NCBI GenBank assembly: GCA_036279355.1
Contig: DASUJH010000002.1
Location: 62,001-126,000, forward strand
DNA from: Gemmatimonadales bacterium
Lineage (GTDB): Bacteria; Gemmatimonadota; Gemmatimonadetes; Gemmatimonadales; GWC2-71-9
DNA length: 64,000 bases
Reading direction: 5' to 3'
Shown: piece after piece, positions 1 to 64,000 of the stretch
How the letters are laid out: each line of letters begins with the position of its first letter
How positions within the stretch are numbered: the stretch's first letter is position 1
Made by a program: the position numbers and the translations under genes
The notes under the pieces: generated by a model
The model's input: only the letters and a program-made list of their open reading frames with translations
Databases searched by the model: none
Told to the model about the DNA's origin: nothing

Positions 1-1102
1 CCGCCGAGTTCGCGTCCGCGGCCAGATTCGGATGGCCGCTCAGCGTGACGAGTTGCCAGGCGCTGGTTGCGGGCGAGGACCGTCCGCGCGCCCAACCCCA
101 CGCGGCGAGCGGCAGCGCGATGAGCGCCACGGCCCAGCCGGCGATCGCGGCCGGGGAGAGGTGGCGCGCGGGCCGCCGCGCCGCCTGTGCCGACGTTCGG
201 CCCGAGCGCGCGCGGCGGCCTGCGCTCCGGCGGTACTCGGCCCGCTCGTCGAGCGCCGCGGCGAACTCGGCCGCGCTGGCGAACCGGTCGGCCGTGAGCT
301 TCTCGAGCGCCGTCAACACCGCGTCTTCCACGTGCTCGGGAACGCTCCGCCGCGCAGTCGAGAGGGGCGGCGGTTCCTCGGTGACGACCTTGGCGAGGAC
401 GGCCTGGGCGGTGGGCGCCGTGAACGGCGGCTCGCCGGCCAGCATCTCGTAGGTCACGGCGCCGAGCGCATACACGTCGGTGCGCGCGTCGAGCGTGCGC
501 TCGCCCATCGCCTGCTCGGGGCTCATGTAGTGGGGCGTGCCGAGCGAGAGCCCCGTCTGGGTCATCCGGCTGCCGCCCGCCTGCTCCACGGCGAGCGCAA
601 TTCCGAAATCGGCCACGAGTGAATGGCCGTCGTGCAGCAGAATGTTTTCCGGCTTGATGTCGCGGTGGATTACCCCGCGCTTGTGGGCGTACTCGAGCGC
701 GTCGGCGATTTCGGTGGCGATCCGCAGCGCATCGGGGATGGGAAGCTGCTTTTCCCGCGCGAGCCGGCCGCGCAGCGTCTCACCCTCGACGTAGGGCATG
801 ACATAGTAGAGCCGGCCCTCGGCCGAGCCCGAGTCGAAGAGCGGCAGGATGTGGGGATGCTGCAGGTTGGCGGTAAGCTCGATCTCCTTGAGGAAACGCT
901 CCGGCCCGAGCACCGCCGAGAGCTCGGGGTGCAACACCTTGATCGCCACGCGACGATGGTGCCGGAGATCCTCGGCCAGATAGACCGTGGCCATCCCCCC
1001 CGCGCCGAGCTCGCGCTCGATGCGGTAGCGCTCGGTCAGCGGGGCGGCGAGCGCGCCGCCAGGGCCGGCCAAGTCCGGGGCCGGGGGATCGGAGTTCGCC
1101 AT
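1..1102 (-). CDS. Serine/threonine protein kinase (C-terminus cut by window edge)
   Basis: This Hanks-type kinase phosphorylates Ser/Thr on proteins from the cytoplasmic face of the membrane. About 367 codons are visible. The glycine-rich loop GAGGMATVY is near residues 33-41, the ATP-binding Lys in VAIK is residue 55, the catalytic HRDIKPEN starts at 146, DFG is at 165 and a GTPHYMSPEQ activation-segment motif follows, so all catalytic residues are intact. After the kinase domain come a basic, Arg-rich stretch and a hydrophobic segment near residues 325-345 that looks like the single membrane anchor typical of PknB-like bacterial kinases. A sensor domain beyond it is outside the window. I start it at the ATG ending at 1102, which places the usual RYRIERELGAGG about 25 residues in. 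It follows the M20 peptidase gene by 79 bp on the same strand. Substrate unknown. Confidence 0.92.
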   Translation of the reverse strand, partial: MANSDPPAPDLAGPGGALAAPLTERYRIERELGAGGMATVYLAEDLRHHRRVAIKVLHPELSAVLGPERFLKEIELTANLQHPHILPLFDSGSAEGRLYYVMPYVEGETLRGRLAREKQLPIPDALRIATEIADALEYAHKRGVIHRDIKPENILLHDGHSLVADFGIALAVEQAGGSRMTQTGLSLGTPHYMSPEQAMGERTLDARTDVYALGAVTYEMLAGEPPFTAPTAQAVLAKVVTEEPPPLSTARRSVPEHVEDAVLTALEKLTADRFASAAEFAAALDERAEYRRSAGRRARSGRTSAQAARRPARHLSPAAIAGWAVALIALPLAAWGWARGRSSPATSAWQLVTLSGHPNLAADANSA

Positions 1103-1181
1103 GCGGCAGTCGGCCTATGGGAATCGGGTTGGCGCGAATATGCATCCGCGGCCACCGGAAGTCACGCAGTATGTGCGTCGC

Positions 1182-2672
1182 TCAGGAGGCTCCGCGTTCC
1201 GCCACGTCGCGCAACACGCGGTAGAGATACTCCGTGCCCCACCCGAGCGCCGGCACCGGCACCCGCTCGTTGTCGCCGTGCATCCTGAGCTCATCCTCCA
1301 GCGGGAGCGGCATCGGCAGAATGCCGTAGGTGGGGATCCCGATCGCGCGCAGATCCTTGCCGTCGGTGGCGCCGGTCGAGAGGAACGGAATCACCAGCGC
1401 ATTCGGCGCCATCACCTTTGCCTGCCGCTCCATGGCCCGGTAGAGCGCGGTGCCCACGGGCGAGGGCGGCGGCGCCTTGGCCGGCGGGTAGTCGAGTGCG
1501 CAGGTGACCTCGGGCTCGGAGGCGGCGTGCTGGATCGCGCGCGTGATCGCCACGATGTCCTCGCCCGGAATGATGCGCACGTTGAACGTCGCTTTGCCTT
1601 CGGAGGGGATCACGTTTTCCCGGATCCCGCCGTGGATGAGCGTGAGTGCCGCGCCGGTGCGCAGCACGGCGTTGTAGAGCGGGTTCTGCGAGAGCACGCC
1701 CGCCGCGCGGTCAATCGCGGCGGAATCGCTGGCGGTGGCCACCGTGCGCATCGCCGCGCGGACGGCGGTGTCCGGTTCGATCGTTGCCAGTTGGCCGAAG
1801 TAGAGCCGCGTCGTCTCGGTGAGTCGGACCGGCGGGCGCCAGGCATGGATCCGCGCCACCGCACGTGCGAGCGCCGCTAGCGCATTGTCGGGCAGCGGCA
1901 CCGAGCCGTGTCCGCTCGGGCCGTGGGCCGTGCAGGTCACGGCGTAGTAAACCTTTTCGGTCGTCTGAATGTCGACCGTGCTCACCCGCCCACCCTCGAC
2001 GCGAACCCGGCCGCCCTCGTTGAGCGCGAACTCCGCCTGGTTCACCAGATCGGCGCGACGCTGGAGCAGCCAGGCGATGCCGACGTCGCCGCCCTCCTCC
2101 GACGCGGTGCCGAGCAGAATGACGTCGCGGTCGAGCCGGTCGCGCCGGCGTGCGAGCATCTCGAACGCCGTCACCGCGGCGGAGAGCATCCCCTTGTCGT
2201 CGATGGCGCCGCGGCCGTACAGATAGCCGCCCCGCACCGTGGCCTTGAAGGGCGGCGACTTCCACTTGCTCGTGTCGGCGCCGACGACGTCCATATGCGC
2301 CATGATGAGCACCGGCTTGGCGGACGGGCGCGGCGCGCGCAGCCGCGCCACGAAGTGCGCGCGCCCGCCGCCGATCTCGACGATCGTGGTCTCGACGCCG
2401 GGCAACGGCGCGAGCAGCGAGTCGAGGTACCGCGCCACCAGCAGCTCGTGCCCGGGCGGATTCTGGGTGTCGAGGCCGATGAGGTGGGTGAGCAGCGTCT
2501 CGGTGCCCCGTTGCGCCGCGGCGCGATCGAAGCCCGGCGGTGCGGGCGCCACCAGCCCGTACGCGGTGCCGGCGTTCGCGGCCGTCTGCGCGCCGGCCGC
2601 GACCGGCGTGAGCGCCGGCGCGAGCGCGCCCGCCACCAGCGCGGTGCGGCGGAGCCAACGCGCCGCCCTCAT
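1182..2672 (-). CDS. Secreted M20 family metallopeptidase/hydrolase
   Basis: Member of the M20/M25/M40 dizinc amidohydrolase family (carboxypeptidases, aminoacylases, dipeptidases). The 496-aa length is normal for the family. Residues 1-29 form a signal peptide (RR then a hydrophobic core ending AAGAQ), so it acts outside the cytoplasm. The metal-binding core is visible: AHMDVVG (His126, Asp128), GRGAIDDKG (bridging Asp159) and the catalytic Glu in SEEGGDVG near 192. The dimerisation (lid) domain occupies roughly residues 230-370. Its ATG overlaps the TGA of the upstream cupredoxin-like gene as ATGA, so the two are probably translationally coupled. The exact peptide or amide substrate cannot be read from the sequence. 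Confidence 0.9.
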   Translation of the reverse strand: MRAARWLRRTALVAGALAPALTPVAAGAQTAANAGTAYGLVAPAPPGFDRAAAQRGTETLLTHLIGLDTQNPPGHELLVARYLDSLLAPLPGVETTIVEIGGGRAHFVARLRAPRPSAKPVLIMAHMDVVGADTSKWKSPPFKATVRGGYLYGRGAIDDKGMLSAAVTAFEMLARRRDRLDRDVILLGTASEEGGDVGIAWLLQRRADLVNQAEFALNEGGRVRVEGGRVSTVDIQTTEKVYYAVTCTAHGPSGHGSVPLPDNALAALARAVARIHAWRPPVRLTETTRLYFGQLATIEPDTAVRAAMRTVATASDSAAIDRAAGVLSQNPLYNAVLRTGAALTLIHGGIRENVIPSEGKATFNVRIIPGEDIVAITRAIQHAASEPEVTCALDYPPAKAPPPSPVGTALYRAMERQAKVMAPNALVIPFLSTGATDGKDLRAIGIPTYGILPMPLPLEDELRMHGDNERVPVPALGWGTEYLYRVLRDVAERGAS

Positions 2673-3511
2673 CCGGCAGCCACGCGGAACCGCCGCAGCA
2701 TGCGGTGCCCGCTATAATGCGGCACACCCTTCGCGTCCGGCATCCAGCAGACCAGCACGTAGTCGCCCGCAGTGAGATCAACCGTGAACCAGGCGTGATG
2801 TCCGCGGTCGACGCCCACCATCCCGCCGAGCGGGCGCGCACGGCGGCTCCCCGCCATCGGGTGGTGCATCCAGGCGTCCACATCCGCCATAGTGGCGCCC
2901 GGCGCCATGCGGAACACCTCCACGTCGTGCGTCGCAGGGCCCCGGTTTTCGACTCGGAAGACGCGCCGGCCGGCCGCCGGCACTCCCGCCATGTCGATCG
3001 CATAGTCGCGCAGGGTGATGCGCGCATCGGCGTGCGGCTCGGTCGCGGTGCGTGGACCCGCGGGCGCCACCTCGAGCGGCGCGAACAGTCCCTTCTGCAC
3101 GTGCATCTTCCCATCCTCGTCCATCACCCAGCACGCGAGCACCGCATGGCCCGGTGGAAGCACGACGGTTGCGACGGCGGTATCGCCGGGGACCACGGCG
3201 TTTGGGCCGCCGACCTCGTAGGGGCCGGGGAAGAGGCTGTCGCCCTGCACCGCCGCGAGAAATTCCGCCACGCTGTGCTCGCCGAGCCACACGATGCCGA
3301 TCATGTGCAGATCCTTGCCGCCATTGATCATGCGGACGGTGATCGGGCCCGCGGGCACCGTGACGGGCGCCGGCCGCTCGAAGACGAAGTCGCGGGCGAC
3401 GACGGTAACGACGGGCGGCGACTGCGCTCGAGCGGGCGCGGCGCCGAGAACAGCGAGCACGGTAAGCGCCATCCACACACCGCGCGCTGAGTGCAGCTCA
3501 ACGATTCGCAC
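2669..3511 (-). CDS. Secreted two-domain cupredoxin-like protein
   Basis: A 280-aa exported protein with two copies of a plastocyanin-like beta fold. After an N-terminal signal (VLAVLGAAPARAQ), the first domain contains GKDLHMIGIVWLG and a C-terminal Cys followed by Met and His. The second contains PATHDVEVFRM and ends VCWMPDAKGVPHYSGHRM, where Cys, His and Met resemble type-1 copper ligands. Spacing is longer than in classical plastocyanins, so copper binding is plausible but not certain. I chose the GTG at 3511 because a GGAGG Shine-Dalgarno lies about 7 nt upstream and it gives a good signal peptide; an internal ATG at 3472 is the alternative. The gene heads a two-gene unit with the M20 peptidase. 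Electron transfer or metal sequestration in the periplasm are both possible. Confidence 0.8.
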   Translation of the reverse strand: MRIVELHSARGVWMALTVLAVLGAAPARAQSPPVVTVVARDFVFERPAPVTVPAGPITVRMINGGKDLHMIGIVWLGEHSVAEFLAAVQGDSLFPGPYEVGGPNAVVPGDTAVATVVLPPGHAVLACWVMDEDGKMHVQKGLFAPLEVAPAGPRTATEPHADARITLRDYAIDMAGVPAAGRRVFRVENRGPATHDVEVFRMAPGATMADVDAWMHHPMAGSRRARPLGGMVGVDRGHHAWFTVDLTAGDYVLVCWMPDAKGVPHYSGHRMLRRFRVAAG

Positions 3512-3638
3512 AGTCGTATCCTCCGCCTGAAGGATGAATGCCGCGTACGCGCCCGCTGGTGCGGCGCCCGCGCGGGTCGTACTCTTCGCGTCCGATGCAC
3601 CCCTGCCCCGAATCCGATCTCTCGCCGGCGAGGCCCTG

Positions 3639-4586
3639 ATGCGACGCTCCGCGCTCACCGTGGCCCTGCTCCTCTCCCTGGCGCCCGCGCGCGCCGCGGC
3701 GCAGGCGCTCACCGTCACCCTCCTCGGCACCGGCGCGCCGGTCCCCAGCGTCGAGCGCTTCGGCCCCGCCACGCTGGTCCGCGCGGGTGGGCAGAATCTG
3801 CTGTTCGACTGCGGCCGGGGCGCCACGCAGCGGCTCAGGCAGGCAGGCGTGCCGCTCGGCGAGGTGACCGCACTCTTCCTCACGCATCTTCATTCCGATC
3901 ACGTCGTCGGCATCCCCGACCTCTGGCTCACCGGCTGGCTGCGCGGCGGCTTCGGCCATCGCGCCGGATCGTTCGCGGTGTGGGGACCTCCGGGCACCCG
4001 TGCGATGATGGCCGGGCTCGAGCAGGCGTACCAGGAAGACGTCCGTATCCGCACCGAGGACGCGAAGCTCTCGCGTGAGGGTGTGGCGATCGATGCGAGG
4101 GATATCGGCCAGGGCGTCGTGTACCGGCGCAGCGGCGTAACCGTGACGGCGTTCACCGTGGACCACGGAAAGGCGGTGCGCTACGCGCTCGGGTACCGGG
4201 TCGACTATCGCGGGCATGCCGTCGTGATCTCGGGCGACACGCGGTACAACACGAACCTGATCCACTTCGCGAAAGGGACCGACGTGCTGATCCACGAGGT
4301 GGCGATGGGCCGAGGGCCGGGGCTCCTCACCTCGCCGACGACCCGGCCGATCCTCGGCCACCACACGAGCCCCGAGGAAGCGGGCAAAGTGTTCGCGCAG
4401 GTGCGGCCGCGGCTCGCGGTCTATACCCACATCGTATTGATCTCGCCCGACTCGAGCGTGGCACCGCCGACCGTTGCCGACCTCGTCGCGCATACGCGCA
4501 CGACCTATGCGGGCCCGCTCGAAGTGGGCGAGGACCTGATGACGATCGCCGTGGGCGACAGCGTCGAGGTGCGCCGCCCTCACTGA
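3639..4586 (+). CDS. Secreted metallo-beta-lactamase-fold hydrolase, RNase Z-like
   Basis: A 315-aa MBL-fold protein. The zinc motif THLHSDH is at residues 82-88. A later SGDTRYN supplies the bridging Asp and GHHTSPEEAG resembles the GHxT motif of tRNase Z-like enzymes. It begins with a signal peptide (hydrophobic run ending RAAAQA), so it is probably periplasmic. That argues against tRNA maturation and for a hydrolase of small esters, as in periplasmic arylsulfatase-like or phosphodiesterase-like relatives. The start at 3639 is preferred over an upstream in-frame ATG at 3534 because it begins directly with the signal peptide. The 3' end overlaps the APC permease stop on the other strand by 7 bp. 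Confidence 0.85.
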   Translation: MRRSALTVALLLSLAPARAAAQALTVTLLGTGAPVPSVERFGPATLVRAGGQNLLFDCGRGATQRLRQAGVPLGEVTALFLTHLHSDHVVGIPDLWLTGWLRGGFGHRAGSFAVWGPPGTRAMMAGLEQAYQEDVRIRTEDAKLSREGVAIDARDIGQGVVYRRSGVTVTAFTVDHGKAVRYALGYRVDYRGHAVVISGDTRYNTNLIHFAKGTDVLIHEVAMGRGPGLLTSPTTRPILGHHTSPEEAGKVFAQVRPRLAVYTHIVLISPDSSVAPPTVADLVAHTRTTYAGPLEVGEDLMTIAVGDSVEVRRPH

Positions 4587-6019
4587 GCCGTCGCCCGCGC
4601 GTCGGCCTGCACCGCGCGCCGCACCAGCCGCGAAACCGGCCAGCTCGCGAGCAGGACGGCAAGCAGAATCAGCGCGCTTCGCGGATCGGCCACCGAGAAC
4701 ACCGCGCCGAGACCGACCATCAGCGCGAGCGCCACGCCCGGCACCACCGGATAGCCCCAGGCCCGGAAGGGCCTCGGCGCATCGGACTCCCGGCGGCGCA
4801 GCACGAAAAACGCCGCGAATGACACCAGATACAGCACGACGACGATGCTCGCATCGACCGCCAACACCGCGCGGAACGAGCCGGAGAGCATGAACGCGAC
4901 GATCACCGCCAGGCTCAAGCCCAGTGCCACGCTCGGCGTACCGCCGGCGTTCACTCGCGCGGCTTGCCGGGGAAAGAGGCCGTCCTCGCTCATCGCGAGC
5001 AGGATGCGCGGAATCGCGATCAGCTCCGCGTTCACGGTGCCGAGAATCGCGATGATCATGATCAACCGAATGATCGTATCGCCGTGGGCGCCGAAGAGGG
5101 CACGGGCCATCGTGGCGCCGACGAACGGGTCGCCCGCCATGCGGCTCACCGGCAGCACCGCGAGGTAGGCGAAGTTGATCAACAGATAGAGCGCGATGAT
5201 GAGCCAGACGCCGCGGAACATCGCGCGAGGGATTTCCCGCCCCGGGTCGCGGATCTCCTCGCCGCAGAACACCACGGCGTAGTAGCCGTCGTACGTGAAC
5301 AGCACGCCTTGCGTCGCCACGCCGAATGCGAGCAGCAGGCCGGTGCCGTGCGGCACGACAACGGGCGCCGCCGCGACGGCCGAATGCGGCACCACGAACG
5401 CGGCGACGACGAGTGCCAGCAGCGCCATCGCCTTGAGCGCCGTCATGAGCTCCTGCGCGCGCGCGCCCGCGCGCACGCCGATCCACTGCAATCCGACGAG
5501 CATGCCGAGCACGGCGAAGGCCACCGCCATCTCATGCCCCGCGAGCGGCGGGATGAGGCCGCCCGCGTACTCCCCGACCACGATGGTAAGTGCCACCGGG
5601 CCGAGGCACCAGTTGATCCAGCTCGCGTAGCCGGTGAAGAACGCGACGCCGTCGCCGAAGGCGCGCCGCGCGAAGACGTAGAGGCCGCCCGAGCGCGGCG
5701 TCATCGCGCCGAGCTCGGCGAAGATGTTCGCGCCGAGCAGGGGAATGGCCGCGCCGAGCACCCAGGCGGAGAGATAGAGCGCCGGCGTGGGGAGGGCCGA
5801 CGCGATCTCGCCGGGCGTGCGCAGAATGCCACCGCCCACCGTGGCGCCGACGACCATTGCCAGGCCGAACGCGGCGCCGAGGACACGGAGCAGGCCGCGT
5901 GGGCGCGCGGCGGACACTGCCGGCGTCGCCAGGGGCGAGGCGACGCTCTCGCGCAAGGGAGCTTGAATGACGGGATCGTCCGTGTCGGGACGCTCGAATA
6001 TCGACCGGCCCGCCCGCAT
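4580..6019 (-). CDS. APC-superfamily amino acid permease
   Basis: A 479-aa integral membrane protein of the amino acid-polyamine-organocation superfamily, with about 12 hydrophobic segments. The first helix carries the unwound substrate-binding glycine motif (VVGATVGGGILRTPGEI) typical of LAT/APC members. Helix 3 (YVFARRAFGDGVAFFTGY) and the NFAYLAVLP region also match the family. It would take up amino acids or related cations using a proton or exchange gradient. The start at 6019 follows a 40-residue polar N-tail without a strong ribosome site, so the true start may differ by a few codons. It diverges from the dynamin-like gene across 76 bp and converges with the MBL gene. Substrate unassigned. 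Confidence 0.88.
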   Translation of the reverse strand: MRAGRSIFERPDTDDPVIQAPLRESVASPLATPAVSAARPRGLLRVLGAAFGLAMVVGATVGGGILRTPGEIASALPTPALYLSAWVLGAAIPLLGANIFAELGAMTPRSGGLYVFARRAFGDGVAFFTGYASWINWCLGPVALTIVVGEYAGGLIPPLAGHEMAVAFAVLGMLVGLQWIGVRAGARAQELMTALKAMALLALVVAAFVVPHSAVAAAPVVVPHGTGLLLAFGVATQGVLFTYDGYYAVVFCGEEIRDPGREIPRAMFRGVWLIIALYLLINFAYLAVLPVSRMAGDPFVGATMARALFGAHGDTIIRLIMIIAILGTVNAELIAIPRILLAMSEDGLFPRQAARVNAGGTPSVALGLSLAVIVAFMLSGSFRAVLAVDASIVVVLYLVSFAAFFVLRRRESDAPRPFRAWGYPVVPGVALALMVGLGAVFSVADPRSALILLAVLLASWPVSRLVRRAVQADARATAQ

Positions 6020-6095
6020 GGCGCCAGCCCCCGCGGCTGCGTACGTTCCGGGGTTCGCGTCAGCGAGTCCGCCGGCCACTCGACCCGGAGCGCGC

Positions 6096-7856
6096 ATGCT
6101 GGGCAGGCTCAGAGGCCGCCGCGTCATCCTGTCGGAGCAGGAGCAGGAGTTCCGCGCGCGCGAGCAGGAGCTGCTCGACCGGCTCGCCGCGGCGCTCGAG
6201 CGCTTCGGCCAGGACGTGACGGGCGACGATCTGCGGCGCTTCCGCGAGGCGCGCGACGCGCTCGCCGGCTTCTTTCTTCTGGTGATCGCGGGTGAGTTCA
6301 ACTCCGGCAAGTCGAGCTTCATCAACGCGCTCCTGGGCGAGCGGGTGCTGCCGGAGGGCGTCACACCCACCACCGACCGCATCAACGTGGTGCGCTGGGG
6401 CCCCGAGCCCACCGAGGTGCTGCGCGAAGCCTACCTCCTCGAGCGCACCTACCCGGGCGAGGTGCTGCGCGAGATCAACATCGTCGACACGCCGGGCACC
6501 AACGCCATCGTCCGCCGCCACGAGGAGCTGACCCGCGATTTCATTCCCCGCTCCGATCTCGTCCTCTTCGTCACTTCCGCCGACCGCCCGTTCACCGAGA
6601 GCGAGCGCGCGTTCCTGGAGCAGATCCGGCGCTGGGGCAAGAAGATCGTATTCGTGGTGAACAAGGTCGACATTCTCGCTTCGCCGGCCGATCGCGAGCA
6701 GGTGATCGCCTACGTGCGGGAGAACGCCGCGGCGCTTCTGGGCGAGACGCCGGAGATCTTTGCGGTGTCCGCCCGCCAGGCGCTGGCCGACGGCGCACAG
6801 GACGTGGATGCGCGCCGCACCCAGAGCGGCTTCGCCGCCGTCGACGACTACCTCCTCCACACGCTCGACCAGACGGAGCGCGTCCGGCTCAAGCTGCTCA
6901 ACCCGCTCAACGTCGCCCTCCACCTCGCGGCCAAGTACAAGGACGTGGCGTTCGACCGGCTCAAGCTGCTGGCGCAGGACGTGGAGACGCTGCAGAACAT
7001 CGACCAGCAGCTCGCCGCCTTCCACGACGAGATGATCCGCGACTTCGAGCCCCGCCTTTCCCGCCTCGACCAGCTCCTGAGCCAGATGGAGCGGCGCGGC
7101 ACGCTCTTCTTCGACGAGACCATCCGCATCGGCCGCATCCGAAGCCTCATGGACAGCGACCGGGTGAAGCGCGCCTTCGAGCGCGAGGTGATCGGCGAGA
7201 CGCCGCGCGAGGTGGAAGACGAAGTGGGCCGGGTCATCGACTGGATCGTGGAGCGCAATCTCAAGATGTGGCAGGACGTGGCGGCGTACATCGAGCGGCG
7301 GGACATCACGCGCCACCGTGAGGGCATGATCGGGGAGGTGGGACCGAGCTTCGGCTACAATCGGCAGGCGCTGCTCGCCTCGGTGGGACGGGTGGCGCGC
7401 GAGGTGGTCGGAAGCTACGACCGTGAGTCCGAAGCGCGCGTCATCGCGAACGACGTCCAGGGCACCTTCGCCACTACCGCGCTCGCGGAAGCCGGCGCCC
7501 TCGGCATCGGCGCGCTCGTCGCCACGGTGCTCACCGGCGCCGCCGCCGACGTCACCGGGCTGCTGCTCGCCGCGGCGCTCGCGGTCACCGGCTTCTGGGT
7601 CATCCCCCATCGCCGGCGCCAGGCGCAGCGCGACTTCGAGCGGCGCGTGGATCACCTGCGCGAGCGGCTGCGCGACGGGCTCACCAGGCAGGTGCACGGC
7701 GAGATCGCGCAGTCGAGCGATCGGATCAACCAGGCGGTCGCGCCCTACCGGCGTTTCGTGCAGACCCAGCAGCAGCAGCTCGATGACGCGCGTGCCGAGC
7801 TGGTGGCGACCGAGGACGCGCTGCTGCGCCTGCGCGCGGCGATCGAGAAACGATGA
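6096..7856 (+). CDS. Dynamin-family GTPase
   Basis: A 586-aa bacterial dynamin-like protein expected to bind and remodel membranes using GTP. The P-loop GEFNSGKS is at residues 66-73, followed by the switch-I TPTT, the G3 motif DTPGTN and the G4 motif NKVD, so the GTPase is complete. Long helical stretches rich in charged residues make the neck/trunk. A hydrophobic pair of segments near residues 480-510 (ending FWVIPHRRR) resembles the membrane paddle of bacterial dynamins. An amphipathic coiled coil closes the protein. I start it at 6096, where GGAG lies 5 nt upstream; an earlier in-frame ATG at 5967 would run into the divergent permease gene. Its stop overlaps the next start as ATGA, making it the first gene of a coupled operon. 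Confidence 0.9.
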   Translation: MLGRLRGRRVILSEQEQEFRAREQELLDRLAAALERFGQDVTGDDLRRFREARDALAGFFLLVIAGEFNSGKSSFINALLGERVLPEGVTPTTDRINVVRWGPEPTEVLREAYLLERTYPGEVLREINIVDTPGTNAIVRRHEELTRDFIPRSDLVLFVTSADRPFTESERAFLEQIRRWGKKIVFVVNKVDILASPADREQVIAYVRENAAALLGETPEIFAVSARQALADGAQDVDARRTQSGFAAVDDYLLHTLDQTERVRLKLLNPLNVALHLAAKYKDVAFDRLKLLAQDVETLQNIDQQLAAFHDEMIRDFEPRLSRLDQLLSQMERRGTLFFDETIRIGRIRSLMDSDRVKRAFEREVIGETPREVEDEVGRVIDWIVERNLKMWQDVAAYIERRDITRHREGMIGEVGPSFGYNRQALLASVGRVAREVVGSYDRESEARVIANDVQGTFATTALAEAGALGIGALVATVLTGAAADVTGLLLAAALAVTGFWVIPHRRRQAQRDFERRVDHLRERLRDGLTRQVHGEIAQSSDRINQAVAPYRRFVQTQQQQLDDARAELVATEDALLRLRAAIEKR

Positions 7857-9367
7857 GTCGCGCGCAGTCCACCCGCTGCATGCTGCTGCTGGTCGACGGC
7901 CTTCGGCGCGACGTCGCCGAGGCGGAGCTCGCCGCCGGCGCGCTGCCCCACCTGGCTCGGATGGTGAACGAGGGCGGGCGAGCGTGCGCCATCACGGCGT
8001 TTCCTTCCACGACGAGCGTCGCGTATCTCCCGTTTCTCACCGGCTGCACCCCCGGCCGGTGCGACGTGCCCTCGATCCGCTGGCTCGATCGCACCCGCTA
8101 CGACGGGCGGTGGTGGCGCGGCCGCGCGGCGCTCCGGAGTTATTGCGGCTACCAGGCGCCGATGCTCGATGGGGACATCGCGCCGGACGTGTCGACCATC
8201 TTCGAGCTCGTGCCGGGGAGCGTCGGGCTCTTCACGCCGGTTGCGCGCGGCCTCGGGCCCGCGGGCGACCCGACGCGCGTCGCGCGGAAGTTCTGGGGCA
8301 CCGTGTCCCACTACGCGCAGTGGCACCAGCCGGGGGACGACGCGGTGGCGCGCCACCTGCTCGTCGCGGCGGACGGACCCGCGCGATTCATCTTCGCCCA
8401 GTTTCCCGCGGTGGACGGCTACACGCATCAGCGCGGACACGATTCGGCGGAGGTGCGGCGCGCCTTGGGGCGGGTGGATGCGACGGTGGGACGGCTCACC
8501 GAGCGGCTCCGCGTGCGCGGTGAGCTCGAGCGGACCCTGATCCTGCTCGTGAGCGATCACGGCGCGTCGCCGGTGCGCACCCACCTGGATCTGGCCGACT
8601 GGTTCCGTGCGCGCGGCGTCCGCACGCTCGCGCACCCGACGGTCTGGGTGCGCGACCCGCAGGTTGCGGTGATGGTGGCGGGCAACGGCTCCGCGATGGT
8701 GTACGCGCGGCCGGGTGTGCCGCGCGCGCGGCGCTGGCCTCTTGCCGCGCTGCGAAGCGTGGCATTCGTGGCCGCGCTCCTGGCCGAACCCGCGGTGGAT
8801 CTCGTCGCGGCGGAGGAGGAGAACGGTGCCGTACGGGTGGCGTCGCAGGGCGGCGAGGCGGAGCTTTGGCGGCGCGAGGCGGACGGCGGCGTGGAGATCG
8901 ACTATCGCCCGCTCACCGGCGATCCGCTCGGGATCGGCGGCGCGTGGACGGCCAGCGCGCGTGAATGGCTCGACGCCACCTGGGATTCACCGCGTCCCGA
9001 CGCCGCCTATCAACTCGTCGATCAATTCCGCTCCCCGCGCACCGGCGACCTCGTGGTGACCGCGCGCCCGGGATACGACTTTCGCCATCGCTGGGAGATC
9101 CCGACCCACCGCGCCGGCCATGGCAGCCTCACCCGAGATCACATGCAGACGCCGCTCTGGGCGAACGTGCCGCTGCCGGACGGCCCGTTCCGCACGGTCG
9201 ATCTCTTTCCGGCGATGCTCGAGTGGCTCGGCGTGCCGATGGCGGCGGCCATCGACGGCGACGCACGCTGGCATCCGCCGCGCGCTGCGGACGACGCCGA
9301 CCGCGCCACGGAATCCGCGCGATCGGACGCTTTGGTCGTATCCAAGCCGACAGGACCCTGGAGCTGA
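7853..9367 (+). CDS. Alkaline phosphatase-superfamily (phosphodiesterase/pyrophosphatase-type) enzyme
   Basis: A 504-aa protein of the type I phosphodiesterase/nucleotide pyrophosphatase branch of the alkaline phosphatase superfamily. The N-terminus LLVDGLRRDV supplies the first metal-binding Asp, and AFPSTTSVAY carries the nucleophile Thr/Ser of this fold. Later FPAVDGYTHQRGHDS and VSDHGASPVRTH supply the Asp/His and Asp-His metal ligands. No signal peptide is visible, so it probably works in the cytoplasm. It is coupled by ATGA to the dynamin-like gene and by a 4-nt overlap to the FemAB-like gene. The substrate is likely a phosphodiester or pyrophosphate, for example a lipid headgroup or activated sugar; this is inferred only from the operon. 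Confidence 0.82.
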   Translation: MSRAQSTRCMLLLVDGLRRDVAEAELAAGALPHLARMVNEGGRACAITAFPSTTSVAYLPFLTGCTPGRCDVPSIRWLDRTRYDGRWWRGRAALRSYCGYQAPMLDGDIAPDVSTIFELVPGSVGLFTPVARGLGPAGDPTRVARKFWGTVSHYAQWHQPGDDAVARHLLVAADGPARFIFAQFPAVDGYTHQRGHDSAEVRRALGRVDATVGRLTERLRVRGELERTLILLVSDHGASPVRTHLDLADWFRARGVRTLAHPTVWVRDPQVAVMVAGNGSAMVYARPGVPRARRWPLAALRSVAFVAALLAEPAVDLVAAEEENGAVRVASQGGEAELWRREADGGVEIDYRPLTGDPLGIGGAWTASAREWLDATWDSPRPDAAYQLVDQFRSPRTGDLVVTARPGYDFRHRWEIPTHRAGHGSLTRDHMQTPLWANVPLPDGPFRTVDLFPAMLEWLGVPMAAAIDGDARWHPPRAADDADRATESARSDALVVSKPTGPWS

Positions 9368-10422
9368 ACCAGCTTTTCGCTCGCGACTGCGCGGACGAGG
9401 CCGAGTGGGACGCATTCGTCCGCGGCATCCGCTGGACCACCGTGCACCACGCCTACCGGTACGGCCGGCTGCTCGCCGCCTCCTTCGGCTACCTGCGGCA
9501 GGACTATCGCGTGATCGAGTCGCGTGGGACGATCATGGCCGCGATTCCGCTGATGCAATTCTCCGTGGGCCGGCTCTGCCGCTCGCTGCAATCTCTTCCC
9601 TTCGACATCTATGGCGGCCCAGTGCTGCATCCGGATCACACCGATGACGCCGACCTCCACCGGGCAATCGCGCGGGACGTCGACGAGCTGGCGGGTCGCC
9701 GCGGCGCCTTCGAGGTCCGCTTCTCGATCCCGGTGTCGGCGCCCCCCGCCGTCGAACGCTGTCTCAAGTCGCTCGGCCACGTCGAGAGCAAGGTGACCGA
9801 TTGTCCCGTGCTGACCCTGGGCCGGCCGCTCGAGCAGATCCGTCAGGGCTACTCGGCCCAATTGCGCCGAGCGCTGAGAGTGAGCGCGCGGCAAGGGGTG
9901 ACGGTCGAAGTCGGTGCGCCGCTCGATGTGCTCGAGTCACTCTATCCGCTCTATCGCGCACGCATGCAGCAGATCGGCGCGACGGTGAAGCCTTGGCGAT
10001 TCATCGAGGGCGTCGTCACGCAGCGGATCGGACTACCCTTTGTGGCACATCTCGGCGGCCGAGCGATCGGATTTCTCATTCTCCTCGCGACACCGGGAAT
10101 CGCGATCTACTGGATTTCGGCCATGGAGCCCGACGCGTCGCGCACCCGGCCGATGAACGCCATGCTGGACGCGGCCATCGCCTGGTCGCACGCCGAAGGC
10201 ATCCCGCGTTTCAGCTTTGGGGAGTCGCATGGGCGGTCGGGACTCGTGCGATTCAAGCAGTCGTTCGGGCCCGAGATGAGTCAGCACGTGGTGATGGTCC
10301 GCACCTATCGGCCAATGATCCAGCGGAGCTGGAGCCTGCTCGAACCCGCGGCCCGGCGGAGTTACGCACTGTGGGACCGCTGGCGCGCGCCTCTGGCTCG
10401 AAGGCTGAGCCACCGATCGTGA
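9364..10422 (+). CDS. FemAB-like GNAT acyltransferase
   Basis: A roughly 352-aa protein with the double-GNAT organisation of FemAB-related proteins: an opening EWDAFVRG segment, an early hydrophobic sheet (IMAAIPLMQFSVGRL) and a second half beginning near IRQGYSAQLRRALR. The second half continues through GRAIGFLILLATPG and ends in FSFGESHGRSGLVRFKQSFG, a characteristic FemAB/PEP-CTERM-associated ending. Such proteins add amino acids or acyl groups to envelope glycans or lipids. No ATG, GTG or TTG lies between the previous stop and the conserved N-terminus. I place the start at CTG 9364, which overlaps the upstream TGA as CTGA and has AGGA 8 nt upstream. A GTG at 9442 would remove conserved sequence. 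Donor and acceptor unknown. Confidence 0.78.
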   Translation: MNQLFARDCADEAEWDAFVRGIRWTTVHHAYRYGRLLAASFGYLRQDYRVIESRGTIMAAIPLMQFSVGRLCRSLQSLPFDIYGGPVLHPDHTDDADLHRAIARDVDELAGRRGAFEVRFSIPVSAPPAVERCLKSLGHVESKVTDCPVLTLGRPLEQIRQGYSAQLRRALRVSARQGVTVEVGAPLDVLESLYPLYRARMQQIGATVKPWRFIEGVVTQRIGLPFVAHLGGRAIGFLILLATPGIAIYWISAMEPDASRTRPMNAMLDAAIAWSHAEGIPRFSFGESHGRSGLVRFKQSFGPEMSQHVVMVRTYRPMIQRSWSLLEPAARRSYALWDRWRAPLARRLSHRS

Positions 10423-11486
10423 TAGACCAGTCTCCACCCGGCATCCCTCCGGGTTGCATGGACCACCTCGCCGGCAGGCGAGTGCTCGTCACCGGGGCAA
10501 CCGGATTCGTCGGCCAGCACGTCGCGCGCGCGCTGCGTGCGGGGCCTGGTATCACGGTCCGGATTCTGGCGCGATCCCCCGACAAGGCGCACGAGGTGTT
10601 CGGCTCCGCGGCCGGTTCGATCGACGTGCGGCTCGGCGACGTCACTGATCCGGCATCGCTCGATCGGGTCTGCGACAGTGTGGACCTCGTCATCCATAGC
10701 GGAAGCGCGGTGCCCTACGCGTTCGCGCGCGGCGCGCCGCCGGGCGAGTTCACCCGGGTCAACCTGCAGGGCACGGAGAATCTGGCCCGGGCCGCGCTCG
10801 GTGCCCGCGTTCGCAAGTTCGTGCACGTCTCCAGCACCGCCGCGATGGGCACACCCCGCGAGCCGGCGGTGAATGAGACCACGCCGTGCCGGCCAACATC
10901 TCCCTACCAGCGCTCGAAGTACGAGTCGGAGCAGGCGCTGCTCGACATGCAGCGCGAGCGGGGCCTCGCCGTGGCGATCGTGCGGCCCTGTCTTGTCGCG
11001 GGCGAGGGCAAACGTGGCGGCGAGCTGCTGAAGCTCTTCCGATTGTGCCGGCGCGGGACGTTCCCCGTGATCGGCGGACGACTCGAGATCGAGAAGCCGC
11101 TCGTCGCGGTGGACGATGTGGTTCAGGCGTTGCTGCTCGCATCGGAACGTGCACCGACGGGTGGGATCTATCTGGTGCATTCGGGCGGAGGCCACACCCT
11201 CGGAGCCATCCTGCGCGAGGCCGGCAGGCTCGTGGGGAGGCAGCGGCCGTACCTTTCGATTCCGATGCCCGCTGCCGATGCCGCCGCCCGGGCCGGCACC
11301 TGGCTCTCGCGGCGACTCGGACGGCAGCTCCCGCTCACCCGCGAGCGGCTGGACCTCTTCCTGATGGACCGCCACATCGAGATCCGCAAGGCGGACGCGG
11401 AGCTCGGTTTCCGTCCCCAGCACCAGGACCTCGCGGAGATGCTGGGCCGCACCTACCGGAACTACGTCGCCACGAAGCAGCTATAG
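10419..11486 (+). CDS. NAD-dependent epimerase/dehydratase (extended SDR)
   Basis: A 355-aa extended short-chain dehydrogenase/reductase. The nucleotide-binding motif VLVTGATGFVG lies near the N-terminus, the catalytic Ser/Thr region is VHVSSTAAMG and the YxxxK pair is in PYQRSKYESE. An Rossmann-type NAD binding site and a C-terminal substrate domain of normal length are present. Family members act on nucleotide sugars, sterols or dihydroflavonols. The GTG at 10419 overlaps the previous stop as GTGA, matching the coupling of the three upstream genes. The ATG at 10458 (MDHLAGRR) is an equally good start by homology length but lacks a ribosome site. It is the last gene of the operon before tRNA-Arg. 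Confidence 0.85.
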   Translation: MIDQSPPGIPPGCMDHLAGRRVLVTGATGFVGQHVARALRAGPGITVRILARSPDKAHEVFGSAAGSIDVRLGDVTDPASLDRVCDSVDLVIHSGSAVPYAFARGAPPGEFTRVNLQGTENLARAALGARVRKFVHVSSTAAMGTPREPAVNETTPCRPTSPYQRSKYESEQALLDMQRERGLAVAIVRPCLVAGEGKRGGELLKLFRLCRRGTFPVIGGRLEIEKPLVAVDDVVQALLLASERAPTGGIYLVHSGGGHTLGAILREAGRLVGRQRPYLSIPMPAADAAARAGTWLSRRLGRQLPLTRERLDLFLMDRHIEIRKADAELGFRPQHQDLAEMLGRTYRNYVATKQL

Positions 11487-11548
11487 CCGCAGGGGTGCCG
11501 TGGGGCGCCCGGGCCATTAGAATTCCGGCTCTGGTCACATGTGCCTAC

Positions 11549-11622
11549 GGGTCCGTAGCTCAGTTGGATAGAGCGCTTGCCTCCGGAGCAAGAGGTCGCG
11601 CGTTCGAATCGCGCCGGGCCCA
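11549..11622 (+). tRNA. tRNA-Arg (anticodon CCG)
   Basis: The cloverleaf can be drawn fully. The acceptor stem GGGTCCG pairs with CGGGCCC (one T-G wobble). The D arm is GCTC/GAGC and the anticodon stem is CTTGC/GCAAG with loop CTCCGGA, giving anticodon CCG for codon CGG. The T arm is GCGCG/CGCGC with loop TTCGAAT. The discriminator is A and CCA is not encoded. It lies 62 bp after the epimerase gene and is followed by a terminator-like hairpin. Confidence 0.97.
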
Positions 11623-11636
11623 TGCATCGGAATCAT

Positions 11637-11676
11637 CATCCCCGCTAACGGTTAGCCGCTGGCGGGGATGGTCGTT
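11637..11676 (+). terminator. Intrinsic terminator-like hairpin after tRNA-Arg
   Basis: CATCCCCGC (11637-11645) and GCGGGGATG (11662-11670) form a perfect 9-bp stem. The loop contains a second small palindrome (CTAAC-G-GTTAG). GTCGTTTTC follows, so there is a short T-rich tail. Its position 15 bp after the tRNA fits transcription termination. Confidence 0.65.
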
Positions 11677-11742
11677 TTCACGGAGGCCCTGCCCGATGCG
11701 ATTTTCGCGGCGGCCGGGCAGCGGATCCGCAACCTGCTCTGA
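11668..11742 (+). pseudogene. Possible C-terminal remnant of a molybdopterin-binding oxidoreductase
   Basis: A 24-codon reading frame ending in TGA contains ALPDAIFAAAGQRIRNL. This resembles the extreme C-terminus of xanthine-dehydrogenase-family large subunits (typically ALANAIFAATGKRIRxLP). It has no preceding coding sequence in frame and overlaps the tRNA terminator, so if the resemblance is real it is a decayed fragment. The match is short and rests on memory of the family, so chance is quite possible. Confidence 0.25.
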
Positions 11743-11825
11743 GCCCCCAGCCAGGGCTGCGCTGCCTCGCCGGGGCGGTCTCGCCGGCCCCCGTTCGGTC
11801 AATCGCCAAGGGCTCCAATCGCTCG

Positions 11826-12029
11826 CTAGGTGGGGAAGGCCGAAGGTCGCCGGCGACACGCCCGGACGCAGTAGACCAGCGTGACACCGATCGCGGTGCC
11901 CACGATGCTCATGGCCAGCGGGAAGGCGACATCCGACGGCGCCACCGCCCAGACCGCCGCGTAGGCTAGTCCGGCGATCGCGAATACCCATCCTGCCACT
12001 CGGAGCGTCGATCTCGGCCAGTCAGCCAC
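11826..12029 (-). CDS. Small two-helix membrane protein, uncharacterised
   Basis: A 67-aa frame starting at GTG 12029 encodes two hydrophobic segments (VAGWVFAIAGLAYAAVWAVA and FPLAMSIVGTAIGVTLVYCV) joined by a short polar turn. The C-terminus is basic (RACRRRP), giving a credible positive-inside small membrane protein. No clear ribosome-binding site is seen and I recognise no family. It lies in an otherwise gene-poor stretch between tRNA-Arg and the DinB-like gene, so it may be a real orphan or a remnant. Confidence 0.4.
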   Translation of the reverse strand: MADWPRSTLRVAGWVFAIAGLAYAAVWAVAPSDVAFPLAMSIVGTAIGVTLVYCVRACRRRPSAFPT

Positions 12030-12314
12030 ACCGTTGGGCCCCAGGGAAGCGGACGGGCTCTTCGGGATGAAGTTGGCGTACAGCGCCAGGGTCAGTCCGA
12101 TGAGGATCTGGGCGCTGCGTTCTACGCCGTGCTCGTCGTCTGTACGGCTGGCTTGCGAACCTGCTCGGATGGGCGACGTTCCTCATCGCCGCCGCTGCCG
12201 GCATCGGAGCTGTGTGGGCCGGCGTGGGAGGCTAGTTCGCCATTGCCCCGGTCGCATTGCGGGAGCAGAGGCGCGACTTAGCTTGTCCGGAATGGGCCAG
12301 ACGAGGATCAGCTC
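12030..12314. other. Gene-free stretch with a possible frameshifted membrane-protein remnant
   Basis: No intact gene is supported here. Reading the plus strand, one frame gives GAAFYAVLVV near 12112-12141 and a second frame continues with YGWLANLLGWATFLIAAAAG up to a stop at 12233-12235. Joined by one frameshift these would make a hydrophobic tail of a small membrane protein. I treat it as possible decay, not as a gene. The last 30 bases carry the ribosome site (GAGGA) of the DinB-like gene. Confidence 0.3.
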
Positions 12315-12839
12315 ATGATCGCCAGATCCCGACCCGCGCTTGACGAGTACCCCGCCGCCCTCGCCGGTTACGTCGGGAGGATCGGCGAGGAGGAAGAAGT
12401 CCTGGCCGTCCTCGCCGACCAGCTCGACGAGCTCCCCGCCTTGCTCGGCCGCTCGGGCGAGGGCCTGGGCGATTATCGCTACACGCCCGGCAAGTGGACC
12501 GTGAAGGAGGTCGTGGGCCATCTCTCCGACACGGAGCGGATTCTTTCCTGTCGCGCGCTCCGCTTCGCCCGCGGCGATGCCACGCCGCTGGCCAGCTTCG
12601 ACGACCAGGCCTATGTGGCCGAGCTCGGTGCGGCCGGCCGCATGCTGTCCGAGATGATCGGGGAGTGGAGCGACGTGAGGCGCGCGGCCCTGGCGCTCTT
12701 CCGCCACCTGTCGGCGGCCGCGTGGTGCCGGCGGGGAATCGCCAGCGACCAGCCGATCAGCGTCCGCGCCCTCGCCTATGTCATCGCCGGCCACACGCGA
12801 CACCACGTGGAGACCTTGCGGGCGCGGTACATCTCGTGA
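12315..12839 (+). CDS. DinB/YfiT-like four-helix protein
   Basis: A 174-aa protein of the DinB/YfiT superfamily: four-helix metalloproteins, several acting as thiol-dependent S-transferases. The YTPGKWTVKEVVGHLSDTE segment carries the first conserved His. The C-terminal helix AYVIAGHTRHHVETLR supplies the usual HxxHH-type metal ligands. GAGGA lies 7 nt before the ATG, supporting the start. It stands alone between the decayed region and a convergent aldo/keto reductase gene. Its substrate (bacillithiol, mycothiol or another thiol) cannot be told from sequence. Confidence 0.82.
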   Translation: MIARSRPALDEYPAALAGYVGRIGEEEEVLAVLADQLDELPALLGRSGEGLGDYRYTPGKWTVKEVVGHLSDTERILSCRALRFARGDATPLASFDDQAYVAELGAAGRMLSEMIGEWSDVRRAALALFRHLSAAAWCRRGIASDQPISVRALAYVIAGHTRHHVETLRARYIS

Positions 12840-12912
12840 CGCGATCCCAGGCGCTCACCCATGACGTTCAACCGCATGGGCCGCCTCACCGCCGCGGCCG
12901 GCGTTCCGCGCC

Positions 12913-13899
12913 TTACCGATTCACCGCCGCCATTCCCCCCGCCGGATATCGCGCCCCCGCCGTGACCCCCTTGGGGAACGCCTCATTGAGCGCGTCCAGG
13001 TCGGCCTCGGTGAGTTCCACCTCCGCGGCCCCGGCGTCTTCCTCCAGATAGCGCACCCGCTTGGTGCCCGGAATCGGCACGATGTCCTCGCCCTGCGCCA
13101 TCACCCACGCGAGCGCCAGTTGCGACGGGGTGCAGCGCTTCTTCCCCGCCATCTCCTCGATGCGCGTCACCAGCTCGAGATTCTTCTGGAAGTTCTCGCC
13201 CTGAAACCTCGGATGGTTGCGGCGCCAGTCGCCCTCGGCCAGGTCCTCCGGCGTGCGAATCTGCCCCGAGAGAAATCCACGGCCGAGCGGACTGTACGCG
13301 ACGAAGCCGATGCCGAGCTCGCGACAGGTGGGCAGGATCTCATCCTCCGGGTCGCGGCTCCAGAGCGAATACTCGGTCTGCAACGCGCTGATCGGGTGGG
13401 CGGCCTGCGCGCGCCGGATGGTGGCCGGCGCCGCCTCCGAGAGTCCGAGATACTGCACCTTGCCGGCGCGGATCAACTCCCCCATGGCGCCCACCGTCTC
13501 TTCGATCGGCACCGTAGGGTCGACCCGATGCTGATAGTAGAGGTCGATGTGATCCACGGCCAGTCTTTTCAGTGATGCATCGCACGCCTGGCGCACGTAC
13601 TCGGGGCGGCCGTTCACACCGGCCCACGTGCCGTCGGGCTTGCGCACGTTGCCGAACTTGGTGGCGAGCACCACGCGGTCGCGGCGGTCTCGGATGGCCC
13701 GACCCACCAGCTCTTCGTTGGTGTTGGGCCCGTAAATGTCTGCGGTATCGAGAAAATCGATGCCAAGCTCGATGGCGCGGTGGATCGTGGCGATGGACTC
13801 CCGGTCATCACGCACGCCGTAGAAATCGGACATGCCCATGCAACCAAGCCCCATGGCGGAAACGCCAAGGCCCTGGGACCCGAGCTTACGCTGCTCCAT
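12913..13899 (-). CDS. Aldo/keto reductase
   Basis: A 328-aa NADPH-dependent aldo/keto reductase of the YajO/Tas-like group. The TIM-barrel signature is complete: the N-terminal [29 protein letters not shown] with Asp and catalytic Tyr, Lys in VVLATKFGN and His in YYQHRVDP. The C-terminal cofactor motif is [14 protein letters not shown]. It reduces carbonyl compounds in the cytoplasm; substrate unknown. I use the ATG at 13899 because GGAGG lies 9 nt upstream and MEQRKLG is the usual beginning; the open frame upstream to 14148 is not needed. It diverges from the B12 radical SAM gene across about 290 bp in which no clear promoter stands out. Confidence 0.93.
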
Positions 13900-14187
13900 C
13901 GGCTGTTGCCTCCCTATCTCAGTGACACTGCTGCCCGCACCTGCGCGTGCAGCCCATCGTAGCGCCCCATGGGGATGGCGCGCCAGCCCATCGCCGAGCC
14001 TGCGCCGAAGCTTGGGAATCCGGGGACTGGCCAGAAACCGGCATTCTTCCCATGTTGGACTTTGGAATTGCCCGCGCGACGGCCAGCCGGAAGAACCTCG
14101 GATGACAGATGCAGCGGGACCTACTCCCGCTGCGCGCTGACGACGCATCGTTCACCGCGGCCGGGATCGCCGCGGAGGACTCAGCGC

Positions 14188-15708
14188 ATGCGCTTGCTGC
14201 TCATACAGCCACCCCAGGGAACCCGATTCGGCTTCACCCGCATCCTCATGGTCGAGCCCCTCGGGCTCGAGTGCGTGGGAGCCGCTCTCAAGCTCCATGA
14301 TCACGAGGTGCAGCTCATCGACCTCCGCCTCGACCGCGCGTCGGCACTCCACTCGGCCCTCACCCGACGGCGGCCCGATGCCGTCGGCATCAGTTGCGGC
14401 TTTACCACCGACGTGTACTCGACGCTCTGGACCGCGCGGACGGTCAAGGCCACGATCCCCGGCACCCCCGTGTTCGTCGGCGGCCACCACGCCTCGCTGA
14501 TTCCCGGCGACTTCCTCTTCGCGGGCTCGCCAGTGGACGCGGTCGTGATCGGCGAGGGCGAGTGGACCGGCCTCGAGCTGGCCGACGCGCTCGAGCGCGG
14601 CGACGATCCCGCGACCGTTCCCGGCGTGCTCACGCTCGACAACCGCGCCAGCGGGTATAAGCAGCGCACCCACGCGACGAGCCTGGACGATCTGCCCCTC
14701 CCCGACCGCCGGCTCACGCTCCGCTACCGGCGCCGGTATCACCATGCCTTCGACACGCCGTCGGCCTGCGTCGAGACGTCGCGCGGGTGCCCATTCGACT
14801 GCAACTTCTGCAGCATCTGGGTCTTCTACCAGCGGCGCGCGCGGCGCCGGTCGCCCGAGCGCATCGTCCAGGACCTGGAGCAGGTGCGCGCGCTCGGTGA
14901 GGACCGGATCTTCTTCACCGACGACATCGCCTTTCTCCAGCACGACGCGTACGAGGAGCTGGGCCATCGGATCCGGGACGCGCACCTCCGGCAGCACTAC
15001 TCGTGTGAGACCCGCGCCGATCTCATCGTGCGATACCGCGACCTCTTCGCCCTCTGGAAGGAGGTCGGACTCAAGACGGTCTTTCTCGGCATCGAAAAGG
15101 TGGACGACAACGGGCTCGATGCGATCCGGAAGCGGACCAAAGGCGGCGCGGCGACGAACCTGGAGGCGATCGAGATCCTCCGGAGCCACGGCATCACCCC
15201 GATGACCTCGCTCATCACCGATCCCGCCTGGGGCGAGGAGGACTTCGACCGGCTGGAGGAGTTCCTGAGCCTGCTCGAGCTCCCCTGCCCGACCTTCACC
15301 ATCCTCACACCGCTCCCGGGCACCGAGCTCTGGGAAAGCCACAAGGACCGGCTCATCACCGACGACTACAGCCTCTTCGACGTGATGCACCTGGTGCTCC
15401 CGTCGAAGCTCTCTCCGGACCGGTTCTACGAGCGGTTTGCCGGACTCTACTGCCGCATGGACGCCAACGCACGCCTCACCTGGCCGGCCGTGCGCAACCT
15501 CACGAAGCTCGTGCTCGAGGGGAAGAGCTTTGCCGTGCGGCGCGTGCTCAAGGCCGCGCGCGAGCTGCGCGACCCCAAGTCGTTCCTGAAGTACTCGGGG
15601 ACGCATGCCCGGCCCGGGTTCGTGCCGTCGGGATTCGGCAAGGCGCCCTGGGTGGACCGCTCCCGCTCGTTCCTCGCGGAGCGGCTCGCCTCACCCGCGG
15701 CTCAGTGA
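14188..15708 (+). CDS. B12-binding radical SAM protein, HpnR/Grs-like
   Basis: A 506-aa class B radical SAM protein. The first 150 residues are a cobalamin-binding Rossmann domain (MRLLLIQPPQ, EPLGLECVGAAL, VFVGGHHASL, VVIGEGEWT). The radical SAM cluster is CPFDCNFCSIW (Cys201, 205, 208), followed by the SPERIVQDLE segment and a TIM-barrel domain (FFTDDIAF, CETRADLIVR, TVFLGIEKVDD). This layout matches hopanoid C3-methylase HpnR and the archaeal GDGT ring synthases GrsA/GrsB, which act on unactivated carbons of lipids, although many other families share it. GGAGG lies 9 nt before the ATG at 14188. It converges with, and overlaps by 7 bp, a tetraether-synthase-like radical SAM gene, which suggests a shared lipid-modifying pathway. 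That role is inferred. Confidence 0.85.
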   Translation: MRLLLIQPPQGTRFGFTRILMVEPLGLECVGAALKLHDHEVQLIDLRLDRASALHSALTRRRPDAVGISCGFTTDVYSTLWTARTVKATIPGTPVFVGGHHASLIPGDFLFAGSPVDAVVIGEGEWTGLELADALERGDDPATVPGVLTLDNRASGYKQRTHATSLDDLPLPDRRLTLRYRRRYHHAFDTPSACVETSRGCPFDCNFCSIWVFYQRRARRRSPERIVQDLEQVRALGEDRIFFTDDIAFLQHDAYEELGHRIRDAHLRQHYSCETRADLIVRYRDLFALWKEVGLKTVFLGIEKVDDNGLDAIRKRTKGGAATNLEAIEILRSHGITPMTSLITDPAWGEEDFDRLEEFLSLLELPCPTFTILTPLPGTELWESHKDRLITDDYSLFDVMHLVLPSKLSPDRFYERFAGLYCRMDANARLTWPAVRNLTKLVLEGKSFAVRRVLKAARELRDPKSFLKYSGTHARPGFVPSGFGKAPWVDRSRSFLAERLASPAAQ

Positions 15709-17561
15709 CAGCCGCAGCCTGACCCGCATCCCTCTCCGCTCGCACCGGGCGCCGCGTGCGCGTCGAGCAGCGGCAGCGCGCGCGACGGAAGGTCCATCGC
15801 CCGATTGCCCGCATAGATTTTGTGCCGGCCGCGCTCGTGGAACCAATCCTTCGTGTTCGCCACCATGTGCATGTTCTCCACGATCTGCCGCCAGCCCACC
15901 CCGGTGTTGTAGGCGCAGAAGGAGATCTCGCCCTCCTGCGTGGCGTAGGGGATCACGCACATCTCGGTGCGGCGGAAGTCGTAGGTCCAGAGGTCCTGGA
16001 ACCACATGCCGCCCACCCAGAGCAGCTTCCAGTCGGTGGTCGGCCGCTTGCCCGCCATGAGCGCACCGTTGGTCTTCCGGTTGAACACCTTGAGCAGGTC
16101 GATCACCGAGAGCCCCGCGGGCGCCTTCCGCTGGTCGAAGTTGCGCAGCAGTGCCAGCGCCACCTGCGTGAGCGTGGCCGAGGGGCCGCGCGAGGTGTCG
16201 CAGATGACGGCGACGTCCTGAACGAAGCGATCCACGTCGAAGAACTGGGTGACGGGCGCCCACGCCTTGGTCCGCTTGTTGGCGATGAGGAACACGCTCG
16301 AGCCGCAGTTCGGATGGCAGGAGCAGGACAGCCCGCCGAACTGGACCTCGGGCCCGCGCAGATGGTCCGCGAGCCAGGTGAAGGCGCCGAGCGAGCCCAG
16401 CGGGTACCAGTCGCGATACGGATCGATGCGCCCGTCGAAGTGCCGCTTGAGCTCGTGGGCCAGGTGCGAGATCGTGTAGCGCTGCCGCCGGCGATCCTCG
16501 TCGCTGATCCCCTCGTCGCGACCGGTGAACGAGACCGGCTGGAACGACACCGCGCTCATCCGCTCGCAGTTGTCGATCATGAACTGGAGGATCGGGCCCA
16601 CCTGGGTGTCGTTCACCGTGTTCACCACGGTGGTGACCGGCGTGATGTCGATGCCCGCCGCCGCCAGGTTTTCGATCGCCATGAGCTTGGCGTCGAACAG
16701 GTTGCTGATGTGACGGTGGCTGTTGGCCGCGTTGGTGACGCCGTCGAACTGGAAGTACACCAGGTCGAGCCCCGCCTCCTTGGCCTGGAACGCGAACTCG
16801 GGCTCCAGCGCAAACCGGATCCCGTTGGACGCGGCCTGCGTCCCGTAATAGCCCAGCTCCTTGGCGTAGCGGCAGGCCTCGAGGAAATGCGGTGACATCG
16901 TGGGCTCGCCGCCCGAGAACTGCACCGACATCTGGCGGCGGGGCTTGAAGGAGATCGAGTCGTCGAGGATCTGCTTCACTTCGTCCAGCGTGAGCTCGTG
17001 CACGTACCCCACCTGGTTCGCATCCATGAAGCACGGGTTGCACATCATGTTGCAGCGGTTGGTGAGGTCGATCGTGAGCACCGCGCCGCGGCCGTAGCGG
17101 ATGGTCGAGCTGCCGTGGCGGTGGATCAGCGCGTCGCCCGCGGTGGCGAAATCGCGGCCGTAGTAGCGAGCCTCGATGATCCGCTGCATGTCGGGGTCGA
17201 TCGAGAGCGTGTCCTCGAACTCCCCGTGGAGCGGACATCGCTTGCGCATGAGAATGCGGCCGTTCTCCTCGAGAATCGTGGCCTTGATCTCGCCCATATG
17301 TCCCTGCACCAGCTCGGACAGGTCGCGCTCGCCGGCGAGGATCGCGGTCCGGGTTTCCACCACGCAGCGCGGGCAGAGCGAATCGGTCTGCCGCGGCCAC
17401 CCGAGCGGCGGCTTGGAGCGCTGCCGAGTCTTGGGCAGCGGTGCCGGCGCCCAGCCCGGCTGGATCGACGCATGCTCAGGGATACGGGTGTTGACGGCCT
17501 GAAACGTCCCCCAGCCCGCGTTCGCAAGTTCCCTCACGGCCCCGGCCAGTAATTCATTCAT
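15702..17561 (-). CDS. Radical SAM protein of the tetraether-synthase (Tes/MSS-like) type
   Basis: A 619-aa radical SAM protein. An N-terminal rubredoxin-like module is visible: LCPRC (Cys63, Cys66) and RCPLHGEFED (Cys109). The radical SAM motif CNMMCNPCF (Cys170, 174, 177) comes next, then DANQVGYVHELT and FSGGEPTMSPH. Archaeal tetraether synthase has the same order: a CPxC...CPxHG iron site, then CxxxCxxCF(A)NA...GYxYE. Further Cys pairs occur in SCSCHPNC, and the protein ends in a Cys-rich tail (GCGSGCGCH), suggesting extra Fe-S clusters. A strong GGAGGAGG ribosome site precedes the ATG at 17561. It is the third gene of a minus-strand operon, 24 bp after a degenerate acyl-CoA-synthetase-like gene. 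Coupling of lipid tails is a reasonable hypothesis; another C-C bond chemistry cannot be excluded. Confidence 0.8.
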   Translation of the reverse strand: MNELLAGAVRELANAGWGTFQAVNTRIPEHASIQPGWAPAPLPKTRQRSKPPLGWPRQTDSLCPRCVVETRTAILAGERDLSELVQGHMGEIKATILEENGRILMRKRCPLHGEFEDTLSIDPDMQRIIEARYYGRDFATAGDALIHRHGSSTIRYGRGAVLTIDLTNRCNMMCNPCFMDANQVGYVHELTLDEVKQILDDSISFKPRRQMSVQFSGGEPTMSPHFLEACRYAKELGYYGTQAASNGIRFALEPEFAFQAKEAGLDLVYFQFDGVTNAANSHRHISNLFDAKLMAIENLAAAGIDITPVTTVVNTVNDTQVGPILQFMIDNCERMSAVSFQPVSFTGRDEGISDEDRRRQRYTISHLAHELKRHFDGRIDPYRDWYPLGSLGAFTWLADHLRGPEVQFGGLSCSCHPNCGSSVFLIANKRTKAWAPVTQFFDVDRFVQDVAVICDTSRGPSATLTQVALALLRNFDQRKAPAGLSVIDLLKVFNRKTNGALMAGKRPTTDWKLLWVGGMWFQDLWTYDFRRTEMCVIPYATQEGEISFCAYNTGVGWRQIVENMHMVANTKDWFHERGRHKIYAGNRAMDLPSRALPLLDAHAAPGASGEGCGSGCGCH

Positions 17562-17585
17562 ACTGCACCTCCTCCCCTCCCAAGT

Positions 17586-18737
17586 TCATGACAACTGCGG
17601 CGCCAATGCCGCGACGGCGGCGAGCCGGGCGGCGAGCGCGGTATCGAGCGGGTCAGTGGACGCGATCCACCGCACCCGATTGCCCAGGGTTTCACGCAGC
17701 CCGCTGCCGCTCTCGAGCGGCGGAGCGCGCCGTGCGGCGCGACCGAGCCAGCCGCGCCTCGGCTTGCGCTCGGCGTGAGCGCGCTCCACATCGGCGGACC
17801 GGCCGGCATCACGCGCCGCGGTCGCGAGCAAACGAGCGGGCGCGACGACGCGGGCGGGACGCAGCTCGGCCAGATGGCCCGCGTCGCCCTCGGCGGGCCC
17901 GAGTGCGGTCGTGGTGTAGCCGTCGCCCAGGCAGGCGTAGAGCGCGAGTCGGGCGGTGAGCGAGGCGGCCGGATCGCTCACGTAGGCGACGTCGCCGGGG
18001 TGGGCCGGGTCGGCGCGCCAGATCGCCGTGATCCGCTCGATCACCTGGCCTTGGGTCAGATCGATCCGGTCGCATCCACCTTTCGGCGACCTTCGGTAGT
18101 GCCGGATCGCGGGCCGCTCCGCGGGCAGAGCGCGGGCGGCGGCGCGGTAGGCTTGCGCCCGCTCGGGAGTGTCGAGCGTTCCGCCCAGCTCCAGCATCGC
18201 CTGGAGCGGGACGGTGCCCTCGCGCGCGGCCACGGCATCGATCGCCACTGGTTGGCCGTAGGCCGGCGCGCGTCCGTCGAGGCTCTCGAGCCGTTCCCGC
18301 GCGGCCGTCGACATGAACGTCACGCTCGGTGCCGCGTCGGAGAGCGCGGCCGCCAGCTCGTCCGCTTCGGCCCGCGGGTCGATCGCGACCGACACCGCGC
18401 CCAGGCCGAGCGCGGCGAGGTCGGCCACCAGCCACTCGGGCCGGAGCTCCGACACGATCGCGATGCGTTGGCCGGCCTCGACGTCGAGGCGTTCGCTGAG
18501 GTAGAGGGCCAATCGAATGATCTGGCGGTCGAGGCGCCAATCCGGCATGGCGCTCCACGCGCCGTCCGCCCACGCGAGCAACGCGCGCTCTCGTGCATGC
18601 TCGCGCATCGCCTGGGCGTGGAGCCGGTTCAGCGTGTCCGGTGGCTCGCGGAGCGGCGCAACCTGGCGCGCGCTCCCTTCAACGAAGAGTGAATCGAGGT
18701 AGGCCAGAAAGGCGAGGCCTTCGATCGGGACGTGCAC
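17586..18737 (-). CDS. Short, degenerate AMP-forming acyl-CoA-synthetase-like protein
   Basis: A 383-aa protein whose N-terminal half matches the ANL superfamily (long-chain acyl-CoA synthetases): WRLDRQIIRLALYLSE, IAIVSELRPEWLVADLAALG and LGAVSVAIDPRAEADEL are all in the expected order. Where the ATP-binding YTSGTTGxPKG loop should be, it has VAYVSDPAASLTARLALYA. It also ends about 200 residues short, with no C-terminal lid. It is therefore unlikely to activate acids on its own. The GTG at 18737 is preferred, with GGGAGGG about 10 nt upstream. It sits 4 bp after the 101-aa gene and 24 bp before the Tes-like gene. It could be a non-catalytic acyl-binding partner or a gene in decay. Confidence 0.7.
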   Translation of the reverse strand: MHVPIEGLAFLAYLDSLFVEGSARQVAPLREPPDTLNRLHAQAMREHARERALLAWADGAWSAMPDWRLDRQIIRLALYLSERLDVEAGQRIAIVSELRPEWLVADLAALGLGAVSVAIDPRAEADELAAALSDAAPSVTFMSTAARERLESLDGRAPAYGQPVAIDAVAAREGTVPLQAMLELGGTLDTPERAQAYRAAARALPAERPAIRHYRRSPKGGCDRIDLTQGQVIERITAIWRADPAHPGDVAYVSDPAASLTARLALYACLGDGYTTTALGPAEGDAGHLAELRPARVVAPARLLATAARDAGRSADVERAHAERKPRRGWLGRAARRAPPLESGSGLRETLGNRVRWIASTDPLDTALAARLAAVAALAPQLS

Positions 18738-18741
18738 TGGC

Positions 18742-19047
18742 TCACGTCCCTCCCGCCGGGGCGGCGGGCCCGTCGCGGGCGGTGAGCACGCGGTAGAGCC
18801 CCTCCGACCCGGAACCGCCGTGGAGCAGGCGGAGTACGACAGCGGTGCCCCCAAGCCGGGTGGCAAGAGCGGCACCGATGCCGTCCGTATCGGGCCGGCT
18901 GTCCTGCCGGGGCTCGAGCGCTAGCTGAATGGGCGCGCCCGGCTTAGCGGCGCGCGCGTACCACCAGACAGCTACCTCCGGGTGGGAAGGCGCCACATCG
19001 GTGACCGCCTGAATCACGTCCAGAATGGCTGGAGGCCGGCGAGGCAT
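18742..19047 (-). CDS. Uncharacterised 101-aa protein, first gene of the radical SAM operon
   Basis: I do not recognise this protein. It reads MPRRPPAILDVIQAV at the start, has a central HPEVAVWWYAR strand and a C-terminal GGTAVVLRLLHGG segment, and looks like a small soluble alpha/beta protein without signal or membrane segment. The ATG at 19047 has GAGGG 8 nt upstream. Its stop is 4 bp from the GTG of the acyl-CoA-synthetase-like gene, so the three minus-strand genes very likely form one transcript. Confidence 0.6.
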   Translation of the reverse strand: MPRRPPAILDVIQAVTDVAPSHPEVAVWWYARAAKPGAPIQLALEPRQDSRPDTDGIGAALATRLGGTAVVLRLLHGGSGSEGLYRVLTARDGPAAPAGGT

Positions 19048-19195
19048 CTTCAGTCCCTCACCAGTAGCACCGCTACATCCACCGCCACAGCCCAACTCCT
19101 GCCGTCCCAAATTGCTGCACGCCGCACGACCGAGGGAGTTCGGATCGCCCGGGCCCGCTGCGCTTCCGCTCGCGGAGCGCGCGAGGGGCCCTTGG

Positions 19196-19208
19196 CCACA
19201 TAATGTGG
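19196..19208. promoter_or_regulatory. Palindrome in the divergent control region
   Basis: CCACAT-A-ATGTGG is a perfect 13-bp palindrome between the divergent radical SAM operon and thioesterase gene. On the minus strand a TTGACG (221-226 of the 19.2-kb block, i.e. 19221-19226) lies 15-17 bp upstream of -10-like hexamers (CATTAT or TTATGT) inside the palindrome. A regulator binding here would therefore cover the minus-strand promoter. The regulator is not identified. Confidence 0.45.
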
Positions 19209-19311
19209 CGAGGGGGCATCCGTCAAGACCGGAGACCCGGATTGACGCCACCGGATGCGTCCCCAAGCTTTCGACGACATTCGACCACCGCCTCCCGGAA
19301 CGGAGCCACCC

Positions 19312-19803
19312 GTGACTCGACCCCGCCACGTGACCCTGCGCTTCCTGGCCGACCCCACCAACGTCAATTTCGGCGGGAAGGTCCATGGCGGCGCCGTGAT
19401 GAAGTGGATCGACCAGGCCGGATACACCTGCGCGGCGAGCTGGACCGGCGGCTACTGCGTTACCGTATATGTCGGCGGAATCCACTTCATCAGGCCCATC
19501 AAGGTGGGCGACCTGGTCGAGCTGCGCGCGCTCGTCATCTATACCGGGAAGACCAGCGTACATGTCGCCGTGGACGTCTACAGCCGGGACCCCAAGACGA
19601 CCGCGCGGCACCGGACCGGCCACTGCGTGATCGTGTTCGTGGCGCTCGACGAGAACGGCAAGTCCAAACCCGTGCCCCGCTGGGAGCCTGAGACCGAGGT
19701 CGATCGGGCGCTCGCGGCCTACGCGCTGCGGCTGATGGAGCTCCGCAAGTTGATGGATGCCGAAATGGAGAGCAGCCTGGCCCTGCAAGACCTGCCCATC
19801 TGA
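19312..19803 (+). CDS. Hotdog-fold acyl-CoA thioesterase
   Basis: A 163-aa hotdog-fold thioesterase of the YciA/BACH acyl-CoA hydrolase type, which cleaves acyl-CoA to free acid and CoA. The signature VNFGGKVHGGAVMKWIDQAG contains the catalytic Asp, and VGGIHFIRPIKVGDLVELRA is the second conserved block. Single-domain length is normal. GTG 19312 has GGAG 7 nt upstream and gives the usual short N-terminus; an ATG at 19255 would add 19 residues. It diverges from the lipid-type radical SAM operon, which is suggestive but not proof of a link. Confidence 0.85.
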   Translation: MTRPRHVTLRFLADPTNVNFGGKVHGGAVMKWIDQAGYTCAASWTGGYCVTVYVGGIHFIRPIKVGDLVELRALVIYTGKTSVHVAVDVYSRDPKTTARHRTGHCVIVFVALDENGKSKPVPRWEPETEVDRALAAYALRLMELRKLMDAEMESSLALQDLPI

Positions 19804-19855
19804 GCCTGGGCCGAGGATGCTGCGGCCGGCGGCCCCGACGGAACCGATCGCCGCC

Positions 19856-19890
19856 GCGTGTCGTTACTGAGGCGCGTGTCGTTACTGAGG
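19856..19890 (+). repeat. Tandem 17-bp direct repeat upstream of msrA
   Basis: GCGTGTCGTTACTGAGG occurs at 19856-19872 and again at 19874-19890, giving an exact 18-bp period. The copies lie 34 bp before the msrA ATG. Two in-phase copies could be operator sites for an activator or repressor, or a recent small duplication. Confidence 0.6.
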
Positions 19891-19923
19891 GTCGGATGTA
19901 CTTCTCTTCCAGCCAGAGCGCCC

Positions 19924-20577
19924 ATGAAGCCCATGATCACCGCCGTCCTCGCCCTCGCCGCCCTCGGATCCGCCCGAACTCCCCCCGCGGGCGGACCGGC
20001 GTCCGCCCGACCCTCGGGTTTGCCCGACACCCTGGAGACCGCCACCTTCGCCGGAGGCTGCTTCTGGTGCATGGAGCATCCGTTCGACCAACTGGAAGGC
20101 GTGATCTCGGTCACCTCGGGCTACACCGGAGGCCATACGAAGGATCCGACGTACGAGGAAGTGTCGGACGGGGGGACCGGGCACGCCGAATCGGTTCAGG
20201 TGGTTTACGACCCGAGCAAGATCAACTACTCGACGCTGCTCAACGTGTTCTGGCACAACATTGATCCGCTCACCTCGAATGCGCAGTTCTGCGACCACGG
20301 CACCCAGTATCGCTCTGCCATCTTCTACCACGGTGAGGAGCAGCACCGGCTCGCCGAGGCGTCAAAGGAAGCGCTGGACCAGTCGCATCGGTTCAACAAG
20401 CCGATCGTGACCGAGGTCGTGCCCGCCTCGACCTTCTACCCGGCCGAGGAGTATCACCAGCACTATTACAGGAAGAATCCGGTCCGCTATAAGTTTTATC
20501 GCTGGAATTGCGGACGTGACCAGCGCCTCAAGCAATTGTGGGGCAACGACGCGCCCAGCATGGAGGCAAGTCGATGA
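19924..20577 (+). CDS. msrA: Exported peptide-methionine (S)-S-oxide reductase
   Basis: A 217-aa MsrA that reduces the S-epimer of methionine sulfoxide in proteins. The catalytic motif [11 protein letters not shown] starts at about residue 43, and [24 protein letters not shown] and QYRSAIFYH are the other family blocks. The N-terminal 20-30 residues ([13 protein letters not shown]) look like an export signal, so repair probably occurs in the periplasm. A C-terminal Cys in WNCGRD may be the resolving Cys. Its stop overlaps the msrB start as ATGA, and the two enzymes together cover both sulfoxide epimers. The exact ATG at 19924 is chosen because it begins the signal-like stretch. The tandem repeat just upstream may control it. 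Confidence 0.93.
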
Positions 20578-21170
20578 AGCGGGTCGCGCTCGCGTTGAGC
20601 CTGCTGGCGGGATTGACCGCCACCGCGGCCGCGCAAACTCCGGCTGAGACACGGACACTGGCAACCGGCCACGCCGTGGCCGAAGGATGGAATGCGATGA
20701 ACTTTCACAAGCCCTCCGACACCGAGCTCAAACAGCGGCTCACGCCGGAGCAATACAAGGTGACGCAGCGCGAAGGCACCGAACCGGCCTTCCACAATGC
20801 GTATTGGGACAACCACGAGCCGGGCATCTACGTGGACGTGGTCTCGGGCGAGCCGCTCTTCAGCTCGCTCGACAAGTTCGAGTCGGGCACCGGCTGGCCG
20901 AGCTTCACCCGGCCGCTCGAGCCCAAGAACATCGCGACCCGCGAGGATCGCCATCTCTTCTCGGTGCGCACCGAGGTCCGGTCGGCCCACGCCGATTCCC
21001 ACCTGGGTCACGTCTTCGACGATGGGCCCAAGCCCACCGGACTCCGCTACTGCATGAACTCCGCGGCGCTCCGTTTCATCCCCGCATCGAAGCTCAAGGA
21101 AGAGGGTTACGGGGAGTACCTGCCGCTCTTCGAGCACCAGGCGACCGAGGTGAGCAAGGGAACGCAGTAA
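20574..21170 (+). CDS. msrB: Exported peptide-methionine (R)-S-oxide reductase
   Basis: A 198-aa MsrB that reduces the R-epimer of methionine sulfoxide. It starts with a clean signal peptide ([18 protein letters not shown]). Conserved blocks are [47 protein letters not shown] and the catalytic [11 protein letters not shown]. The two CxxC pairs that bind zinc in many MsrBs are absent, and the usual resolving Cys in SGCGWPSF is Thr. It therefore belongs to the zinc-free, single-Cys type that must be recycled directly by a thioredoxin-like donor. GGAGG lies 7 nt before its ATG, which overlaps the msrA stop. Confidence 0.93.
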
Positions 21171-21209
21171 GCCGTGGCGGCGGCCGCGGCGCGTGACTAT
21201 CATGTTCGC

Positions 21210-21806
21210 ATGCGGCCGCCGCGGTCACCGCGAAAGAAGCACTGGGATCGTCTCTGGTGGGTGCTTGCTGGTGGGGGCGCCATCGCCATCGTGGCGGTGC
21301 TCTGGTTGAGCCATCGGGCGGAAGACCAGGCGGTCGAGTGGATCAGTAACCCGTACGGCGTGCCCGAGACGGCGCCGCCGGCGGCCCCTGAGCCCACTGC
21401 TCCTGCCGCGACGGACACGAGCACGGTGGATTCGAGCGCGGCGGTCGCCGCCGATTCGAGCCGGGCGCGGCGCAGCGCTGAGCGGGCGCCCGCCGCGGAG
21501 GCGCGTCGCGCGCGGCCCGACGTGACGCTCCTCACCACACCCGCTCACGTATCCGTCGGTGCGATGACCCCGGGCTGCCAGCAGGTGCTCAAGACGCGCG
21601 GCCCCTGGAAAGATGCGGCGACGGCCACCCCATGGCCCGAGTGCATCGACCGCGAAGGCCGCCCCATGGTGGTGCAGTTCTGCTCCTACATAAGGGTCGC
21701 CGGCGGCGACTGGACACCGAGCGAGAATACGCGCAACGCACCCCGCTGCCGGGCTGAGCTGGCGGACGTGCGGAGCGGCAAGGTTCGCGGCGCAACCAGC
21801 CGCTGA
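21210..21806 (+). CDS. Uncharacterised single-pass membrane-anchored protein
   Basis: A 198-aa protein that I cannot assign. A short basic N-tail (RPPRSPRKKHWDR) is followed by one transmembrane segment (WWVLAGGGAIAIVAVLWL). Next comes a long Ala/Pro/Thr/Ser-rich linker (residues about 50-110), then a compact C-terminal domain with four Cys (PGCQQV, PECID, QFCSY, PRCRA), probably in two disulfides and facing the periplasm. It lies 39 bp after msrB, so a link to methionine-sulfoxide repair or disulfide chemistry is possible but unproven. I start at ATG 21210 because the upstream extension adds only low-value residues. Confidence 0.6.
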   Translation: MRPPRSPRKKHWDRLWWVLAGGGAIAIVAVLWLSHRAEDQAVEWISNPYGVPETAPPAAPEPTAPAATDTSTVDSSAAVAADSSRARRSAERAPAAEARRARPDVTLLTTPAHVSVGAMTPGCQQVLKTRGPWKDAATATPWPECIDREGRPMVVQFCSYIRVAGGDWTPSENTRNAPRCRAELADVRSGKVRGATSR

Positions 21807-21850
21807 CCGTCTCGATCTCGGGCCGGCCTCTTCCCGGTGACGTGGTTTCT

Positions 21851-24757
21851 ATGCTCGACCCGGTTGCCGCGTGGCCCTGGCAGTGGGTTGCTGCGGTCGC
21901 TCTCGCGGCCGTGGCCGCGGCAGCGGCCGCCTGGTGGCTGCGCGGCTTCCTGACTCGCCGCGCGGCCGGTGCCGCCGCGGGCGATCGCACCGCCGGCGAC
22001 CCCGCCGCGGTCCCCCTCCCCACCATGCTCGAATCCGCTCTCGCCGCGACGCCCATCGGCATCGCGTTCGCCGATCGCGATCTCCGCTTCGTCCGGGTGA
22101 ACGATGCGCTGGCCCAGTTCACCGGCCGCCCGCCCGAGGCGCACATAGGCCGGCCGGTGCGCGAGCTGCTGCCGCCCGGCATCGCCGCCGCGATCGAGCC
22201 CACGCTCCGGCGTGTCCTCGCCACCGGCGAGACCGTGCTCGGCGTGGAGCTTCGGGGTGAGAGTACCGAGCGGGAAGGCGGTCGCCACTATCTCGCCAAC
22301 GTCTACCCGGTGCGGGGCCCGCGCGGCCGGCCGGAGTGGGTCGGCGCCCTCATCAGCGATGTCACCGCCGAGCGCCGGCGCCGGGCCGAGCGGGACCGGC
22401 TGGTGGCGGCGCTCCGGGAGAGCGAAGCCCGCTTCCGCGCGCTGGCGGAGTCCGGCGTGATCGGCGTGCTCGTGGCCAACCCCGAGCGGGTGCTCGAGGC
22501 GAACGACGCCTTCCTCCAGCTCATCGGCTACACCCGCGACGAGATGCATACCGGCCGCATCCGCTGGACCGACATTCTGGCGCCCGAGTACGCCGAGCGC
22601 GACGAGGCAGCGCTCCGCGAGCTGCTCGCCACCGGCGTCTGCCGGCCGTTCGAGAAGGAGTACATCCGCAAGGACGGCGTGCGCGTGCCGATTCTGATCG
22701 GCGGCGCGGTCACCGAGCGCGAGCCGCTGGAGTGGGCCTGCTTCGTCATGGACATCGGCGAGCGCAAGCGCACCGAGGCGGAGCTGCGCGAGAGCGAGCG
22801 CCGCTACCGCAGCCTCTTCGATCGCAATCCGACCCCGATGTGGGTCTACGACTTCGAGACGCTGCGGTTCGTCGACGTAAACCCGGCGGCGGTCGCGCAC
22901 TACGGCTGGAGCCGCGCGGAATTTCTAGCGATGACGATCCGCGACGTGCGCCCGCCCGATGAGCACGCCTACCTGACCGACGCGCTCCGAAGCCGCGGGC
23001 CCGGCATTACCGTCGGCGGCAGGTTCCGCCACTGGAAGAAGGACGGCACCCCGATCGAGGTGGACATCACCTCGCAGGAGCTGATTTTCGGCGACCGCCG
23101 TTCCCGCCTCGTGCTCGCCACCGACGTCTCCGCCCGCGTCCGCGCCGAGGAGGACGTACAGAAGTTCGTGTCGCTGGTCGAGAGCAGCGGCGACTGCATC
23201 GCGATGGCGACGCTCGACTGGCGCCTCTTCTACCTGAACCGCGCCGGCCGCGCGCTGGCCGGGCTCGGCGCCGAGCGGCCGGCCGGCGACGCGCACCTCG
23301 GCGAGCTGTGGGACGAGCCGACGCGGCTCGCGCTCGAGACCGAGGTGTTGCCGGCGGTCGCGGCGGGTGAACGGCGCGAGTTCGAGGGACGCTTGCGTCA
23401 CGCCGCGTCCGGCGAGTTGAGCGAGGTGGACTGCAGTGCGTTCGGCATTCGGGACGCGCGGACCGGCCGCGTACTCGCGGCCGCGTTCGTGGTTCGGGAC
23501 CGCACCGAGCAGCGCCGCATCGGCGAGCATCTGCGCCAGGCGCAGCGGATGGAGGCCATCGGTCGGGTGGCGGGCGGTGTCGCCCACGAAGTCAACAACA
23601 TGATGACGGTGATCCTCGGCTTCTGCACCTTCCTGGAGCACGGGCTCGAAGCGCCGGACCAGCGGGCGGACGACGTGGCGCAGATCGCCCGCGCGGCCGA
23701 GCGCGCGGCGGAGGTGAGCCGTTCGCTCCTGGCCTACAGCCGCCGCCAGTTGCTCCAGCCGCAGGTGCTCGATCTCAGCGCCGTGCTGCTGGACATGGAA
23801 TCGGTGCTCCGCCGCCTCATGGGCGAGGACCGGCAGTGCCTCTTCCAGCTCTCGCCGCAGATCGGCCTCGTGCAGACCGACCGGGCGCAGCTCGAGCAGG
23901 TGCTCCTCAACCTGGCGCTCAATGCGCGCGACGCGATGCCGCGCGGCGGCCGCTTCTCCCTCGAGACGTCCACGGTCGTGCTCGGCGCAGACTACGCGCA
24001 CCGCCACCCCGGCACCGAAGTCCGCCCCGGTCCCTACGTGCGGCTCGCGATGAGCGACACCGGCCACGGTATGGACGCCGCGACTCAGGCGCAGGCGTTC
24101 GAGCCGTTCTTCACCACCAAGCCCGTGGGTCAGGGCAGCGGGCTCGGTCTCTCGACGGCGTACGGCATCGTGAAGCAGAGCGGCGGCTACATCTGGCTCT
24201 ACAGCGAACCGGGGCAGGGCACCACGCTCAAGGTGTATCTGCCGCAGGTGGCGGAGAGCGGTGCGCCGGTCACCTGGGTCGCCGCCCCCGCGCCGCCCCG
24301 CGGCCAGGGCGAGGTCGTGCTGGTGGTCGAGGACGAGGACGTCGTGCGCGACTTCGCCTGCCGCTTTCTTCAGGGCCAGGGCTACGCCACGCGCGAGGCC
24401 GCCGACGGCGTTGCCGCGCTGGCGCTCGTGGGCTCGGCGCCGGACACCATCGATCTGGTCCTCTGCGACGTCGTAATGCCGCGCATGGGAGGGCCGGAGC
24501 TCGCGGGACGCCTTGCGATCCTCGAGCCCGGCCTTCCCGTGCTCTTCACCTCCGGATATACCGACGACGAAATCGCACGGCGCGGGCTGCTGGCGGCCGG
24601 CGCGCCGTTCCTCCAGAAGCCGTTCTCGCCGGAGACTCTCGCCCGGCGCGTTCGCGAAGTGCTCGATGCGCCGACCGCGCGCCGGGCGCCGCGCCGCGCA
24701 TCGGCCCCGGGGCGTGCGCCTGGCGACCGCACCGCCCACCGCGAGTCCAGCGCGTGA
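21851..24757 (+). CDS. Multi-PAS hybrid sensor histidine kinase with receiver domain
   Basis: A 968-aa hybrid kinase. A single N-terminal membrane helix (WQWVAAVALAAVAAAAAAWW) is followed by four PAS domains (roughly residues 55-180, 185-305, 310-430, 435-560). The HisKA box (GRVAGGVAHEVNNMMTV) carries the phosphoacceptor His. The HATPase shows N-box NLALNARDAMP, DTGHGMD and GSGLGLSTAYG, and a C-terminal REC domain ends PFLQKPFSPE. It should sense a cytoplasmic or redox/small-molecule signal and pass phosphate to its own receiver. The ATG 21851 is used; a GTG nine bases earlier is possible. The REC-HD-GYP gene begins 61 bp downstream and is a likely partner. Confidence 0.93.
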   Translation: MLDPVAAWPWQWVAAVALAAVAAAAAAWWLRGFLTRRAAGAAAGDRTAGDPAAVPLPTMLESALAATPIGIAFADRDLRFVRVNDALAQFTGRPPEAHIGRPVRELLPPGIAAAIEPTLRRVLATGETVLGVELRGESTEREGGRHYLANVYPVRGPRGRPEWVGALISDVTAERRRRAERDRLVAALRESEARFRALAESGVIGVLVANPERVLEANDAFLQLIGYTRDEMHTGRIRWTDILAPEYAERDEAALRELLATGVCRPFEKEYIRKDGVRVPILIGGAVTEREPLEWACFVMDIGERKRTEAELRESERRYRSLFDRNPTPMWVYDFETLRFVDVNPAAVAHYGWSRAEFLAMTIRDVRPPDEHAYLTDALRSRGPGITVGGRFRHWKKDGTPIEVDITSQELIFGDRRSRLVLATDVSARVRAEEDVQKFVSLVESSGDCIAMATLDWRLFYLNRAGRALAGLGAERPAGDAHLGELWDEPTRLALETEVLPAVAAGERREFEGRLRHAASGELSEVDCSAFGIRDARTGRVLAAAFVVRDRTEQRRIGEHLRQAQRMEAIGRVAGGVAHEVNNMMTVILGFCTFLEHGLEAPDQRADDVAQIARAAERAAEVSRSLLAYSRRQLLQPQVLDLSAVLLDMESVLRRLMGEDRQCLFQLSPQIGLVQTDRAQLEQVLLNLALNARDAMPRGGRFSLETSTVVLGADYAHRHPGTEVRPGPYVRLAMSDTGHGMDAATQAQAFEPFFTTKPVGQGSGLGLSTAYGIVKQSGGYIWLYSEPGQGTTLKVYLPQVAESGAPVTWVAAPAPPRGQGEVVLVVEDEDVVRDFACRFLQGQGYATREAADGVAALALVGSAPDTIDLVLCDVVMPRMGGPELAGRLAILEPGLPVLFTSGYTDDEIARRGLLAAGAPFLQKPFSPETLARRVREVLDAPTARRAPRRASAPGRAPGDRTAHRESSA

Positions 24758-24818
24758 GCGCGGTGGTGGACATTGCGGTACAGCGTGTCTACCATGCAAC
24801 GCGGAACGGAAAGGCGAC

Positions 24819-25904
24819 ATGATCGAACCCAGCCAACCCGATTGGCCTGACGCGAACGGCGCCGGCGCGGATGCCCGCGGGAAGGGCCCGCGCTGCCTCG
24901 TTGTCGATGACGAGCCGGTGGTGCGGCGGTCGATCATCCGCATCCTCGAAAGCCAGGGATTCACCTGCCTCGAAGCGGCCTCGGGGACTGATGCGCTCGA
25001 GCTCCTGAGCCAGACCGGCGAGTTGCCGCTCGTGATCTCCGACCTGCGCATGCCCGGGCTCGACGGCATGGGCCTCCTGGTGGAGCTCAGGCGCCAGCAT
25101 CCGGACACCGCGGTGCTCATGCTGAGCGGCATGGCGGAGACCAGCGTCGCGGTCGAATGCCTCCACCTCGGCGCCGCGGATTTTCTCCTCAAGCCGGTCA
25201 CGGTGGGCGAGATGCGGGCGCGGGTGACGCGCGCGCTCGAGAAGCGCACGCTCGTGATGCAGAACCGGTTCTACCAGGCGCACCTCGAGCACCAGGTGCA
25301 GGCCCAGGCCCAGCGGATCCAGGAGTTGTTTCTGGAGGGCGTGCAGATGCTGGCTCGCGCGCTCGAAGCCAAGGACGCGTACACCAGCGGGCACTCGATC
25401 CGGGTGAGCCGCTACGCGGTCCGTACCGCGCGCGGGCTCGGATTCGAGGGCCCGGAACTGGAATGCATCCGGCTGGGCGGCGAGCTGCACGACATCGGCA
25501 AGATCGGCACCCGCGAAGCGGTGCTGCACAAGCCGGGCACCCTCACGGCCGATGAGTTCCGCCAGATGAGCGAGCACCCCGTCCTGGGCGAGCGCATGCT
25601 GTCGCCACTCGCCCGCGAATCACCCGCCGTGCTCCGGATCGTCCGCTCGCACCACGAGCGCATCGATGGCCGCGGCTTTCCCGACGGGCTCATCGGCACC
25701 CACATCCCGATCGAGGCTCGCATCGTCGCGGTGGCCGATGCGTTCGACGCAATGACGACGCGCCGGCCCTATCGCGAGTCGCGCTCGCCCGGCGAGGCGC
25801 TGGCCGAGCTTCGGCGAGTGGCCGGCGTGCAGCTCGATGCCGACGCGGTGGAGGCGTTCGCCGCCGCGTTTCCCGATCTCGCAGGACTGCCGCTCTCCGC
25901 GTAA
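24819..25904 (+). CDS. Response regulator with HD-GYP domain (c-di-GMP phosphodiesterase type)
   Basis: A 361-aa two-domain regulator. The receiver domain has the acidic pair VVDDEP and phosphoacceptor Asp75 in ISDLRMPG. A coiled linker (EHQVQAQAQRIQEL) joins it to an HD-GYP domain with GHSIRVSRYA, ELHDIGKIG near residue 224 and HHERIDGRGFPDG. The Gly-Phe-Pro variant replaces GYP, but the metal-binding HD and HH residues are kept, so hydrolysis of c-di-GMP is likely. Located 61 bp after a hybrid histidine kinase, which probably controls it. The ATG at 24819 begins the natural N-terminus. Confidence 0.9.
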   Translation: MIEPSQPDWPDANGAGADARGKGPRCLVVDDEPVVRRSIIRILESQGFTCLEAASGTDALELLSQTGELPLVISDLRMPGLDGMGLLVELRRQHPDTAVLMLSGMAETSVAVECLHLGAADFLLKPVTVGEMRARVTRALEKRTLVMQNRFYQAHLEHQVQAQAQRIQELFLEGVQMLARALEAKDAYTSGHSIRVSRYAVRTARGLGFEGPELECIRLGGELHDIGKIGTREAVLHKPGTLTADEFRQMSEHPVLGERMLSPLARESPAVLRIVRSHHERIDGRGFPDGLIGTHIPIEARIVAVADAFDAMTTRRPYRESRSPGEALAELRRVAGVQLDADAVEAFAAAFPDLAGLPLSA

Positions 25905-25961
25905 CTCGCCCCGCCGCCTGGCCCGGTCCGCCGCCTGGCCCGACCCGCCGGCGCGCTCAGG

Positions 25962-27274
25962 TCAGATCACGGCCCGCCGCTTGAGTTGGTGATAACGCTC
26001 CACCACGGCGTCCGCCGCCCCGGCAGCCGGCACATCGAGCACGATCAATCCGCGCCCGCGCATCTCGGCCAGCGCCTCCTCGCGCGCCAGCAGCAGCTCT
26101 TCGGCGGCCGCCCGCTCGAAGGCGGCCGCCGTCGCGGCGGGCCGCGCGGCCGCGGTGCGCTCGAGCGCGGCGTCGCGCAGCGTCACCGCCACCGGCACGT
26201 GGCGCGGCCGGAGCGTCGCCGCCTGCGTCACCAGCGCGGCACTCGCCGAGCGATCGATCACGTCGGTGAAGAGCACGGTGAGTGCCCGCCGCCGGTTGTG
26301 CGCGGCTAGGAAGCGGAACGCGCCTGGATAATCCGACTCGACGAGGCGCCCTTCCACGGCGGCGAGCCCCTCGACCACCGCGCGCAACGCCCGCCGCCCA
26401 CGCGCCGGTGGCACGAAGCGCTCGACCGCGTCGGCGAACACCATGAGCCCGATGTTGTCATCGTGCTCGACCGCCGCGTGCGCCAGCCGAAGCGCGGCCT
26501 GCACCACCGTCTCGAGCCGCGGCACACCGTCGACCTCCGCAGTGAGCAGCCGCCCCGCGTCGATCACCAGGAGCACCTGCTCGCGCCGCTCGTCCTCGAA
26601 TTGGCGCGCCATTGGCTTCCCGCGCCGCGCCGTCGCCTTCCAATCGATGAGCCGGGTGTCATCGCCGGGCACCCAATCGCGGAGCCCCTCGAAAAGACGT
26701 CCTTCGCCCGGCAGCCGCCGATTCCTGAGGCCGGCCTCGCGGCGCCGGCGCGCCGAGGGCGGGAGCGCGCGCGTCGACGCGGCGGCGAGACTCGGAAACA
26801 CCGTCGCCCGCCACGGGCGCACGATCGAGGTCTGCCACCACGCAAGCCCGAGCGGCCCGAGCACGCGCACCGCAAGCTCGCCGCCGGTGCCGCGGCCACG
26901 GTGCGCGGGAACGACGTCGAGCACCTCGCGCGTCACCGTGCCCGGCACGAGGTGCAGCCGTCGAGTGGGCCACGCGGCGCCGAGCGGGGGTGGCGGGGTC
27001 TCGCGCACGAGCACGGTGAGCGCGCGCTGCGCGCCATGGCGCCAGCGGTAGCGCACCGGCATGCTGCGGCCCACCGCGAATGCGGCCGGCGGCTCGCGCT
27101 CCACCTCGAGCGGGAGACTCCGATACGCCCACCAGCCGTCGAGCAGGAGTGCCGCGACCCAGGCGGCATCCAGCAGTACCATCGCGACGAGCGCCGCCGG
27201 CCAGATGAACCCCGCGAGGCCCACCGCCGCGAGCGCCGCCGCTACGGCAAACCACCGCCGGGACGGAAGCGGCC

Positions 27275-27278
<4 letters not shown>
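25962..27278 (-). CDS. DUF58 domain protein of a MoxR cluster
   Basis: A 438-aa protein with two N-terminal membrane helices (residues 10-50), a beta-rich middle region and a DUF58/vWA-like C-terminal half. The DUF58 hallmark is VPGDDTRLIDWKATARRG followed by QVLLVIDAGRL, where a MIDAS-like Asp sits. It is predicted to work with the MoxR ATPase in assembling or stress-protecting envelope proteins. Its ATG overlaps the MoxR stop as ATGA. It ends the five-gene minus-strand cluster and converges with the REC-HD-GYP gene. The biochemical role of DUF58 is not established. Confidence 0.9.
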
Positions 27279-28218
<940 letters not shown>

Positions 28219-28243
<25 letters not shown>

Positions 28244-29457
28244 AGGTCCTCCGCGAGATCGGCGGCCCGCAGCACGCCGGCGGCGGACTGCGGGTGATCG
28301 AGCAATGCGGTGAGCTCCTGCGCTGCGCTCCGGCCGCGGGCGGTGCGCGCGCGCGCCTCGGCGGTGCTGAGCCACGGGCGCGGATCGGCCCGGAGCGACC
28401 GCGCCGCGCCGGGCGGCGCGCCGGCCGCGATGCGCCGCCTCAATCCCTGCACCAGAAGCCGTACGGCGAGATCGTGCCCGCGCGCCGCGGCGAGGGCCGT
28501 AGCCAGCGCGCGCACGTGCTCCAGCGGCGAGCGGCGCCGCCGATCGATGCCTCCGCGCACCGGACCGAACCGCCGGCTCGCCGCCGCCAGCGCGATGAGC
28601 CCGACCGCGGCGAGCTGCCAGAGCGCCCAGCCCCACGGCGACTCGCTGCTCCATCCGAGCGCCGCCCGCCAGAGCGAGCCCGATGGTCCGAATCCCTGGT
28701 GGTACTCGTCGACCAGCATCCGGTCATAGCGGCCGGCGACGAGGCGCAGCACGAACGGGCCCGTGCCGTCGTCGCGCAGCGCGCGATTGCTGAACAGCTC
28801 GTCATCGGCCACGAGCGTGATCGTGCGGCCGCCCGTGACGGTGAGGCGCACCGCTGCGGCGGCCCCTGCCGCCGTACCGTTGCCCGCCACGAGCAGCATC
28901 TCCTCCCGCGATACGTCCGGGACCCGGCACTCCGTCGTGACGCCGTCCGCCGCGCCGGAAGAGTCACGGATCACGCGGCGCCGCGTCTGCATGAGCACGG
29001 CCTCGACGTCGAGCGACCTGGTCTGCCCCTGCACCCAGGCGGCGCCTCGACTGCTCCGACGCTCCGCGCGCCATCCGAAGCACCGCATCGCGGCGTTCGT
29101 CTCGATTCCGGCGAGCAGCAGATCGGGCGCTGAGACGCCGTGGGGCAGAGTCGCGAGCGCGATGCCCTCCGATGGCGTGAGCGGGTACTGCGGCCCGAGC
29201 ACCGCGAGCACAGCACCCGGCCTGACCGCTGCTTCCTGGAGGTGCCACGCGGGATTCTGCCTGAGTTGCACGACGCGCACACCGAGACGCCCGAGCGCCT
29301 GCGCCATTCCACGCGCGCCGTTCGGACCCGAGAGATAGGTCGAGCGGCGCGGGTCATCGCTCGGCCGGCGATTCGATCGGACGCCAAGCACGGCGACGAG
29401 CGTCGCGGCCAGGAGCATCGCACCGGCAGCCACGAGCACCTCACGGCGCGATTGCAT
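28219..29457 (-). CDS. DUF4350 domain membrane protein
   Basis: A 412-aa protein with an N-terminal transmembrane helix (LVAAGAMLLAATLVAVLGV). An extracytoplasmic DUF4350 domain follows, with YLSGPNGARGMAQALGRLGV near residues 41-60 and TLVADDELFSNRALRDDG. A second transmembrane helix (WQLAAVGLIALAAASRRFG) leads to a cytoplasmic helical tail. DUF4350 is a class-I glutamine-amidotransferase-like fold without known activity, common in MoxR/DUF58 clusters. The ATG 29457 overlaps the DUF4129 gene end by 17 bp. Probably part of a membrane complex with its neighbours. Confidence 0.82.
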
Positions 29458-30052
29458 CGGCCTCCCAGATTCCGAGCGCGGCGGCCCGCCAGCGGGCGTA
29501 GTCGTCGGCCCCCGCAGGCGCGCCGCCATAAAGCTCGCGGTAGAGCGTCGCAACGAGCGTGCGGAGCCGCGCGCGCTCGTCCGGGGCGAGCCGCGCTTCG
29601 CGCGCAAATTCGGCCGGCGTCTTGCTCGCGGCCCACCGCACGCGGCCGAGCGAGTCGAGCCGGAGCGCAAGCGCGGCGAACGCGAGCCGGAACGCATCCC
29701 GGTGGCGGCCCGCGGCCGCGGCAGCGTCGGCCTGGCGCAGGTGCCATTCCGCGTCCCGCGGCTCGCGCGGCGCGTCCGCGTGCACCGCGCCGGCGGCCCG
29801 GGCACCGCGCCGGAGCGTGAGCCAGAGCACGTAGCCGGCATAGACGAGCACTGCGGCGAACACCAGCCCGAGCGCGAGTTCCAGCAGCCGGAAGGCGAGC
29901 GGATTCCCGTCGCGCAGGGCGAGCAGCCAGTCGTATACTCGCGCCCGCGCCTCGCGCAGCCAGCGCCACGGGTCGGACCGCACTACCCACTGATATTCGG
30001 GTGCGGCAAAGACCGAGTCGAGCACCGCCTGGAGCGAGTCGCCCTGCGTCAC
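29441..30052 (-). CDS. DUF4129 domain membrane protein
   Basis: A 203-aa protein. The N-terminal extracytoplasmic part (LQAVLDSVFAAPEYQWV) is followed by one transmembrane helix (LLELALGLVFAAVLVYAGYVLWL). The C-terminal DUF4129 helical domain has the typical WAASKTPAEFAREA motif and a YGGAPAGADDYARW ending. I use GTG 30052, which overlaps the upstream stop as GTGA. DUF4129 proteins sit beside MoxR and DUF58 in many phyla; function unknown. The surrounding order DUF4129-DUF4350-MoxR-DUF58 is the standard one. Confidence 0.82.
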   Translation of the reverse strand: MTQGDSLQAVLDSVFAAPEYQWVVRSDPWRWLREARARVYDWLLALRDGNPLAFRLLELALGLVFAAVLVYAGYVLWLTLRRGARAAGAVHADAPREPRDAEWHLRQADAAAAAGRHRDAFRLAFAALALRLDSLGRVRWAASKTPAEFAREARLAPDERARLRTLVATLYRELYGGAPAGADDYARWRAAALGIWEADAIAP

Positions 30053-30825
30053 GCGACCTGCAGCGTCGAAGCGAGCAGCTCGAGGTCGAACCCTTCCCGC
30101 CGCACCCGGAGATCGTAGTAGATGATCGTGAGCGCGCAGTAATAGAGCGGGTAGATCGCCAGTTGCACGAGCGAAGTGAGGACCACGCTGGCCACGACGA
30201 CCGCGCCCGCGGGCTGCGCGCCGGTCGCGGCAAAGATGGCCCCGGCAACGCCGATCACGATGCCCACGGCCAGGAGCGGAAGGAGCAGAATCAGGAAAAG
30301 CAGGGCCCAGAGCCCGAGCACCTTCCACTTCGCCCCACGGGTGAGCTGCCAGGACCGCCGCAGCCCCGCCGTGGCGCTCGGCAGCGACTCGAGCACGAGC
30401 GCGGGCCACACGAGCGCAAACCCGCAGGCGAACACGATGCTCGGCACGATGAAGAAGATGAAACCGATGATCAGCAGCAGCCCGAACAGAATGGCAGACA
30501 GGACCAGCCGCCAGAGATACGGCGCCGCCCGTGCGAGCGCCTCCTGGGCCGTGATCGTACGGCCCAGGTACGCCTCCGACACGACGAACACGGTCGCACC
30601 GGTGGCGACCGCGCCGAGCATGGTCACCAGCACGAGGTAGCCCAGCTCGAGCACCGGATGCTCACGCGCCCCGCCCGAGGTGTTCACGAACACTTGCAGC
30701 AGCGTCGGTATGCCGTAGCACACGAGCACGACGACGGCCAGCGTGCCGAAGTGCCGGCGGTACACCTGGAACGACGTGTCGATGATCTCTCCGAGCGACA
30801 GCGGACGGAGGGCCATGGCCGGCAT
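30049..30825 (-). CDS. Polytopic membrane protein (glycerophosphodiesterase-membrane-domain/DUF975-like)
   Basis: A 258-aa integral membrane protein with about six hydrophobic segments. It begins ALRPLSLGEIIDTSFQVYRRHF, the characteristic opening of these 'RPLSLGEILD' membrane proteins. It also has the WPALVLESLPSATAGLRRSW loop and the C-terminal YYDLRVRREGFDLELL. It is the first gene of the MoxR cluster and is coupled to DUF4129 by GTGA. The ATG at 30825 is chosen over 30816 because GGGAG lies 6-8 nt upstream. Relatives accompany RDD and DUF4129 proteins; no activity is known. Confidence 0.8.
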   Translation of the reverse strand: MPAMALRPLSLGEIIDTSFQVYRRHFGTLAVVVLVCYGIPTLLQVFVNTSGGAREHPVLELGYLVLVTMLGAVATGATVFVVSEAYLGRTITAQEALARAAPYLWRLVLSAILFGLLLIIGFIFFIVPSIVFACGFALVWPALVLESLPSATAGLRRSWQLTRGAKWKVLGLWALLFLILLLPLLAVGIVIGVAGAIFAATGAQPAGAVVVASVVLTSLVQLAIYPLYYCALTIIYYDLRVRREGFDLELLASTLQVA

Positions 30826-30925
30826 GAAGCGCTCCCGGATGACGGATGACTGGCGGGCCGGTCGCGTCAAAGATGCGGCGTCAATGGCTGCCGCGGGAGG
30901 CCCGGCCGCGATAACATCCCACGTC

Positions 30926-32758
30926 ATGGCCGCCGCGCCGCCGTCAGACTTTCGGCAGCATCTCGAGGTCGAGACCCCCGAGCACGTCGTGCTCGATCTG
31001 GAGATCGCGGGGTTCGGCTCGCGCGTGCTCGCGGCCCTGCTCGACCGCCTGCTGCTCGTGGGCCTCACGGCGGCCGCCGTTGGCCTCGCGCTCCTCGCCG
31101 CGGCGGCCGGCATCGTGCCGCGCGGCGGTTGGTTTGCCGCGATCCCCCTGCTCATCGTCTTCGCCGTCTGGAACGGGTACTTCATCCTCTTCGAGGGACT
31201 CCGGGGCGGGCAGACGCCGGGCAAGCGCTGGGTGGGGCTCCGCGTCGTGCGCGACACCGGCCACCCCGTAACACTGGGCGACGCCGCGGTGCGCGACCTG
31301 CTCCGCGCCGCCGACTTTCTGCCCCCGCCCTATCTCATTGGCATGCTGCTCACCGCCTTTCACCCTCGCGCCAAGCGCCTCGGTGATCTGGTGGCGGGCA
31401 CCGTCGTGGTTCGCGACCGGCCGCTCGAGGCCGGCACGCCGCGCGTCACCCGGGCATCGATAACACCCGATCGGCTCGCGGCCCCGCAGCTCACCGAGGC
31501 CGAGTTCCGGCTGCTTTCGGGGTTCGCTGAGCGCGCCGGCACGCTCGCCGCCGAGGTGCGCGAGCGGCTCGCGGCGCGACTCGCCGGCCGCCTCACGGAT
31601 CGGCTGCCCGAGCGCGGAGGATCGCTCGCCGAGCGCCTCATCGCGCTGCACGCGGCGGAGGCCGAGCGGCGGCACAGCCCGCTCGCCTCGCGGGGCGGCG
31701 CCGCGGGCTCGTTGGCGGATCGACAGTCGGGGCGCTGGCGTGAATTTCACGCGCTGGCCGAGCGGGCCGCGCGCGAGGGGCTGGACGGCTTCCGGCCCGA
31801 CGAGCTTCCCGACTTCGCGGCGCGCTACCGTGAAATCGCGGCCGATCTTGCCCGCGCCCGCACCTACGACGCCGACGCCGCGACGATCGCCCGGCTCGAG
31901 CGGCTCGTCGCCGCCGGGCACAACGCTCTTTATCGCGATGAGCGGAAGACGTGGCGCGACACGTGGACGCTGGTAACGCGGGAGTTTCCGGCGGCAGTGC
32001 TGGCGGAGCGGCGCGCGGTGCTCATCGCCTTCCTTCTCTTTGCCGCGCCCGCCGCCGCCGGGTACCGGCTCATCCGCGATCGGCCGGCGCTCGCCGAGGA
32101 GCTGGTGCCCGAGACGATGCTCCGGCGCGCCGCCGCGGGGCGGACCCGCGCCGCCCAGGGCAAGACGTACGTCGAGGTGGACTGGGACGCGCGGCCCGCG
32201 CAGGCGGCGTTCATCATCACCAACAACGTGCGCATCGCCTTCATCTGCTTCGCCGGCGGCATCTTCCTGGGCGTGGGGTCGCTCGTGCTCCTCGCGTACA
32301 ACGGGCTCGCGCTCGGGGTCTTCGCCGGACATTTCGCGAATCAGGGGCTGCTCGGTTATCTGCTCGAGTTCGTGGTGGGGCACGGCGTGCTGGAGCTGTC
32401 GGCGATCTGGATTGCGGGAGCCGCCGGGTTCCTGCTCGGCTACGCCGTCGTGGCGCCGGGCGACTTGAGCCGGGCCGACGCGCTGGTCACGAGCGGGCGG
32501 ACCGCGCTCCGGATGGTGGGGATGTCGGCCGTCCTGCTTGCGGTGGCTGGAACCATCGAGGGCTTTCTGTCTGTCAGCGGCGCGGGTCTCGCTCCCCGCG
32601 CCCTGGTGAGCGGGGCCAGCGTGCTCCTGCTCGCCGTGTATCTGGCGAACGGGCTCCGCGCGCTCACAGCTCGCGCAGCATCGTCCGCATTCGGATCGCC
32701 AGCGCCTCGATCTCCCGCAGGCTGGACCGGGTCTCCTGGTCGAGCTGCGCCTCGTTGA
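30926..32758 (+). CDS. RDD-SpoIIM fusion membrane protein
   Basis: A 610-aa fusion. Residues about 20-165 are an RDD domain, with ETPEHVVLDLEIAGFGSR, LLDRLLLVGL, GGQTPGKRWVGLRVV and FHPRAKRLGDLVAGTVVV. A soluble charged, helical linker follows. The C-terminal half from about residue 340 is a SpoIIM-like domain with several transmembrane helices (FIITNNVRIAFICFAGGIF, GVLELSAIWIAGAAGFLLGY). These two parts are normally separate neighbouring genes in MoxR/DUF58 clusters, so the fusion suggests direct interaction. It diverges from that cluster across 100 bp. A TAACAT -10-like hexamer at 30912-30917 would make the mRNA nearly leaderless. Its last 95 bp overlap the HisKA-like gene on the other strand. 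Confidence 0.83.
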   Translation: MAAAPPSDFRQHLEVETPEHVVLDLEIAGFGSRVLAALLDRLLLVGLTAAAVGLALLAAAAGIVPRGGWFAAIPLLIVFAVWNGYFILFEGLRGGQTPGKRWVGLRVVRDTGHPVTLGDAAVRDLLRAADFLPPPYLIGMLLTAFHPRAKRLGDLVAGTVVVRDRPLEAGTPRVTRASITPDRLAAPQLTEAEFRLLSGFAERAGTLAAEVRERLAARLAGRLTDRLPERGGSLAERLIALHAAEAERRHSPLASRGGAAGSLADRQSGRWREFHALAERAAREGLDGFRPDELPDFAARYREIAADLARARTYDADAATIARLERLVAAGHNALYRDERKTWRDTWTLVTREFPAAVLAERRAVLIAFLLFAAPAAAGYRLIRDRPALAEELVPETMLRRAAAGRTRAAQGKTYVEVDWDARPAQAAFIITNNVRIAFICFAGGIFLGVGSLVLLAYNGLALGVFAGHFANQGLLGYLLEFVVGHGVLELSAIWIAGAAGFLLGYAVVAPGDLSRADALVTSGRTALRMVGMSAVLLAVAGTIEGFLSVSGAGLAPRALVSGASVLLLAVYLANGLRALTARAASSAFGSPAPRSPAGWTGSPGRAAPR

Positions 32759-32858
32759 GCAGCAGGAGCTGGGTTTCGGCCAGCAGCGCCGACAGCGGGT
32801 TCGACAGGTCGTGCCGGAGGCGCTTGAGCCGATCGCCTTCGTCCCGCGGAGCCGTCAA
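32664..32858 (-). CDS. Stand-alone 64-aa HisKA-like helical protein
   Basis: A tiny protein that is essentially one histidine-kinase dimerisation and phosphoacceptor hairpin: RLKRLRHDLSNPLSALLAE has the H-D-L-x-N-P-L box of HisKA domains, and a second amphipathic helix completes the hairpin. No ATPase domain follows. It starts at TTG 32858, overlapping the upstream stop as TTGA, so translation is probably coupled. Its 3' end lies inside the convergent RDD-SpoIIM gene. It could be a phosphotransfer-like or inhibitory partner of another kinase, or the remnant of a full kinase; the intact helices and coupling favour a functional small protein. Confidence 0.55.
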   Translation of the reverse strand: MTAPRDEGDRLKRLRHDLSNPLSALLAETQLLLLNEAQLDQETRSSLREIEALAIRMRTMLREL

Positions 32859-33136
32859 TCGAGGGAGCGGTAGAGGTCGCGGACGTGGTGCTCGCGCAGC
32901 TCGCGGACGGATCGCCAGAGATCCTCTTCCGTGGCGGCACAGAAGATCTCCGCCGTCTCCCGCTCGATGCGCGAGTCGTCGATGAAGCGGAGCCGGCCCC
33001 GCCAGGCCCCATCGTCGGCGCGGCGAATCGTGAGACACAAGTGGACGAGTTGGCCAGCGATACGGAGGGGATCGAGCGCGTGATCGACCGGCTCCCGGGG
33101 GTCCCGGACCGTCGGTCGGACCGTCTGAATGGCCAT
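32855..33136 (-). CDS. Uncharacterised 93-aa protein
   Basis: A small soluble protein (MAIQTVRPTVRDPREP...) with a central strand pair (LVHLCLTIRR and WRGRLRFIDDSRI) and a C-terminal helix (EEDLWRSVRELREHHVRDL). I do not recognise the family. The ATG at 33136 has AAGGA 7 nt upstream. A good promoter (TTGCCC-N16-TATATT) sits about 70 bp upstream on the same strand. It is the first gene of a two-gene unit with the HisKA-like mini-protein and diverges from rho. Confidence 0.65.
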   Translation of the reverse strand: MAIQTVRPTVRDPREPVDHALDPLRIAGQLVHLCLTIRRADDGAWRGRLRFIDDSRIERETAEIFCAATEEDLWRSVRELREHHVRDLYRSLD

Positions 33137-33208
33137 CAGCAGGTCCTTGCCGGAGCCGGACGCCGCGCGTGCGCGCCGTGGCCTTCCGGACTGGTGGAGG
33201 TTTCGGCA

Positions 33209-33236
33209 AATATAGGAGAACACGAGAGATGGGCAA
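33209..33236 (-). promoter_or_regulatory. Sigma-70-type promoter for the small two-gene unit
   Basis: On the minus strand TTGCCC (33231-33236) and TATATT (33209-33214) are separated by 16 bp. This places the start of transcription near 33202, giving a leader of roughly 65 nt before the 93-aa gene. Confidence 0.6.
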
Positions 33237-33254
33237 CACCGGCCGGGCCGCCCC

Positions 33255-33283
33255 TTGACGCTATACCCGGGCCCGCCTAAGTT
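33255..33283 (+). promoter_or_regulatory. Sigma-70-type promoter of rho
   Basis: TTGACG (33255-33260), a 17-bp spacer and TAAGTT (33278-33283) form a near-ideal housekeeping promoter. Transcription would begin near 33290, leaving about 248 nt of untranslated leader before rho. It is back to back with the minus-strand promoter ending at 33236. Confidence 0.65.
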
Positions 33284-33289
33284 GATGCC

Positions 33290-33537
33290 CTGCTGGATCT
33301 GCGTCGATGCCGCGCATTCGTACGCTTCTTCTTGCGCTTCGCGCCTTTCGCGCCTCGATTGCAGACATCTCCCCGAGCCACTCCGGCGCCCACATCCGGC
33401 CGCCGCGGGCACACCATAGGCAGTCCTGATCGACAGCCCTGACACACGACAGACGTACGCCACCAACGCCACCCACGCGCGCCCGGTCCCGCAACGCATC
33501 ACCCTCCCGAACCCGACGGCCTGCCGCTCGGGAATCC
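33290..33537 (+). promoter_or_regulatory. Long C-rich rho leader, candidate rut/autoregulation region
   Basis: The roughly 248-nt leader has no credible gene. Its last 110 nt are strongly C- and A-rich and relatively G-poor for this genome (repeated CCACC, ACGCC, CACCC, CCCGAACCC). That is what Rho loading sites look like. In Escherichia coli rho is autogenously attenuated in its leader, so the same may occur here. The function is inferred. Confidence 0.45.
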
Positions 33538-34803
33538 ATGCCTGGAGTTGTGTCCGTGGACATCGCTGAGCTGAAGCAGAAATCCGTCGCGGAACTGCAC
33601 ACGCTGGCTGAGCAACTCAACATCACGAACTATTCGGGGCTCCGCAAACAGGACCTCATCTTCCGGATCGAGCAGTCGCTGCTCGACCAGGACACCGTCA
33701 TTCGCGGCGAAGGGGTGCTCGAGATCCTGCCCGAGGGCTACGGCTTTCTCCGCAGCCAGGACTGGAACTATCTCTACGGCCCCGACGACATCTACGTGAG
33801 CCCGAGCCAGATCAAGCGCTTCGATCTGCGCACCGGCGACACGGTGATGGGCCAGGTGCGCCCGCCCAAGGAAGGCGAGCGTTATCTCGCGTTGCTCAAG
33901 GTCGAGAGCGTCAATTTCGAGGAGCCGGAAAAGACCAAGCACCGGATCGCGTTCGACAACCTGAAGCCACGCTACCCCGATCGGCGCATCCGGCTGGAGC
34001 GCAAGACGAGCGACCTCTCCATGCGGGTGGTGGATCTCCTCTCGCCCCTCGGCATGGGTCAGCGCGCGCTCATCGTGGCGCCGCCCAAGGCGGGTAAGAC
34101 GATCCTGATGCAGAAGCTCGCCAACGCCATCAGCGAGAACCATCCGGAGATCGTCCTCATCGTACTGCTCATCGACGAGCGCCCCGAGGAAGTCACCGAC
34201 ATGGAGGAAAACGTCAAGGCGGAGGTGATCTCCTCCACCTTCGACGAGCCGGCCGATCGGCACGTGCAGGTGGCCGATATGGTCATCGAAAAGGCCAAGC
34301 GCCTGGTGGAGCACGGGCGCGACGTCGTCATCCTGCTCGACTCCATCACCCGTCTGGCCCGGGCGCACAACGTGGTGGTGCCGCATTCGGGCAAGATTCT
34401 CTCGGGCGGCGTCGACGCCAACGCGCTGCAGAAGCCCAAACGGTTCTTCGGCGCGGCGCGCAACATCGACAAGGGCGGCAGCCTCAGTATCATCGCAACC
34501 GCCCTCATCGACACCGGCAGCCGCATGGACGAGGTCATTTTCGAGGAGTTCAAGGGCACCGGCAACTCGGAGCTGGTGCTCGACCGCCGTCTGGCCGACC
34601 GCCGCATCTACCCGGCCATCGATATCCAGCGCACCAGCACGCGCAAGGAAGAGCTGCTGATGGACAAGGACGAGCTCAACCGGGTGTACCTGCTGCGCAA
34701 CTTCCTCGCCGACATGCCGCCCGTCGAGGCGCTCGAATTCCTCCTCGAGCGGATGAAGCGCACCAAGAACAACAAGGAGTTCTTCGCGACCATGGCGCAG
34801 TAG
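33538..34803 (+). CDS. rho: Transcription termination factor Rho
   Basis: A 421-aa hexameric RNA-dependent ATPase/helicase that ends factor-dependent transcripts. The N-terminal Rho_N helix bundle ([20 protein letters not shown]) is followed by the cold-shock-type RNA-binding domain ([26 protein letters not shown]). The ATPase core has Walker A APPKAGKT near residue 180, [12 protein letters not shown], the Q-loop/R-loop region and [12 protein letters not shown]. Length is normal and no insertion is visible. ATG 33538 is used; GTG 33553 is an alternative. No strong ribosome site is present, consistent with regulated translation from the long leader. It is followed by ruvX and mltG. Confidence 0.98.
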
Positions 34804-34851
34804 CGAACGCGCCAGCCCGGCACCGGGTCCGGGCCGGTGTACTGTTCATCC

Positions 34852-35307
34852 ATGGCCGCAATCCCCTCGACCGGACGCATTCTCGGCGTCGACTGGGGCG
34901 AGGTGCGGATCGGGCTCGCCCAGAGCGACGAGTCCCAGATCCTCGCCTCTCCGCTGGAGACGCTGGTGCGCCGCCCCGGACGGCGCGTGCCGATGCCGCG
35001 TCTCCTCGAGTTGATCGGCGCTGGCCAACCGGTAGGCGTCGTGGTCGGCCTCCCCCTTACGCCTGAAGGCGACGAGGGCCCCGCCGCCGCCGAGGCCCGC
35101 GCGCTCGGCGAGCTGATCGGCCGGCGCGCGGCGCTGACGGTGGCGTATTGGGATGAACGGCACACGACGGCCCGCGTGCTGTCGGTGATGAAGGAGCAGG
35201 GAAGCTCGGCCAGGGGGCAGAGGGGAAAAGTGGACGCGCTGGCGGCCGCTGTGTTGTTGCAGGGGTATCTGGATTATCGACGCGCCGGGGTGACTGGTGG
35301 GCGGTAA
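34852..35307 (+). CDS. ruvX: Holliday-junction resolvase-like protein YqgF/RuvX
   Basis: A 151-aa RNase H-fold protein of the YqgF family, involved in pre-16S rRNA 5' processing and proposed as a Holliday-junction nuclease. The first acidic site is ILGVDWGEVRIGLA, the middle block VVVGLPLTPEGDEGPAA matches GLPxxxdG, and the C-terminal acidic block is YWDERHTTARVL...KVDALAAAVLLQGYL. All expected carboxylates appear present. The ATG 34852 is preferred over the GTG 34837. It overlaps the mltG start by 11 bp. Confidence 0.93.
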   Translation: MAAIPSTGRILGVDWGEVRIGLAQSDESQILASPLETLVRRPGRRVPMPRLLELIGAGQPVGVVVGLPLTPEGDEGPAAAEARALGELIGRRAALTVAYWDERHTTARVLSVMKEQGSSARGQRGKVDALAAAVLLQGYLDYRRAGVTGGR

Positions 35308-36337
35308 AAAAGGCGGTGGCCGGGTCCGTACCGCCTCTACCGCCCTTACCGCCTCCTTTGCGGCCCTCACCGTCCTGACGTCCTGCACCACCCACCCCTC
35401 CGGTTCTCCGCAACTGATCACCATCCCCCCCAACGCCTCCTTTGCCGCCGTCGCGGACTCGCTTCACGCGCACGGAATCGTGCGGAGCCGGCTCTGGTTC
35501 AAGCTGGTCGCGCGGATCGAAGGGGTTGATCGGAGCGTGCAGGCGGGCGTGTACGAGTTCCGGCCCGGCGCTCCCGCCACCGATGTGCTCGCGGCGCTCG
35601 CAGCCGGCAGGACCGCGACGACCCGGCTCACCATGCCTGAAGGGTTCACCATCGCCGACCTCGCGGCGCTCGCGGCCGGACGGCTCGGCCTGCCGGCCGA
35701 TTCCGTGGTGGCCGCCGCCCGTGACACGGCCGAGGTGCGCGCACTCGGGCTACCGGGTCCGTCGCTCGAAGGGTTCCTGAGCCCCGACACCTACTCGCTC
35801 CCGGTCGGCGCCACGGCCCGCGAGCTCGTGCGGCTGCTCGCCGAAAACTTCAAGCGGCACTGGGGGCCTGCCTGGACCGCGCGGCTCGACACCATCGGCA
35901 TGACCGAGCTCGAGGCCGTGACGCTGGCATCGATTGTCGAGGGCGAGGCGCGGGTCGATGAAGAGCGTGCCACCATCGCGGGCGTCTACAGGAACCGCCT
36001 CCGCATCGGGATGGGCCTCCAGGCCGATCCCACGGTGCAGTACGCGATCCTGCTCGAGACCGGGCATCGGAAGCCGCGGCTGTACGAGAAGGACTACCAG
36101 ATCAAATCGCCGTACAACACCTATCTCTACCGCGGCCTGCCGCCCGGCCCCGTCAACTCGCCGGGCCGGGCGAGCATCGAGGCCGCGCTCTATCCCGCCG
36201 ACGTGCCTTATCTGTACTTCGTCGCCACGCCGGACGGACACCACCTCTTCAGCCGCACCTACGACGAGCATCTCCGCAACGTGACGCGCATGCGCCGGCT
36301 CGCGCGCGCAGCGCCGCGCGTCGATTCCGCGCGCTGA
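35297..36337 (+). CDS. mltG: Endolytic murein transglycosylase MltG
   Basis: A 346-aa YceG/MltG enzyme that cleaves nascent peptidoglycan strands at the outer face of the inner membrane. A short N-terminal hydrophobic stretch (TASFAALTVLTSCTT) serves as anchor; the Cys in LTSC could even be a lipobox, so it may be a lipoprotein. A LysM-like subdomain follows (ITIPPNASFAAVADSLHAHG). The catalytic region has EGFLSPDTYSLP, ASIVEGEARVDEER (catalytic Glu near residue 214), GLQADPTVQYA and SPYNTYLYRGLPPGPV...PGRASIEAAL. The GTG at 35297 overlaps ruvX by 11 bp, a classical yqgF-mltG arrangement. Confidence 0.95.
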   Translation: MGGKKGGGRVRTASTALTASFAALTVLTSCTTHPSGSPQLITIPPNASFAAVADSLHAHGIVRSRLWFKLVARIEGVDRSVQAGVYEFRPGAPATDVLAALAAGRTATTRLTMPEGFTIADLAALAAGRLGLPADSVVAAARDTAEVRALGLPGPSLEGFLSPDTYSLPVGATARELVRLLAENFKRHWGPAWTARLDTIGMTELEAVTLASIVEGEARVDEERATIAGVYRNRLRIGMGLQADPTVQYAILLETGHRKPRLYEKDYQIKSPYNTYLYRGLPPGPVNSPGRASIEAALYPADVPYLYFVATPDGHHLFSRTYDEHLRNVTRMRRLARAAPRVDSAR

Positions 36338-36389
36338 TCGTAGCCGGTCAGCTGGCGCATCACTGGCGGGGCGCTCGCGACTTCGTGCA

Positions 36390-37028
36390 TCAGCGCGCGA
36401 CGTGCGTGCCCCGGCCGTGGGCTGCGTACGCGCGCGCGGCGCGCTCGACATCCTCCGCCCCGAAAATGCCCGATGCGGCCGCGATCCCCGCGGCACCGCT
36501 CGCCAGGATTGCCGGCATGTCGGCCGGCCGCACCCCACCGATCGCGATGCACGGCCGCCCGCCCGCGAGCGCCACGATCCGCCGAAATCCGTCAGGCCCG
36601 AGTGCCGCACCGGCATCCGCCTTCGTGCTCGTGGTGCGCCAGGGACCCACGCCCCAGTAATCGGCCCCGGCCGCTCCGGCCGCCTCTGATTCGGTCCCCA
36701 CCGATGCGCCGATGATGAACCCCGCCGGCGCAATCTTTCGTGCGAGCGGCACCGGCAGATCGTCGGGCCCGAGATGCACGCCCGCCGCCCCCGCTGCAAG
36801 CGCCACGTCCGGCCGATCGTTCACCAGTACGGGCACGGCCACCGCGGCCACCAGCGCCCGGGCCGCGTCGGCCAGCGCGCGTGGCGACGCCGATTTGAGC
36901 CGGAGTTGCAGCGTCGTGGCCCCGCCGAGCTCCGCCGCGCGCGCGAGCGCCACCAGATCCCGCCCGGCCACCAGCGCATCGTCGGTCACGGCCATGAGCC
37001 GCACGAGCGACGCTAGATTATGCCGCAT
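36390..37028 (-). CDS. thiE: Thiamine-phosphate synthase
   Basis: A 212-aa TIM-barrel ThiE-type enzyme that joins HMP-pyrophosphate and thiazole-phosphate to make thiamine phosphate. Visible motifs are LMAVTDD at the first strand, TTLQLRLK, VPVLVNDRPDVALAAGAAGVHLG (the substrate NDR...GVHLG signature), IIGASVGTESEA, DYWGVGPW and CIAIGGV. The ATG at 37028 is supported by a GGAGGGGG site 9 nt upstream, although shorter starts exist at 37004 and 36995. The related regulator-like TenI lacks full substrate sets, so catalysis should be checked. Its start codon shares two bases with the divergent aroH start. No other thiamine genes are in the window. Confidence 0.85.
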   Translation of the reverse strand: MRHNLASLVRLMAVTDDALVAGRDLVALARAAELGGATTLQLRLKSASPRALADAARALVAAVAVPVLVNDRPDVALAAGAAGVHLGPDDLPVPLARKIAPAGFIIGASVGTESEAAGAAGADYWGVGPWRTTSTKADAGAALGPDGFRRIVALAGGRPCIAIGGVRPADMPAILASGAAGIAAASGIFGAEDVERAARAYAAHGRGTHVAR

Positions 37029-37404
37029 GCCCGAGATCCCCCTCCCCCGCATTCACGGCATCCGTGGCGCCACGACCGTCGAACGCAACGACGCCGCGGA
37101 AATTCTCGATGCCACCGACGAGCTGCTCCGCGCCGTCATCGCGGCCAACGATCTCCGGCCCGACGATATCGTGAGCGCGTTCTTCACCGTCACCCGCGAC
37201 CTCGACGCCGCCTTTCCCGCGCGCGCCGCAGAGGATTTCGGGTGGAACATCGTGGCGCTGCTGCACTCGACCGAGATCCCCGTCCCCGGCTCTCTCCCCC
37301 GCTGCGTCCGGCTCCTGGTGCACGCGTACACGATGCGCACGCGGGCCGAAATCAAGCATTGCTATCTCCGCGGGGCCACGGTGCTGAGACCCGACCGCGC
37401 GTGA
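37027..37404 (+). CDS. aroH: Monofunctional chorismate mutase, AroH class
   Basis: A 125-aa chorismate mutase of the Bacillus AroH fold, converting chorismate to prephenate for Phe/Tyr synthesis. Hallmarks are IHGIRGATTVERND (active-site Arg), DIVSAFFTVTRDLDAAFPARAAEDFGW split over two helices, EIPVPGSLPRCVRLLVH and the C-terminal IKHCYLRGATVLRPD. Length is normal. The ATG at 37027 lacks a good ribosome site and overlaps the divergent thiE start. Its stop overlaps the methyltransferase start as GTGA. Confidence 0.93.
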   Translation: MPEIPLPRIHGIRGATTVERNDAAEILDATDELLRAVIAANDLRPDDIVSAFFTVTRDLDAAFPARAAEDFGWNIVALLHSTEIPVPGSLPRCVRLLVHAYTMRTRAEIKHCYLRGATVLRPDRA

Positions 37405-38555
37405 CGACGGCCCGCGTCACGAGCCGGGGCGCGGAACGCTGGGTCCGAGGCCATCCCTGGATCTATCGAAGCGAAGTGGAGGACGGGCCCGCTGAGCCCG
37501 GCCTCGTACGCGTCCTCGATCCTCGCGGGCGCTCCATCGGGCAAGCTCTCTACTCGCCCGCGTCGGAGATCCGGCTCCGCCTGCTCGAGCGGGGCGACCA
37601 GCCCGTCGACGCCGCGTGGTGGCGCGCCCGCATCGCCGAGTGCCTCGCGCGACGCGGGGACATCGACGCGACCGCGTACCGCGTGGTGCACGGCGAGGGC
37701 GACGGGCTGCCGTCGCTCGTGGTGGATCGCTACGACCGCTGGCTCGTCGCCCAATTCCTCTCCGCCGGACTCGAGACCATGCGGGACGACGTGCTCGCCG
37801 CACTTCGCGAGGTGCTCGCGCCCGAGGGGATCCTGCTCCGCCACGACGCCGCCGTCCGCCGCCGCGAACGGCTGCCCGCTGAGACCGCGCTCGCCTTCGG
37901 GACCGTGCCCGATTCGATCGAGGTGCGCGAGGGCGACATCCGCTACCTTGTCGCCCCATGGTCCGGCCAGAAGACCGGCGCCTTTCTCGACCAGCGGCCG
38001 AGCCGGCTCGAAGCCGGCCGGCTCGCCGTGGCCGGCGGGCGCGCGCTCGACTGCTTTGCCTACCACGGCTCGTTCGCCCTCCACCTCGCCCGGCGCTCGG
38101 CGTCCGTGCTGGCGCTCGACGCGAGCGCCGAGGCGCTCGAGCGCGGGCGGCGGAACGCGGCGCTCAACGGCTTCGACAACATCGAGTGGCGCGAGGGAGA
38201 CGCGTTCGAGCTCCTCCGCGCTTTCGAGCGCGCCCGCGAGCGATTCGATACGATCGTGCTCGACCCGCCGGCCTTCGCCAAGTCGCGCGCCACCGTGCCT
38301 GCGGCGCTCCGCGGCTATCGCCAAATCAACCTTCGCGCGGTGCGCATACTGGCGCCGGGCGGCGTACTGCTCACCGCCTCGTGCTCCTTCCACGTGCACC
38401 GCGCCCAATTCCTCGGCATGCTGGCCGAAGCGGCGGGCGACAGCGGCCGCCGCATCGTGCTGCAGGCGTTGCTCGGGCCGGGCACCGATCATCCCGAAGT
38501 GCTGACCATCCCCGAGACCGGCTACCTCAAGGCTGCGGTGCTGCGCGCGCTCTGA
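37401..38555 (+). CDS. RlmI-type class I SAM-dependent rRNA methyltransferase
   Basis: A 384-aa enzyme of the RlmI/COG1092 family, which methylates a cytosine in 23S rRNA. The N-terminal PUA-like domain has the family opening RGAERWVRGHPWIYRSEV. A middle region (VVHGEGDGLPSLVVDRYD) comes before the methyltransferase domain, which has KTGAFLDQRPSR, ALDCFAYHGSFALHLA, VLALDASAEALER, VLDPPAFAKSR and TASCSFHVHRAQF. The GTG at 37401 overlaps the aroH stop. Exact target base is assumed from the family. Confidence 0.88.
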   Translation: MTTARVTSRGAERWVRGHPWIYRSEVEDGPAEPGLVRVLDPRGRSIGQALYSPASEIRLRLLERGDQPVDAAWWRARIAECLARRGDIDATAYRVVHGEGDGLPSLVVDRYDRWLVAQFLSAGLETMRDDVLAALREVLAPEGILLRHDAAVRRRERLPAETALAFGTVPDSIEVREGDIRYLVAPWSGQKTGAFLDQRPSRLEAGRLAVAGGRALDCFAYHGSFALHLARRSASVLALDASAEALERGRRNAALNGFDNIEWREGDAFELLRAFERARERFDTIVLDPPAFAKSRATVPAALRGYRQINLRAVRILAPGGVLLTASCSFHVHRAQFLGMLAEAAGDSGRRIVLQALLGPGTDHPEVLTIPETGYLKAAVLRAL

Positions 38556-38727
38556 CCGCGAAGAAGTCCCGGCACGTTGACAGCACGGGGCGCCGTGATG
38601 AGCTTGGATCACCCGTCGCACCCCTCGCTCATTGTTGCCCGAGTACCCGCTCGAAGGACGCCCCGATGGTGTGGTCAGGCGCGAGCGCCCTTGCTATTGC
38701 CGCTGAACGCAGCATTGGCCCTGCCCT

Positions 38728-39615
38728 ATGCTGACTGCCGCCGAAGCGTTGCACGTCGAGCGGCGCCGCCGCCCACGCCCATCCCTCCGGCAGCAGTACG
38801 ACGAATACATCCTCCAGCGGATCGAGAGCTACAAGAATTCCATTCCCCGTCACGAGCTGTTGCGCCTCGGCGAGGAAGTGGCGGGCGAGCTGCAGAGCGG
38901 ATCCGAGGGCCAGTTCGTGCTGACCGAGGTGCTCCTGCTCGAGTCGGTGGACGCGGTCATCAAGCGGCGGCTCAAGCTCAAGCCCTATCGGCGGTGGAAG
39001 GAACACGTCCGGAGCCTTCGTGACGCGCAGCGCGAGCCCACCCACTGGGGTCTCGAGCCCGATTCGCCCATCGTCGCACTGCTCCGGCGCGTGGAGCCGG
39101 AAGACCACGCCATCGTCGTGGGCCCCGGCGGCGAGGCCGCCGCCTGCCTCCTGGCCGCCCACGAGATGGCGATCACCTTCATGGCCGGCGAGATCGCGAG
39201 CGTCGAGCGCATCGAGTCGCGCTTCGAGCAGGAGGCGCTCGCCGCCGAGTTCGACGCATTCGTGGTGGACTTCGGGACCTGGCTCCCGCCGCTCCCCGAC
39301 GATGCCGCGCTCGTCGTGCTCGATGCAGCTCCGCTGGGCGCGTTGGACCCGGTCACCCGTGCCGGGCTCGTGGCGGAACTGCAGAGTCGCACCGGACCCA
39401 AGGGCGTCCATGTCCTGATTCCAGGCACCCGCGGTCTGGCACCCGAAGCCCTTGTCTCCCTCTATGACGGTTGGGGCCGCGAAACCGCCGGCCGGCCCCG
39501 CCGCCGCGGCGGCTCCCGCGGCGTGGTGCTCGGCCCACCGCCGATCCCTGCCGGATCGGCCGCCGCTCCCGCCGCCGGCTCCCGCGCCCCAGCGTCGGGC
39601 CTCGCTACCGGCTGA
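38728..39615 (+). CDS. Uncharacterised protein with degenerate methyltransferase-like fold
   Basis: A 295-aa protein I cannot name. Residues 15-100 are helical and charged (LRQQYDEYILQRIESYKNSI, FVLTEVLLLESVDAVIKRRL). The middle resembles a class I SAM-methyltransferase Rossmann fold: IVVGPGGEAAACLLAAHE (motif-I-like), ITFMAGEIASVERI, FDAFVVDFGTWL and ALVVLDAAPLGAL. It lacks a clear catalytic motif IV. The C-terminus is Arg-, Pro- and Ala-rich, probably disordered. The next gene is formate dehydrogenase with its own promoter 7 bp beyond the stop, so no shared operon is implied. The 172 bp upstream contain a TTGACA (38577-38582) but no convincing -10 partner. Confidence 0.65.
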   Translation: MLTAAEALHVERRRRPRPSLRQQYDEYILQRIESYKNSIPRHELLRLGEEVAGELQSGSEGQFVLTEVLLLESVDAVIKRRLKLKPYRRWKEHVRSLRDAQREPTHWGLEPDSPIVALLRRVEPEDHAIVVGPGGEAAACLLAAHEMAITFMAGEIASVERIESRFEQEALAAEFDAFVVDFGTWLPPLPDDAALVVLDAAPLGALDPVTRAGLVAELQSRTGPKGVHVLIPGTRGLAPEALVSLYDGWGRETAGRPRRRGGSRGVVLGPPPIPAGSAAAPAAGSRAPASGLATG

Positions 39616-39621
39616 GCGTCC

Positions 39622-39672
39622 TTGCGACACCTTTGAACCCCGCCTAAACTCGGAAGTGGGTTCTTTCACTTC
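39622..39672 (+). promoter_or_regulatory. Promoter and leader hairpin of formate dehydrogenase gene
   Basis: TTGCGA (39622-39627), a 17-bp spacer and TAAACT (39645-39650) form a sigma-70-type promoter. Immediately after it GAAGTG (39653-39658) and CACTTC (39667-39672) make a 6-bp inverted repeat covering the likely transcription start. This could be an operator or a short 5'-leader hairpin, 13 bp before the ATG. Confidence 0.55.
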
Positions 39673-39684
39673 TCGACGGTTGTC

Positions 39685-42654
39685 ATGCCGACTCTGACCA
39701 TTAACGGCACGCCGGTTTCCTTCGAGCCCGGCGCCACCATTCTCGACGCCGCCCGCGGCGCCGGCATCGATATCCCGACACTTTGCTGGTACCCCAAGCT
39801 CCCCACCGTCGCCAACTGCCGGATCTGCCTCGTCGCGGTCCAAGGGCAGAACAAGCTGACCCCGGCCTGCTACACGGCGGCCGCGGACGGCATGGTCGTG
39901 GAAACCGAGTCACCCGCGGTTGTCGAGAGCCGGCGGGGCGTGCTGGGCCTGCTGCTCGAGCGCTACCCGGGTGAACACCTGAGCAACGGCGGCCGGGCCG
40001 ACCCCCGGAACGAGTTCGAGGAGTACGTGGTCCGCTACGACGTGCCCGTGCGTACGCACCACGACCTGCCGCTCCGCGCCGGCGACGAGCGCCCGGGCGA
40101 CGTGATGATTCAGCACGACATGAGCCTCTGTATTCTCTGCACCCGGTGCGTGCGGGCCTGCGAGGATATCCAGGAGGTCGGCGTGCTCGACGTAGGCCAG
40201 CGGGGCGAGCACGCCCAGATCATCGTCGGCGGCGACGGCGATCCCGACCACGCCGGCTGCACCTGGTGCGGCGAGTGCGTGAGGGTCTGTCCCACCGGCG
40301 CCATCTTCGAGTTCATCCCCAAGCAGCGCTTCGGCTCCGAAACGGTGCGCCATCCGGACAAGGTCGCGCGCTCGGTCTGTCCATACTGCGGCGTCGGCTG
40401 TCAGATCAACCTGCACGTGAAGGACGACGAGATCGTCCGAGTCACCTCGCCGTGGATCGAGGAGCGCACGCCCAACCAGGGCTCGACCTGCGTCAAGGGC
40501 CGCTTCGGCTATGACTTCCCCCAGCATCGCGATCGGCTCACCGTGCCCCTCATCCGGAAGGGATGGGTGCAGCAGGACGGCGCATGGGTCTGGCAGGGGG
40601 AATTGCCGCGCTACCGCGAGGGCCCCTGGAGCACCGTCGAGCAGGCGGGCGAGCGGCCCAAGCCCCGGCCGCCGCTCCGCAGCATCGGGAAGCCGCCGCT
40701 CACCGGGCTCCCGGTGATGAACGAGTACGACGTCCGCGACCGCGTGGCGACCCCGGCCGGCTGGTACAGCGCCTTCCGCGAAGCCAGTTGGGAGGAGGCG
40801 ATGAGCCTCACGGCTCAAGAGCTTCTCCGGATCAGGCGGGAGCACGGCCCCGGCGCGCTCGCCGCGCTCTCGTCGGCCAAGTGCACCAACGAGGACAACT
40901 ACACCTTCATGCGGATGGTGCGCGCCGGTTTCGGCAGCAACAACGTCGACCACTGCACCCGCCTCTGCCATTCGTCGTCGGTTGCCGCCATGGGGCGCGC
41001 GCTCAATACCGGCGCCGCGTCCGGTTCGATGCGCGAGATCGAGGAGGCGTGCGACGTCATCCTGATCGCCGGCGCCAACACCACCGAGACCCACCCGGTC
41101 TTCGGCGCCCTCATCAAGCGCGCGGTTGCCAAGGGGGCACGGCTCATCGTGGCCGACGTCCGCCGCACCGAGCTGGCCGAGCTGGCCGACGTGCATCTGC
41201 AGATGCTGCCCGGCACCGACGTGGTGTTGTTCAACGCGATGCTGAATCACATCATCGCGAGCGGACTCGCCAACGAGTCGTTCATCGCCGAGCGGACCCG
41301 GGAGTTCTCTGCGGTGAAGGAAAAGGTGCGGCCCTATCCGCCGGAGCTCGCCGCCAGGATTACCGGCATTCCGGCAGACACCATCCGCCGCGCGGCCGAG
41401 CTCTACGCCCGCGGGCCCAACACGTCCACCCTCTGGGCCATGGGGCTCACCCAGCACAATACTGGTACCGACATCGTCGCCAGCCTGCTCAACCTGATGC
41501 TCGCCTGTGGCATGATCGGCCGGTGGGGCGCGGCGATGATCCCGATCCGGGGACAGAATAACGTGCAGGGCGCGAGCGACGTGGGCGCCATCCCGTACGC
41601 CTATACCGACTACCGCCCCGTCGCCGACCCCAAGGTGCGCGCCGAATACGCCCGCGCGTGGGGCGTGCCCGAGGAGTCGCTGTCGCTCAAGAACGGCATG
41701 ATGGTGACCGAAATCGTGCAGGATGACAGCCCGATCCGCGGCATGTACATCATGGGCGAGAACCCGGTCATCTCCGATCCCAACATCGCGCATGCCGAGG
41801 AATGGGTGCGGCGGCTCGAGTTCCTCGCGGTGCAGGACCTGTTCCTCACCGAGACCGCCCGCTGGGCCGACGTAATCCTGCCCGGCTCCTCGTTCGCCGA
41901 GAAAGCCGGCACCACGGTCAACACCGACCGGCATATCCAGTTGCTCGAGCCCGCGCTCCCGCCGCCGGGCGACGCGCGCTGCGACCTTGACATTCTGATC
42001 GATCTGAGCCGGCGGCTGGGCCTCGCGACCGCGTTCGACACCCCCGAGCAGGTCATGCGAGAAATCGCCTCGGTCACGCCATCGTGGCGCGGCGTGAGCT
42101 ACGACAAGCTCCACAAGCACGGCGCATTGCAGTATCCGGTGCCGGATGAGGAGTCGCTCGGCACTGCCTTTCTCTTCTCCGACCGGTTCCCCACCGACGA
42201 TGGGCGCGCGATCTTCGTCCCCGTCGAATACCTCCCGCCCGACGAATTGCCGGATGACGAGTATCCGTTCGTGCTCAACACCGGGCGGCAGATGTATCAC
42301 TGGCATACCGGTACCATGACCCGCCGCTCCACCGGCCTCGATTCGCGCGAGCCGGTGCCGGTGGTCGAGATCAGTCCCCACGACGCGGACGAGCTCAAGC
42401 TCGAGGAGGGCGACACGGTGCGCGTCACCTCTCGCCGCGGCTCGATCCTCATCGGCGTGCGCATCTCCGATCGCCAGGCGCCCGGCCAGATCTTCATTCC
42501 GATGCACTTCCGCGAGGCCGCCGCCAACCTGTTGACCAACCCGCAGCTCGATCCGTACGCGCGCATTGCATCCTTCAAGGTGAGCGCCGTCCGGGTCGAG
42601 CCGGCCCGGGCGACGCGCTCGGCCGCCGCCGATCGGGTGGCCGCCGCGGTGTAG
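39685..42654 (+). CDS. Formate dehydrogenase catalytic subunit (molybdopterin, Cys type)
   Basis: A 989-aa molybdo/tungsto-bis-MGD oxidoreductase that oxidises formate to CO2. Domain order: 2Fe-2S ferredoxin (TLCWYPKLPTVANCRICLV); two 4Fe-4S modules (CILCTRCVRACE and CTWCGECVRVC); the proximal cluster CPYCGVGC; then the molybdopterin domains. The metal ligand is Cys in TRLCHSSSVAAMG, not selenocysteine. GQNNVQGASDVG, MYIMGENPV, WADVILPGSSFAEKAG and NTGRQMYHWHTGTMTRRS are family blocks. A Pro/Arg-rich insertion of about 60 residues lies between the proximal cluster domain and the first molybdopterin block. No beta or gamma subunit, fdhD or molybdenum-cofactor gene is near, so the electron partner (NAD-reducing subunits or ferredoxin) must be elsewhere. 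Own promoter upstream; strong hairpin downstream. Nitrate-reductase-like relatives are less likely. Confidence 0.9.
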   Translation: MPTLTINGTPVSFEPGATILDAARGAGIDIPTLCWYPKLPTVANCRICLVAVQGQNKLTPACYTAAADGMVVETESPAVVESRRGVLGLLLERYPGEHLSNGGRADPRNEFEEYVVRYDVPVRTHHDLPLRAGDERPGDVMIQHDMSLCILCTRCVRACEDIQEVGVLDVGQRGEHAQIIVGGDGDPDHAGCTWCGECVRVCPTGAIFEFIPKQRFGSETVRHPDKVARSVCPYCGVGCQINLHVKDDEIVRVTSPWIEERTPNQGSTCVKGRFGYDFPQHRDRLTVPLIRKGWVQQDGAWVWQGELPRYREGPWSTVEQAGERPKPRPPLRSIGKPPLTGLPVMNEYDVRDRVATPAGWYSAFREASWEEAMSLTAQELLRIRREHGPGALAALSSAKCTNEDNYTFMRMVRAGFGSNNVDHCTRLCHSSSVAAMGRALNTGAASGSMREIEEACDVILIAGANTTETHPVFGALIKRAVAKGARLIVADVRRTELAELADVHLQMLPGTDVVLFNAMLNHIIASGLANESFIAERTREFSAVKEKVRPYPPELAARITGIPADTIRRAAELYARGPNTSTLWAMGLTQHNTGTDIVASLLNLMLACGMIGRWGAAMIPIRGQNNVQGASDVGAIPYAYTDYRPVADPKVRAEYARAWGVPEESLSLKNGMMVTEIVQDDSPIRGMYIMGENPVISDPNIAHAEEWVRRLEFLAVQDLFLTETARWADVILPGSSFAEKAGTTVNTDRHIQLLEPALPPPGDARCDLDILIDLSRRLGLATAFDTPEQVMREIASVTPSWRGVSYDKLHKHGALQYPVPDEESLGTAFLFSDRFPTDDGRAIFVPVEYLPPDELPDDEYPFVLNTGRQMYHWHTGTMTRRSTGLDSREPVPVVEISPHDADELKLEEGDTVRVTSRRGSILIGVRISDRQAPGQIFIPMHFREAAANLLTNPQLDPYARIASFKVSAVRVEPARATRSAAADRVAAAV

Positions 42655-42706
42655 CGCGCTCGGGGCGTACGTCACCGCGCCCCTCGATTCCTCCCGGCTA
42701 CGATGA

Positions 42707-42742
42707 CGGCCGGCCGTTGCCCGAGTGGGCGATGGCCGGCCG
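42707..42742. terminator. Large two-part hairpin after the formate dehydrogenase gene
   Basis: CGGCCGGCC (42707-42715) pairs with GGCCGGCCG (42734-42742), and inside it GCCC (42719-42722) pairs with GGGC (42727-42730) around a GAGT loop. The stem is very stable and lies 53 bp after the stop. There is no long T-run, so it may stabilise the 3' end or end transcription in a Rho-assisted way. The flanking 42655-42843 contains no gene. Confidence 0.5.
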
Positions 42743-42843
42743 GCGCATTTCCGGCTGCGAAAGCGATCCGGCGCCGGGCGGCAATCCTGTCGAGTTGAGG
42801 TGGACTACTGGGCGATCGCATCCGCACCGATCGGCTGCACGTC

Positions 42844-44397
42844 GTGATCTGGGGCGGCGCGGCGGCGCTCCTGGCGATCTGGGCGGCGGCATCCCTCACC
42901 TGGCCGCTCGGACGCGACCAAGGGGTATTCGCGTGGGTGGGCAGCGTGATCGCCCGCGGCGGACTTCCCTATCGCGACGCGTGGGACAGCAAGGGTCCCT
43001 TCGTCTATTACGCCTATGCCGCGGTGGTGCGGCTGTTCGGCGCCAACACCTGGGGCCCGCGCGTTTTCGATCTGGCGTTCGCGCTCGCCGGCGCGGTCGC
43101 CCTCTATCACATCGGGAGCCGCCTTGCCGGCAGGATCGCGGGCGCCTACGGCGCCCTGGCGCTCGCGCTGCGTTACGCCGCTCTCGGCTACTGGCATACC
43201 GCCCAGGCCGATGGCTGGACCAGTTTGCTCCTCGTGCTCGGTTTTGCGCCGCTGCTCGGCCGCCCGGCAGTCGCAGACATCGATGTGGTGGCCGAGCGCC
43301 GCTCGCGCCGGCTGGCGCTCGCGGCCGCGCTGGCGGGCCTTGTCGTCGGCCTCGCTATCCTCGACAAGCCGACCTACGGGCTGCTGCTCCTCGTGCCGCT
43401 CATCTACGTCGCGGCCGATCGCGCGGCATCCCACCGTACCCGCGCCGCCATCGCCTGCGCCGCGGCCGCCGCGGCGATTGTCGCCGCGACGATCGTGGCC
43501 TTTGCCGGCGCCGGTGCGCTGGACGAGCTGTACGACGCCGTCGTCGCATTCAACCTCTCGACCTATACGGCGCTCGACCAGAACGGTCCCTTCGGTCACC
43601 TCGCGCACATTCTCACTTTCTTCTCCAAAGGCACCATTGCCATCCTGCTGCCGGCGGTCGTTCTCGGCTTCTGGCACCTCGGTCGAGCCCGTCCGCCCGC
43701 AGCGCTCGCGCTCGGCACCTGGCTGCTCGCCGCGCTCGGTGTCGTCATCTCGCAGGGCAAGTACTACGACTATCACTGGATTCCGATCTATCCGCCGCTC
43801 GCGTTGCTCGCGGGTATCGGCATCGCCGATCTCTGGGAGGTGGCTCGCGCCCCATCGTCCCGCGGGATGCTTCTCGCGGTCTCCACCGGGCTCGTCATCC
43901 TCTGGCTGCCGGCGTATGCCGTGCTCCACGACGTGCTCGCGTGGCGCCGCATGGCGATGGGGCGCACGACACGCGCCGAGTATCTGGCGCGATTCCCCCA
44001 ATACGACGATCATGGCTTCGAGGCGGCTTCCGAGCGGATGCTGGGGTATCTCCGGGCGCATACGCGGCCCGGCGAAACCCTTCTCGTCTGGGGCACGCAG
44101 CCCGTCCTCAACTTCCTCGCCGGGTTGCCGGCCCCCACCAGGTTCGGGCACAATCTCCCGCTCGTCGCCGAGCCGGACACCCCGCTCAGGCGCCGCTACC
44201 GCGCGACGTTTCTCGCCGAGCTCTCCGCCGCACCACCCACGTATATCCTCGTCGTCCGCGGCGATGCCAACCGTCTCGTCGGCGCCACCTCGAGCGAGTA
44301 CGTCGACAGCCTGCCGCGGTTCCGCGGCTTCCTGAACGGGCGCTACCGGCTCGAGACCGTGATCGGCCGCTACGAGGTGTACCGCCTGCGGGAGTAG
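42844..44397 (+). CDS. GT39-type membrane glycosyltransferase
   Basis: A 517-aa polytopic protein with about 11-12 hydrophobic segments, like dolichyl/polyprenyl-phosphate-sugar transferases of the ArnT/PMT group (GT-C fold). The first extracytoplasmic loop has the acidic catalytic pair in WPLGRDQGVFAWVG and PYRDAWDSKGPFVYYAY. A later loop YYDYHWIPIYPPLALL is typical. A short soluble C-terminal domain follows. It would move a sugar from a lipid carrier onto a protein or lipid at the outer face of the membrane. The start GTG 42844 is the first standard start after an in-frame stop. Acceptor unknown. Confidence 0.78.
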   Translation: MIWGGAAALLAIWAAASLTWPLGRDQGVFAWVGSVIARGGLPYRDAWDSKGPFVYYAYAAVVRLFGANTWGPRVFDLAFALAGAVALYHIGSRLAGRIAGAYGALALALRYAALGYWHTAQADGWTSLLLVLGFAPLLGRPAVADIDVVAERRSRRLALAAALAGLVVGLAILDKPTYGLLLLVPLIYVAADRAASHRTRAAIACAAAAAAIVAATIVAFAGAGALDELYDAVVAFNLSTYTALDQNGPFGHLAHILTFFSKGTIAILLPAVVLGFWHLGRARPPAALALGTWLLAALGVVISQGKYYDYHWIPIYPPLALLAGIGIADLWEVARAPSSRGMLLAVSTGLVILWLPAYAVLHDVLAWRRMAMGRTTRAEYLARFPQYDDHGFEAASERMLGYLRAHTRPGETLLVWGTQPVLNFLAGLPAPTRFGHNLPLVAEPDTPLRRRYRATFLAELSAAPPTYILVVRGDANRLVGATSSEYVDSLPRFRGFLNGRYRLETVIGRYEVYRLRE

Positions 44398-44428
44398 CTA
44401 TATTCCGCTGCCTTCTTCGGCAGTCGTC

Positions 44429-45469
44429 ATGCGCGCGCTCATCAAGGAATCAGCCGGCCCGGGGCTCGTGCTCCGGGATGTGGCGGTCCCGGCCTGCGGG
44501 CCGAACGACGTGCTCATCCGGGTCCGGCACGCCGGCGTCTGCGGCACGGACCTGCACATCTGGAAGTGGGACTCGTGGGCGAGCGGACGCCTCCGGCCGC
44601 CGCTCGTCATCGGGCACGAATTTGCCGGTGAGCTGGTGGAGCTGGGCGCCGAAGCGCGCGCCGCCGGCCTCCTCGCCACCGGCGATCTCGTCACCGCCGA
44701 AGGCCACATCGTCTGTGGGCACTGCCTGCAATGCCGCACGGGGCACGCCCATCTCTGCCAACGCACCCAGATCATCGGCGTCGATCGCGACGGCGCGTTC
44801 GCCGAATACATCGCGATGCCCGCCTCGAACGTGATTCCGCTCGACGGGATCCCCACCGAGATCGGCGCGATCATGGACCCGCTGGGCAACGCCTTCCATA
44901 CGGTGCTCGAGACGGCCGTGGCGGGGGCGACCGTGCTCGTGCTCGGCTGCGGGCCGATCGGCTGCTTCGCCGTCGGCGTGGCGCGCGCCGCCGGCGCTTC
45001 GCTCGTGGTGGCGAGCGACTTCAATCCGCGCCGGCTCGAGATCGCGCACCAGATGGGCGCCCACGTGACATTGAACCCGGCAGAGACCGACGTCGTCGCA
45101 CGGGTGCGCGAGCTGACAGCCGGAAATGGTGTCGACCTGGTCTGCGAAATGAGCGGCCACCCCTCGGGCCACGCGCAGGCGTTCGCGGCGGCGCGCCTGG
45201 GCGGCCGGGTGAATCTTCTCGGGACCCCGAGCCGGCCCACCGAAGTCGACTTTGCGCGCGACGTGATCTTTCGCGGTCTCACCCTTTACGGCGTCACCGG
45301 ACGCAAGATGTACCAGACCTGGCACCAGATGCGCCGGTTCCTCGGTGCCGGCCAGCTCGATCCGCGTCCCGTGATCACGCACCGCTTCCCGCTCGACTGC
45401 ATCGCCGACGCAATCCGCGTAATCGACGAGGGCAAGGCGGGCAAGGTGATCCTGGAGGTGGCGCGATGA
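44429..45469 (+). CDS. tdh: L-threonine 3-dehydrogenase
   Basis: A 346-aa zinc-dependent medium-chain dehydrogenase oxidising L-threonine to 2-amino-3-oxobutyrate with NAD. Catalytic zinc ligands are Cys38 (GVCGTDLHIWKWD), His/Glu in VIGHEFAGE, and the structural zinc site has four Cys in CGHCLQCRTGHAHLC. The NAD fold is VLVLGCGPIGCFAVG. The tryptophan/aspartate-rich HIWKWD motif is characteristic of Tdh. Its stop overlaps kbl as ATGA, so product passes to the next enzyme. A TATATT -10-like hexamer lies at 44399-44404, and a CTGCC/GGCAG hairpin precedes the ATG; a clear -35 was not found. Confidence 0.95.
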   Translation: MRALIKESAGPGLVLRDVAVPACGPNDVLIRVRHAGVCGTDLHIWKWDSWASGRLRPPLVIGHEFAGELVELGAEARAAGLLATGDLVTAEGHIVCGHCLQCRTGHAHLCQRTQIIGVDRDGAFAEYIAMPASNVIPLDGIPTEIGAIMDPLGNAFHTVLETAVAGATVLVLGCGPIGCFAVGVARAAGASLVVASDFNPRRLEIAHQMGAHVTLNPAETDVVARVRELTAGNGVDLVCEMSGHPSGHAQAFAAARLGGRVNLLGTPSRPTEVDFARDVIFRGLTLYGVTGRKMYQTWHQMRRFLGAGQLDPRPVITHRFPLDCIADAIRVIDEGKAGKVILEVAR

Positions 45470-46695
45470 CGGGGCCGGCCGCCGGCGCGGCAACCGGCCC
45501 GGGAGCGTTCGAGCGCCGCATCGCGGCAGAGCTCGAGCAGTTCGCCCGCGACGGCGTGTACAAGCGGCTCAACTACCTCGACGGCCCGCAGGGTCCGGTC
45601 GTGCGCATGGAAGGCCGCGGGGACGTGCTTATCCTCTCGTCCAACAACTATCTGGGTCTCTGCGATCAGCCCGAGGTTGTCGCTGGGGGCAAAGCTGCGC
45701 TCGACCGGTTTGGCGCGGGCACCGCATCGGTCCGCTTCATCTGCGGCACCTTCACGGTGCATCGCGCGCTCGAGACGGCCTGCGCTCGGCTCGTCGGGAC
45801 CGAGGCGTCGCTCAGCTTCGTGAGCGCATGGAACGCCAACGAGGCCGTGCCCGCCACCCTGCTCGGCGAAGACGACATCGTCCTGAGCGACCAGCTGAAC
45901 CACGCATCGATCATCGACGCCGGGCGCCTCGCCAAGGCCATCGCGAAGTGCCAGACCGCCGTATATCGCCACGCCGACCTGAGCGACCTCGAGGAGAAGC
46001 TCCGCGCCGCCCGCGACCGCCGCGTCCGCATGGTGATCACCGACGGCGTCTTCTCGATGGAGGGTGCGATCGCCCCGCTCCCCGACCTGCTCGAGCTTTG
46101 CCGGCGGCGCGACGCCGTGCTCGTCGTGGACGATTCGCACGCGACGGGCGTCCTCGGTACGCATGGGCGCGGTACCGCGGAACATTTCGGCGTCGTGGGC
46201 CAGGTCGACATCATCACGTCTACGCTCGGCAAGGCACTCGGGGGCGCCGCCGGCGGATTCGTCGCCGCGTCGGCCCCGGTCTGCGACTACCTCACCCAGC
46301 GCGCCCGGCCACAGCTCTTCTCCAATGCGCTCCCACCCACCGTGGCGGGGAGCGCGCTCGCCAGCATCGAGTATCTCGAGGCCAACCCCGCGCGAGTGGC
46401 CCTGTTGCGCGAGAACGCGCGCTACTTCCGTGATGCGCTCGCCGCGCTCGGGTTCCGGCCGCTCGCCGGCGAAACGCCGATCATCCCCGTGATCGTGGGC
46501 GAGACCGCGTTCGCCATCCGGCTGAGCGAGGAGTTGCTGCGCGAGGGCGTCTTCGTGACCGGCTTCGGCTTTCCCGTGGTACCGCAGGGCCAGGCCCGGG
46601 TGCGCTGCCAGATATCCGCGGCGCACACCCGCGAGCACCTCGACCGGGCCCTCGACGCCTTCCGCACCGTCGGCCGCCGCCTCAAGCTGATCTGA
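45466..46695 (+). CDS. kbl: Glycine C-acetyltransferase (2-amino-3-ketobutyrate CoA ligase)
   Basis: A 409-aa PLP-dependent alpha-oxoamine synthase that splits 2-amino-3-oxobutyrate with CoA into glycine and acetyl-CoA. Motifs: SSNNYLGL, GTASVRFICGTFTVHRALE, VSAWNANEAVP, LSDQLNHASIIDAGR, VVDDSHATGVLGTHGRG and the PLP-Lys region STLGKALGGAAGGF (Lys near residue 255). A 15-residue Ala/Gly-rich N-tail precedes the usual start. It is coupled to tdh, together forming the threonine-to-glycine pathway. A hairpin terminator follows 5 bp after the stop. Confidence 0.95.
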   Translation: MTGPAAGAATGPGAFERRIAAELEQFARDGVYKRLNYLDGPQGPVVRMEGRGDVLILSSNNYLGLCDQPEVVAGGKAALDRFGAGTASVRFICGTFTVHRALETACARLVGTEASLSFVSAWNANEAVPATLLGEDDIVLSDQLNHASIIDAGRLAKAIAKCQTAVYRHADLSDLEEKLRAARDRRVRMVITDGVFSMEGAIAPLPDLLELCRRRDAVLVVDDSHATGVLGTHGRGTAEHFGVVGQVDIITSTLGKALGGAAGGFVAASAPVCDYLTQRARPQLFSNALPPTVAGSALASIEYLEANPARVALLRENARYFRDALAALGFRPLAGETPIIPVIVGETAFAIRLSEELLREGVFVTGFGFPVVPQGQARVRCQISAAHTREHLDRALDAFRTVGRRLKLI

Positions 46696-46699
46696 CCCA

Positions 46700-46720
46700 T
46701 TGCGCCGAATCGCGGCGCAA
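46700..46720 (+). terminator. Hairpin terminator after kbl; then a gene-free leader to 47010
   Basis: TTGCGCCG (46700-46707) and CGGCGCAA (46713-46720) form a perfect 8-bp stem with loop AATCG, right after the kbl stop. There is no T-run, so termination may be weak. The following 46721-47010 holds no credible gene; it ends in the GGAGGGAG ribosome site of the next gene. I see no convincing promoter there. Confidence 0.55.
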
Positions 46721-47010
46721 AGGGCCCACTCCTTGCACTTCCGGGGTGCAACTTTGGTCGCGCTCGGCCGGCGTCCCGGCCCGGCGCGCCGGCCCCCCGC
46801 CGGCGGCCGCCGCGACCGACTCCTCGTATCAGCTGCCTAACTGTTGTCGGAATAGAAGGTTGCACGGAATCGCCTGGGGCGGCTCCCGTGCGAGGCGGCG
46901 GTCGCGCGACCGCGCCGCCGAGCGAGCGGGCCGCCGCACACCACGCAGAAGTCGCGCAATTTGACCGATCCGATCCGGACCACCGGCGTCACACCCACGG
47001 AGGGAGTCTG

Positions 47011-47697
47011 ATGAGCAAGCTCTTCCGCACCACCCCGGCCGCGGCGCTGATCCTTTGCCTTGGCGCCGGAACGCTCGCGGCACAGGCCCCGGTGCAGGGC
47101 GACTTCCAGTGGTACATCGGCGCCAATGCGGGCGTCCTGGTTTTCCGAACCCCCGCGCAGACCCGCGGCGGCATGTTCTCGGCCGGGGGCCACACACTCA
47201 TTACCGCCAAGCGCACCGGTCTCCTGCTGTCGATCGAGGAAGGTATCGGCTCCTCCGAGCAGAGTGCTTACACCGACAACACCGGCACGCCGCAGACCGT
47301 CACGTTCAACGACATCCGGAAATATTCGGCCGTCCTGATGGCGTTCCCTATCCGCTCGGCCGCGCAACCGTACATCGGCGTCGGCGTCGGAATCCTGCAC
47401 GCCGTGAACCCGACGCCCACAGCCGGCACCCTCGCAACCACCGCCGACATCGCCCAGGCCGAACAGGACGCGAGCCAGCTCGGGAGCGTCGGATTCGGCA
47501 CGCTGGTCGGCGGCCTGCAATTCAAGGTGGGCCGCATGGTCGCGTTCGGGCAGTATCAGCTTACGTCATCGCCCAGCAGCAAGACGCTCGACAGCGGCGC
47601 GTCTGGCCGGCTCTTCACCGGCGCCACGCACACCTTCAGCGGCGGTCTCCGGGTAAGCCTCGGGAGCGCGCGCGAGGCGCCGCGAACCGGCTACTGA
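47011..47697 (+). CDS. Small exported outer-membrane-like beta-barrel protein
   Basis: A 228-aa protein with an N-terminal signal (ALILCLGAGTLAAQA). It then has alternating hydrophobic/polar strands (FQWYIGANAGVLVF, AYLLFP-like segments AVLMAFPIRSAAQPYIGVGVG, VGGLQFKVGRMVAFGQYQL) and a final strand HTFSGGLRVSLG. This fits an eight-stranded OmpA/OmpW-like barrel in the outer membrane. The ATG has a strong GGAGGGAG site 5-8 nt upstream. Function unknown; its end overlaps the mpg stop on the other strand by 7 bp. Confidence 0.7.
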   Translation: MSKLFRTTPAAALILCLGAGTLAAQAPVQGDFQWYIGANAGVLVFRTPAQTRGGMFSAGGHTLITAKRTGLLLSIEEGIGSSEQSAYTDNTGTPQTVTFNDIRKYSAVLMAFPIRSAAQPYIGVGVGILHAVNPTPTAGTLATTADIAQAEQDASQLGSVGFGTLVGGLQFKVGRMVAFGQYQLTSSPSSKTLDSGASGRLFTGATHTFSGGLRVSLGSAREAPRTGY

Positions 47698-48314
47698 TCG
47701 ACACGTGCATCGCGGCGGCCCCGAGATACCCAGGGCGAGCCGGCGATCACAAAGCGGAGCGGCCAATCCGCCGCCACTGTGATGCCGATCCGAGGAGTCG
47801 CCGCCACCGCGGCCGGGGGCGGCGACTCCGTTTTCAGTACCACCACCGGCGACGATTCCATCCGCTGCCCGTCCAGGGCCACGTCGATGCCGAGCGCCTG
47901 ACAAAGGCGCCCCGGCCCGGCGGCCAGCGCGCGGTCGGCGGCGCCGCTTCGGCGCGCGCGCATGACGTCGAGTCCTTCCAGCGGCTCGAGCGCACGCAGC
48001 AGCACCGCACTGCCGCTCTCCTGCCGCGCGCACACCAGATTGGCGCACCAGTGCATCCCGTACGAGAGATACACGTACCACGTGCCCGGCTGCCCGAAAA
48101 GCGCCGCGTTGCGCCGAGTGCGGCGCCCGCGATAGCCGTGCGATGCGGGATCGTCGTAGCCCAGGTAAGCCTCGGTCTCGACGATGCGCCCGGCAGTCCG
48201 CAGCCCGCCGGCGGTGGACACGATCACTGCGCCCAGCAGCTCGCGCGCGACCACGTCGGCCGTCCGCCGGAAAAAGCGAACGGGCAGCGTGGCTGCCCGT
48301 TGCGTGGCGTTCAC
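47691..48314 (-). CDS. 3-methyladenine DNA glycosylase (AAG/Mpg family)
   Basis: A 207-aa alkyladenine DNA glycosylase that removes alkylated purines such as 3-methyladenine and hypoxanthine. Family blocks: ARELLGAVIV, GRIVETEAYLGYDDPASHGYRG (catalytic Glu), RRNAALFGQPGTWYVYLSYGMHWCANLV and LAAGPGRLCQALGID. The MPG fold is complete and monomeric in length. Its ATG overlaps the NYN-domain gene stop as ATGA, an unusual partner that could suggest a nucleic-acid maintenance unit. It converges with the barrel gene. Confidence 0.93.
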   Translation of the reverse strand: MNATQRAATLPVRFFRRTADVVARELLGAVIVSTAGGLRTAGRIVETEAYLGYDDPASHGYRGRRTRRNAALFGQPGTWYVYLSYGMHWCANLVCARQESGSAVLLRALEPLEGLDVMRARRSGAADRALAAGPGRLCQALGIDVALDGQRMESSPVVVLKTESPPPAAVAATPRIGITVAADWPLRFVIAGSPWVSRGRRDARVDQ

Positions 48315-49972
48315 TGTGCCGGCTTTCTGGCTCGCGTCCGCGCCCGCTTCTTGGGAGGAGGCGCGGTTTCGCCGCCGGCGGGGCTGGAGGCATTCGGCTC
48401 GGGTGCCGTTGCCGCCGCGGCTTTGGGCGTGGCCGCCCGCTTCCGCGGGCGCCGCTTGGGTCGGGCGGGCGGCGCGGGCGCCTCGGGCTGTGATGCTTCG
48501 GCTTCCGCTTCGGGCTGCGGAGCGAACTCCGCGCGCTCCACCTGCACCACGCCGATCAGCGGGATCTCGCCGGGACGCGAGGGTCCGCGCGATCCACGGC
48601 GGAACCGGAGCGCGGGCCGCTGACCATTGGGGGGGCCCGGTGGCCCCACGGGTTCCGCTACGAGCGTAATCGGCTCGTGGTCGACCGGCGCGGCGGGCTC
48701 TTCAGCCGGCGCATCGGCCGGCCGCGTCAGCGCCCGCCGCTCGTCGAAAGGATGCGGCGATACTTCGAACTCGGTGTCGCTCAGCTTTCTCACGTCGGCA
48801 ACTTCCGCGTCGTTCGCCTGCCGGAGCAACTGCACGAAACGCGTGGGCTCGAGCAGCGCATCGTCGCGGCCGTGCAATGCAACCATGCGGAGCCGAAGCG
48901 CCTCATGCGGCACCGGCGGCTTGAGCTCGGTGAGCGCCTGTCCCAGCAATCGAAATGCGCTCGCGAGCGTGAGCGCTCCGTCGCTCCGGACCTCGACCGA
49001 GCGCGCCGGTGCGGCGCGCCCCTCGTCGCGCCGTTCCCGCTCCCCACGCCCACGACCCCTGCCCCGGCCTCGACCGCGCCGCCCCTCCTCGCGCGCCTCC
49101 CGGCCCTCCCGCGGCGCCCGCCCATCACGCGCGTGGCCGTCTCTTGCGGCCCGGCCTTCGCGCGCTCCGCGCGGCTCGCTCGGCTCGGCCGCCGCCGCAG
49201 CCGGCGCGCCGGTCGGCGCCACCTCGTACTGGCCGTTGTCCAGCTTGCTCACGTGCAGGATGCCCCGCTGGCCCGCCTCGACCACGAACTTGCTGAAGCG
49301 GCTGAATCCCGCGGTCTTCTCGTCGAAGTTGGGATCGATCTGCTGCATGACCTGCTTGAGCCGGTCCGAGCGCATGACGTCGCCATGTCGGGCCATCTGC
49401 GCGACGGCCTCCCGCGCGAGCTCCCACGGATCGCGCTGGATCGACGGCGTATCCGTCTCTTTCGTGAGGCCGGCGAGATCGCTGTACGAGTAGTACTCGT
49501 CGCAGTTCTGGATCAGCAGATCGCTCGCCGACTCGCGAATCCCGACGCCGATGACGTACTTGCCGTACTCCTTCAGCTTGATCACCATCGTCGAGAAGTC
49601 GCTGTCGCCCGAGAGCAGGATGAACGTACCGATCTCGGGACGGGTGAAGATGAGCTCGACGGCGTCGATGGCGAGGCGGATGTCGGTCGCGTTTTTCTTG
49701 GTGGTGCCGAACGCGGGCGCGAAGATGAGGTCCACCGACGCTTCGGAGAGCGGCACGATGTACTGCGGGTAGCGGCGCCAGTCGGCGTAGGCACGCTGCA
49801 CCGCGACCTTACCCTTGATGATGTCGCTGTTGAGCAGCGTGCGGAGCTCCTTCGCGAGGTCGGAGCGGATGCCGAGCGTAACGTTGTCGAAGTCGATCAG
49901 CAGGGCGGCGTTCAGCGAGTGGACGGTCGGCTGGCTCAGATGCCGGGCGGGGCGAATCAGCGGTTGGGTCAC
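48311..49972 (-). CDS. NYN-domain (LabA/DUF88) protein with two OST-HTH-like domains
   Basis: A 553-aa protein. Residues about 20-165 form a PIN-like NYN nuclease domain: AALLIDFDNVTLG, LSGDSDFSTMVIKLKEYG and ATDIRLAIDAVE hold the acidic site. An OST-HTH/LOTUS-like domain follows (DVMRSDRLKQVMQQIDPNF). Then comes a strongly Arg/Gly/Glu-rich linker (RGRGRGRGRGERERR), a second OST-HTH-like domain (ASAFRLLGQALTELKPPVPH) and a low-complexity Ala/Pro/Lys-rich tail. Such proteins are thought to bind and cleave RNA, the RGRG linker adding nonspecific RNA affinity. The GTG at 49972 is chosen because it just precedes the NYN domain, but no ribosome site is seen. Coupled to Mpg by ATGA. Confidence 0.82.
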   Translation of the reverse strand: MTQPLIRPARHLSQPTVHSLNAALLIDFDNVTLGIRSDLAKELRTLLNSDIIKGKVAVQRAYADWRRYPQYIVPLSEASVDLIFAPAFGTTKKNATDIRLAIDAVELIFTRPEIGTFILLSGDSDFSTMVIKLKEYGKYVIGVGIRESASDLLIQNCDEYYSYSDLAGLTKETDTPSIQRDPWELAREAVAQMARHGDVMRSDRLKQVMQQIDPNFDEKTAGFSRFSKFVVEAGQRGILHVSKLDNGQYEVAPTGAPAAAAAEPSEPRGAREGRAARDGHARDGRAPREGREAREEGRRGRGRGRGRGRGERERRDEGRAAPARSVEVRSDGALTLASAFRLLGQALTELKPPVPHEALRLRMVALHGRDDALLEPTRFVQLLRQANDAEVADVRKLSDTEFEVSPHPFDERRALTRPADAPAEEPAAPVDHEPITLVAEPVGPPGPPNGQRPALRFRRGSRGPSRPGEIPLIGVVQVERAEFAPQPEAEAEASQPEAPAPPARPKRRPRKRAATPKAAAATAPEPNASSPAGGETAPPPKKRARTRARKPAQ

Positions 49973-50279
49973 GAAGCACTCGGTTTCGGGTTCCCGCCTC
50001 GCGCGGCGCTTCCGGCGCTCACCCAGCCGGACCCGGTCGGCGGGAAGTCGTCGAAGCGGCGCGCCGGACCGGGAACCGCATGGTCGGCGAGTTGTGGGCG
50101 ACGGGACTCCGGCTGTCCGTCGCGGCGTCGGCGCGCTCGCACCGTGAGCATTGCGCGCCAAACCGGCCGGGTCGCCGGCGCGCGCGATGCGCCCAAGGTT
50201 GGCGCGATGAGCATCCACCCCGATCTCCCGGTGCGTTCTCCACCGGCATGCATTTCGGAAAGTGGATAGCCCAATGAAA
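49973..50279. other. Gene-free spacer between wecB and the NYN gene
   Basis: About 307 bp of GC-rich DNA without a supported gene on either strand. An open minus-strand frame runs on from the NYN gene but has no homology-like sequence or ribosome site. I see no convincing promoter, terminator or repeat here. Confidence 0.5.
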
Positions 50280-51380
50280 CTAGGCGCGTGGGGCCGCGGC
50301 TGGTAGGGGTGCGAGCAGGGCGTCGAGAACCCGGCCGCCCGCCGCCCCGTCCCAGCCCTCGGCACGCACCCCCCTGGCCGGTTTCGCCCCAAGCGCGGCC
50401 CGCACCGCCTGCGCCATACCATCCCGGCGTGCCAGCCGGTTGAGCCCGAGGCGAATCGTTTCGGTCCACTCCGTCGTCGGCCGGACGGTGACGCATGGCG
50501 TACCGAGGCTTGCTGCCTCGACCTGCAAGCCGCCGGAATCGGTGAGGACAACGGCGGCCGAGCGCACCAGTCCGATCATCTCCAGGTAACCCAGTGGCTC
50601 CATCACCCGCACGCCCGGCGTCGGGCAGACCGGTCCGAGCGCCTCGACGCGAGCGCGCGTGCGAGGATGCATCGGGAACACCACCGGCAGCTCCCGGGCG
50701 ACGGCGCCAAGCCCCGCCAGCAGCTGGCCGAGCGCCTCGGGATCGTCCACATTCGCCGGCCGGTGGAACGTCGCCACCGCGTAGCCGCGCTCGGCGAGCC
50801 CCAGCCGCTCCGGCACGCCGAGCGCGGCGGCCGCGCCGCCAAGGCGGGTGAGCGTATCCATCATCACGTTGCCGACGCAGCGGATCCGCGACGGCGGTAC
50901 GCCTTCGCGCGCAAGGATCGCATCGGCCTCGCGATTCGGCGTGAGGCAGAGCGTGGCGAGTTGATCGGTGAGCACCCGGTTCAGCTCTTCGGGCATCGCG
51001 CGATCGCCGCTCCGCACGCCGGCCTCCACATGCGCCACCGGCACTCCTTTCTTGGCCGCGCAGAGCGCGGAGGCAAGCGTGGAGTTCACATCGCCGTAGA
51101 CGACCACCCAGTCGGGCTGCACGCGATCGAGTACCGGCTCGAACGCGACGAGTGCGCGTGCGGTCTGCTCGGCATGCGTGCCTGAGCCCACCTCGAGCGC
51201 GGCGTCCGGCGCAGGCAGAGCGAGATCGGCGAAGAACCGGGCGCTCATCGCGTCATCGTAATGCTGGCCGGTGTGGACGAGAGCTTGCGCGAGCTGGGGC
51301 CGGCCGCGGCCGGCGTGGAGCACCGCCGCGGCCTTCATGAAATTGGGCCGCGCGCCGACGACGTGGAGAAGACGATGCAC
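50280..51380 (-). CDS. wecB: UDP-N-acetylglucosamine 2-epimerase (non-hydrolysing)
   Basis: A 366-aa GT-B-fold epimerase that interconverts UDP-GlcNAc and UDP-ManNAc for surface polysaccharide. Blocks: VVGARPNFMKAAAV, VHTGQHYDDAMSARFF, VVYGDVNSTLASALCAAKKG, HVEAGVRSGDRAMPEELNR, FHRPANVDDP and LTDSGGLQVEAASLGTPCV. Active-site Asp/Glu/His residues are intact and length is normal. It lies 16 bp after the stop of a histidine-kinase gene on the same strand, next to an exopolysaccharide region, so its product probably feeds that polysaccharide. Confidence 0.92.
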   Translation of the reverse strand: MHRLLHVVGARPNFMKAAAVLHAGRGRPQLAQALVHTGQHYDDAMSARFFADLALPAPDAALEVGSGTHAEQTARALVAFEPVLDRVQPDWVVVYGDVNSTLASALCAAKKGVPVAHVEAGVRSGDRAMPEELNRVLTDQLATLCLTPNREADAILAREGVPPSRIRCVGNVMMDTLTRLGGAAAALGVPERLGLAERGYAVATFHRPANVDDPEALGQLLAGLGAVARELPVVFPMHPRTRARVEALGPVCPTPGVRVMEPLGYLEMIGLVRSAAVVLTDSGGLQVEAASLGTPCVTVRPTTEWTETIRLGLNRLARRDGMAQAVRAALGAKPARGVRAEGWDGAAGGRVLDALLAPLPAAAPRA

Positions 51381-51396
51381 GGAGACGGCGAGGCGC

Positions 51397-52572
51397 TCAG
51401 GAGGCGCCGTGATCTCCAGCGAGCGGCAGTTCGAGGGTGAAGTAGAAGCGGGTACCCCAATCGGGCATCGTCTCGACGTCGAGCGTCGAGCCCATCGCCT
51501 CGACCAGCTTGCGGCAGATGGAGAGTCCGAGGCCCGAGCCCGAGAACGCGTATTCGCCCTGCTTCTGCCGGCGCCGGAAGGGCTCGAAGAGCGTGGCCAT
51601 GGATTGCGGTGGAATGCCGCGTCCGGTATCGCGCACCGAGAACTCGACCGCGCTGTCCGACACCTGGCGCGCGGCCACCTCGACGAATCCCTCGGCCGTG
51701 AACTTGAGCGCGTTGGTGGTGAGGTTGAGCAGGACGCGGCTCAGCGCCACCGGGTGGCCGATGCGGAAATCGGCTTCGGGCGGCGCCAGCCGCACCGACA
51801 ATGACTTTTCTTCGGCGATCGGCAGCACGATGTCGCGCACCGACTCGAGGATGTCGGTGATGGAGAACGGGATCGGATCGAGATCCACCAGCCGGTCGCC
51901 GCCGCGGGCCAGCTCGATCACGTCGCTCGCGACCGAGCTCAGGCCGAACGCCGCACTGTAGATGAGACCGAGCTGGCGCTCCTGCACCGGGTTCACCGCC
52001 CCGCTGCGGCCGCGCTGCAGCGTCTCGGCGAGGAAGAGGATCGACGTGAGGGGCGAGCGCAGATCGTGCACCACCTCGACCACCAGCTCGAGTCCGTCGG
52101 GCCCGCTCAGGCGGTCGGTGAACCGTTGCGACCAATCGACCTCGAGCCGCTGGGCGATGCGCTCGACCGCGCCGAGCATGCGCAGTTGCTCTCCTGCATC
52201 CGGCGGTGGCGTCAATGCGTGCAGCCGCTCGAGCAGGGCGACCCGGATGAGCGCCACCAGGCGGCGCGACAGCGCGTTGCGCGGCACGAGTCCCATGTCG
52301 GGCTCCTGTCCCGCGGCCGCGGCGCGGATCGCGGTGCACAGGTACGCGACGTAGCTGCTCAGCTCGTCGGGAGAGGCCGCATGCTCGATGACGCTCTCCC
52401 AGCGGGCCTCGACGGCGAGCACCGCCTCACGGAGCGCGCTCCAGAGCGCCGGCGCGATGGCACCGCCGGAGGGGCCGTCCGGGTCCCAGACGCGGACGGA
52501 CGCCACCTGCGCCGGCCCCGAAATGCGAACGCGTTCCCCGCTCGTCGAACTCGCCGGCGCGGCGTCTTTCAC
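51397..52572 (-). CDS. Cytoplasmic sensor histidine kinase paired with a sigma-54 activator
   Basis: A 391-aa soluble histidine kinase without a visible transmembrane segment. Residues 1-180 are an uncharacterised helical input region (LREAVLAVEARWESVIEHAA, LSRRLVALIRVALLERLHAL). HisKA has VVEVVHDLRSPLTSILFLAE with the phosphoacceptor His. The HATPase has LLNLTTNALKFT, VRDTGRGIP and GSGLGLSICRKLVEAMGS. Its ATG overlaps the stop of the sigma-54-dependent regulator as ATGA, so the two are a clear two-component pair. Location beside exosortase and export genes suggests it controls exopolysaccharide. PrsK of PEP-CTERM systems plays a similar role but is membrane-bound, so this is an analogue at most. 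Confidence 0.88.
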   Translation of the reverse strand: MKDAAPASSTSGERVRISGPAQVASVRVWDPDGPSGGAIAPALWSALREAVLAVEARWESVIEHAASPDELSSYVAYLCTAIRAAAAGQEPDMGLVPRNALSRRLVALIRVALLERLHALTPPPDAGEQLRMLGAVERIAQRLEVDWSQRFTDRLSGPDGLELVVEVVHDLRSPLTSILFLAETLQRGRSGAVNPVQERQLGLIYSAAFGLSSVASDVIELARGGDRLVDLDPIPFSITDILESVRDIVLPIAEEKSLSVRLAPPEADFRIGHPVALSRVLLNLTTNALKFTAEGFVEVAARQVSDSAVEFSVRDTGRGIPPQSMATLFEPFRRRQKQGEYAFSGSGLGLSICRKLVEAMGSTLDVETMPDWGTRFYFTLELPLAGDHGAS

Positions 52573-54092
52573 TCGAGGGTTCCCGTGCTCTCGTCGCGAT
52601 GCAGCTCGTGCTTGTCCATGAGGCGGTAGAGCGTGGTCCGGTCGATGCTCGCGAGCCGCGCAGCCTTCGACATGTTCCCTCCCGCGCGGCTGATGAGCCG
52701 GGAAAGGTACTCCCGCTCGAACTGCGCGACGACCCGGTCCTTGGCGGTGTGGTACGCCTCGTTCATGACGGCGGGCGCGGGACTCTCCGCCGGCCGCTCG
52801 CCGCCATCCTCATAGATCGGAATGTCGCTCGGTTGAATGACCTGATCCGGCTCGGCCAGGACCGCGACGTGCTCGATCACGTTCTGCAGTTCCCGCACGT
52901 TGCCGCGCCACGGCCGGGACCGGAGGAATGCGACGGCGGCGTCGCTCAGACGGGGCGTTCGATCCGCGATCTGGCGATGGCGCTGCCAGTAGTAGGTCAG
53001 GAAGTGATTGGCGAGAAGCGGTATGTCCTCCTGCCGCTTGCGGAGCGGCGGGAGCTTGATCGGCACCACGCGGAGCCGGTAGAAGAGATCGCCGCGGAGC
53101 ACGCCCTCGTCCACCGCTTCCTGGGGATCCCGGTTGGTGGCCGACATGAAACGTACGTCCACTACAGCGTCCGCCTGCTCGCTGCCCACGCGCCGCACCA
53201 CGCCATCCTGGATCACCCGGAGGAGCTTGGCCTGGAGCGGCAGCGACATTTCGGTCAGCTCGTCGAGGAAGAGCGTGCCCCCGTTGGCCGTGGTGAGGAG
53301 GCCGGGCTTCTCCCGGTCCGCGCCGGTAAAGGCACCCTTCCGGTGCCCGAACAGCTCGCTCTCGAGCAGCCCCTCGGGCAGCGCGGCGCAGTTGATCGGC
53401 ACCAGCGGCTTGTGCGCCCGGCGGCTGTACTGATGAATGAACTGCGCGATGACTTCCTTACCGGTGCCGCTCTCGCCGCTGATGAATACGGATGCATCGG
53501 TGCCCGCCACCTTGCGCGCCAACTCGACCGCCGCGCGGAAGAGCGGCGAAATCCCGATCAGCGCAATCTTTTCACTGTGGCCGTTGGTGCGGAGCAGCTG
53601 CAGCCGGAGGTCCTGCGCCTCCCGTGCAACCATCACTGCGTGTGAAGCCCGCCCGATGAGTACCTGCAGGTGCGTCGCCGAGAACGGCTTCGGCAGGTAG
53701 TCCCATGCACCGGCCCTGAGTGCCTCGATGCTGCTCGTCACACTCGGGTTGCCGGTCATGACGACGACGATCGTGTCCTTGTACGCTTCGAGCGCGGCCT
53801 GGAGGATCTGCACGCCCGAGATCTGCGACATGTAGAGATCGACCAGAATGATGTCGAACTTGCGCCGCTTGACGGTGTCGAGCGCCTCCTCGCCCCGCCC
53901 GATGAGCGTGACGTTGTAACCGTCCATCTGCAGCACGCTCGCACAGCTCTCGCGCAGGGTGCGTTCGTCGTCCACCACCAACACCCGGATGCTGGCCTTG
54001 ACGTCGCTCGGGATCGAGAATGGATCACGTGGGCTCGGTTCAGCGCCGGGCGGCGCCGCGGGCGAGGCGGGCGGTGCAAGCGAGCTACCCAT
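52569..54092 (-). CDS. Sigma-54-dependent response regulator (NtrC family)
   Basis: A 507-aa NtrC-type activator. A 35-residue Pro-rich N-tail precedes the receiver domain (VLVVDDERTL; phosphoacceptor Asp85 in ILVDLYMSQ; Lys in YLPKPFSA). The AAA+ domain has ISGESGTGKE, ELFGHRKGAFTGAD (the GAFTGA loop that contacts sigma-54), NGGTLFLDELTEM and FMSATNRDPQE with FYRLRVVPIKLPPLRKRQ. A Fis-type HTH closes it (AARLASIDRTTLYRLMDKH). AGGAG lies 8 nt before the ATG at 54092. It probably activates -24/-12 promoters in the adjacent exopolysaccharide genes; a matching site lies at 58673-58687. Confidence 0.93.
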   Translation of the reverse strand: MGSSLAPPASPAAPPGAEPSPRDPFSIPSDVKASIRVLVVDDERTLRESCASVLQMDGYNVTLIGRGEEALDTVKRRKFDIILVDLYMSQISGVQILQAALEAYKDTIVVVMTGNPSVTSSIEALRAGAWDYLPKPFSATHLQVLIGRASHAVMVAREAQDLRLQLLRTNGHSEKIALIGISPLFRAAVELARKVAGTDASVFISGESGTGKEVIAQFIHQYSRRAHKPLVPINCAALPEGLLESELFGHRKGAFTGADREKPGLLTTANGGTLFLDELTEMSLPLQAKLLRVIQDGVVRRVGSEQADAVVDVRFMSATNRDPQEAVDEGVLRGDLFYRLRVVPIKLPPLRKRQEDIPLLANHFLTYYWQRHRQIADRTPRLSDAAVAFLRSRPWRGNVRELQNVIEHVAVLAEPDQVIQPSDIPIYEDGGERPAESPAPAVMNEAYHTAKDRVVAQFEREYLSRLISRAGGNMSKAARLASIDRTTLYRLMDKHELHRDESTGTLE

Positions 54093-54238
54093 TCGAGCAT
54101 CTCCTGACGGTGGCGGCGCGCCGGGTGGGCCGCGCGACGCGTGGGGTTCTACCGAACTCCGACCCGACCGGCTGGCCGGTATGGCGCTGGTGGCTCCGCC
54201 CTACAAGCAGGTGGCGTTCCAGGGCCCCCAAGTGATGC

Positions 54239-54268
54239 TTGACAGCTACTTAGCGCAACGTTCATACA
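54239..54268 (+). promoter_or_regulatory. Candidate sigma-70 promoter for the BY-kinase gene
   Basis: A perfect TTGACA (54239-54244) is followed after 18 bp by CATACA (54263-54268), a moderate -10. It lies in the 444-bp gene-free region 54093-54536. If used, it would give a leader of about 260 nt containing two hairpins. No -24/-12 site was found in this stretch. Confidence 0.45.
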
Positions 54269-54361
54269 ACATGGTGCGGCAGGTGTCAAGCAGTCGAGTG
54301 TGATGGGTGCAACAGGCTTTTGCGGCTTCGGCGCAACGTCCAGCAAGGTTCGTGCTTCCGA

Positions 54362-54410
54362 GGAGGTCAGAGCTCACAGACCTCCGCCCGGCGACCCCTA
54401 TCGTAGGGTC
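54362..54410 (+). other. Two tandem hairpins in the BY-kinase leader
   Basis: GGAGGTC (54362-54368) pairs with GACCTCC (54379-54385) around a 10-nt loop. GACCC (54393-54397) pairs with GGGTC (54406-54410) around an 8-nt loop. They are adjacent and lie 125-175 nt before the gene, so they could be an attenuator or simple leader structure. Confidence 0.4.
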
Positions 54411-54536
54411 CAAGAGGCGCCTCCGCTGACCTTCCTTGCCGGGCAGGGCGCGGTCCTTACTTTGCAGTAGGCTCCGCCGCCGCGCCAATTTCTGGCAGTT
54501 TGCCTTCCGTGCTCACGAGGAGCCCGAGTTCGAACG

Positions 54537-56948
54537 ATGCCCAGCGACATGGTTCCCCCGAGCGATCCCCGCGGGCATGCCGTCGAGGTGGCGACCCCGC
54601 AAATGCTCGCGGCGGCTGGCGATTTCGACCTGTCGGCCGTCCAGCCACCCCCCGACGAAGGCGTGCCGTGGTACCGCTATATCGGCGCGCTCCGCCGTTA
54701 CAAGTGGTTGATCCTCCTCGTCATCCTGCTCGGCACCGGGGCCGGTGTGCTGGCCACCAGATTTCTCACGCCGGAATACGCCGTGCAGGCGACGATCTGG
54801 ATCGAGAGCCCGCCCCAACGTGATGGCCCGGTGCGGGCGGAAAATATCGTGGAGGGCTACAACTGGGTGGAGCTCCTCACCACGTATCGGGTGCTCGATT
54901 CAGTGGTGGCCAAGGAGCGGCTCTACCTCACGTTCTCCGATCCCAAGGATTCGGTGCTCTTCCGCACCTTCCATCTGATGGATCGTTTCCGCCCCGGCGA
55001 CTACGTGCTGCAGGCGGATGGCAACGCGCACACGTTCACGCTCAAGTCTGCCGAGGGGCTCCTGGTGCAGACCGGGAAGCCGGGAGACTCAATCGGGGCC
55101 CGCGTCGGGTTTGCCTGGAGGCCGCCGGCCGCGGCGGTGGAGGCCACCAACGGCCGCCGCATCGAGTTCGGCGTGACCAGCCCGCGCGATGCCTCGCAGT
55201 ATCTGCGTGCCCAGCTCACCTCGTCGATGCAGGAGAACGGCAACTTCCTCCGGCTCACGTTGACGGGCACCGACCCGGCGCGGCTCACGAGCACGATGAA
55301 CACACTCATCAACCAGTATGTCGACGTGGCCGCCGAGCTCAAGAAGCGCAAGCTGACGGAGCTGTCGACCATCCTCGGGCAGCAGCTCGACACGATCAGC
55401 AACCAGCTGCGGGACGCCGAAGGCAAGCTCGAAGGCTTCCGGGTGAACGCGATCACGAAGCCGAGCGAGAACACCATCATTACGCCGGGGCTCCAGCAGA
55501 CCACCGCCCCGGTGGTTGACCGCTACTTCGAGCAGAAGATTCAGGCCGACCAGTTGAAGCGCGACCGCGAGGCGCTCGAGACGGTCCTCAAGCGCGCCAA
55601 GGCCGGCGCGCTCACGGTGGACGCCTACCAGACGATTCCGTCGGTGCGCGAGGCGCCGGATCTGCAAAACGCCCTCAAGGAGCTGTCGGCCGCCGAGGCG
55701 CAGTTGCGTGAGCTCAAGCTCAAGTACACCGAGGAATACAAGCCGGTGCAGCAGCTCGCCGAGCGCATCCGTACCATCCGGAACCAGACCATCCCGGCGT
55801 ACACCGAGGCGCTGATCGAAGCGTTACAGCAACGGGAGAACGACCTGCGGCAGCTCGTGAACTCGCAGTCCAAGGAGCTGAAGCAGATCCCCCAGCGCAC
55901 CATCAACGAGCAGCGGCTCAACCGCGACGTGCAGAGCATCGCGGCGCTCCATGCCGACCTGCAAACCCGCTACGAGGCCGCGAAGCTCGCTGAAGCGAGC
56001 GCCATTCCGGACGTGCGGATTCTCGACCCCGCCGTCCTGCCCGAGCGTCCGACGAGCAACAGCGCGCCCCGGATGATCTTCATGGCGTTCATGGCGAGCA
56101 TCGGCCTTGCGCTCGCGCTCGCCATCCTTCTCGACCAGCTCGACAAGCGGTTCCGCTACCCCGAGCAGGTCACCAACGAGCTCGGCCTCAGTATCCTCGG
56201 CGCGATCCCGGCGATCAAGAACCTGAAGGGCGCCAGGGAGGACATGGAGGAGGCGTCGCACGTGGTCGAGGCGTTCCGCACGGTTCGCCTCAACCTGGTG
56301 CATTCCTACGGGGCGGCGGGACCGGTGCTCCTCACGGTGTCGAGCCCGGGCCCGGGCGACGGCAAGTCGCTGGTGTCCTCCAATCTTGCGTTGTCGTTCG
56401 CCGAGGCGGGATATCGCACGGTACTGGTCGACGGCGACATCCGGCGCGGCGAGTTGCACCGGATGTTCACCACCGAGCGCATTCCCGGCCTCATCGATTA
56501 CCTGATGAAGGCGGCCAAGATCGACGACATCGTCCGGCCGACCAGCCACAAGAATCTGATGCTCGTGCCCTGCGGGACCCGGCGGCATCACGGACCCGAG
56601 CTGCTCGGATCCGGCGCCATGAACGAGCTCATGGCCGAGCTCAAGTCGCGTTACAACGTCGTGATCGTCGATAGTCCGCCCCTCGGCGCCGGCATCGATC
56701 CATTCGTGCTGGGCACCGCGACGGGCAATATGATGTTGGTGCTCCGGTCCGGCGAGACTAACCGCCAGATGGCCGAGGCCAAGATCCGGTTGCTCGACCG
56801 CCTGCCCGTACGCGTGCTGGGCGCCGTGATCAACGACATCCGCACCAGCGAGCACGCCTACCAGTACTACTCGTATGTGTATGGGTACGTGGCGGACGAG
56901 GAGACCGAGCCGCGGCTCACGCCGGGCCCGAAGGAGCGCGCGGGCTAG
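54537..56948 (+). CDS. Polysaccharide chain-length/tyrosine autokinase (BY-kinase, Wzc-like)
   Basis: An 803-aa fused chain-length regulator and bacterial tyrosine kinase for exopolysaccharide assembly. A transmembrane helix near residues 58-78 (KWLILLVILLGTGAGVLATRF) opens a long periplasmic Wzz/coiled-coil region. A second helix lies near 514-534. The cytoplasmic kinase has Walker A PGPGDGKSLVSSN near 603, Walker A' VLVDGDIRRGELH and Walker B VVIVDSPPLG near 707. The tail near residues 772-784 is a tyrosine cluster (YQYYSYVYGY), the autophosphorylation site. ATG 54537 is used; 54549 is an alternative. It diverges from the two-component pair and overlaps the next gene's stop by 32 bp. Confidence 0.93.
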   Translation: MPSDMVPPSDPRGHAVEVATPQMLAAAGDFDLSAVQPPPDEGVPWYRYIGALRRYKWLILLVILLGTGAGVLATRFLTPEYAVQATIWIESPPQRDGPVRAENIVEGYNWVELLTTYRVLDSVVAKERLYLTFSDPKDSVLFRTFHLMDRFRPGDYVLQADGNAHTFTLKSAEGLLVQTGKPGDSIGARVGFAWRPPAAAVEATNGRRIEFGVTSPRDASQYLRAQLTSSMQENGNFLRLTLTGTDPARLTSTMNTLINQYVDVAAELKKRKLTELSTILGQQLDTISNQLRDAEGKLEGFRVNAITKPSENTIITPGLQQTTAPVVDRYFEQKIQADQLKRDREALETVLKRAKAGALTVDAYQTIPSVREAPDLQNALKELSAAEAQLRELKLKYTEEYKPVQQLAERIRTIRNQTIPAYTEALIEALQQRENDLRQLVNSQSKELKQIPQRTINEQRLNRDVQSIAALHADLQTRYEAAKLAEASAIPDVRILDPAVLPERPTSNSAPRMIFMAFMASIGLALALAILLDQLDKRFRYPEQVTNELGLSILGAIPAIKNLKGAREDMEEASHVVEAFRTVRLNLVHSYGAAGPVLLTVSSPGPGDGKSLVSSNLALSFAEAGYRTVLVDGDIRRGELHRMFTTERIPGLIDYLMKAAKIDDIVRPTSHKNLMLVPCGTRRHHGPELLGSGAMNELMAELKSRYNVVIVDSPPLGAGIDPFVLGTATGNMMLVLRSGETNRQMAEAKIRLLDRLPVRVLGAVINDIRTSEHAYQYYSYVYGYVADEETEPRLTPGPKERAG

Positions 56949-57891
56949 TTCCGGCCGGCAAATTGAGGGAGGGCGGCTCGAACGATCGCACCCGTTCCGA
57001 GTCGCCCTCTTTTTGTAGCTCCCTCAGCGCCGTCGTGGCCCGCAGCAACAGCTCCAGCACATCGACGGCAGATTCCGCGAAGTCCGGCACCGCGCAGTAG
57101 CCGGCTCGCATGCGCACCCACCGATCGCCGGCCGGCAGCGGCACCGGTGTACCCTCGACCGCGCCGCTCAGACGGGCCGCGAGCCGTCCGGCGCCCACCG
57201 TGTCGGTGGCGGGAGCGACGACCCCGTACTCCGCCGGGCCGAGGCGTCCCACTGCATCGGACGCGCGCGCCGCCTGGCGTACGGCCCGTCCGATCCACTC
57301 GGCTGTCTGCCGCGGCGCATCCCCGGCGGCGGTCTCGTCGGGAGCGAGCGCATCGAGGTCGGGCGCGAAGACGACGCACGCGAGCGGGTCCCGGCGCCGG
57401 GAGGCATCCGCGCCGATCTCCCGTGCCCGGCGGGCCAACCCCTTCATGCTGTAGAGCCCGGTCGGCGGGTCGAGGAGGTTTTCGTCGCGGAGCTCATCGG
57501 CCTCGAGCTTGGCGCGCGCGTACGTCGTAAGCTTGAGGAGCAAGGCCTCTCCATCGAGCGGTTGGCCAAAGAACTCCCAGGCACCGGCCTGATAGGCCTC
57601 GATCCGCTGCGCGCGACCAGAGGGGCCGGCGGTCGTGATGATGACCGGCGTCGTCTGAGCGCCGAGCCGGGCGTCGTCGCGCAGGATGCGGCAGACCTCG
57701 AAGCCGTGCATGTCAGGCATCTGGGCGTCGAGGATGATCAGATCCGGACGGACGTTCGGCACTGTCTCCAGGGTCTGCGCGCCGGTGTACGCTCGCACCA
57801 CGCCGAACCCGTTCGGCGCGAGGATGCTCTCCAGCGACCTGGCCGACCATTCCTGGTCGTTGGCGATGAGCACGAGCGGGCGATCGGCCAT
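56917..57891 (-). CDS. Receiver protein with degenerate GGDEF domain
   Basis: A 324-aa protein. The receiver domain (IANDQEWSARSLESIL; phosphoacceptor Asp in LIILDAQMPDMHG; FFGQPLDGE where the conserved Lys is Gln) is followed by a GGDEF-like domain (LLDPPTGLYSMKGLARRARE). The active-site loop reads RLGPAEYGVV where RxGGDEF would be expected, so c-di-GMP synthesis is very unlikely. It may bind GTP or c-di-GMP, or act as a protein-interaction module. It is on the minus strand, tail to tail with the BY-kinase by 32 bp, and its start at 57891 faces a 470-bp regulatory region ahead of the exosortase genes. A control role in exopolysaccharide output is inferred from position. Confidence 0.75.
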   Translation of the reverse strand: MADRPLVLIANDQEWSARSLESILAPNGFGVVRAYTGAQTLETVPNVRPDLIILDAQMPDMHGFEVCRILRDDARLGAQTTPVIITTAGPSGRAQRIEAYQAGAWEFFGQPLDGEALLLKLTTYARAKLEADELRDENLLDPPTGLYSMKGLARRAREIGADASRRRDPLACVVFAPDLDALAPDETAAGDAPRQTAEWIGRAVRQAARASDAVGRLGPAEYGVVAPATDTVGAGRLAARLSGAVEGTPVPLPAGDRWVRMRAGYCAVPDFAESAVDVLELLLRATTALRELQKEGDSERVRSFEPPSLNLPAGTSPRAPSGPA

Positions 57892-58257
57892 GAGGGAAAA
57901 CCAGATGGTGAGGACTCAATGCCAGCGCAGCACGACCGCGGTCCGGGCTCTCCGGCCCTGGAGCGCAACCGGGGTGCCGGCTGCACGACTTGTGCGATGG
58001 CCGCGCCAGCTTCGTATGATCCTCAGCGTCAACCATTTACGCCAGATGTTTACGCGGCGCTTCGCGGCTTTCCGACGCGCGCGCGCAACATTTCGGATGC
58101 TCCCGCACCACGCGCGGCTCCCCGCTTCCACCCTGTAGCGGACCGCCCCCTGAAACGTTGCCGCGGTGCAACGACCGATCGGGCCACCGCGCCCGGTCGG
58201 CGGCCTGAGAGAGTCGGACAAGTCGTTGTTTTCAAGGTCCTTACATGATCTGCACTT

Positions 58258-58343
58258 GCCGGATTCGGCGCCGCCGTGCTGGCGGATTTCGGGGGAACCA
58301 ACCTTGAAGTAAGGCGAGTGACGCGCGATCTCACCGCCTCGCC
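58258..58343 (+). ncRNA. Highly structured leader RNA before the exopolysaccharide export genes
   Basis: Within the 473-bp gene-free region 57892-58364, four hairpins follow one another: GCCG/CGGC (58258-58269), CCGCC/GGCGG (58271-58285), CCTT/AAGG (58302-58314) and GGCGA/TCGCC with an inner GTGA/TCAC (58313-58343). A conserved-looking GGGGGAACC single-stranded block lies between them (58291-58299). This is reminiscent of riboswitch architecture; GGGGGAACC occurs in c-di-AMP (ydaO) riboswitches, but the other ydaO blocks (GGGGTGAATC and GTCAGCTAACC) are not clearly present. It may be a new or divergent cis-regulatory RNA, or only a stable leader. Confidence 0.4.
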
Positions 58344-58364
58344 AATCCTTTGGGAGCCCGATTG

Positions 58365-58637
58365 ATGGATTCGCGGTTTGCCGAACGTCCGGATCAGGAT
58401 GCCTCGCGGAGCGAACCCGGCGACGCCGAGGGCGAGAGGCTGGCGGCAGCGCTCGATGCGGCGGGACCCGTCGCGGGGCAGGCCGAATCAGGCGATATTG
58501 GCTCCGCACAGGACCCCCTCGCCGCGGAGCGGAGCCGCTTCAGCCGCCGTCTTGCCGTGTTCGGCCTCGGCGAGGCCCAGGAGCCGCTGCTGACGGACGT
58601 GGTGTCCTCGTTCGACGCTGAAGGAAACCCCCGGTGA
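58365..58637 (+). CDS. Small acidic uncharacterised protein
   Basis: A 90-aa frame rich in Asp, Glu and Ala, with no signal or membrane segment. GGGAG lies about 9 nt before the ATG at 58365, and codon choice looks coding. The C-terminal half (FSRRLAVFGLGEAQEPLL) is less acidic. I recognise no family. It is the first frame after the structured leader and precedes the sigma-54-like site of the export gene by 35 bp. Confidence 0.45.
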   Translation: MDSRFAERPDQDASRSEPGDAEGERLAAALDAAGPVAGQAESGDIGSAQDPLAAERSRFSRRLAVFGLGEAQEPLLTDVVSSFDAEGNPR

Positions 58638-58672
58638 CGGCGCGCCCGGTCGTCTGGCGCAAAATGACTCGC

Positions 58673-58687
58673 TGGCATGAGCTTCGC
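58673..58687 (+). promoter_or_regulatory. Sigma-54 (-24/-12) promoter candidate for the export operon
   Basis: TGGCATGAGCTTCGC has GG at 58674-58675 and GC at 58686-58687, exactly the 10-bp gap of sigma-54 promoters, and matches TGGCAC-N5-TTGC in most positions. It lies about 125 bp before the SLBB export gene. A GAFTGA-type activator is encoded about 4.6 kb away at 52569-54092, so a functional link is plausible. Confidence 0.5.
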
Positions 58688-58762
58688 GGGAGGTCCGTGG
58701 TGAGTCGCATCACAGGACTCCGCTCCCTCGGAAGCTACCATCTCGATGCACACTGACTGCTT

Positions 58763-58782
58763 CGCCTTCCACGCGGAAGGCG
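58763..58782 (+). other. Leader hairpin before the export gene
   Basis: CGCCTTCC (58763-58770) and GGAAGGCG (58775-58782) form a perfect 8-bp stem with loop ACGC, 32 bp upstream of the chosen ATG. Such a stem near the start could affect translation. It also argues against the earlier in-frame ATG at 58746. Confidence 0.4.
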
Positions 58783-58814
58783 GCGCTTCGCTCTTGATGA
58801 GGAAGAACGCTGAA

Positions 58815-59663
58815 ATGGCTGATCCCGTCCGTCGAGTGGTGTCGGCTGCATCATGGCACTTGGTGAGCCTCGCAGCGGTTGCCGCGCTCGGTTCCGGCGC
58901 CTTCGCGCCACTTTCAGCCCAGGACGAGCCGCGGCCGCATGTCGTGCCCGATACCCTGCCTCGCGATGCTGGTCCGGGGCCCGCGCCCGTGGCGACTGTG
59001 GCCAGCGTCCCCCGAGCGGAAGCGACGAGACAGGAACTCGAGGCGATCCTGGCGGGCAAGTCGGGTCCGGTGAGCGACGCCGAGCGCCGGCTCGTGAACG
59101 AGCGGCTGAAGCAGGGCGACTTCCAGCCCGGCGACCGCATCGTCCTGCTCGTGGCCGGCGAAACCGCGCTGAGCGACACGTTTACCGTCAAGCCCGGAAA
59201 GACCGTCGCCTTGCCGAACCTGCCCGACATTTCGCTCGATGGCGTGCTGCGATCGGAGCTCACTCCGTATCTCAGCAAGCAACTCGGCCGCTACATCCGC
59301 GACGTCGATCTTACCGCGACGCCGCTGGTGCGCGTGGCGGTGCTCGGCGCGGTGGGACGGCCCGGCTTCTATAACCTTCCGGCCGACGCGCTCGCGACGG
59401 ATGCGATCACGCTCGCGGGCGGACCGGCCGCGAACGCCGACATCACCAAGACTATGGTCCAGCGAGGCGGCGCGCCGCTCTACACGAAGGATGAGATGAC
59501 CGAGGCGCTGCAGCGCGGTTCTTCACTCGACCAGCTCAACGTCCAGAGCGGGGACGAGCTCGTGGTCGGGACCAAGAGCGAGGGAATTCGCGGCACGCTG
59601 ACGACGCTGGGGCTCGTCTCCGGCATCCTGTTCGGCGTCGTGGCCGCCACGCGAATCTTCTGA
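58815..59663 (+). CDS. Polysaccharide export protein (SLBB/Wza-like)
   Basis: A 282-aa exported protein for polysaccharide translocation. A signal-like helix (HLVSLAAVAALGSGAFAPLSA) is followed by a Poly_export-like segment (DFQPGDRIVLLVAGET, DTFTVKPGKTVALPNLPD) and an SLBB-like domain (VRVAVLGAVGRPGFYNLP, AITLAGGPAANADI). A C-terminal hydrophobic stretch (TLGLVSGILFGVVAA) may anchor it. ATG 58815 has an AGGAAG site 9-10 nt upstream; 58797 and 58746 are alternatives. Its stop overlaps the next ATG (TGATG). A sigma-54-like site and a leader hairpin lie upstream. It lacks an obvious lipobox Cys seen in many Wza proteins. Confidence 0.83.
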   Translation: MADPVRRVVSAASWHLVSLAAVAALGSGAFAPLSAQDEPRPHVVPDTLPRDAGPGPAPVATVASVPRAEATRQELEAILAGKSGPVSDAERRLVNERLKQGDFQPGDRIVLLVAGETALSDTFTVKPGKTVALPNLPDISLDGVLRSELTPYLSKQLGRYIRDVDLTATPLVRVAVLGAVGRPGFYNLPADALATDAITLAGGPAANADITKTMVQRGGAPLYTKDEMTEALQRGSSLDQLNVQSGDELVVGTKSEGIRGTLTTLGLVSGILFGVVAATRIF

Positions 59664-60442
59664 TGACCTCCGCGCATTCGGACATGGCCATGCATCGGCT
59701 GAGAGAGAGCGGCCCCACCCGTCGCATCTCGGGCAGTGCGAGTGAGCGGGCCGCGGCTCCGTCGGCGGGGCGCATCGCGCGCGAGTGGGCCCGGGCATCC
59801 GGCGCCGATCCGCTCCGCTACGGCGTCAACGTCCTGCTCGCCGCCATCGCGCTGATCATTCTGTCGCCGATATTCCTGCTGATCGCGGCGCTGGTGAAGC
59901 TCACCTCGCGGGGGCCGATCTTCTACAGCCAGGTGCGCGTGGGGCTCGACCGGCGCGGCGGGGCCGACGACTCGAGCAACCACCGCCGGGCCCTCGACCT
60001 CGGCGGCAAACCGTTCACGATCTACAAGTTCCGCACGATGCACCAGGGCGCGGAGCACAAGAGCGGCGCGGTCTGGGCCAGCCAGGCCGACCCGCGGGTC
60101 ACGCTGGTCGGCCGGTTCCTCCGGCAGTACCGGCTGGACGAGCTGCCCCAACTCATCAACGTGCTCAAGGGCGAGATGAACATCGTCGGGCCCCGTCCCG
60201 AGCGGCCGCTCATCTTCGCCGAACTGCGCCGCAACATCACCGAGTACCCGCTGCGCCAGCGGGCCAAGCCGGGCATCACCGGGCTCGCCCAGATCAATCA
60301 CCATTACGACGCATGCCTCGATGACGTGCGGACGAAAATCCGCTACGATCTCGAGTATATCCGCCGGCAGAGCCTGATCGAGGACATGAAGATCATGCTC
60401 AAGACGGTGCCCGTCGTGCTCCTCAGGCGCGGCGGCTGGTAG
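59663..60442 (+). CDS. Initiating sugar-phosphate transferase (undecaprenyl-phosphate type)
   Basis: A 259-aa WcaJ/EpsL-like bacterial sugar transferase that starts repeat-unit synthesis by moving a sugar phosphate onto undecaprenyl phosphate. A hydrophobic membrane hairpin near residues 55-80 (LLAAIALIILSPIFLLIAAL) precedes the catalytic domain. That domain has TSRGPIFYSQVRVG, IYKFRTMH, RLDELPQLINVLKGEM, IVGPRPERP and RAKPGITGLAQI. It is the short single-hairpin form without the N-terminal multispanning domain. It begins on the last base of the export gene stop and is followed directly by the exosortase GTG. Confidence 0.93.
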   Translation: MTSAHSDMAMHRLRESGPTRRISGSASERAAAPSAGRIAREWARASGADPLRYGVNVLLAAIALIILSPIFLLIAALVKLTSRGPIFYSQVRVGLDRRGGADDSSNHRRALDLGGKPFTIYKFRTMHQGAEHKSGAVWASQADPRVTLVGRFLRQYRLDELPQLINVLKGEMNIVGPRPERPLIFAELRRNITEYPLRQRAKPGITGLAQINHHYDACLDDVRTKIRYDLEYIRRQSLIEDMKIMLKTVPVVLLRRGGW

Positions 60443-61330
60443 GTGTCGGCGACGGCGCTGCGCGACGATGCCCGCCGAGCCTCCATCGGAACCCGAGCCG
60501 GCGCAGGTCCGATCGCCGCAGCCGCAGTGGCCGCGGCGATCTTATTTGCCGAGCCCATGGCCACGCTGGTACGCGACTGGTGGACCGACAGCAACGCCGG
60601 TTACGGTCTGTTGCTCGCGCCGCTCGCCGTCTGGCTTGCATGGCGGGCCGGGCTGGCTCCGGATCGGGCGCCGAACGTCTGGCTCGGCACGGCGTTGCTC
60701 GCATTGGCCGTGCTGCTCCGGTATCTGGGTGGTCTCGCCGCGGAGCAGTTTACGCTCCGGTTCTCCATGGTGGTGGCCGCGGCGGGTCTCGCGGTGTTCG
60801 CCTGGGGCACGGTGCAGGTGCGGCGATGGTGGCTGCCCCTCACACTCTTCGCGCTGTCCATCCCTCTCCCCGTGGTGGTCACGAACACTCTGGCGCTCCC
60901 GCTCCAGCTCAAGGCGTCCGCCATCGGGGCGGCGCTGCTCGAGTGGCGGCAGGTCCCCGTCCGGCTTGCCGGCAACATCATCCAGCTCCCCGGCCGGCAG
61001 CTCTTCGTGACCGAGGCCTGCAGCGGCCTGCGGTCGCTCACCGCGCTCCTTAGCCTCGGTGTACTGCTGGGTGGCATCTCGCTCCGCACCTGGGTCGGGC
61101 GGGCGCTACTGGTCGCCGTCGCAATCCCCGTCGCCATCGTGGTGAACGCGATCCGCGTGTTCCTGACCGGGTTCCTGGTGTACTTTGCTGACCCGAAGCT
61201 GGGCGAGGGGTTCATCCACCTCACCGAAGGCTGGCTGCTCTTCATCGCGGCGTTCGCGCTGCTCGGGTGCCTCGCCTGGGCCGCCGGCCTCGTCGAATCG
61301 CGGCTCGTGCCGCGCCGGTCCAATGCCTGA
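60443..61330 (+). CDS. Exosortase
   Basis: A 295-aa membrane transpeptidase-like exosortase with about eight hydrophobic segments. Catalytic residues are visible: Cys193 in TEACSGLRSL, Arg238 in NAIRVFLTG and His259 in FIHLTEGW. Exosortases process PEP-CTERM-type C-terminal signals and are linked to exopolysaccharide. GTG 60443 follows the sugar-transferase stop with no gap, so coupling is likely. No protein with a PEP-CTERM tail was found in this window, so substrates are elsewhere. The EpsI-like gene overlaps its end by 8 bp. Confidence 0.92.
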   Translation: MSATALRDDARRASIGTRAGAGPIAAAAVAAAILFAEPMATLVRDWWTDSNAGYGLLLAPLAVWLAWRAGLAPDRAPNVWLGTALLALAVLLRYLGGLAAEQFTLRFSMVVAAAGLAVFAWGTVQVRRWWLPLTLFALSIPLPVVVTNTLALPLQLKASAIGAALLEWRQVPVRLAGNIIQLPGRQLFVTEACSGLRSLTALLSLGVLLGGISLRTWVGRALLVAVAIPVAIVVNAIRVFLTGFLVYFADPKLGEGFIHLTEGWLLFIAAFALLGCLAWAAGLVESRLVPRRSNA

Positions 61331-61955
61331 GTGGCAGCGCTACGTCCCCGCACTGCTTTTCGGGCTCGGTTGCCTGATGCTCGGCGTCGGGGCGGAGCGG
61401 CAAAGCGCCACGCCGCTCGCTGAGCCGCTGTCCGCCCTGCCCCGGTCGCTCGAGGGCTACCACGGAGCCGATCTCGCCATCGCTGAGGACGAGCAGCAGG
61501 TTGCCGGCATGTCGTCGTTCGTGTACCGTGCGTTCGCGCGTGACAGCGTACCGGCGTTCACGGTGTACGTGGGATATTATGCACGCCAGGTGCAGGGCCA
61601 GACCATTCACTCGCCCAAGAACTGCCTGCCGGGCGCTGGCTGGGAGGTCGTGGCGAGCAGCGTCGTGCCGCTTGCGACCTCGGCGGGCCCCGTCAAGGTG
61701 AATCGGTATCTTCTGGCCAATCACGGGCATCGGGCGCTGGTGTACTATTGGTACCAAGGCCGTGGGCGGGTCGAGGCAAACGAATACCGCGTGAAGCTCG
61801 AGCTGCTGCGGGACGCTGCGCTGCGCGGCCGCACCGAGGAAGCCCTGGTGCGGGTGGTCGTGCCCCTTGGCGAGGCGCACGCCGACGCGCAAAGTCTGGG
61901 TGCGCGGGTGAGTGCCGCGTTGGTCCCGGAGATCGCCCAGGTGCTTCCAACCTGA
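61323..61955 (+). CDS. EpsI-family exosortase-associated protein
   Basis: A 210-aa EpsI-type protein usually found beside, or fused to, exosortase. An N-terminal hydrophobic segment (YVPALLFGLGCLMLGVG) is followed by a periplasmic domain with SLEGYHGADL, VYVGYYARQVQGQTIHSPKNC and CLPGAGWEVV. The conserved Cys101 lies in this block. A YYWYQGRGRVEANEY segment completes the family pattern. Its role is unknown; it may help the exosortase act or modify the polysaccharide. The ATG overlaps the exosortase stop by 8 bp. Confidence 0.9.
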   Translation: MPEWQRYVPALLFGLGCLMLGVGAERQSATPLAEPLSALPRSLEGYHGADLAIAEDEQQVAGMSSFVYRAFARDSVPAFTVYVGYYARQVQGQTIHSPKNCLPGAGWEVVASSVVPLATSAGPVKVNRYLLANHGHRALVYYWYQGRGRVEANEYRVKLELLRDAALRGRTEEALVRVVVPLGEAHADAQSLGARVSAALVPEIAQVLPT

Positions 61956-62001
61956 GCACATGGCCGCACCTTCGCCCCCGTTCGGAAACGAGGAATAACC
62001 G

Positions 62002-62523
62002 ATGGCCGCTTTGCGAGGCCCCGCCGTGCCGCGCGCGCTCGGCGCGGTCGCCATTCTCCTGATCGTGACCCCGCTCGTGGACCTGGTCGGTACCGTGCTG
62101 CCGCTCCGGCCATCGGAGGTGGCGTGGCGCTTCGGCACGTACGGATTGCTCACGAGCGCGCTGGTGACGCCGATCGTCGGGCTCGCCCTTCTGCTCGCCC
62201 TCGGGGCCATGATGGAGCGGCGCGGGCTGCTGCTCACCGTGGCGGTCGTGTCGGGGGTGCTGGTGGTCATCGTGCTGGGGTGGCTCGCGCTCTTCGTGCT
62301 CGATTTCATCCAGTTGCGTCAGGCGGTGGCGATCGGCAACAAGGCATCGTACGATGCGGCCGCCGTGAAAGCCGCCGTGTATGCGGCCGTCGAGGCGATC
62401 ACCCTCGCCTTCCTCGCTTTCGGCATCAGCGATACCCGCCGGTGGGCGCTGCCGGCGCACGGAACCAGCCGAGGGCAGCCGCTCGGGCTCGTGGCCAAGA
62501 TTCCGGTCGATGAGGGGTACTGA
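62002..62523 (+). CDS. Small polytopic membrane protein of the exosortase locus
   Basis: A 173-aa protein with about four hydrophobic segments (ALGAVAILLIVTPLVDLVG, LVTPIVGLALLLALGAM, LTVAVVSGVLVVIVLGWLALF and a C-terminal one), short loops and a polar tail. GAGGAAT lies 6 nt before the ATG. I recognise no family; position between EpsI-like and FkbH-like genes suggests an accessory role in polysaccharide export. Its end overlaps the next gene by 14 bp. Confidence 0.72.
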   Translation: MAALRGPAVPRALGAVAILLIVTPLVDLVGTVLPLRPSEVAWRFGTYGLLTSALVTPIVGLALLLALGAMMERRGLLLTVAVVSGVLVVIVLGWLALFVLDFIQLRQAVAIGNKASYDAAAVKAAVYAAVEAITLAFLAFGISDTRRWALPAHGTSRGQPLGLVAKIPVDEGY

Positions 62524-64000
62524 GAGGACTTCCGGTGGGCTGGCCGCCGCGGCAGCTTCCTGGGACGAGTTGGTGGCCGCCAACCGCGCGGCCGATGCCA
62601 CCGCGCTTTCCCCCGTAAGCATTCGTCGACTCGCGCGTGAGGCGCGCCGGCTCGCGCCGGCCGACCAGGTGCGGATCGCCTATCTGGGTGATATCACCTT
62701 CGATCCGCTGCCCGAATTCGTGGCGGGGGTCGGTGTCGCCTCGGGTTTCGCGGCCGCCGGGTATGTGGCTCCGTTCAAGCAGTACGTCCAGGAGCTGATG
62801 ACACCGGGTGCGGGCCTTCGGACGTTCGATCCCCACGTGATCGTGCTCGTGCTCACCCTGCGCGAGCTGTGTCCCGAGGTTGCGCTCCGCGGCTCCCGCC
62901 TTTCCGCTGATCAGCTCAAACAGGCGGCGGCGAGCGTGCTCGACACTGTCACCGCGTGCGTCGAGCGCGCGCTGGCCGGCAGCAGCGCCAGCCTGCTCGT
63001 AGGCAACTTTGCCCCGCCTTCCGGCCATCTGCTCGGCCTTGCCGACCAGAAGCGCGAATTTGGCGAGGCGGAGTTCTACGCCGAGGTCAACCTGGAACTG
63101 GCGCGAAGGCTTCGGCGCGAGGCTCGGGTTCAGATTTTAGACCTGGACCAGCTCACGGCCTATGCCGGCAGGGCAAAGGTTTGGGATCCCCGCCTCTATT
63201 ACCTCGCGAAGATGCCGTGGCGGGAAAGCTTTCTCCCGTTGCTCGCCGAGCAGATCGTGCGGCAGAGCAAGGTGGCCCTGGGGCGCCTGCGCAAATGCCT
63301 CGTGCTCGACCTCGATAACACGCTCTGGGGCGGCATTGTGGGCGAAGCGGGGCCGGACGGTATCAAGGTGGGCCCCGGCGATCCGGAGGGCGAGGCGTTC
63401 TTCGACTTCCAGTCGCGAGTACGCGCGCTCAAGGACCGCGGCATCATCCTCGCGCTCTGCAGCAAGAACAATCCTGCCGACGTGCAGGAGGCCTTCGCGC
63501 GGCGGACCGAGATGCCGCTCACGCTGGACGACTTCGCGGCGATGGAAATCGGATGGGAGATGAAGCACCTGGGCCTGGAGCGCATCGCCCAGCGGCTCAA
63601 CATCGGGCTCGACAGCCTCGTCTTCTGCGACGACAACCCGGCCGAGTGCGAGCTGGTGCGCCAGATGCTGCCGCAGGTCGAGGTGCTCGAGCTTCCGAAG
63701 GATCCCGCGCAGTTTCCCGCGCTGCTCGACCGGGTCCACGGATTCGACCGGCTCGTACTCTCGGATGAAGACCTGGAGCGCGCCCGGCAGTATCGGGAGA
63801 ACGCGCAGCGCGGCGAAGCGCGGGGCGCCTTCACCGATCTCGGCGCGTACCTCGCGAGCCTCGGTACGACGATGAGCGTCGGTCGGGCGACGCCGGCCGA
63901 GCTCTCGAGAGCGCATCAGCTCTTCGCCAAGACCAACCAGTTCAATACCACGACCCGCCGCTACTCGCTCGCCGAGGTCGAGCGATTTCTCTCGGACCCG
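62510..64000 (+). CDS. FkbH-type HAD-IIIC protein (right end cut by window)
   Basis: About 497 codons are visible. An N-terminal SGNH-like or accessory region (VRIAYLGDITFDPLPEF, FDPHVIVLVLTLRELCP) precedes a HAD-IIIC phosphatase-like domain. That domain opens with CLVLDLDNTLWGGIVGE near residue 265, has LALCSKNNPADV and later VFCDDNPAECELVRQ. The start of a GNAT-like domain is seen near the edge (LFAKTNQFNTTTRRYS). FkbH-type proteins load glyceryl or similar three-carbon groups onto carrier proteins, or modify polysaccharide; family members are common in exosortase loci. ATG 62510 overlaps the upstream gene by 14 bp; TTG 62570 is a possible alternative. No ribosome site is strong. Confidence 0.85.
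   Translation, partial: MRGTERTSGGLAAAAASWDELVAANRAADATALSPVSIRRLAREARRLAPADQVRIAYLGDITFDPLPEFVAGVGVASGFAAAGYVAPFKQYVQELMTPGAGLRTFDPHVIVLVLTLRELCPEVALRGSRLSADQLKQAAASVLDTVTACVERALAGSSASLLVGNFAPPSGHLLGLADQKREFGEAEFYAEVNLELARRLRREARVQILDLDQLTAYAGRAKVWDPRLYYLAKMPWRESFLPLLAEQIVRQSKVALGRLRKCLVLDLDNTLWGGIVGEAGPDGIKVGPGDPEGEAFFDFQSRVRALKDRGIILALCSKNNPADVQEAFARRTEMPLTLDDFAAMEIGWEMKHLGLERIAQRLNIGLDSLVFCDDNPAECELVRQMLPQVEVLELPKDPAQFPALLDRVHGFDRLVLSDEDLERARQYRENAQRGEARGAFTDLGAYLASLGTTMSVGRATPAELSRAHQLFAKTNQFNTTTRRYSLAEVERFLSDP

What the first reader, a model, noticed from the sequence alone, without database searches (positions are those of the whole stretch)
14188..19047. Two different radical SAM enzymes face each other, next to a degenerate acyl-CoA-synthetase-like gene: a candidate membrane-lipid remodelling locus
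Seen: a B12-binding radical SAM protein (CPFDCNFC) and a second radical SAM protein with an N-terminal CPRC...CPLHG iron site plus CNMMCNPCF...GYVHE, in convergent genes that overlap by 7 bp. The second is in an operon with an ANL-superfamily-like protein and a 101-aa unknown; a thioesterase is divergent. Known: archaeal tetraether synthase (Tes) has the same rubredoxin-like N-terminus and motif order, bacterial homologues are proposed to make membrane-spanning lipids, and HpnR and GrsA/GrsB are B12 radical SAM enzymes acting on lipid carbons. Inference: this pair builds or modifies long-chain or membrane-spanning lipids.
Basis: partly seen in the sequence, partly recalled or inferred. Interest (0 to 1): 0.82.

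Follow-up and report, generated by a model that had tools for sequence, protein, structure and literature searches.

The report
Divergent tetraether-synthase-like lipid gene cluster
A soil-type bacterium carries a small gene cluster whose core enzyme resembles the one archaea use to weld two lipid tails together, accompanied by a disabled fatty-acid-activating protein and a probable carbon-methylating enzyme; it may make unusual membrane-spanning lipids, but I found no test of this branch of the family.

Summary
P0001 (B12-binding radical SAM, 14188-15708 +) and P0002 (619-aa radical SAM, 15702-17561 -) are convergent with a 7-bp overlap; P0003 (ANL-like) and P0004 (101 aa) form an operon with P0002. 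P0002 has the tetraether synthase (Tes) fold (TM 0.86 to 7TOM; PDB E=7e-63). It nevertheless belongs to a separate clade (80 loci) that has lost the three cysteines of Tes's N-terminal auxiliary [4Fe-4S] cluster and scores below the Tes cut-off (316 versus 450 bits); a canonical Tes in the same phylum scores 602 and lies near a Ger/PlsA-like gene. P0003 is a conserved pseudo-acyl-CoA-synthetase without ATP motifs, beside Tes-like genes in three phyla; another lineage has an intact ligase in that place. P0001 is a sister of HpnR (344 versus 650 bits), but no squalene-hopene cyclase was found in the host. Among 395 genomes of the phylum, the three genes occur together in two genera. The thioesterase is not part of the cluster. 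Best reading: a variant membrane-lipid system in which P0002 couples acyl tails and P0001 methylates them; no Ger was found, so an ester-linked product is predicted. The lipid function is inferred, not shown. New variant of a known kind.

The parts
14188..15708 (+). P0001: B12-binding radical SAM protein, 506 aa, sister subfamily of HpnR
   Evidence: Pfam B12-binding (residues 22-127) and Radical_SAM (195-358); NCBIfam HpnR 343.6 bits against cut-off 650; relatives at 60-74% id in 6 other genomes of the phylum
14788..14811 (+). CX3CX2C radical SAM cluster motif CPFDCNFC of P0001
   Evidence: sequence
15702..17561 (-). P0002: Tes-like radical SAM enzyme, 619 aa
   Evidence: 7TOL E=7.4e-63, profile E=1.6e-123; AlphaFold model pLDDT 83, pTM 0.87, Foldseek to 7TOM TM 0.86 by target length
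17490..17558 (-). P0002 residues 2-24, N-terminal amphipathic helix in an extension not seen in 7TOL; possible membrane contact
   Evidence: model; hydrophobic moment 0.34-0.43 here and up to 0.58 in relatives
17364..17375 (-). first half of the rubredoxin-type iron site, C63 and C66
   Evidence: conserved in 80 of 80 sequences with data
17226..17237 (-). second half of the rubredoxin-type iron site, C109 and H112
   Evidence: conserved in 80 of 80 sequences with data
17115..17123 (-). HxH (H147, H149) where Tes has the N-terminal auxiliary [4Fe-4S] cysteines; cysteine triad missing
   Evidence: Tes ligands from PMC9433317
17031..17054 (-). radical SAM cluster motif CNMMCNPC
   Evidence: invariant in 81 sequences
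15915..16325 (-). C-terminal auxiliary cluster region: C413, C415, C419, M519, C535, Y539, C549
   Evidence: cysteines invariant or nearly so; M519 and Y539 align with Tes Met439 and Tyr459
17586..18737 (-). P0003: pseudo-acyl-CoA-synthetase (ANL N-terminal part without ATP and catalytic motifs)
18742..19047 (-). P0004: 101-aa protein of unknown fold; homologues before the same operon in two Myxococcota-labelled MAGs

Best explanation
This is a small membrane-lipid modification cluster built around a divergent relative of tetraether synthase. P0002 is proposed to take two membrane lipids into the Tes-type hydrophobic site, abstract hydrogen from an unactivated tail carbon with a 5'-deoxyadenosyl radical, hold the radical as a carbon-sulfur bond on the C-terminal [4Fe-4S] cluster, and join it to a second tail, giving a long two-headed chain (diabolic-acid type). 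P0003 keeps the N-terminal part of an acyl-CoA synthetase but lacks the ATP motifs; it probably works as a non-catalytic partner that binds an acyl chain or docks P0002. P0001 is proposed to be a cobalamin-dependent methylase that adds a methyl group to an unactivated carbon of the same lipid. As no Ger/PlsA homologue was found in the host, the product is predicted to be ester-linked. Shown here: homology, fold, conserved metal ligands, loss of the N-terminal cluster cysteines, loss of ATP motifs in P0003, linkage. Inferred: substrate, reaction, product and every functional role.
For: Fold and sequence of P0002 match Tes far above any other radical SAM family. Rubredoxin site, radical SAM cluster, C-terminal cysteines and the Met439 and Tyr459 equivalents are kept (ligands from PMC9433317). 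Relatives lie beside lipid genes: lpxA or lpxD within 6 kb in 17 of 80 loci each, lpxB in 7, inositol-phosphate synthase in 6, acyl-activating ligase in 7 (domains). In acidobacterial loci L051, L055 and L063 an acyl-activating ligase with intact motifs ends 89-210 bp upstream of the P0002 homologue, in the place P0003 holds here. P0003 is next to P0002-type genes in 9 loci of three phyla and, within 395 genomes of the phylum, was found only where P0001 also is. P0001, P0003 and P0002 stay together in genus g88 in a changed order; at genus level the chance of the P0001/P0002 overlap is about 3e-4. No squalene-hopene cyclase found in the host, so P0001 probably has another substrate. The clade is common in MAGs named gp4, gp6, Pyrinomonadaceae and Vicinamibacteria, and iso-diabolic acid is known from Acidobacteria subdivisions 1, 3, 4 and 6, some with extra C5 or C6 methyls (PMC13274423).
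Against: P0002 lacks the N-terminal auxiliary cluster cysteines and is separated from Tes by a very long branch, so the reaction may differ. I found no activity reported for any member of this clade. The clade also occurs in MAGs of Thermoanaerobaculia and Holophagales, while the cultured survey cited in PMC13274423 reports iso-diabolic acid only in subdivisions 1, 3, 4 and 6. P0001 is absent near most P0002 relatives. Only two genera of the phylum carry all three genes. Ether-lipid genes other than Ger were not searched.
Confidence: 0.55

Rival explanations
1. P0002 acts on lipid tails but does a different reaction from coupling two tails: for example desaturation, crosslinking within one chain, thiolation, or modification of lipid A acyl chains of the outer membrane.
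For: [quoted passage not shown] lpxA, lpxB and lpxD neighbours in a large acidobacterial branch.
Against: The residues of the C-terminal cluster region proposed to hold the coupling intermediate, with Met439 and Tyr459 equivalents, are kept.
Confidence: 0.25
2. P0001 is a ring-forming or oxidising B12 radical SAM enzyme (GrsA-like or BchE-like) rather than a methylase.
For: BchE is its second family (150.8 bits); some B12 radical SAM enzymes are cyclases; GrsA sequences could not be compared here.
Against: HpnR, a carbon methylase, is the best family by a wide margin (343.6 bits).
Confidence: 0.3
3. The genes are neighbours by chance and P0001 has a separate task.
For: P0001 relatives without a nearby Tes-like gene exist (L182 in G282; L202 in G171); most of the P0002 clade has no close P0001 relative nearby.
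Against: Linkage is kept in another family of the class with rearranged order, and P0001 and P0003 still sit together at the contig ends of two further assemblies.
Confidence: 0.2
4. P0002 works on a non-lipid substrate such as a peptide or cofactor, like SPASM-type or TrsS-type relatives.
For: Second-best NCBIfam model is TrsS (198 bits).
Against: Tes scores far higher (316 bits); the fold match to 7TOM covers nearly the whole of that structure, not just the radical SAM core.
Confidence: 0.12

Closest known systems
Tes / GDGT-MAS tetraether lipid synthase (MJ0619, PDB 7TOL/7TOM; NCBIfam NF045702)
   Same: Overall fold, rubredoxin-type Cys3His site, radical SAM motif, C-terminal cluster region, Met439 and Tyr459 equivalents
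   Different: No N-terminal auxiliary [4Fe-4S] cysteines, HxH instead; N-terminal extension with amphipathic helix; about 22-residue insert in the rubredoxin site; extra C413; 316 bits against cut-off 450
Canonical Tes near a Ger/PlsA-like gene in the same phylum (L195, L196), resembling the published bacterial Mss plus Ger pairing
   Same: Homologous enzyme, 34-38% identity over the core
   Different: L195 passes the Tes cut-off (602 bits), keeps a C-x3-C-x2-C motif at the N-terminal cluster site and is followed, after one DHH-type gene, by a 1032-aa Ger/PlsA-like protein; no match to that protein was found in the host genome. Mss sequences themselves were not compared
HpnR, hopanoid C-3 methylase (TIGR04367)
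   Same: B12-binding plus radical SAM architecture, 343.6 bits over most of the model
   Different: Below the cut-off of 650; a true HpnR in the phylum (L204) scores 787; no squalene-hopene cyclase found in the host
Long-chain acyl-CoA synthetases (ANL superfamily)
   Same: N-terminal fold, about 300 residues, TM about 0.6
   Different: No TSGTTG ATP loop, no YGxTE, no C-terminal domain, in all nine homologues

Membership tests
Tes (NF045702) | score over curated cut-off of 450 bits | tested here: not met
   316.2 bits; control L195 601.9
Tes (NF045702) | overall fold of 7TOL/7TOM | tested here: met
   TM 0.86 by target length
Tes (NF045702) | rubredoxin-type C, C, C, H site | tested here: met
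   C63, C66, C109, H112 in 80 of 80
Tes (NF045702) | N-terminal auxiliary [4Fe-4S] cysteines (C73, C77, C80) | tested here: not met
   no cysteine there in P0002; HxH fixed across the clade
Tes (NF045702) | C-terminal auxiliary cluster region with Met439 and Tyr459 | tested here: met
Tes (NF045702) | tail-to-tail coupling activity | not testable with these tools
   needs biochemistry
HpnR (TIGR04367) | score over curated cut-off of 650 bits | tested here: not met
   343.6 bits; L204 787.5
HpnR (TIGR04367) | hopanoid substrate available (squalene-hopene cyclase in genome) | tested here: not met
   no match in G000 (97.5% complete); present in G154 and G156
GrsA/GrsB | sequence closer to GrsA than to HpnR | not tested
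   no GrsA sequence at hand
ANL acyl-CoA synthetase | ATP-binding loop and YGxTE motif | tested here: not met
   absent in P0003 and eight homologues
Mss plus Ger pathway for ether-linked membrane-spanning lipids | Ger homologue in genome | tested here: not met
   no match to the L195 protein in G000; one PF01869 hit, not examined further

The most novel reading that the evidence does not exclude
The P0002 clade is the unrecognised enzyme that makes iso-diabolic-acid-type membrane-spanning lipids in Acidobacteria subdivisions 4 and 6 and in some Gemmatimonadota, using a Tes core without the N-terminal cluster together with an acyl-binding pseudo-ligase, and P0001 is a cobalamin-dependent methylase that sets the degree of methylation read by the brGDGT palaeothermometer in some producers.
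Probability: 0.12. Interest if true: 0.9.

Novelty: new variant of a known kind. Interest (0 to 1): 0.6.

Why it matters
Which bacteria make branched membrane-spanning lipids, and which enzymes couple and methylate the tails, is an open question behind widely used temperature proxies. Bacterial Tes homologues were proposed for this in 2022 but their activity is unconfirmed (PMC8941075, PMC11868695). This locus defines a separable subfamily with a clear metal-site difference, names a possible partner (pseudo-ligase, or intact ligase in another lineage) and a methylase candidate, and so gives specific genes to test.

Tried and rejected
Thioesterase as part of the cluster: no homologue in any of 80 loci. 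P0001 as a true HpnR: fails cut-off, no cyclase found. P0001 as Gms: Gms is a SPASM protein for which the paper text mentions no cobalamin or B12-binding domain, unlike P0001. P0003 as a decaying pseudogene: open in nine genomes, dN/dS about 0.2-0.3 between relatives. Ger in the host: not found. Promoter and terminator scan of 15400-19400: nothing. Sequences of archaeal Tes beyond 7TOL, of Mss, GrsA and Solibacter or Koribacter Tes could not be fetched.
Full report
OBSERVATION. P0001 is 14188-15708 (+), P0002 is 15702-17561 (-), and the two stop ends share 7 bp. P0004 (18742-19047), P0003 (17586 to about 18737) and P0002 follow each other on the minus strand with gaps of a few to 24 bases, so they are a plausible operon. 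P0005, the hotdog thioesterase at 19255-19803, is divergent. By kinship to loci named Gemmatimonadota the genome belongs to that phylum; it is 3.25 Mb in 60 contigs with one copy of each of these two radical SAM genes.

P0002. The only strong solved relative is tetraether synthase, 7TOL/7TOM. A model built with 37 sequences (pLDDT 83, pTM 0.87) matches 7TOM with TM 0.86 by target length; the next match is MoaA, over the radical SAM core only. In NCBIfam the best model is Tes at 316 bits, under its cut-off of 450. A relative in another class of the same phylum, L195, scores 602, so the cut-off does separate the two groups.

CLADE. A scan of 84,980 species genomes gave 80 kept loci at 52-74% identity in Acidobacteriota, Gemmatimonadota, Latescibacterota, Calditrichota, KSB1 and Myxococcota, with single MAGs labelled Planctomycetota and Acidimicrobiia (MAG labels may be wrong). 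The clade is a single branch apart from the f11 proteins and MJ0619 (quick tree, long branches). P0002 sits in a 17-row group of several phyla. It is patchy: none of 150 other genomes of the order has it (only weaker radical SAM hits), and 7 of 395 phylum genomes have a match of 50% or more.

METAL SITES. Tes has a rubredoxin iron (C, C, C, H), an N-terminal auxiliary cluster (C73, C77, C80 and a histidine), the radical SAM cluster and a C-terminal cluster with labile Met439 (PMC9433317). In the P0002 clade the rubredoxin, radical SAM and C-terminal cysteines are all but invariant, but the N-terminal cysteines are gone and two histidines (H147, H149) are fixed there. The f11 proteins keep a C-x3-C-x2-C motif at that place. 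This is the main difference from Tes. Its effect on the reaction is unknown; a different electron route is my inference.

P0003. It aligns with the N-terminal half of acyl-CoA synthetases (Pfam 59 bits; Foldseek TM about 0.6 over roughly 300 residues, with a poorly modelled C-terminus), but has no ATP loop, YGxTE or later motifs; the same is true of eight homologues next to P0002-type genes in Gemmatimonadota, Acidobacteriota and Myxococcota-labelled MAGs. dN/dS is about 0.2-0.3, so it seems kept by selection. In 395 phylum genomes the profile scores 422-506 bits in four genomes, and 121 and 137 in two where the gene runs off the contig; all other listed hits score at most 126 bits and those checked lie in long reading frames of ligase size. 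In acidobacterial loci L051, L055 and L063 a ligase with its motifs intact ends 89-210 bp before the P0002 homologue. Whether P0003 descends from that ligase was not tested.

P0001. HpnR is the best family (344 bits, cut-off 650). A true HpnR in the phylum scores 787. No squalene-hopene cyclase was found in the host. Close relatives (59% or more) are rare: seven of 395 phylum genomes, the host included, and one of 396 Acidobacteriota genomes. The four genomes with close P0002 all have close P0001. Two further genomes of genus g88 have P0001 and P0003 at a contig end. G282 has P0001 on a 3.4-kb contig without the others. Counted by genus, overlap by chance is about 3e-4, but this rests on only two lineages. 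In g88 the order is P0001 reversed, then a ChaC-like gene, P0003 and P0002, so linkage survived rearrangement.

CONTEXT. Across the clade the neighbours are often lipid genes: lpxA or lpxD (17 loci each), lpxB (7), inositol-phosphate synthase (6), acyl-activating ligases (7). These probably reflect a few ancestral arrangements, not independent events. The weaker lpxA matches may be hexapeptide-repeat cross-hits to lpxD.

MECHANISM. From the Tes precedent (PMC9433317) I propose tail coupling through a carbon-sulfur intermediate on the C-terminal cluster. The product would be ester-linked here, as no Ger homologue was found; other ether routes were not searched. P0001 would methylate the chain. 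Only homology, ligands, fold and linkage are shown; substrates and reactions are inferred.

PRIOR KNOWLEDGE. Zeng et al. 2022 listed 456 bacterial Tes homologues and proposed a role in branched tetraethers (PMC8941075); by their thresholds P0002-like proteins may well be among them. Their function is described as unconfirmed (PMC11868695). Mss and Ger are the published bacterial enzymes (PMC13274423). In searches of the held library I found no description of a clade lacking the N-terminal cluster, nor of a pseudo-ligase partner or a methylase for these lipids; the library omits many subscription papers.

PROCESS NOTE.

Noticed in passing
L195 7302-14485; L196 8373-15644: In another class of the phylum a canonical Tes-type gene (602 bits) is followed by a DHH-type gene, a 1032-aa BcrAD_BadFG (Ger/PlsA-like) protein and a DUF2229-type protein: a likely ether-lipid cluster in Gemmatimonadota.
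   Followed up: partly
window 15702-15750 (P0002 residues 605-619): Cysteine-rich C-terminal tail GCGSGCGCH, present in only a minority of the clade; not modelled with confidence.
   Followed up: no
L201 6807-7295; L046 8280-8819; L047 1771-2265: ChaC-like (gamma-glutamylcyclotransferase fold) gene recurs beside Tes-like genes, in the place taken by P0004 in the window.
   Followed up: partly
window 19858-21170: Two neighbouring genes that look like peptide methionine sulfoxide reductases MsrA and MsrB, just beyond the thioesterase (by sequence motifs only).
   Followed up: no
window 11549-11622: tRNA-Arg (CCG) about 2.6 kb from the cluster, a possible integration point for a patchily distributed cluster.
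   Followed up: no
L202 7742-9226: P0001 relative (59%) in a gp22 acidobacterium that also has a P0002-clade gene on another contig; the two are not linked there.
   Followed up: partly
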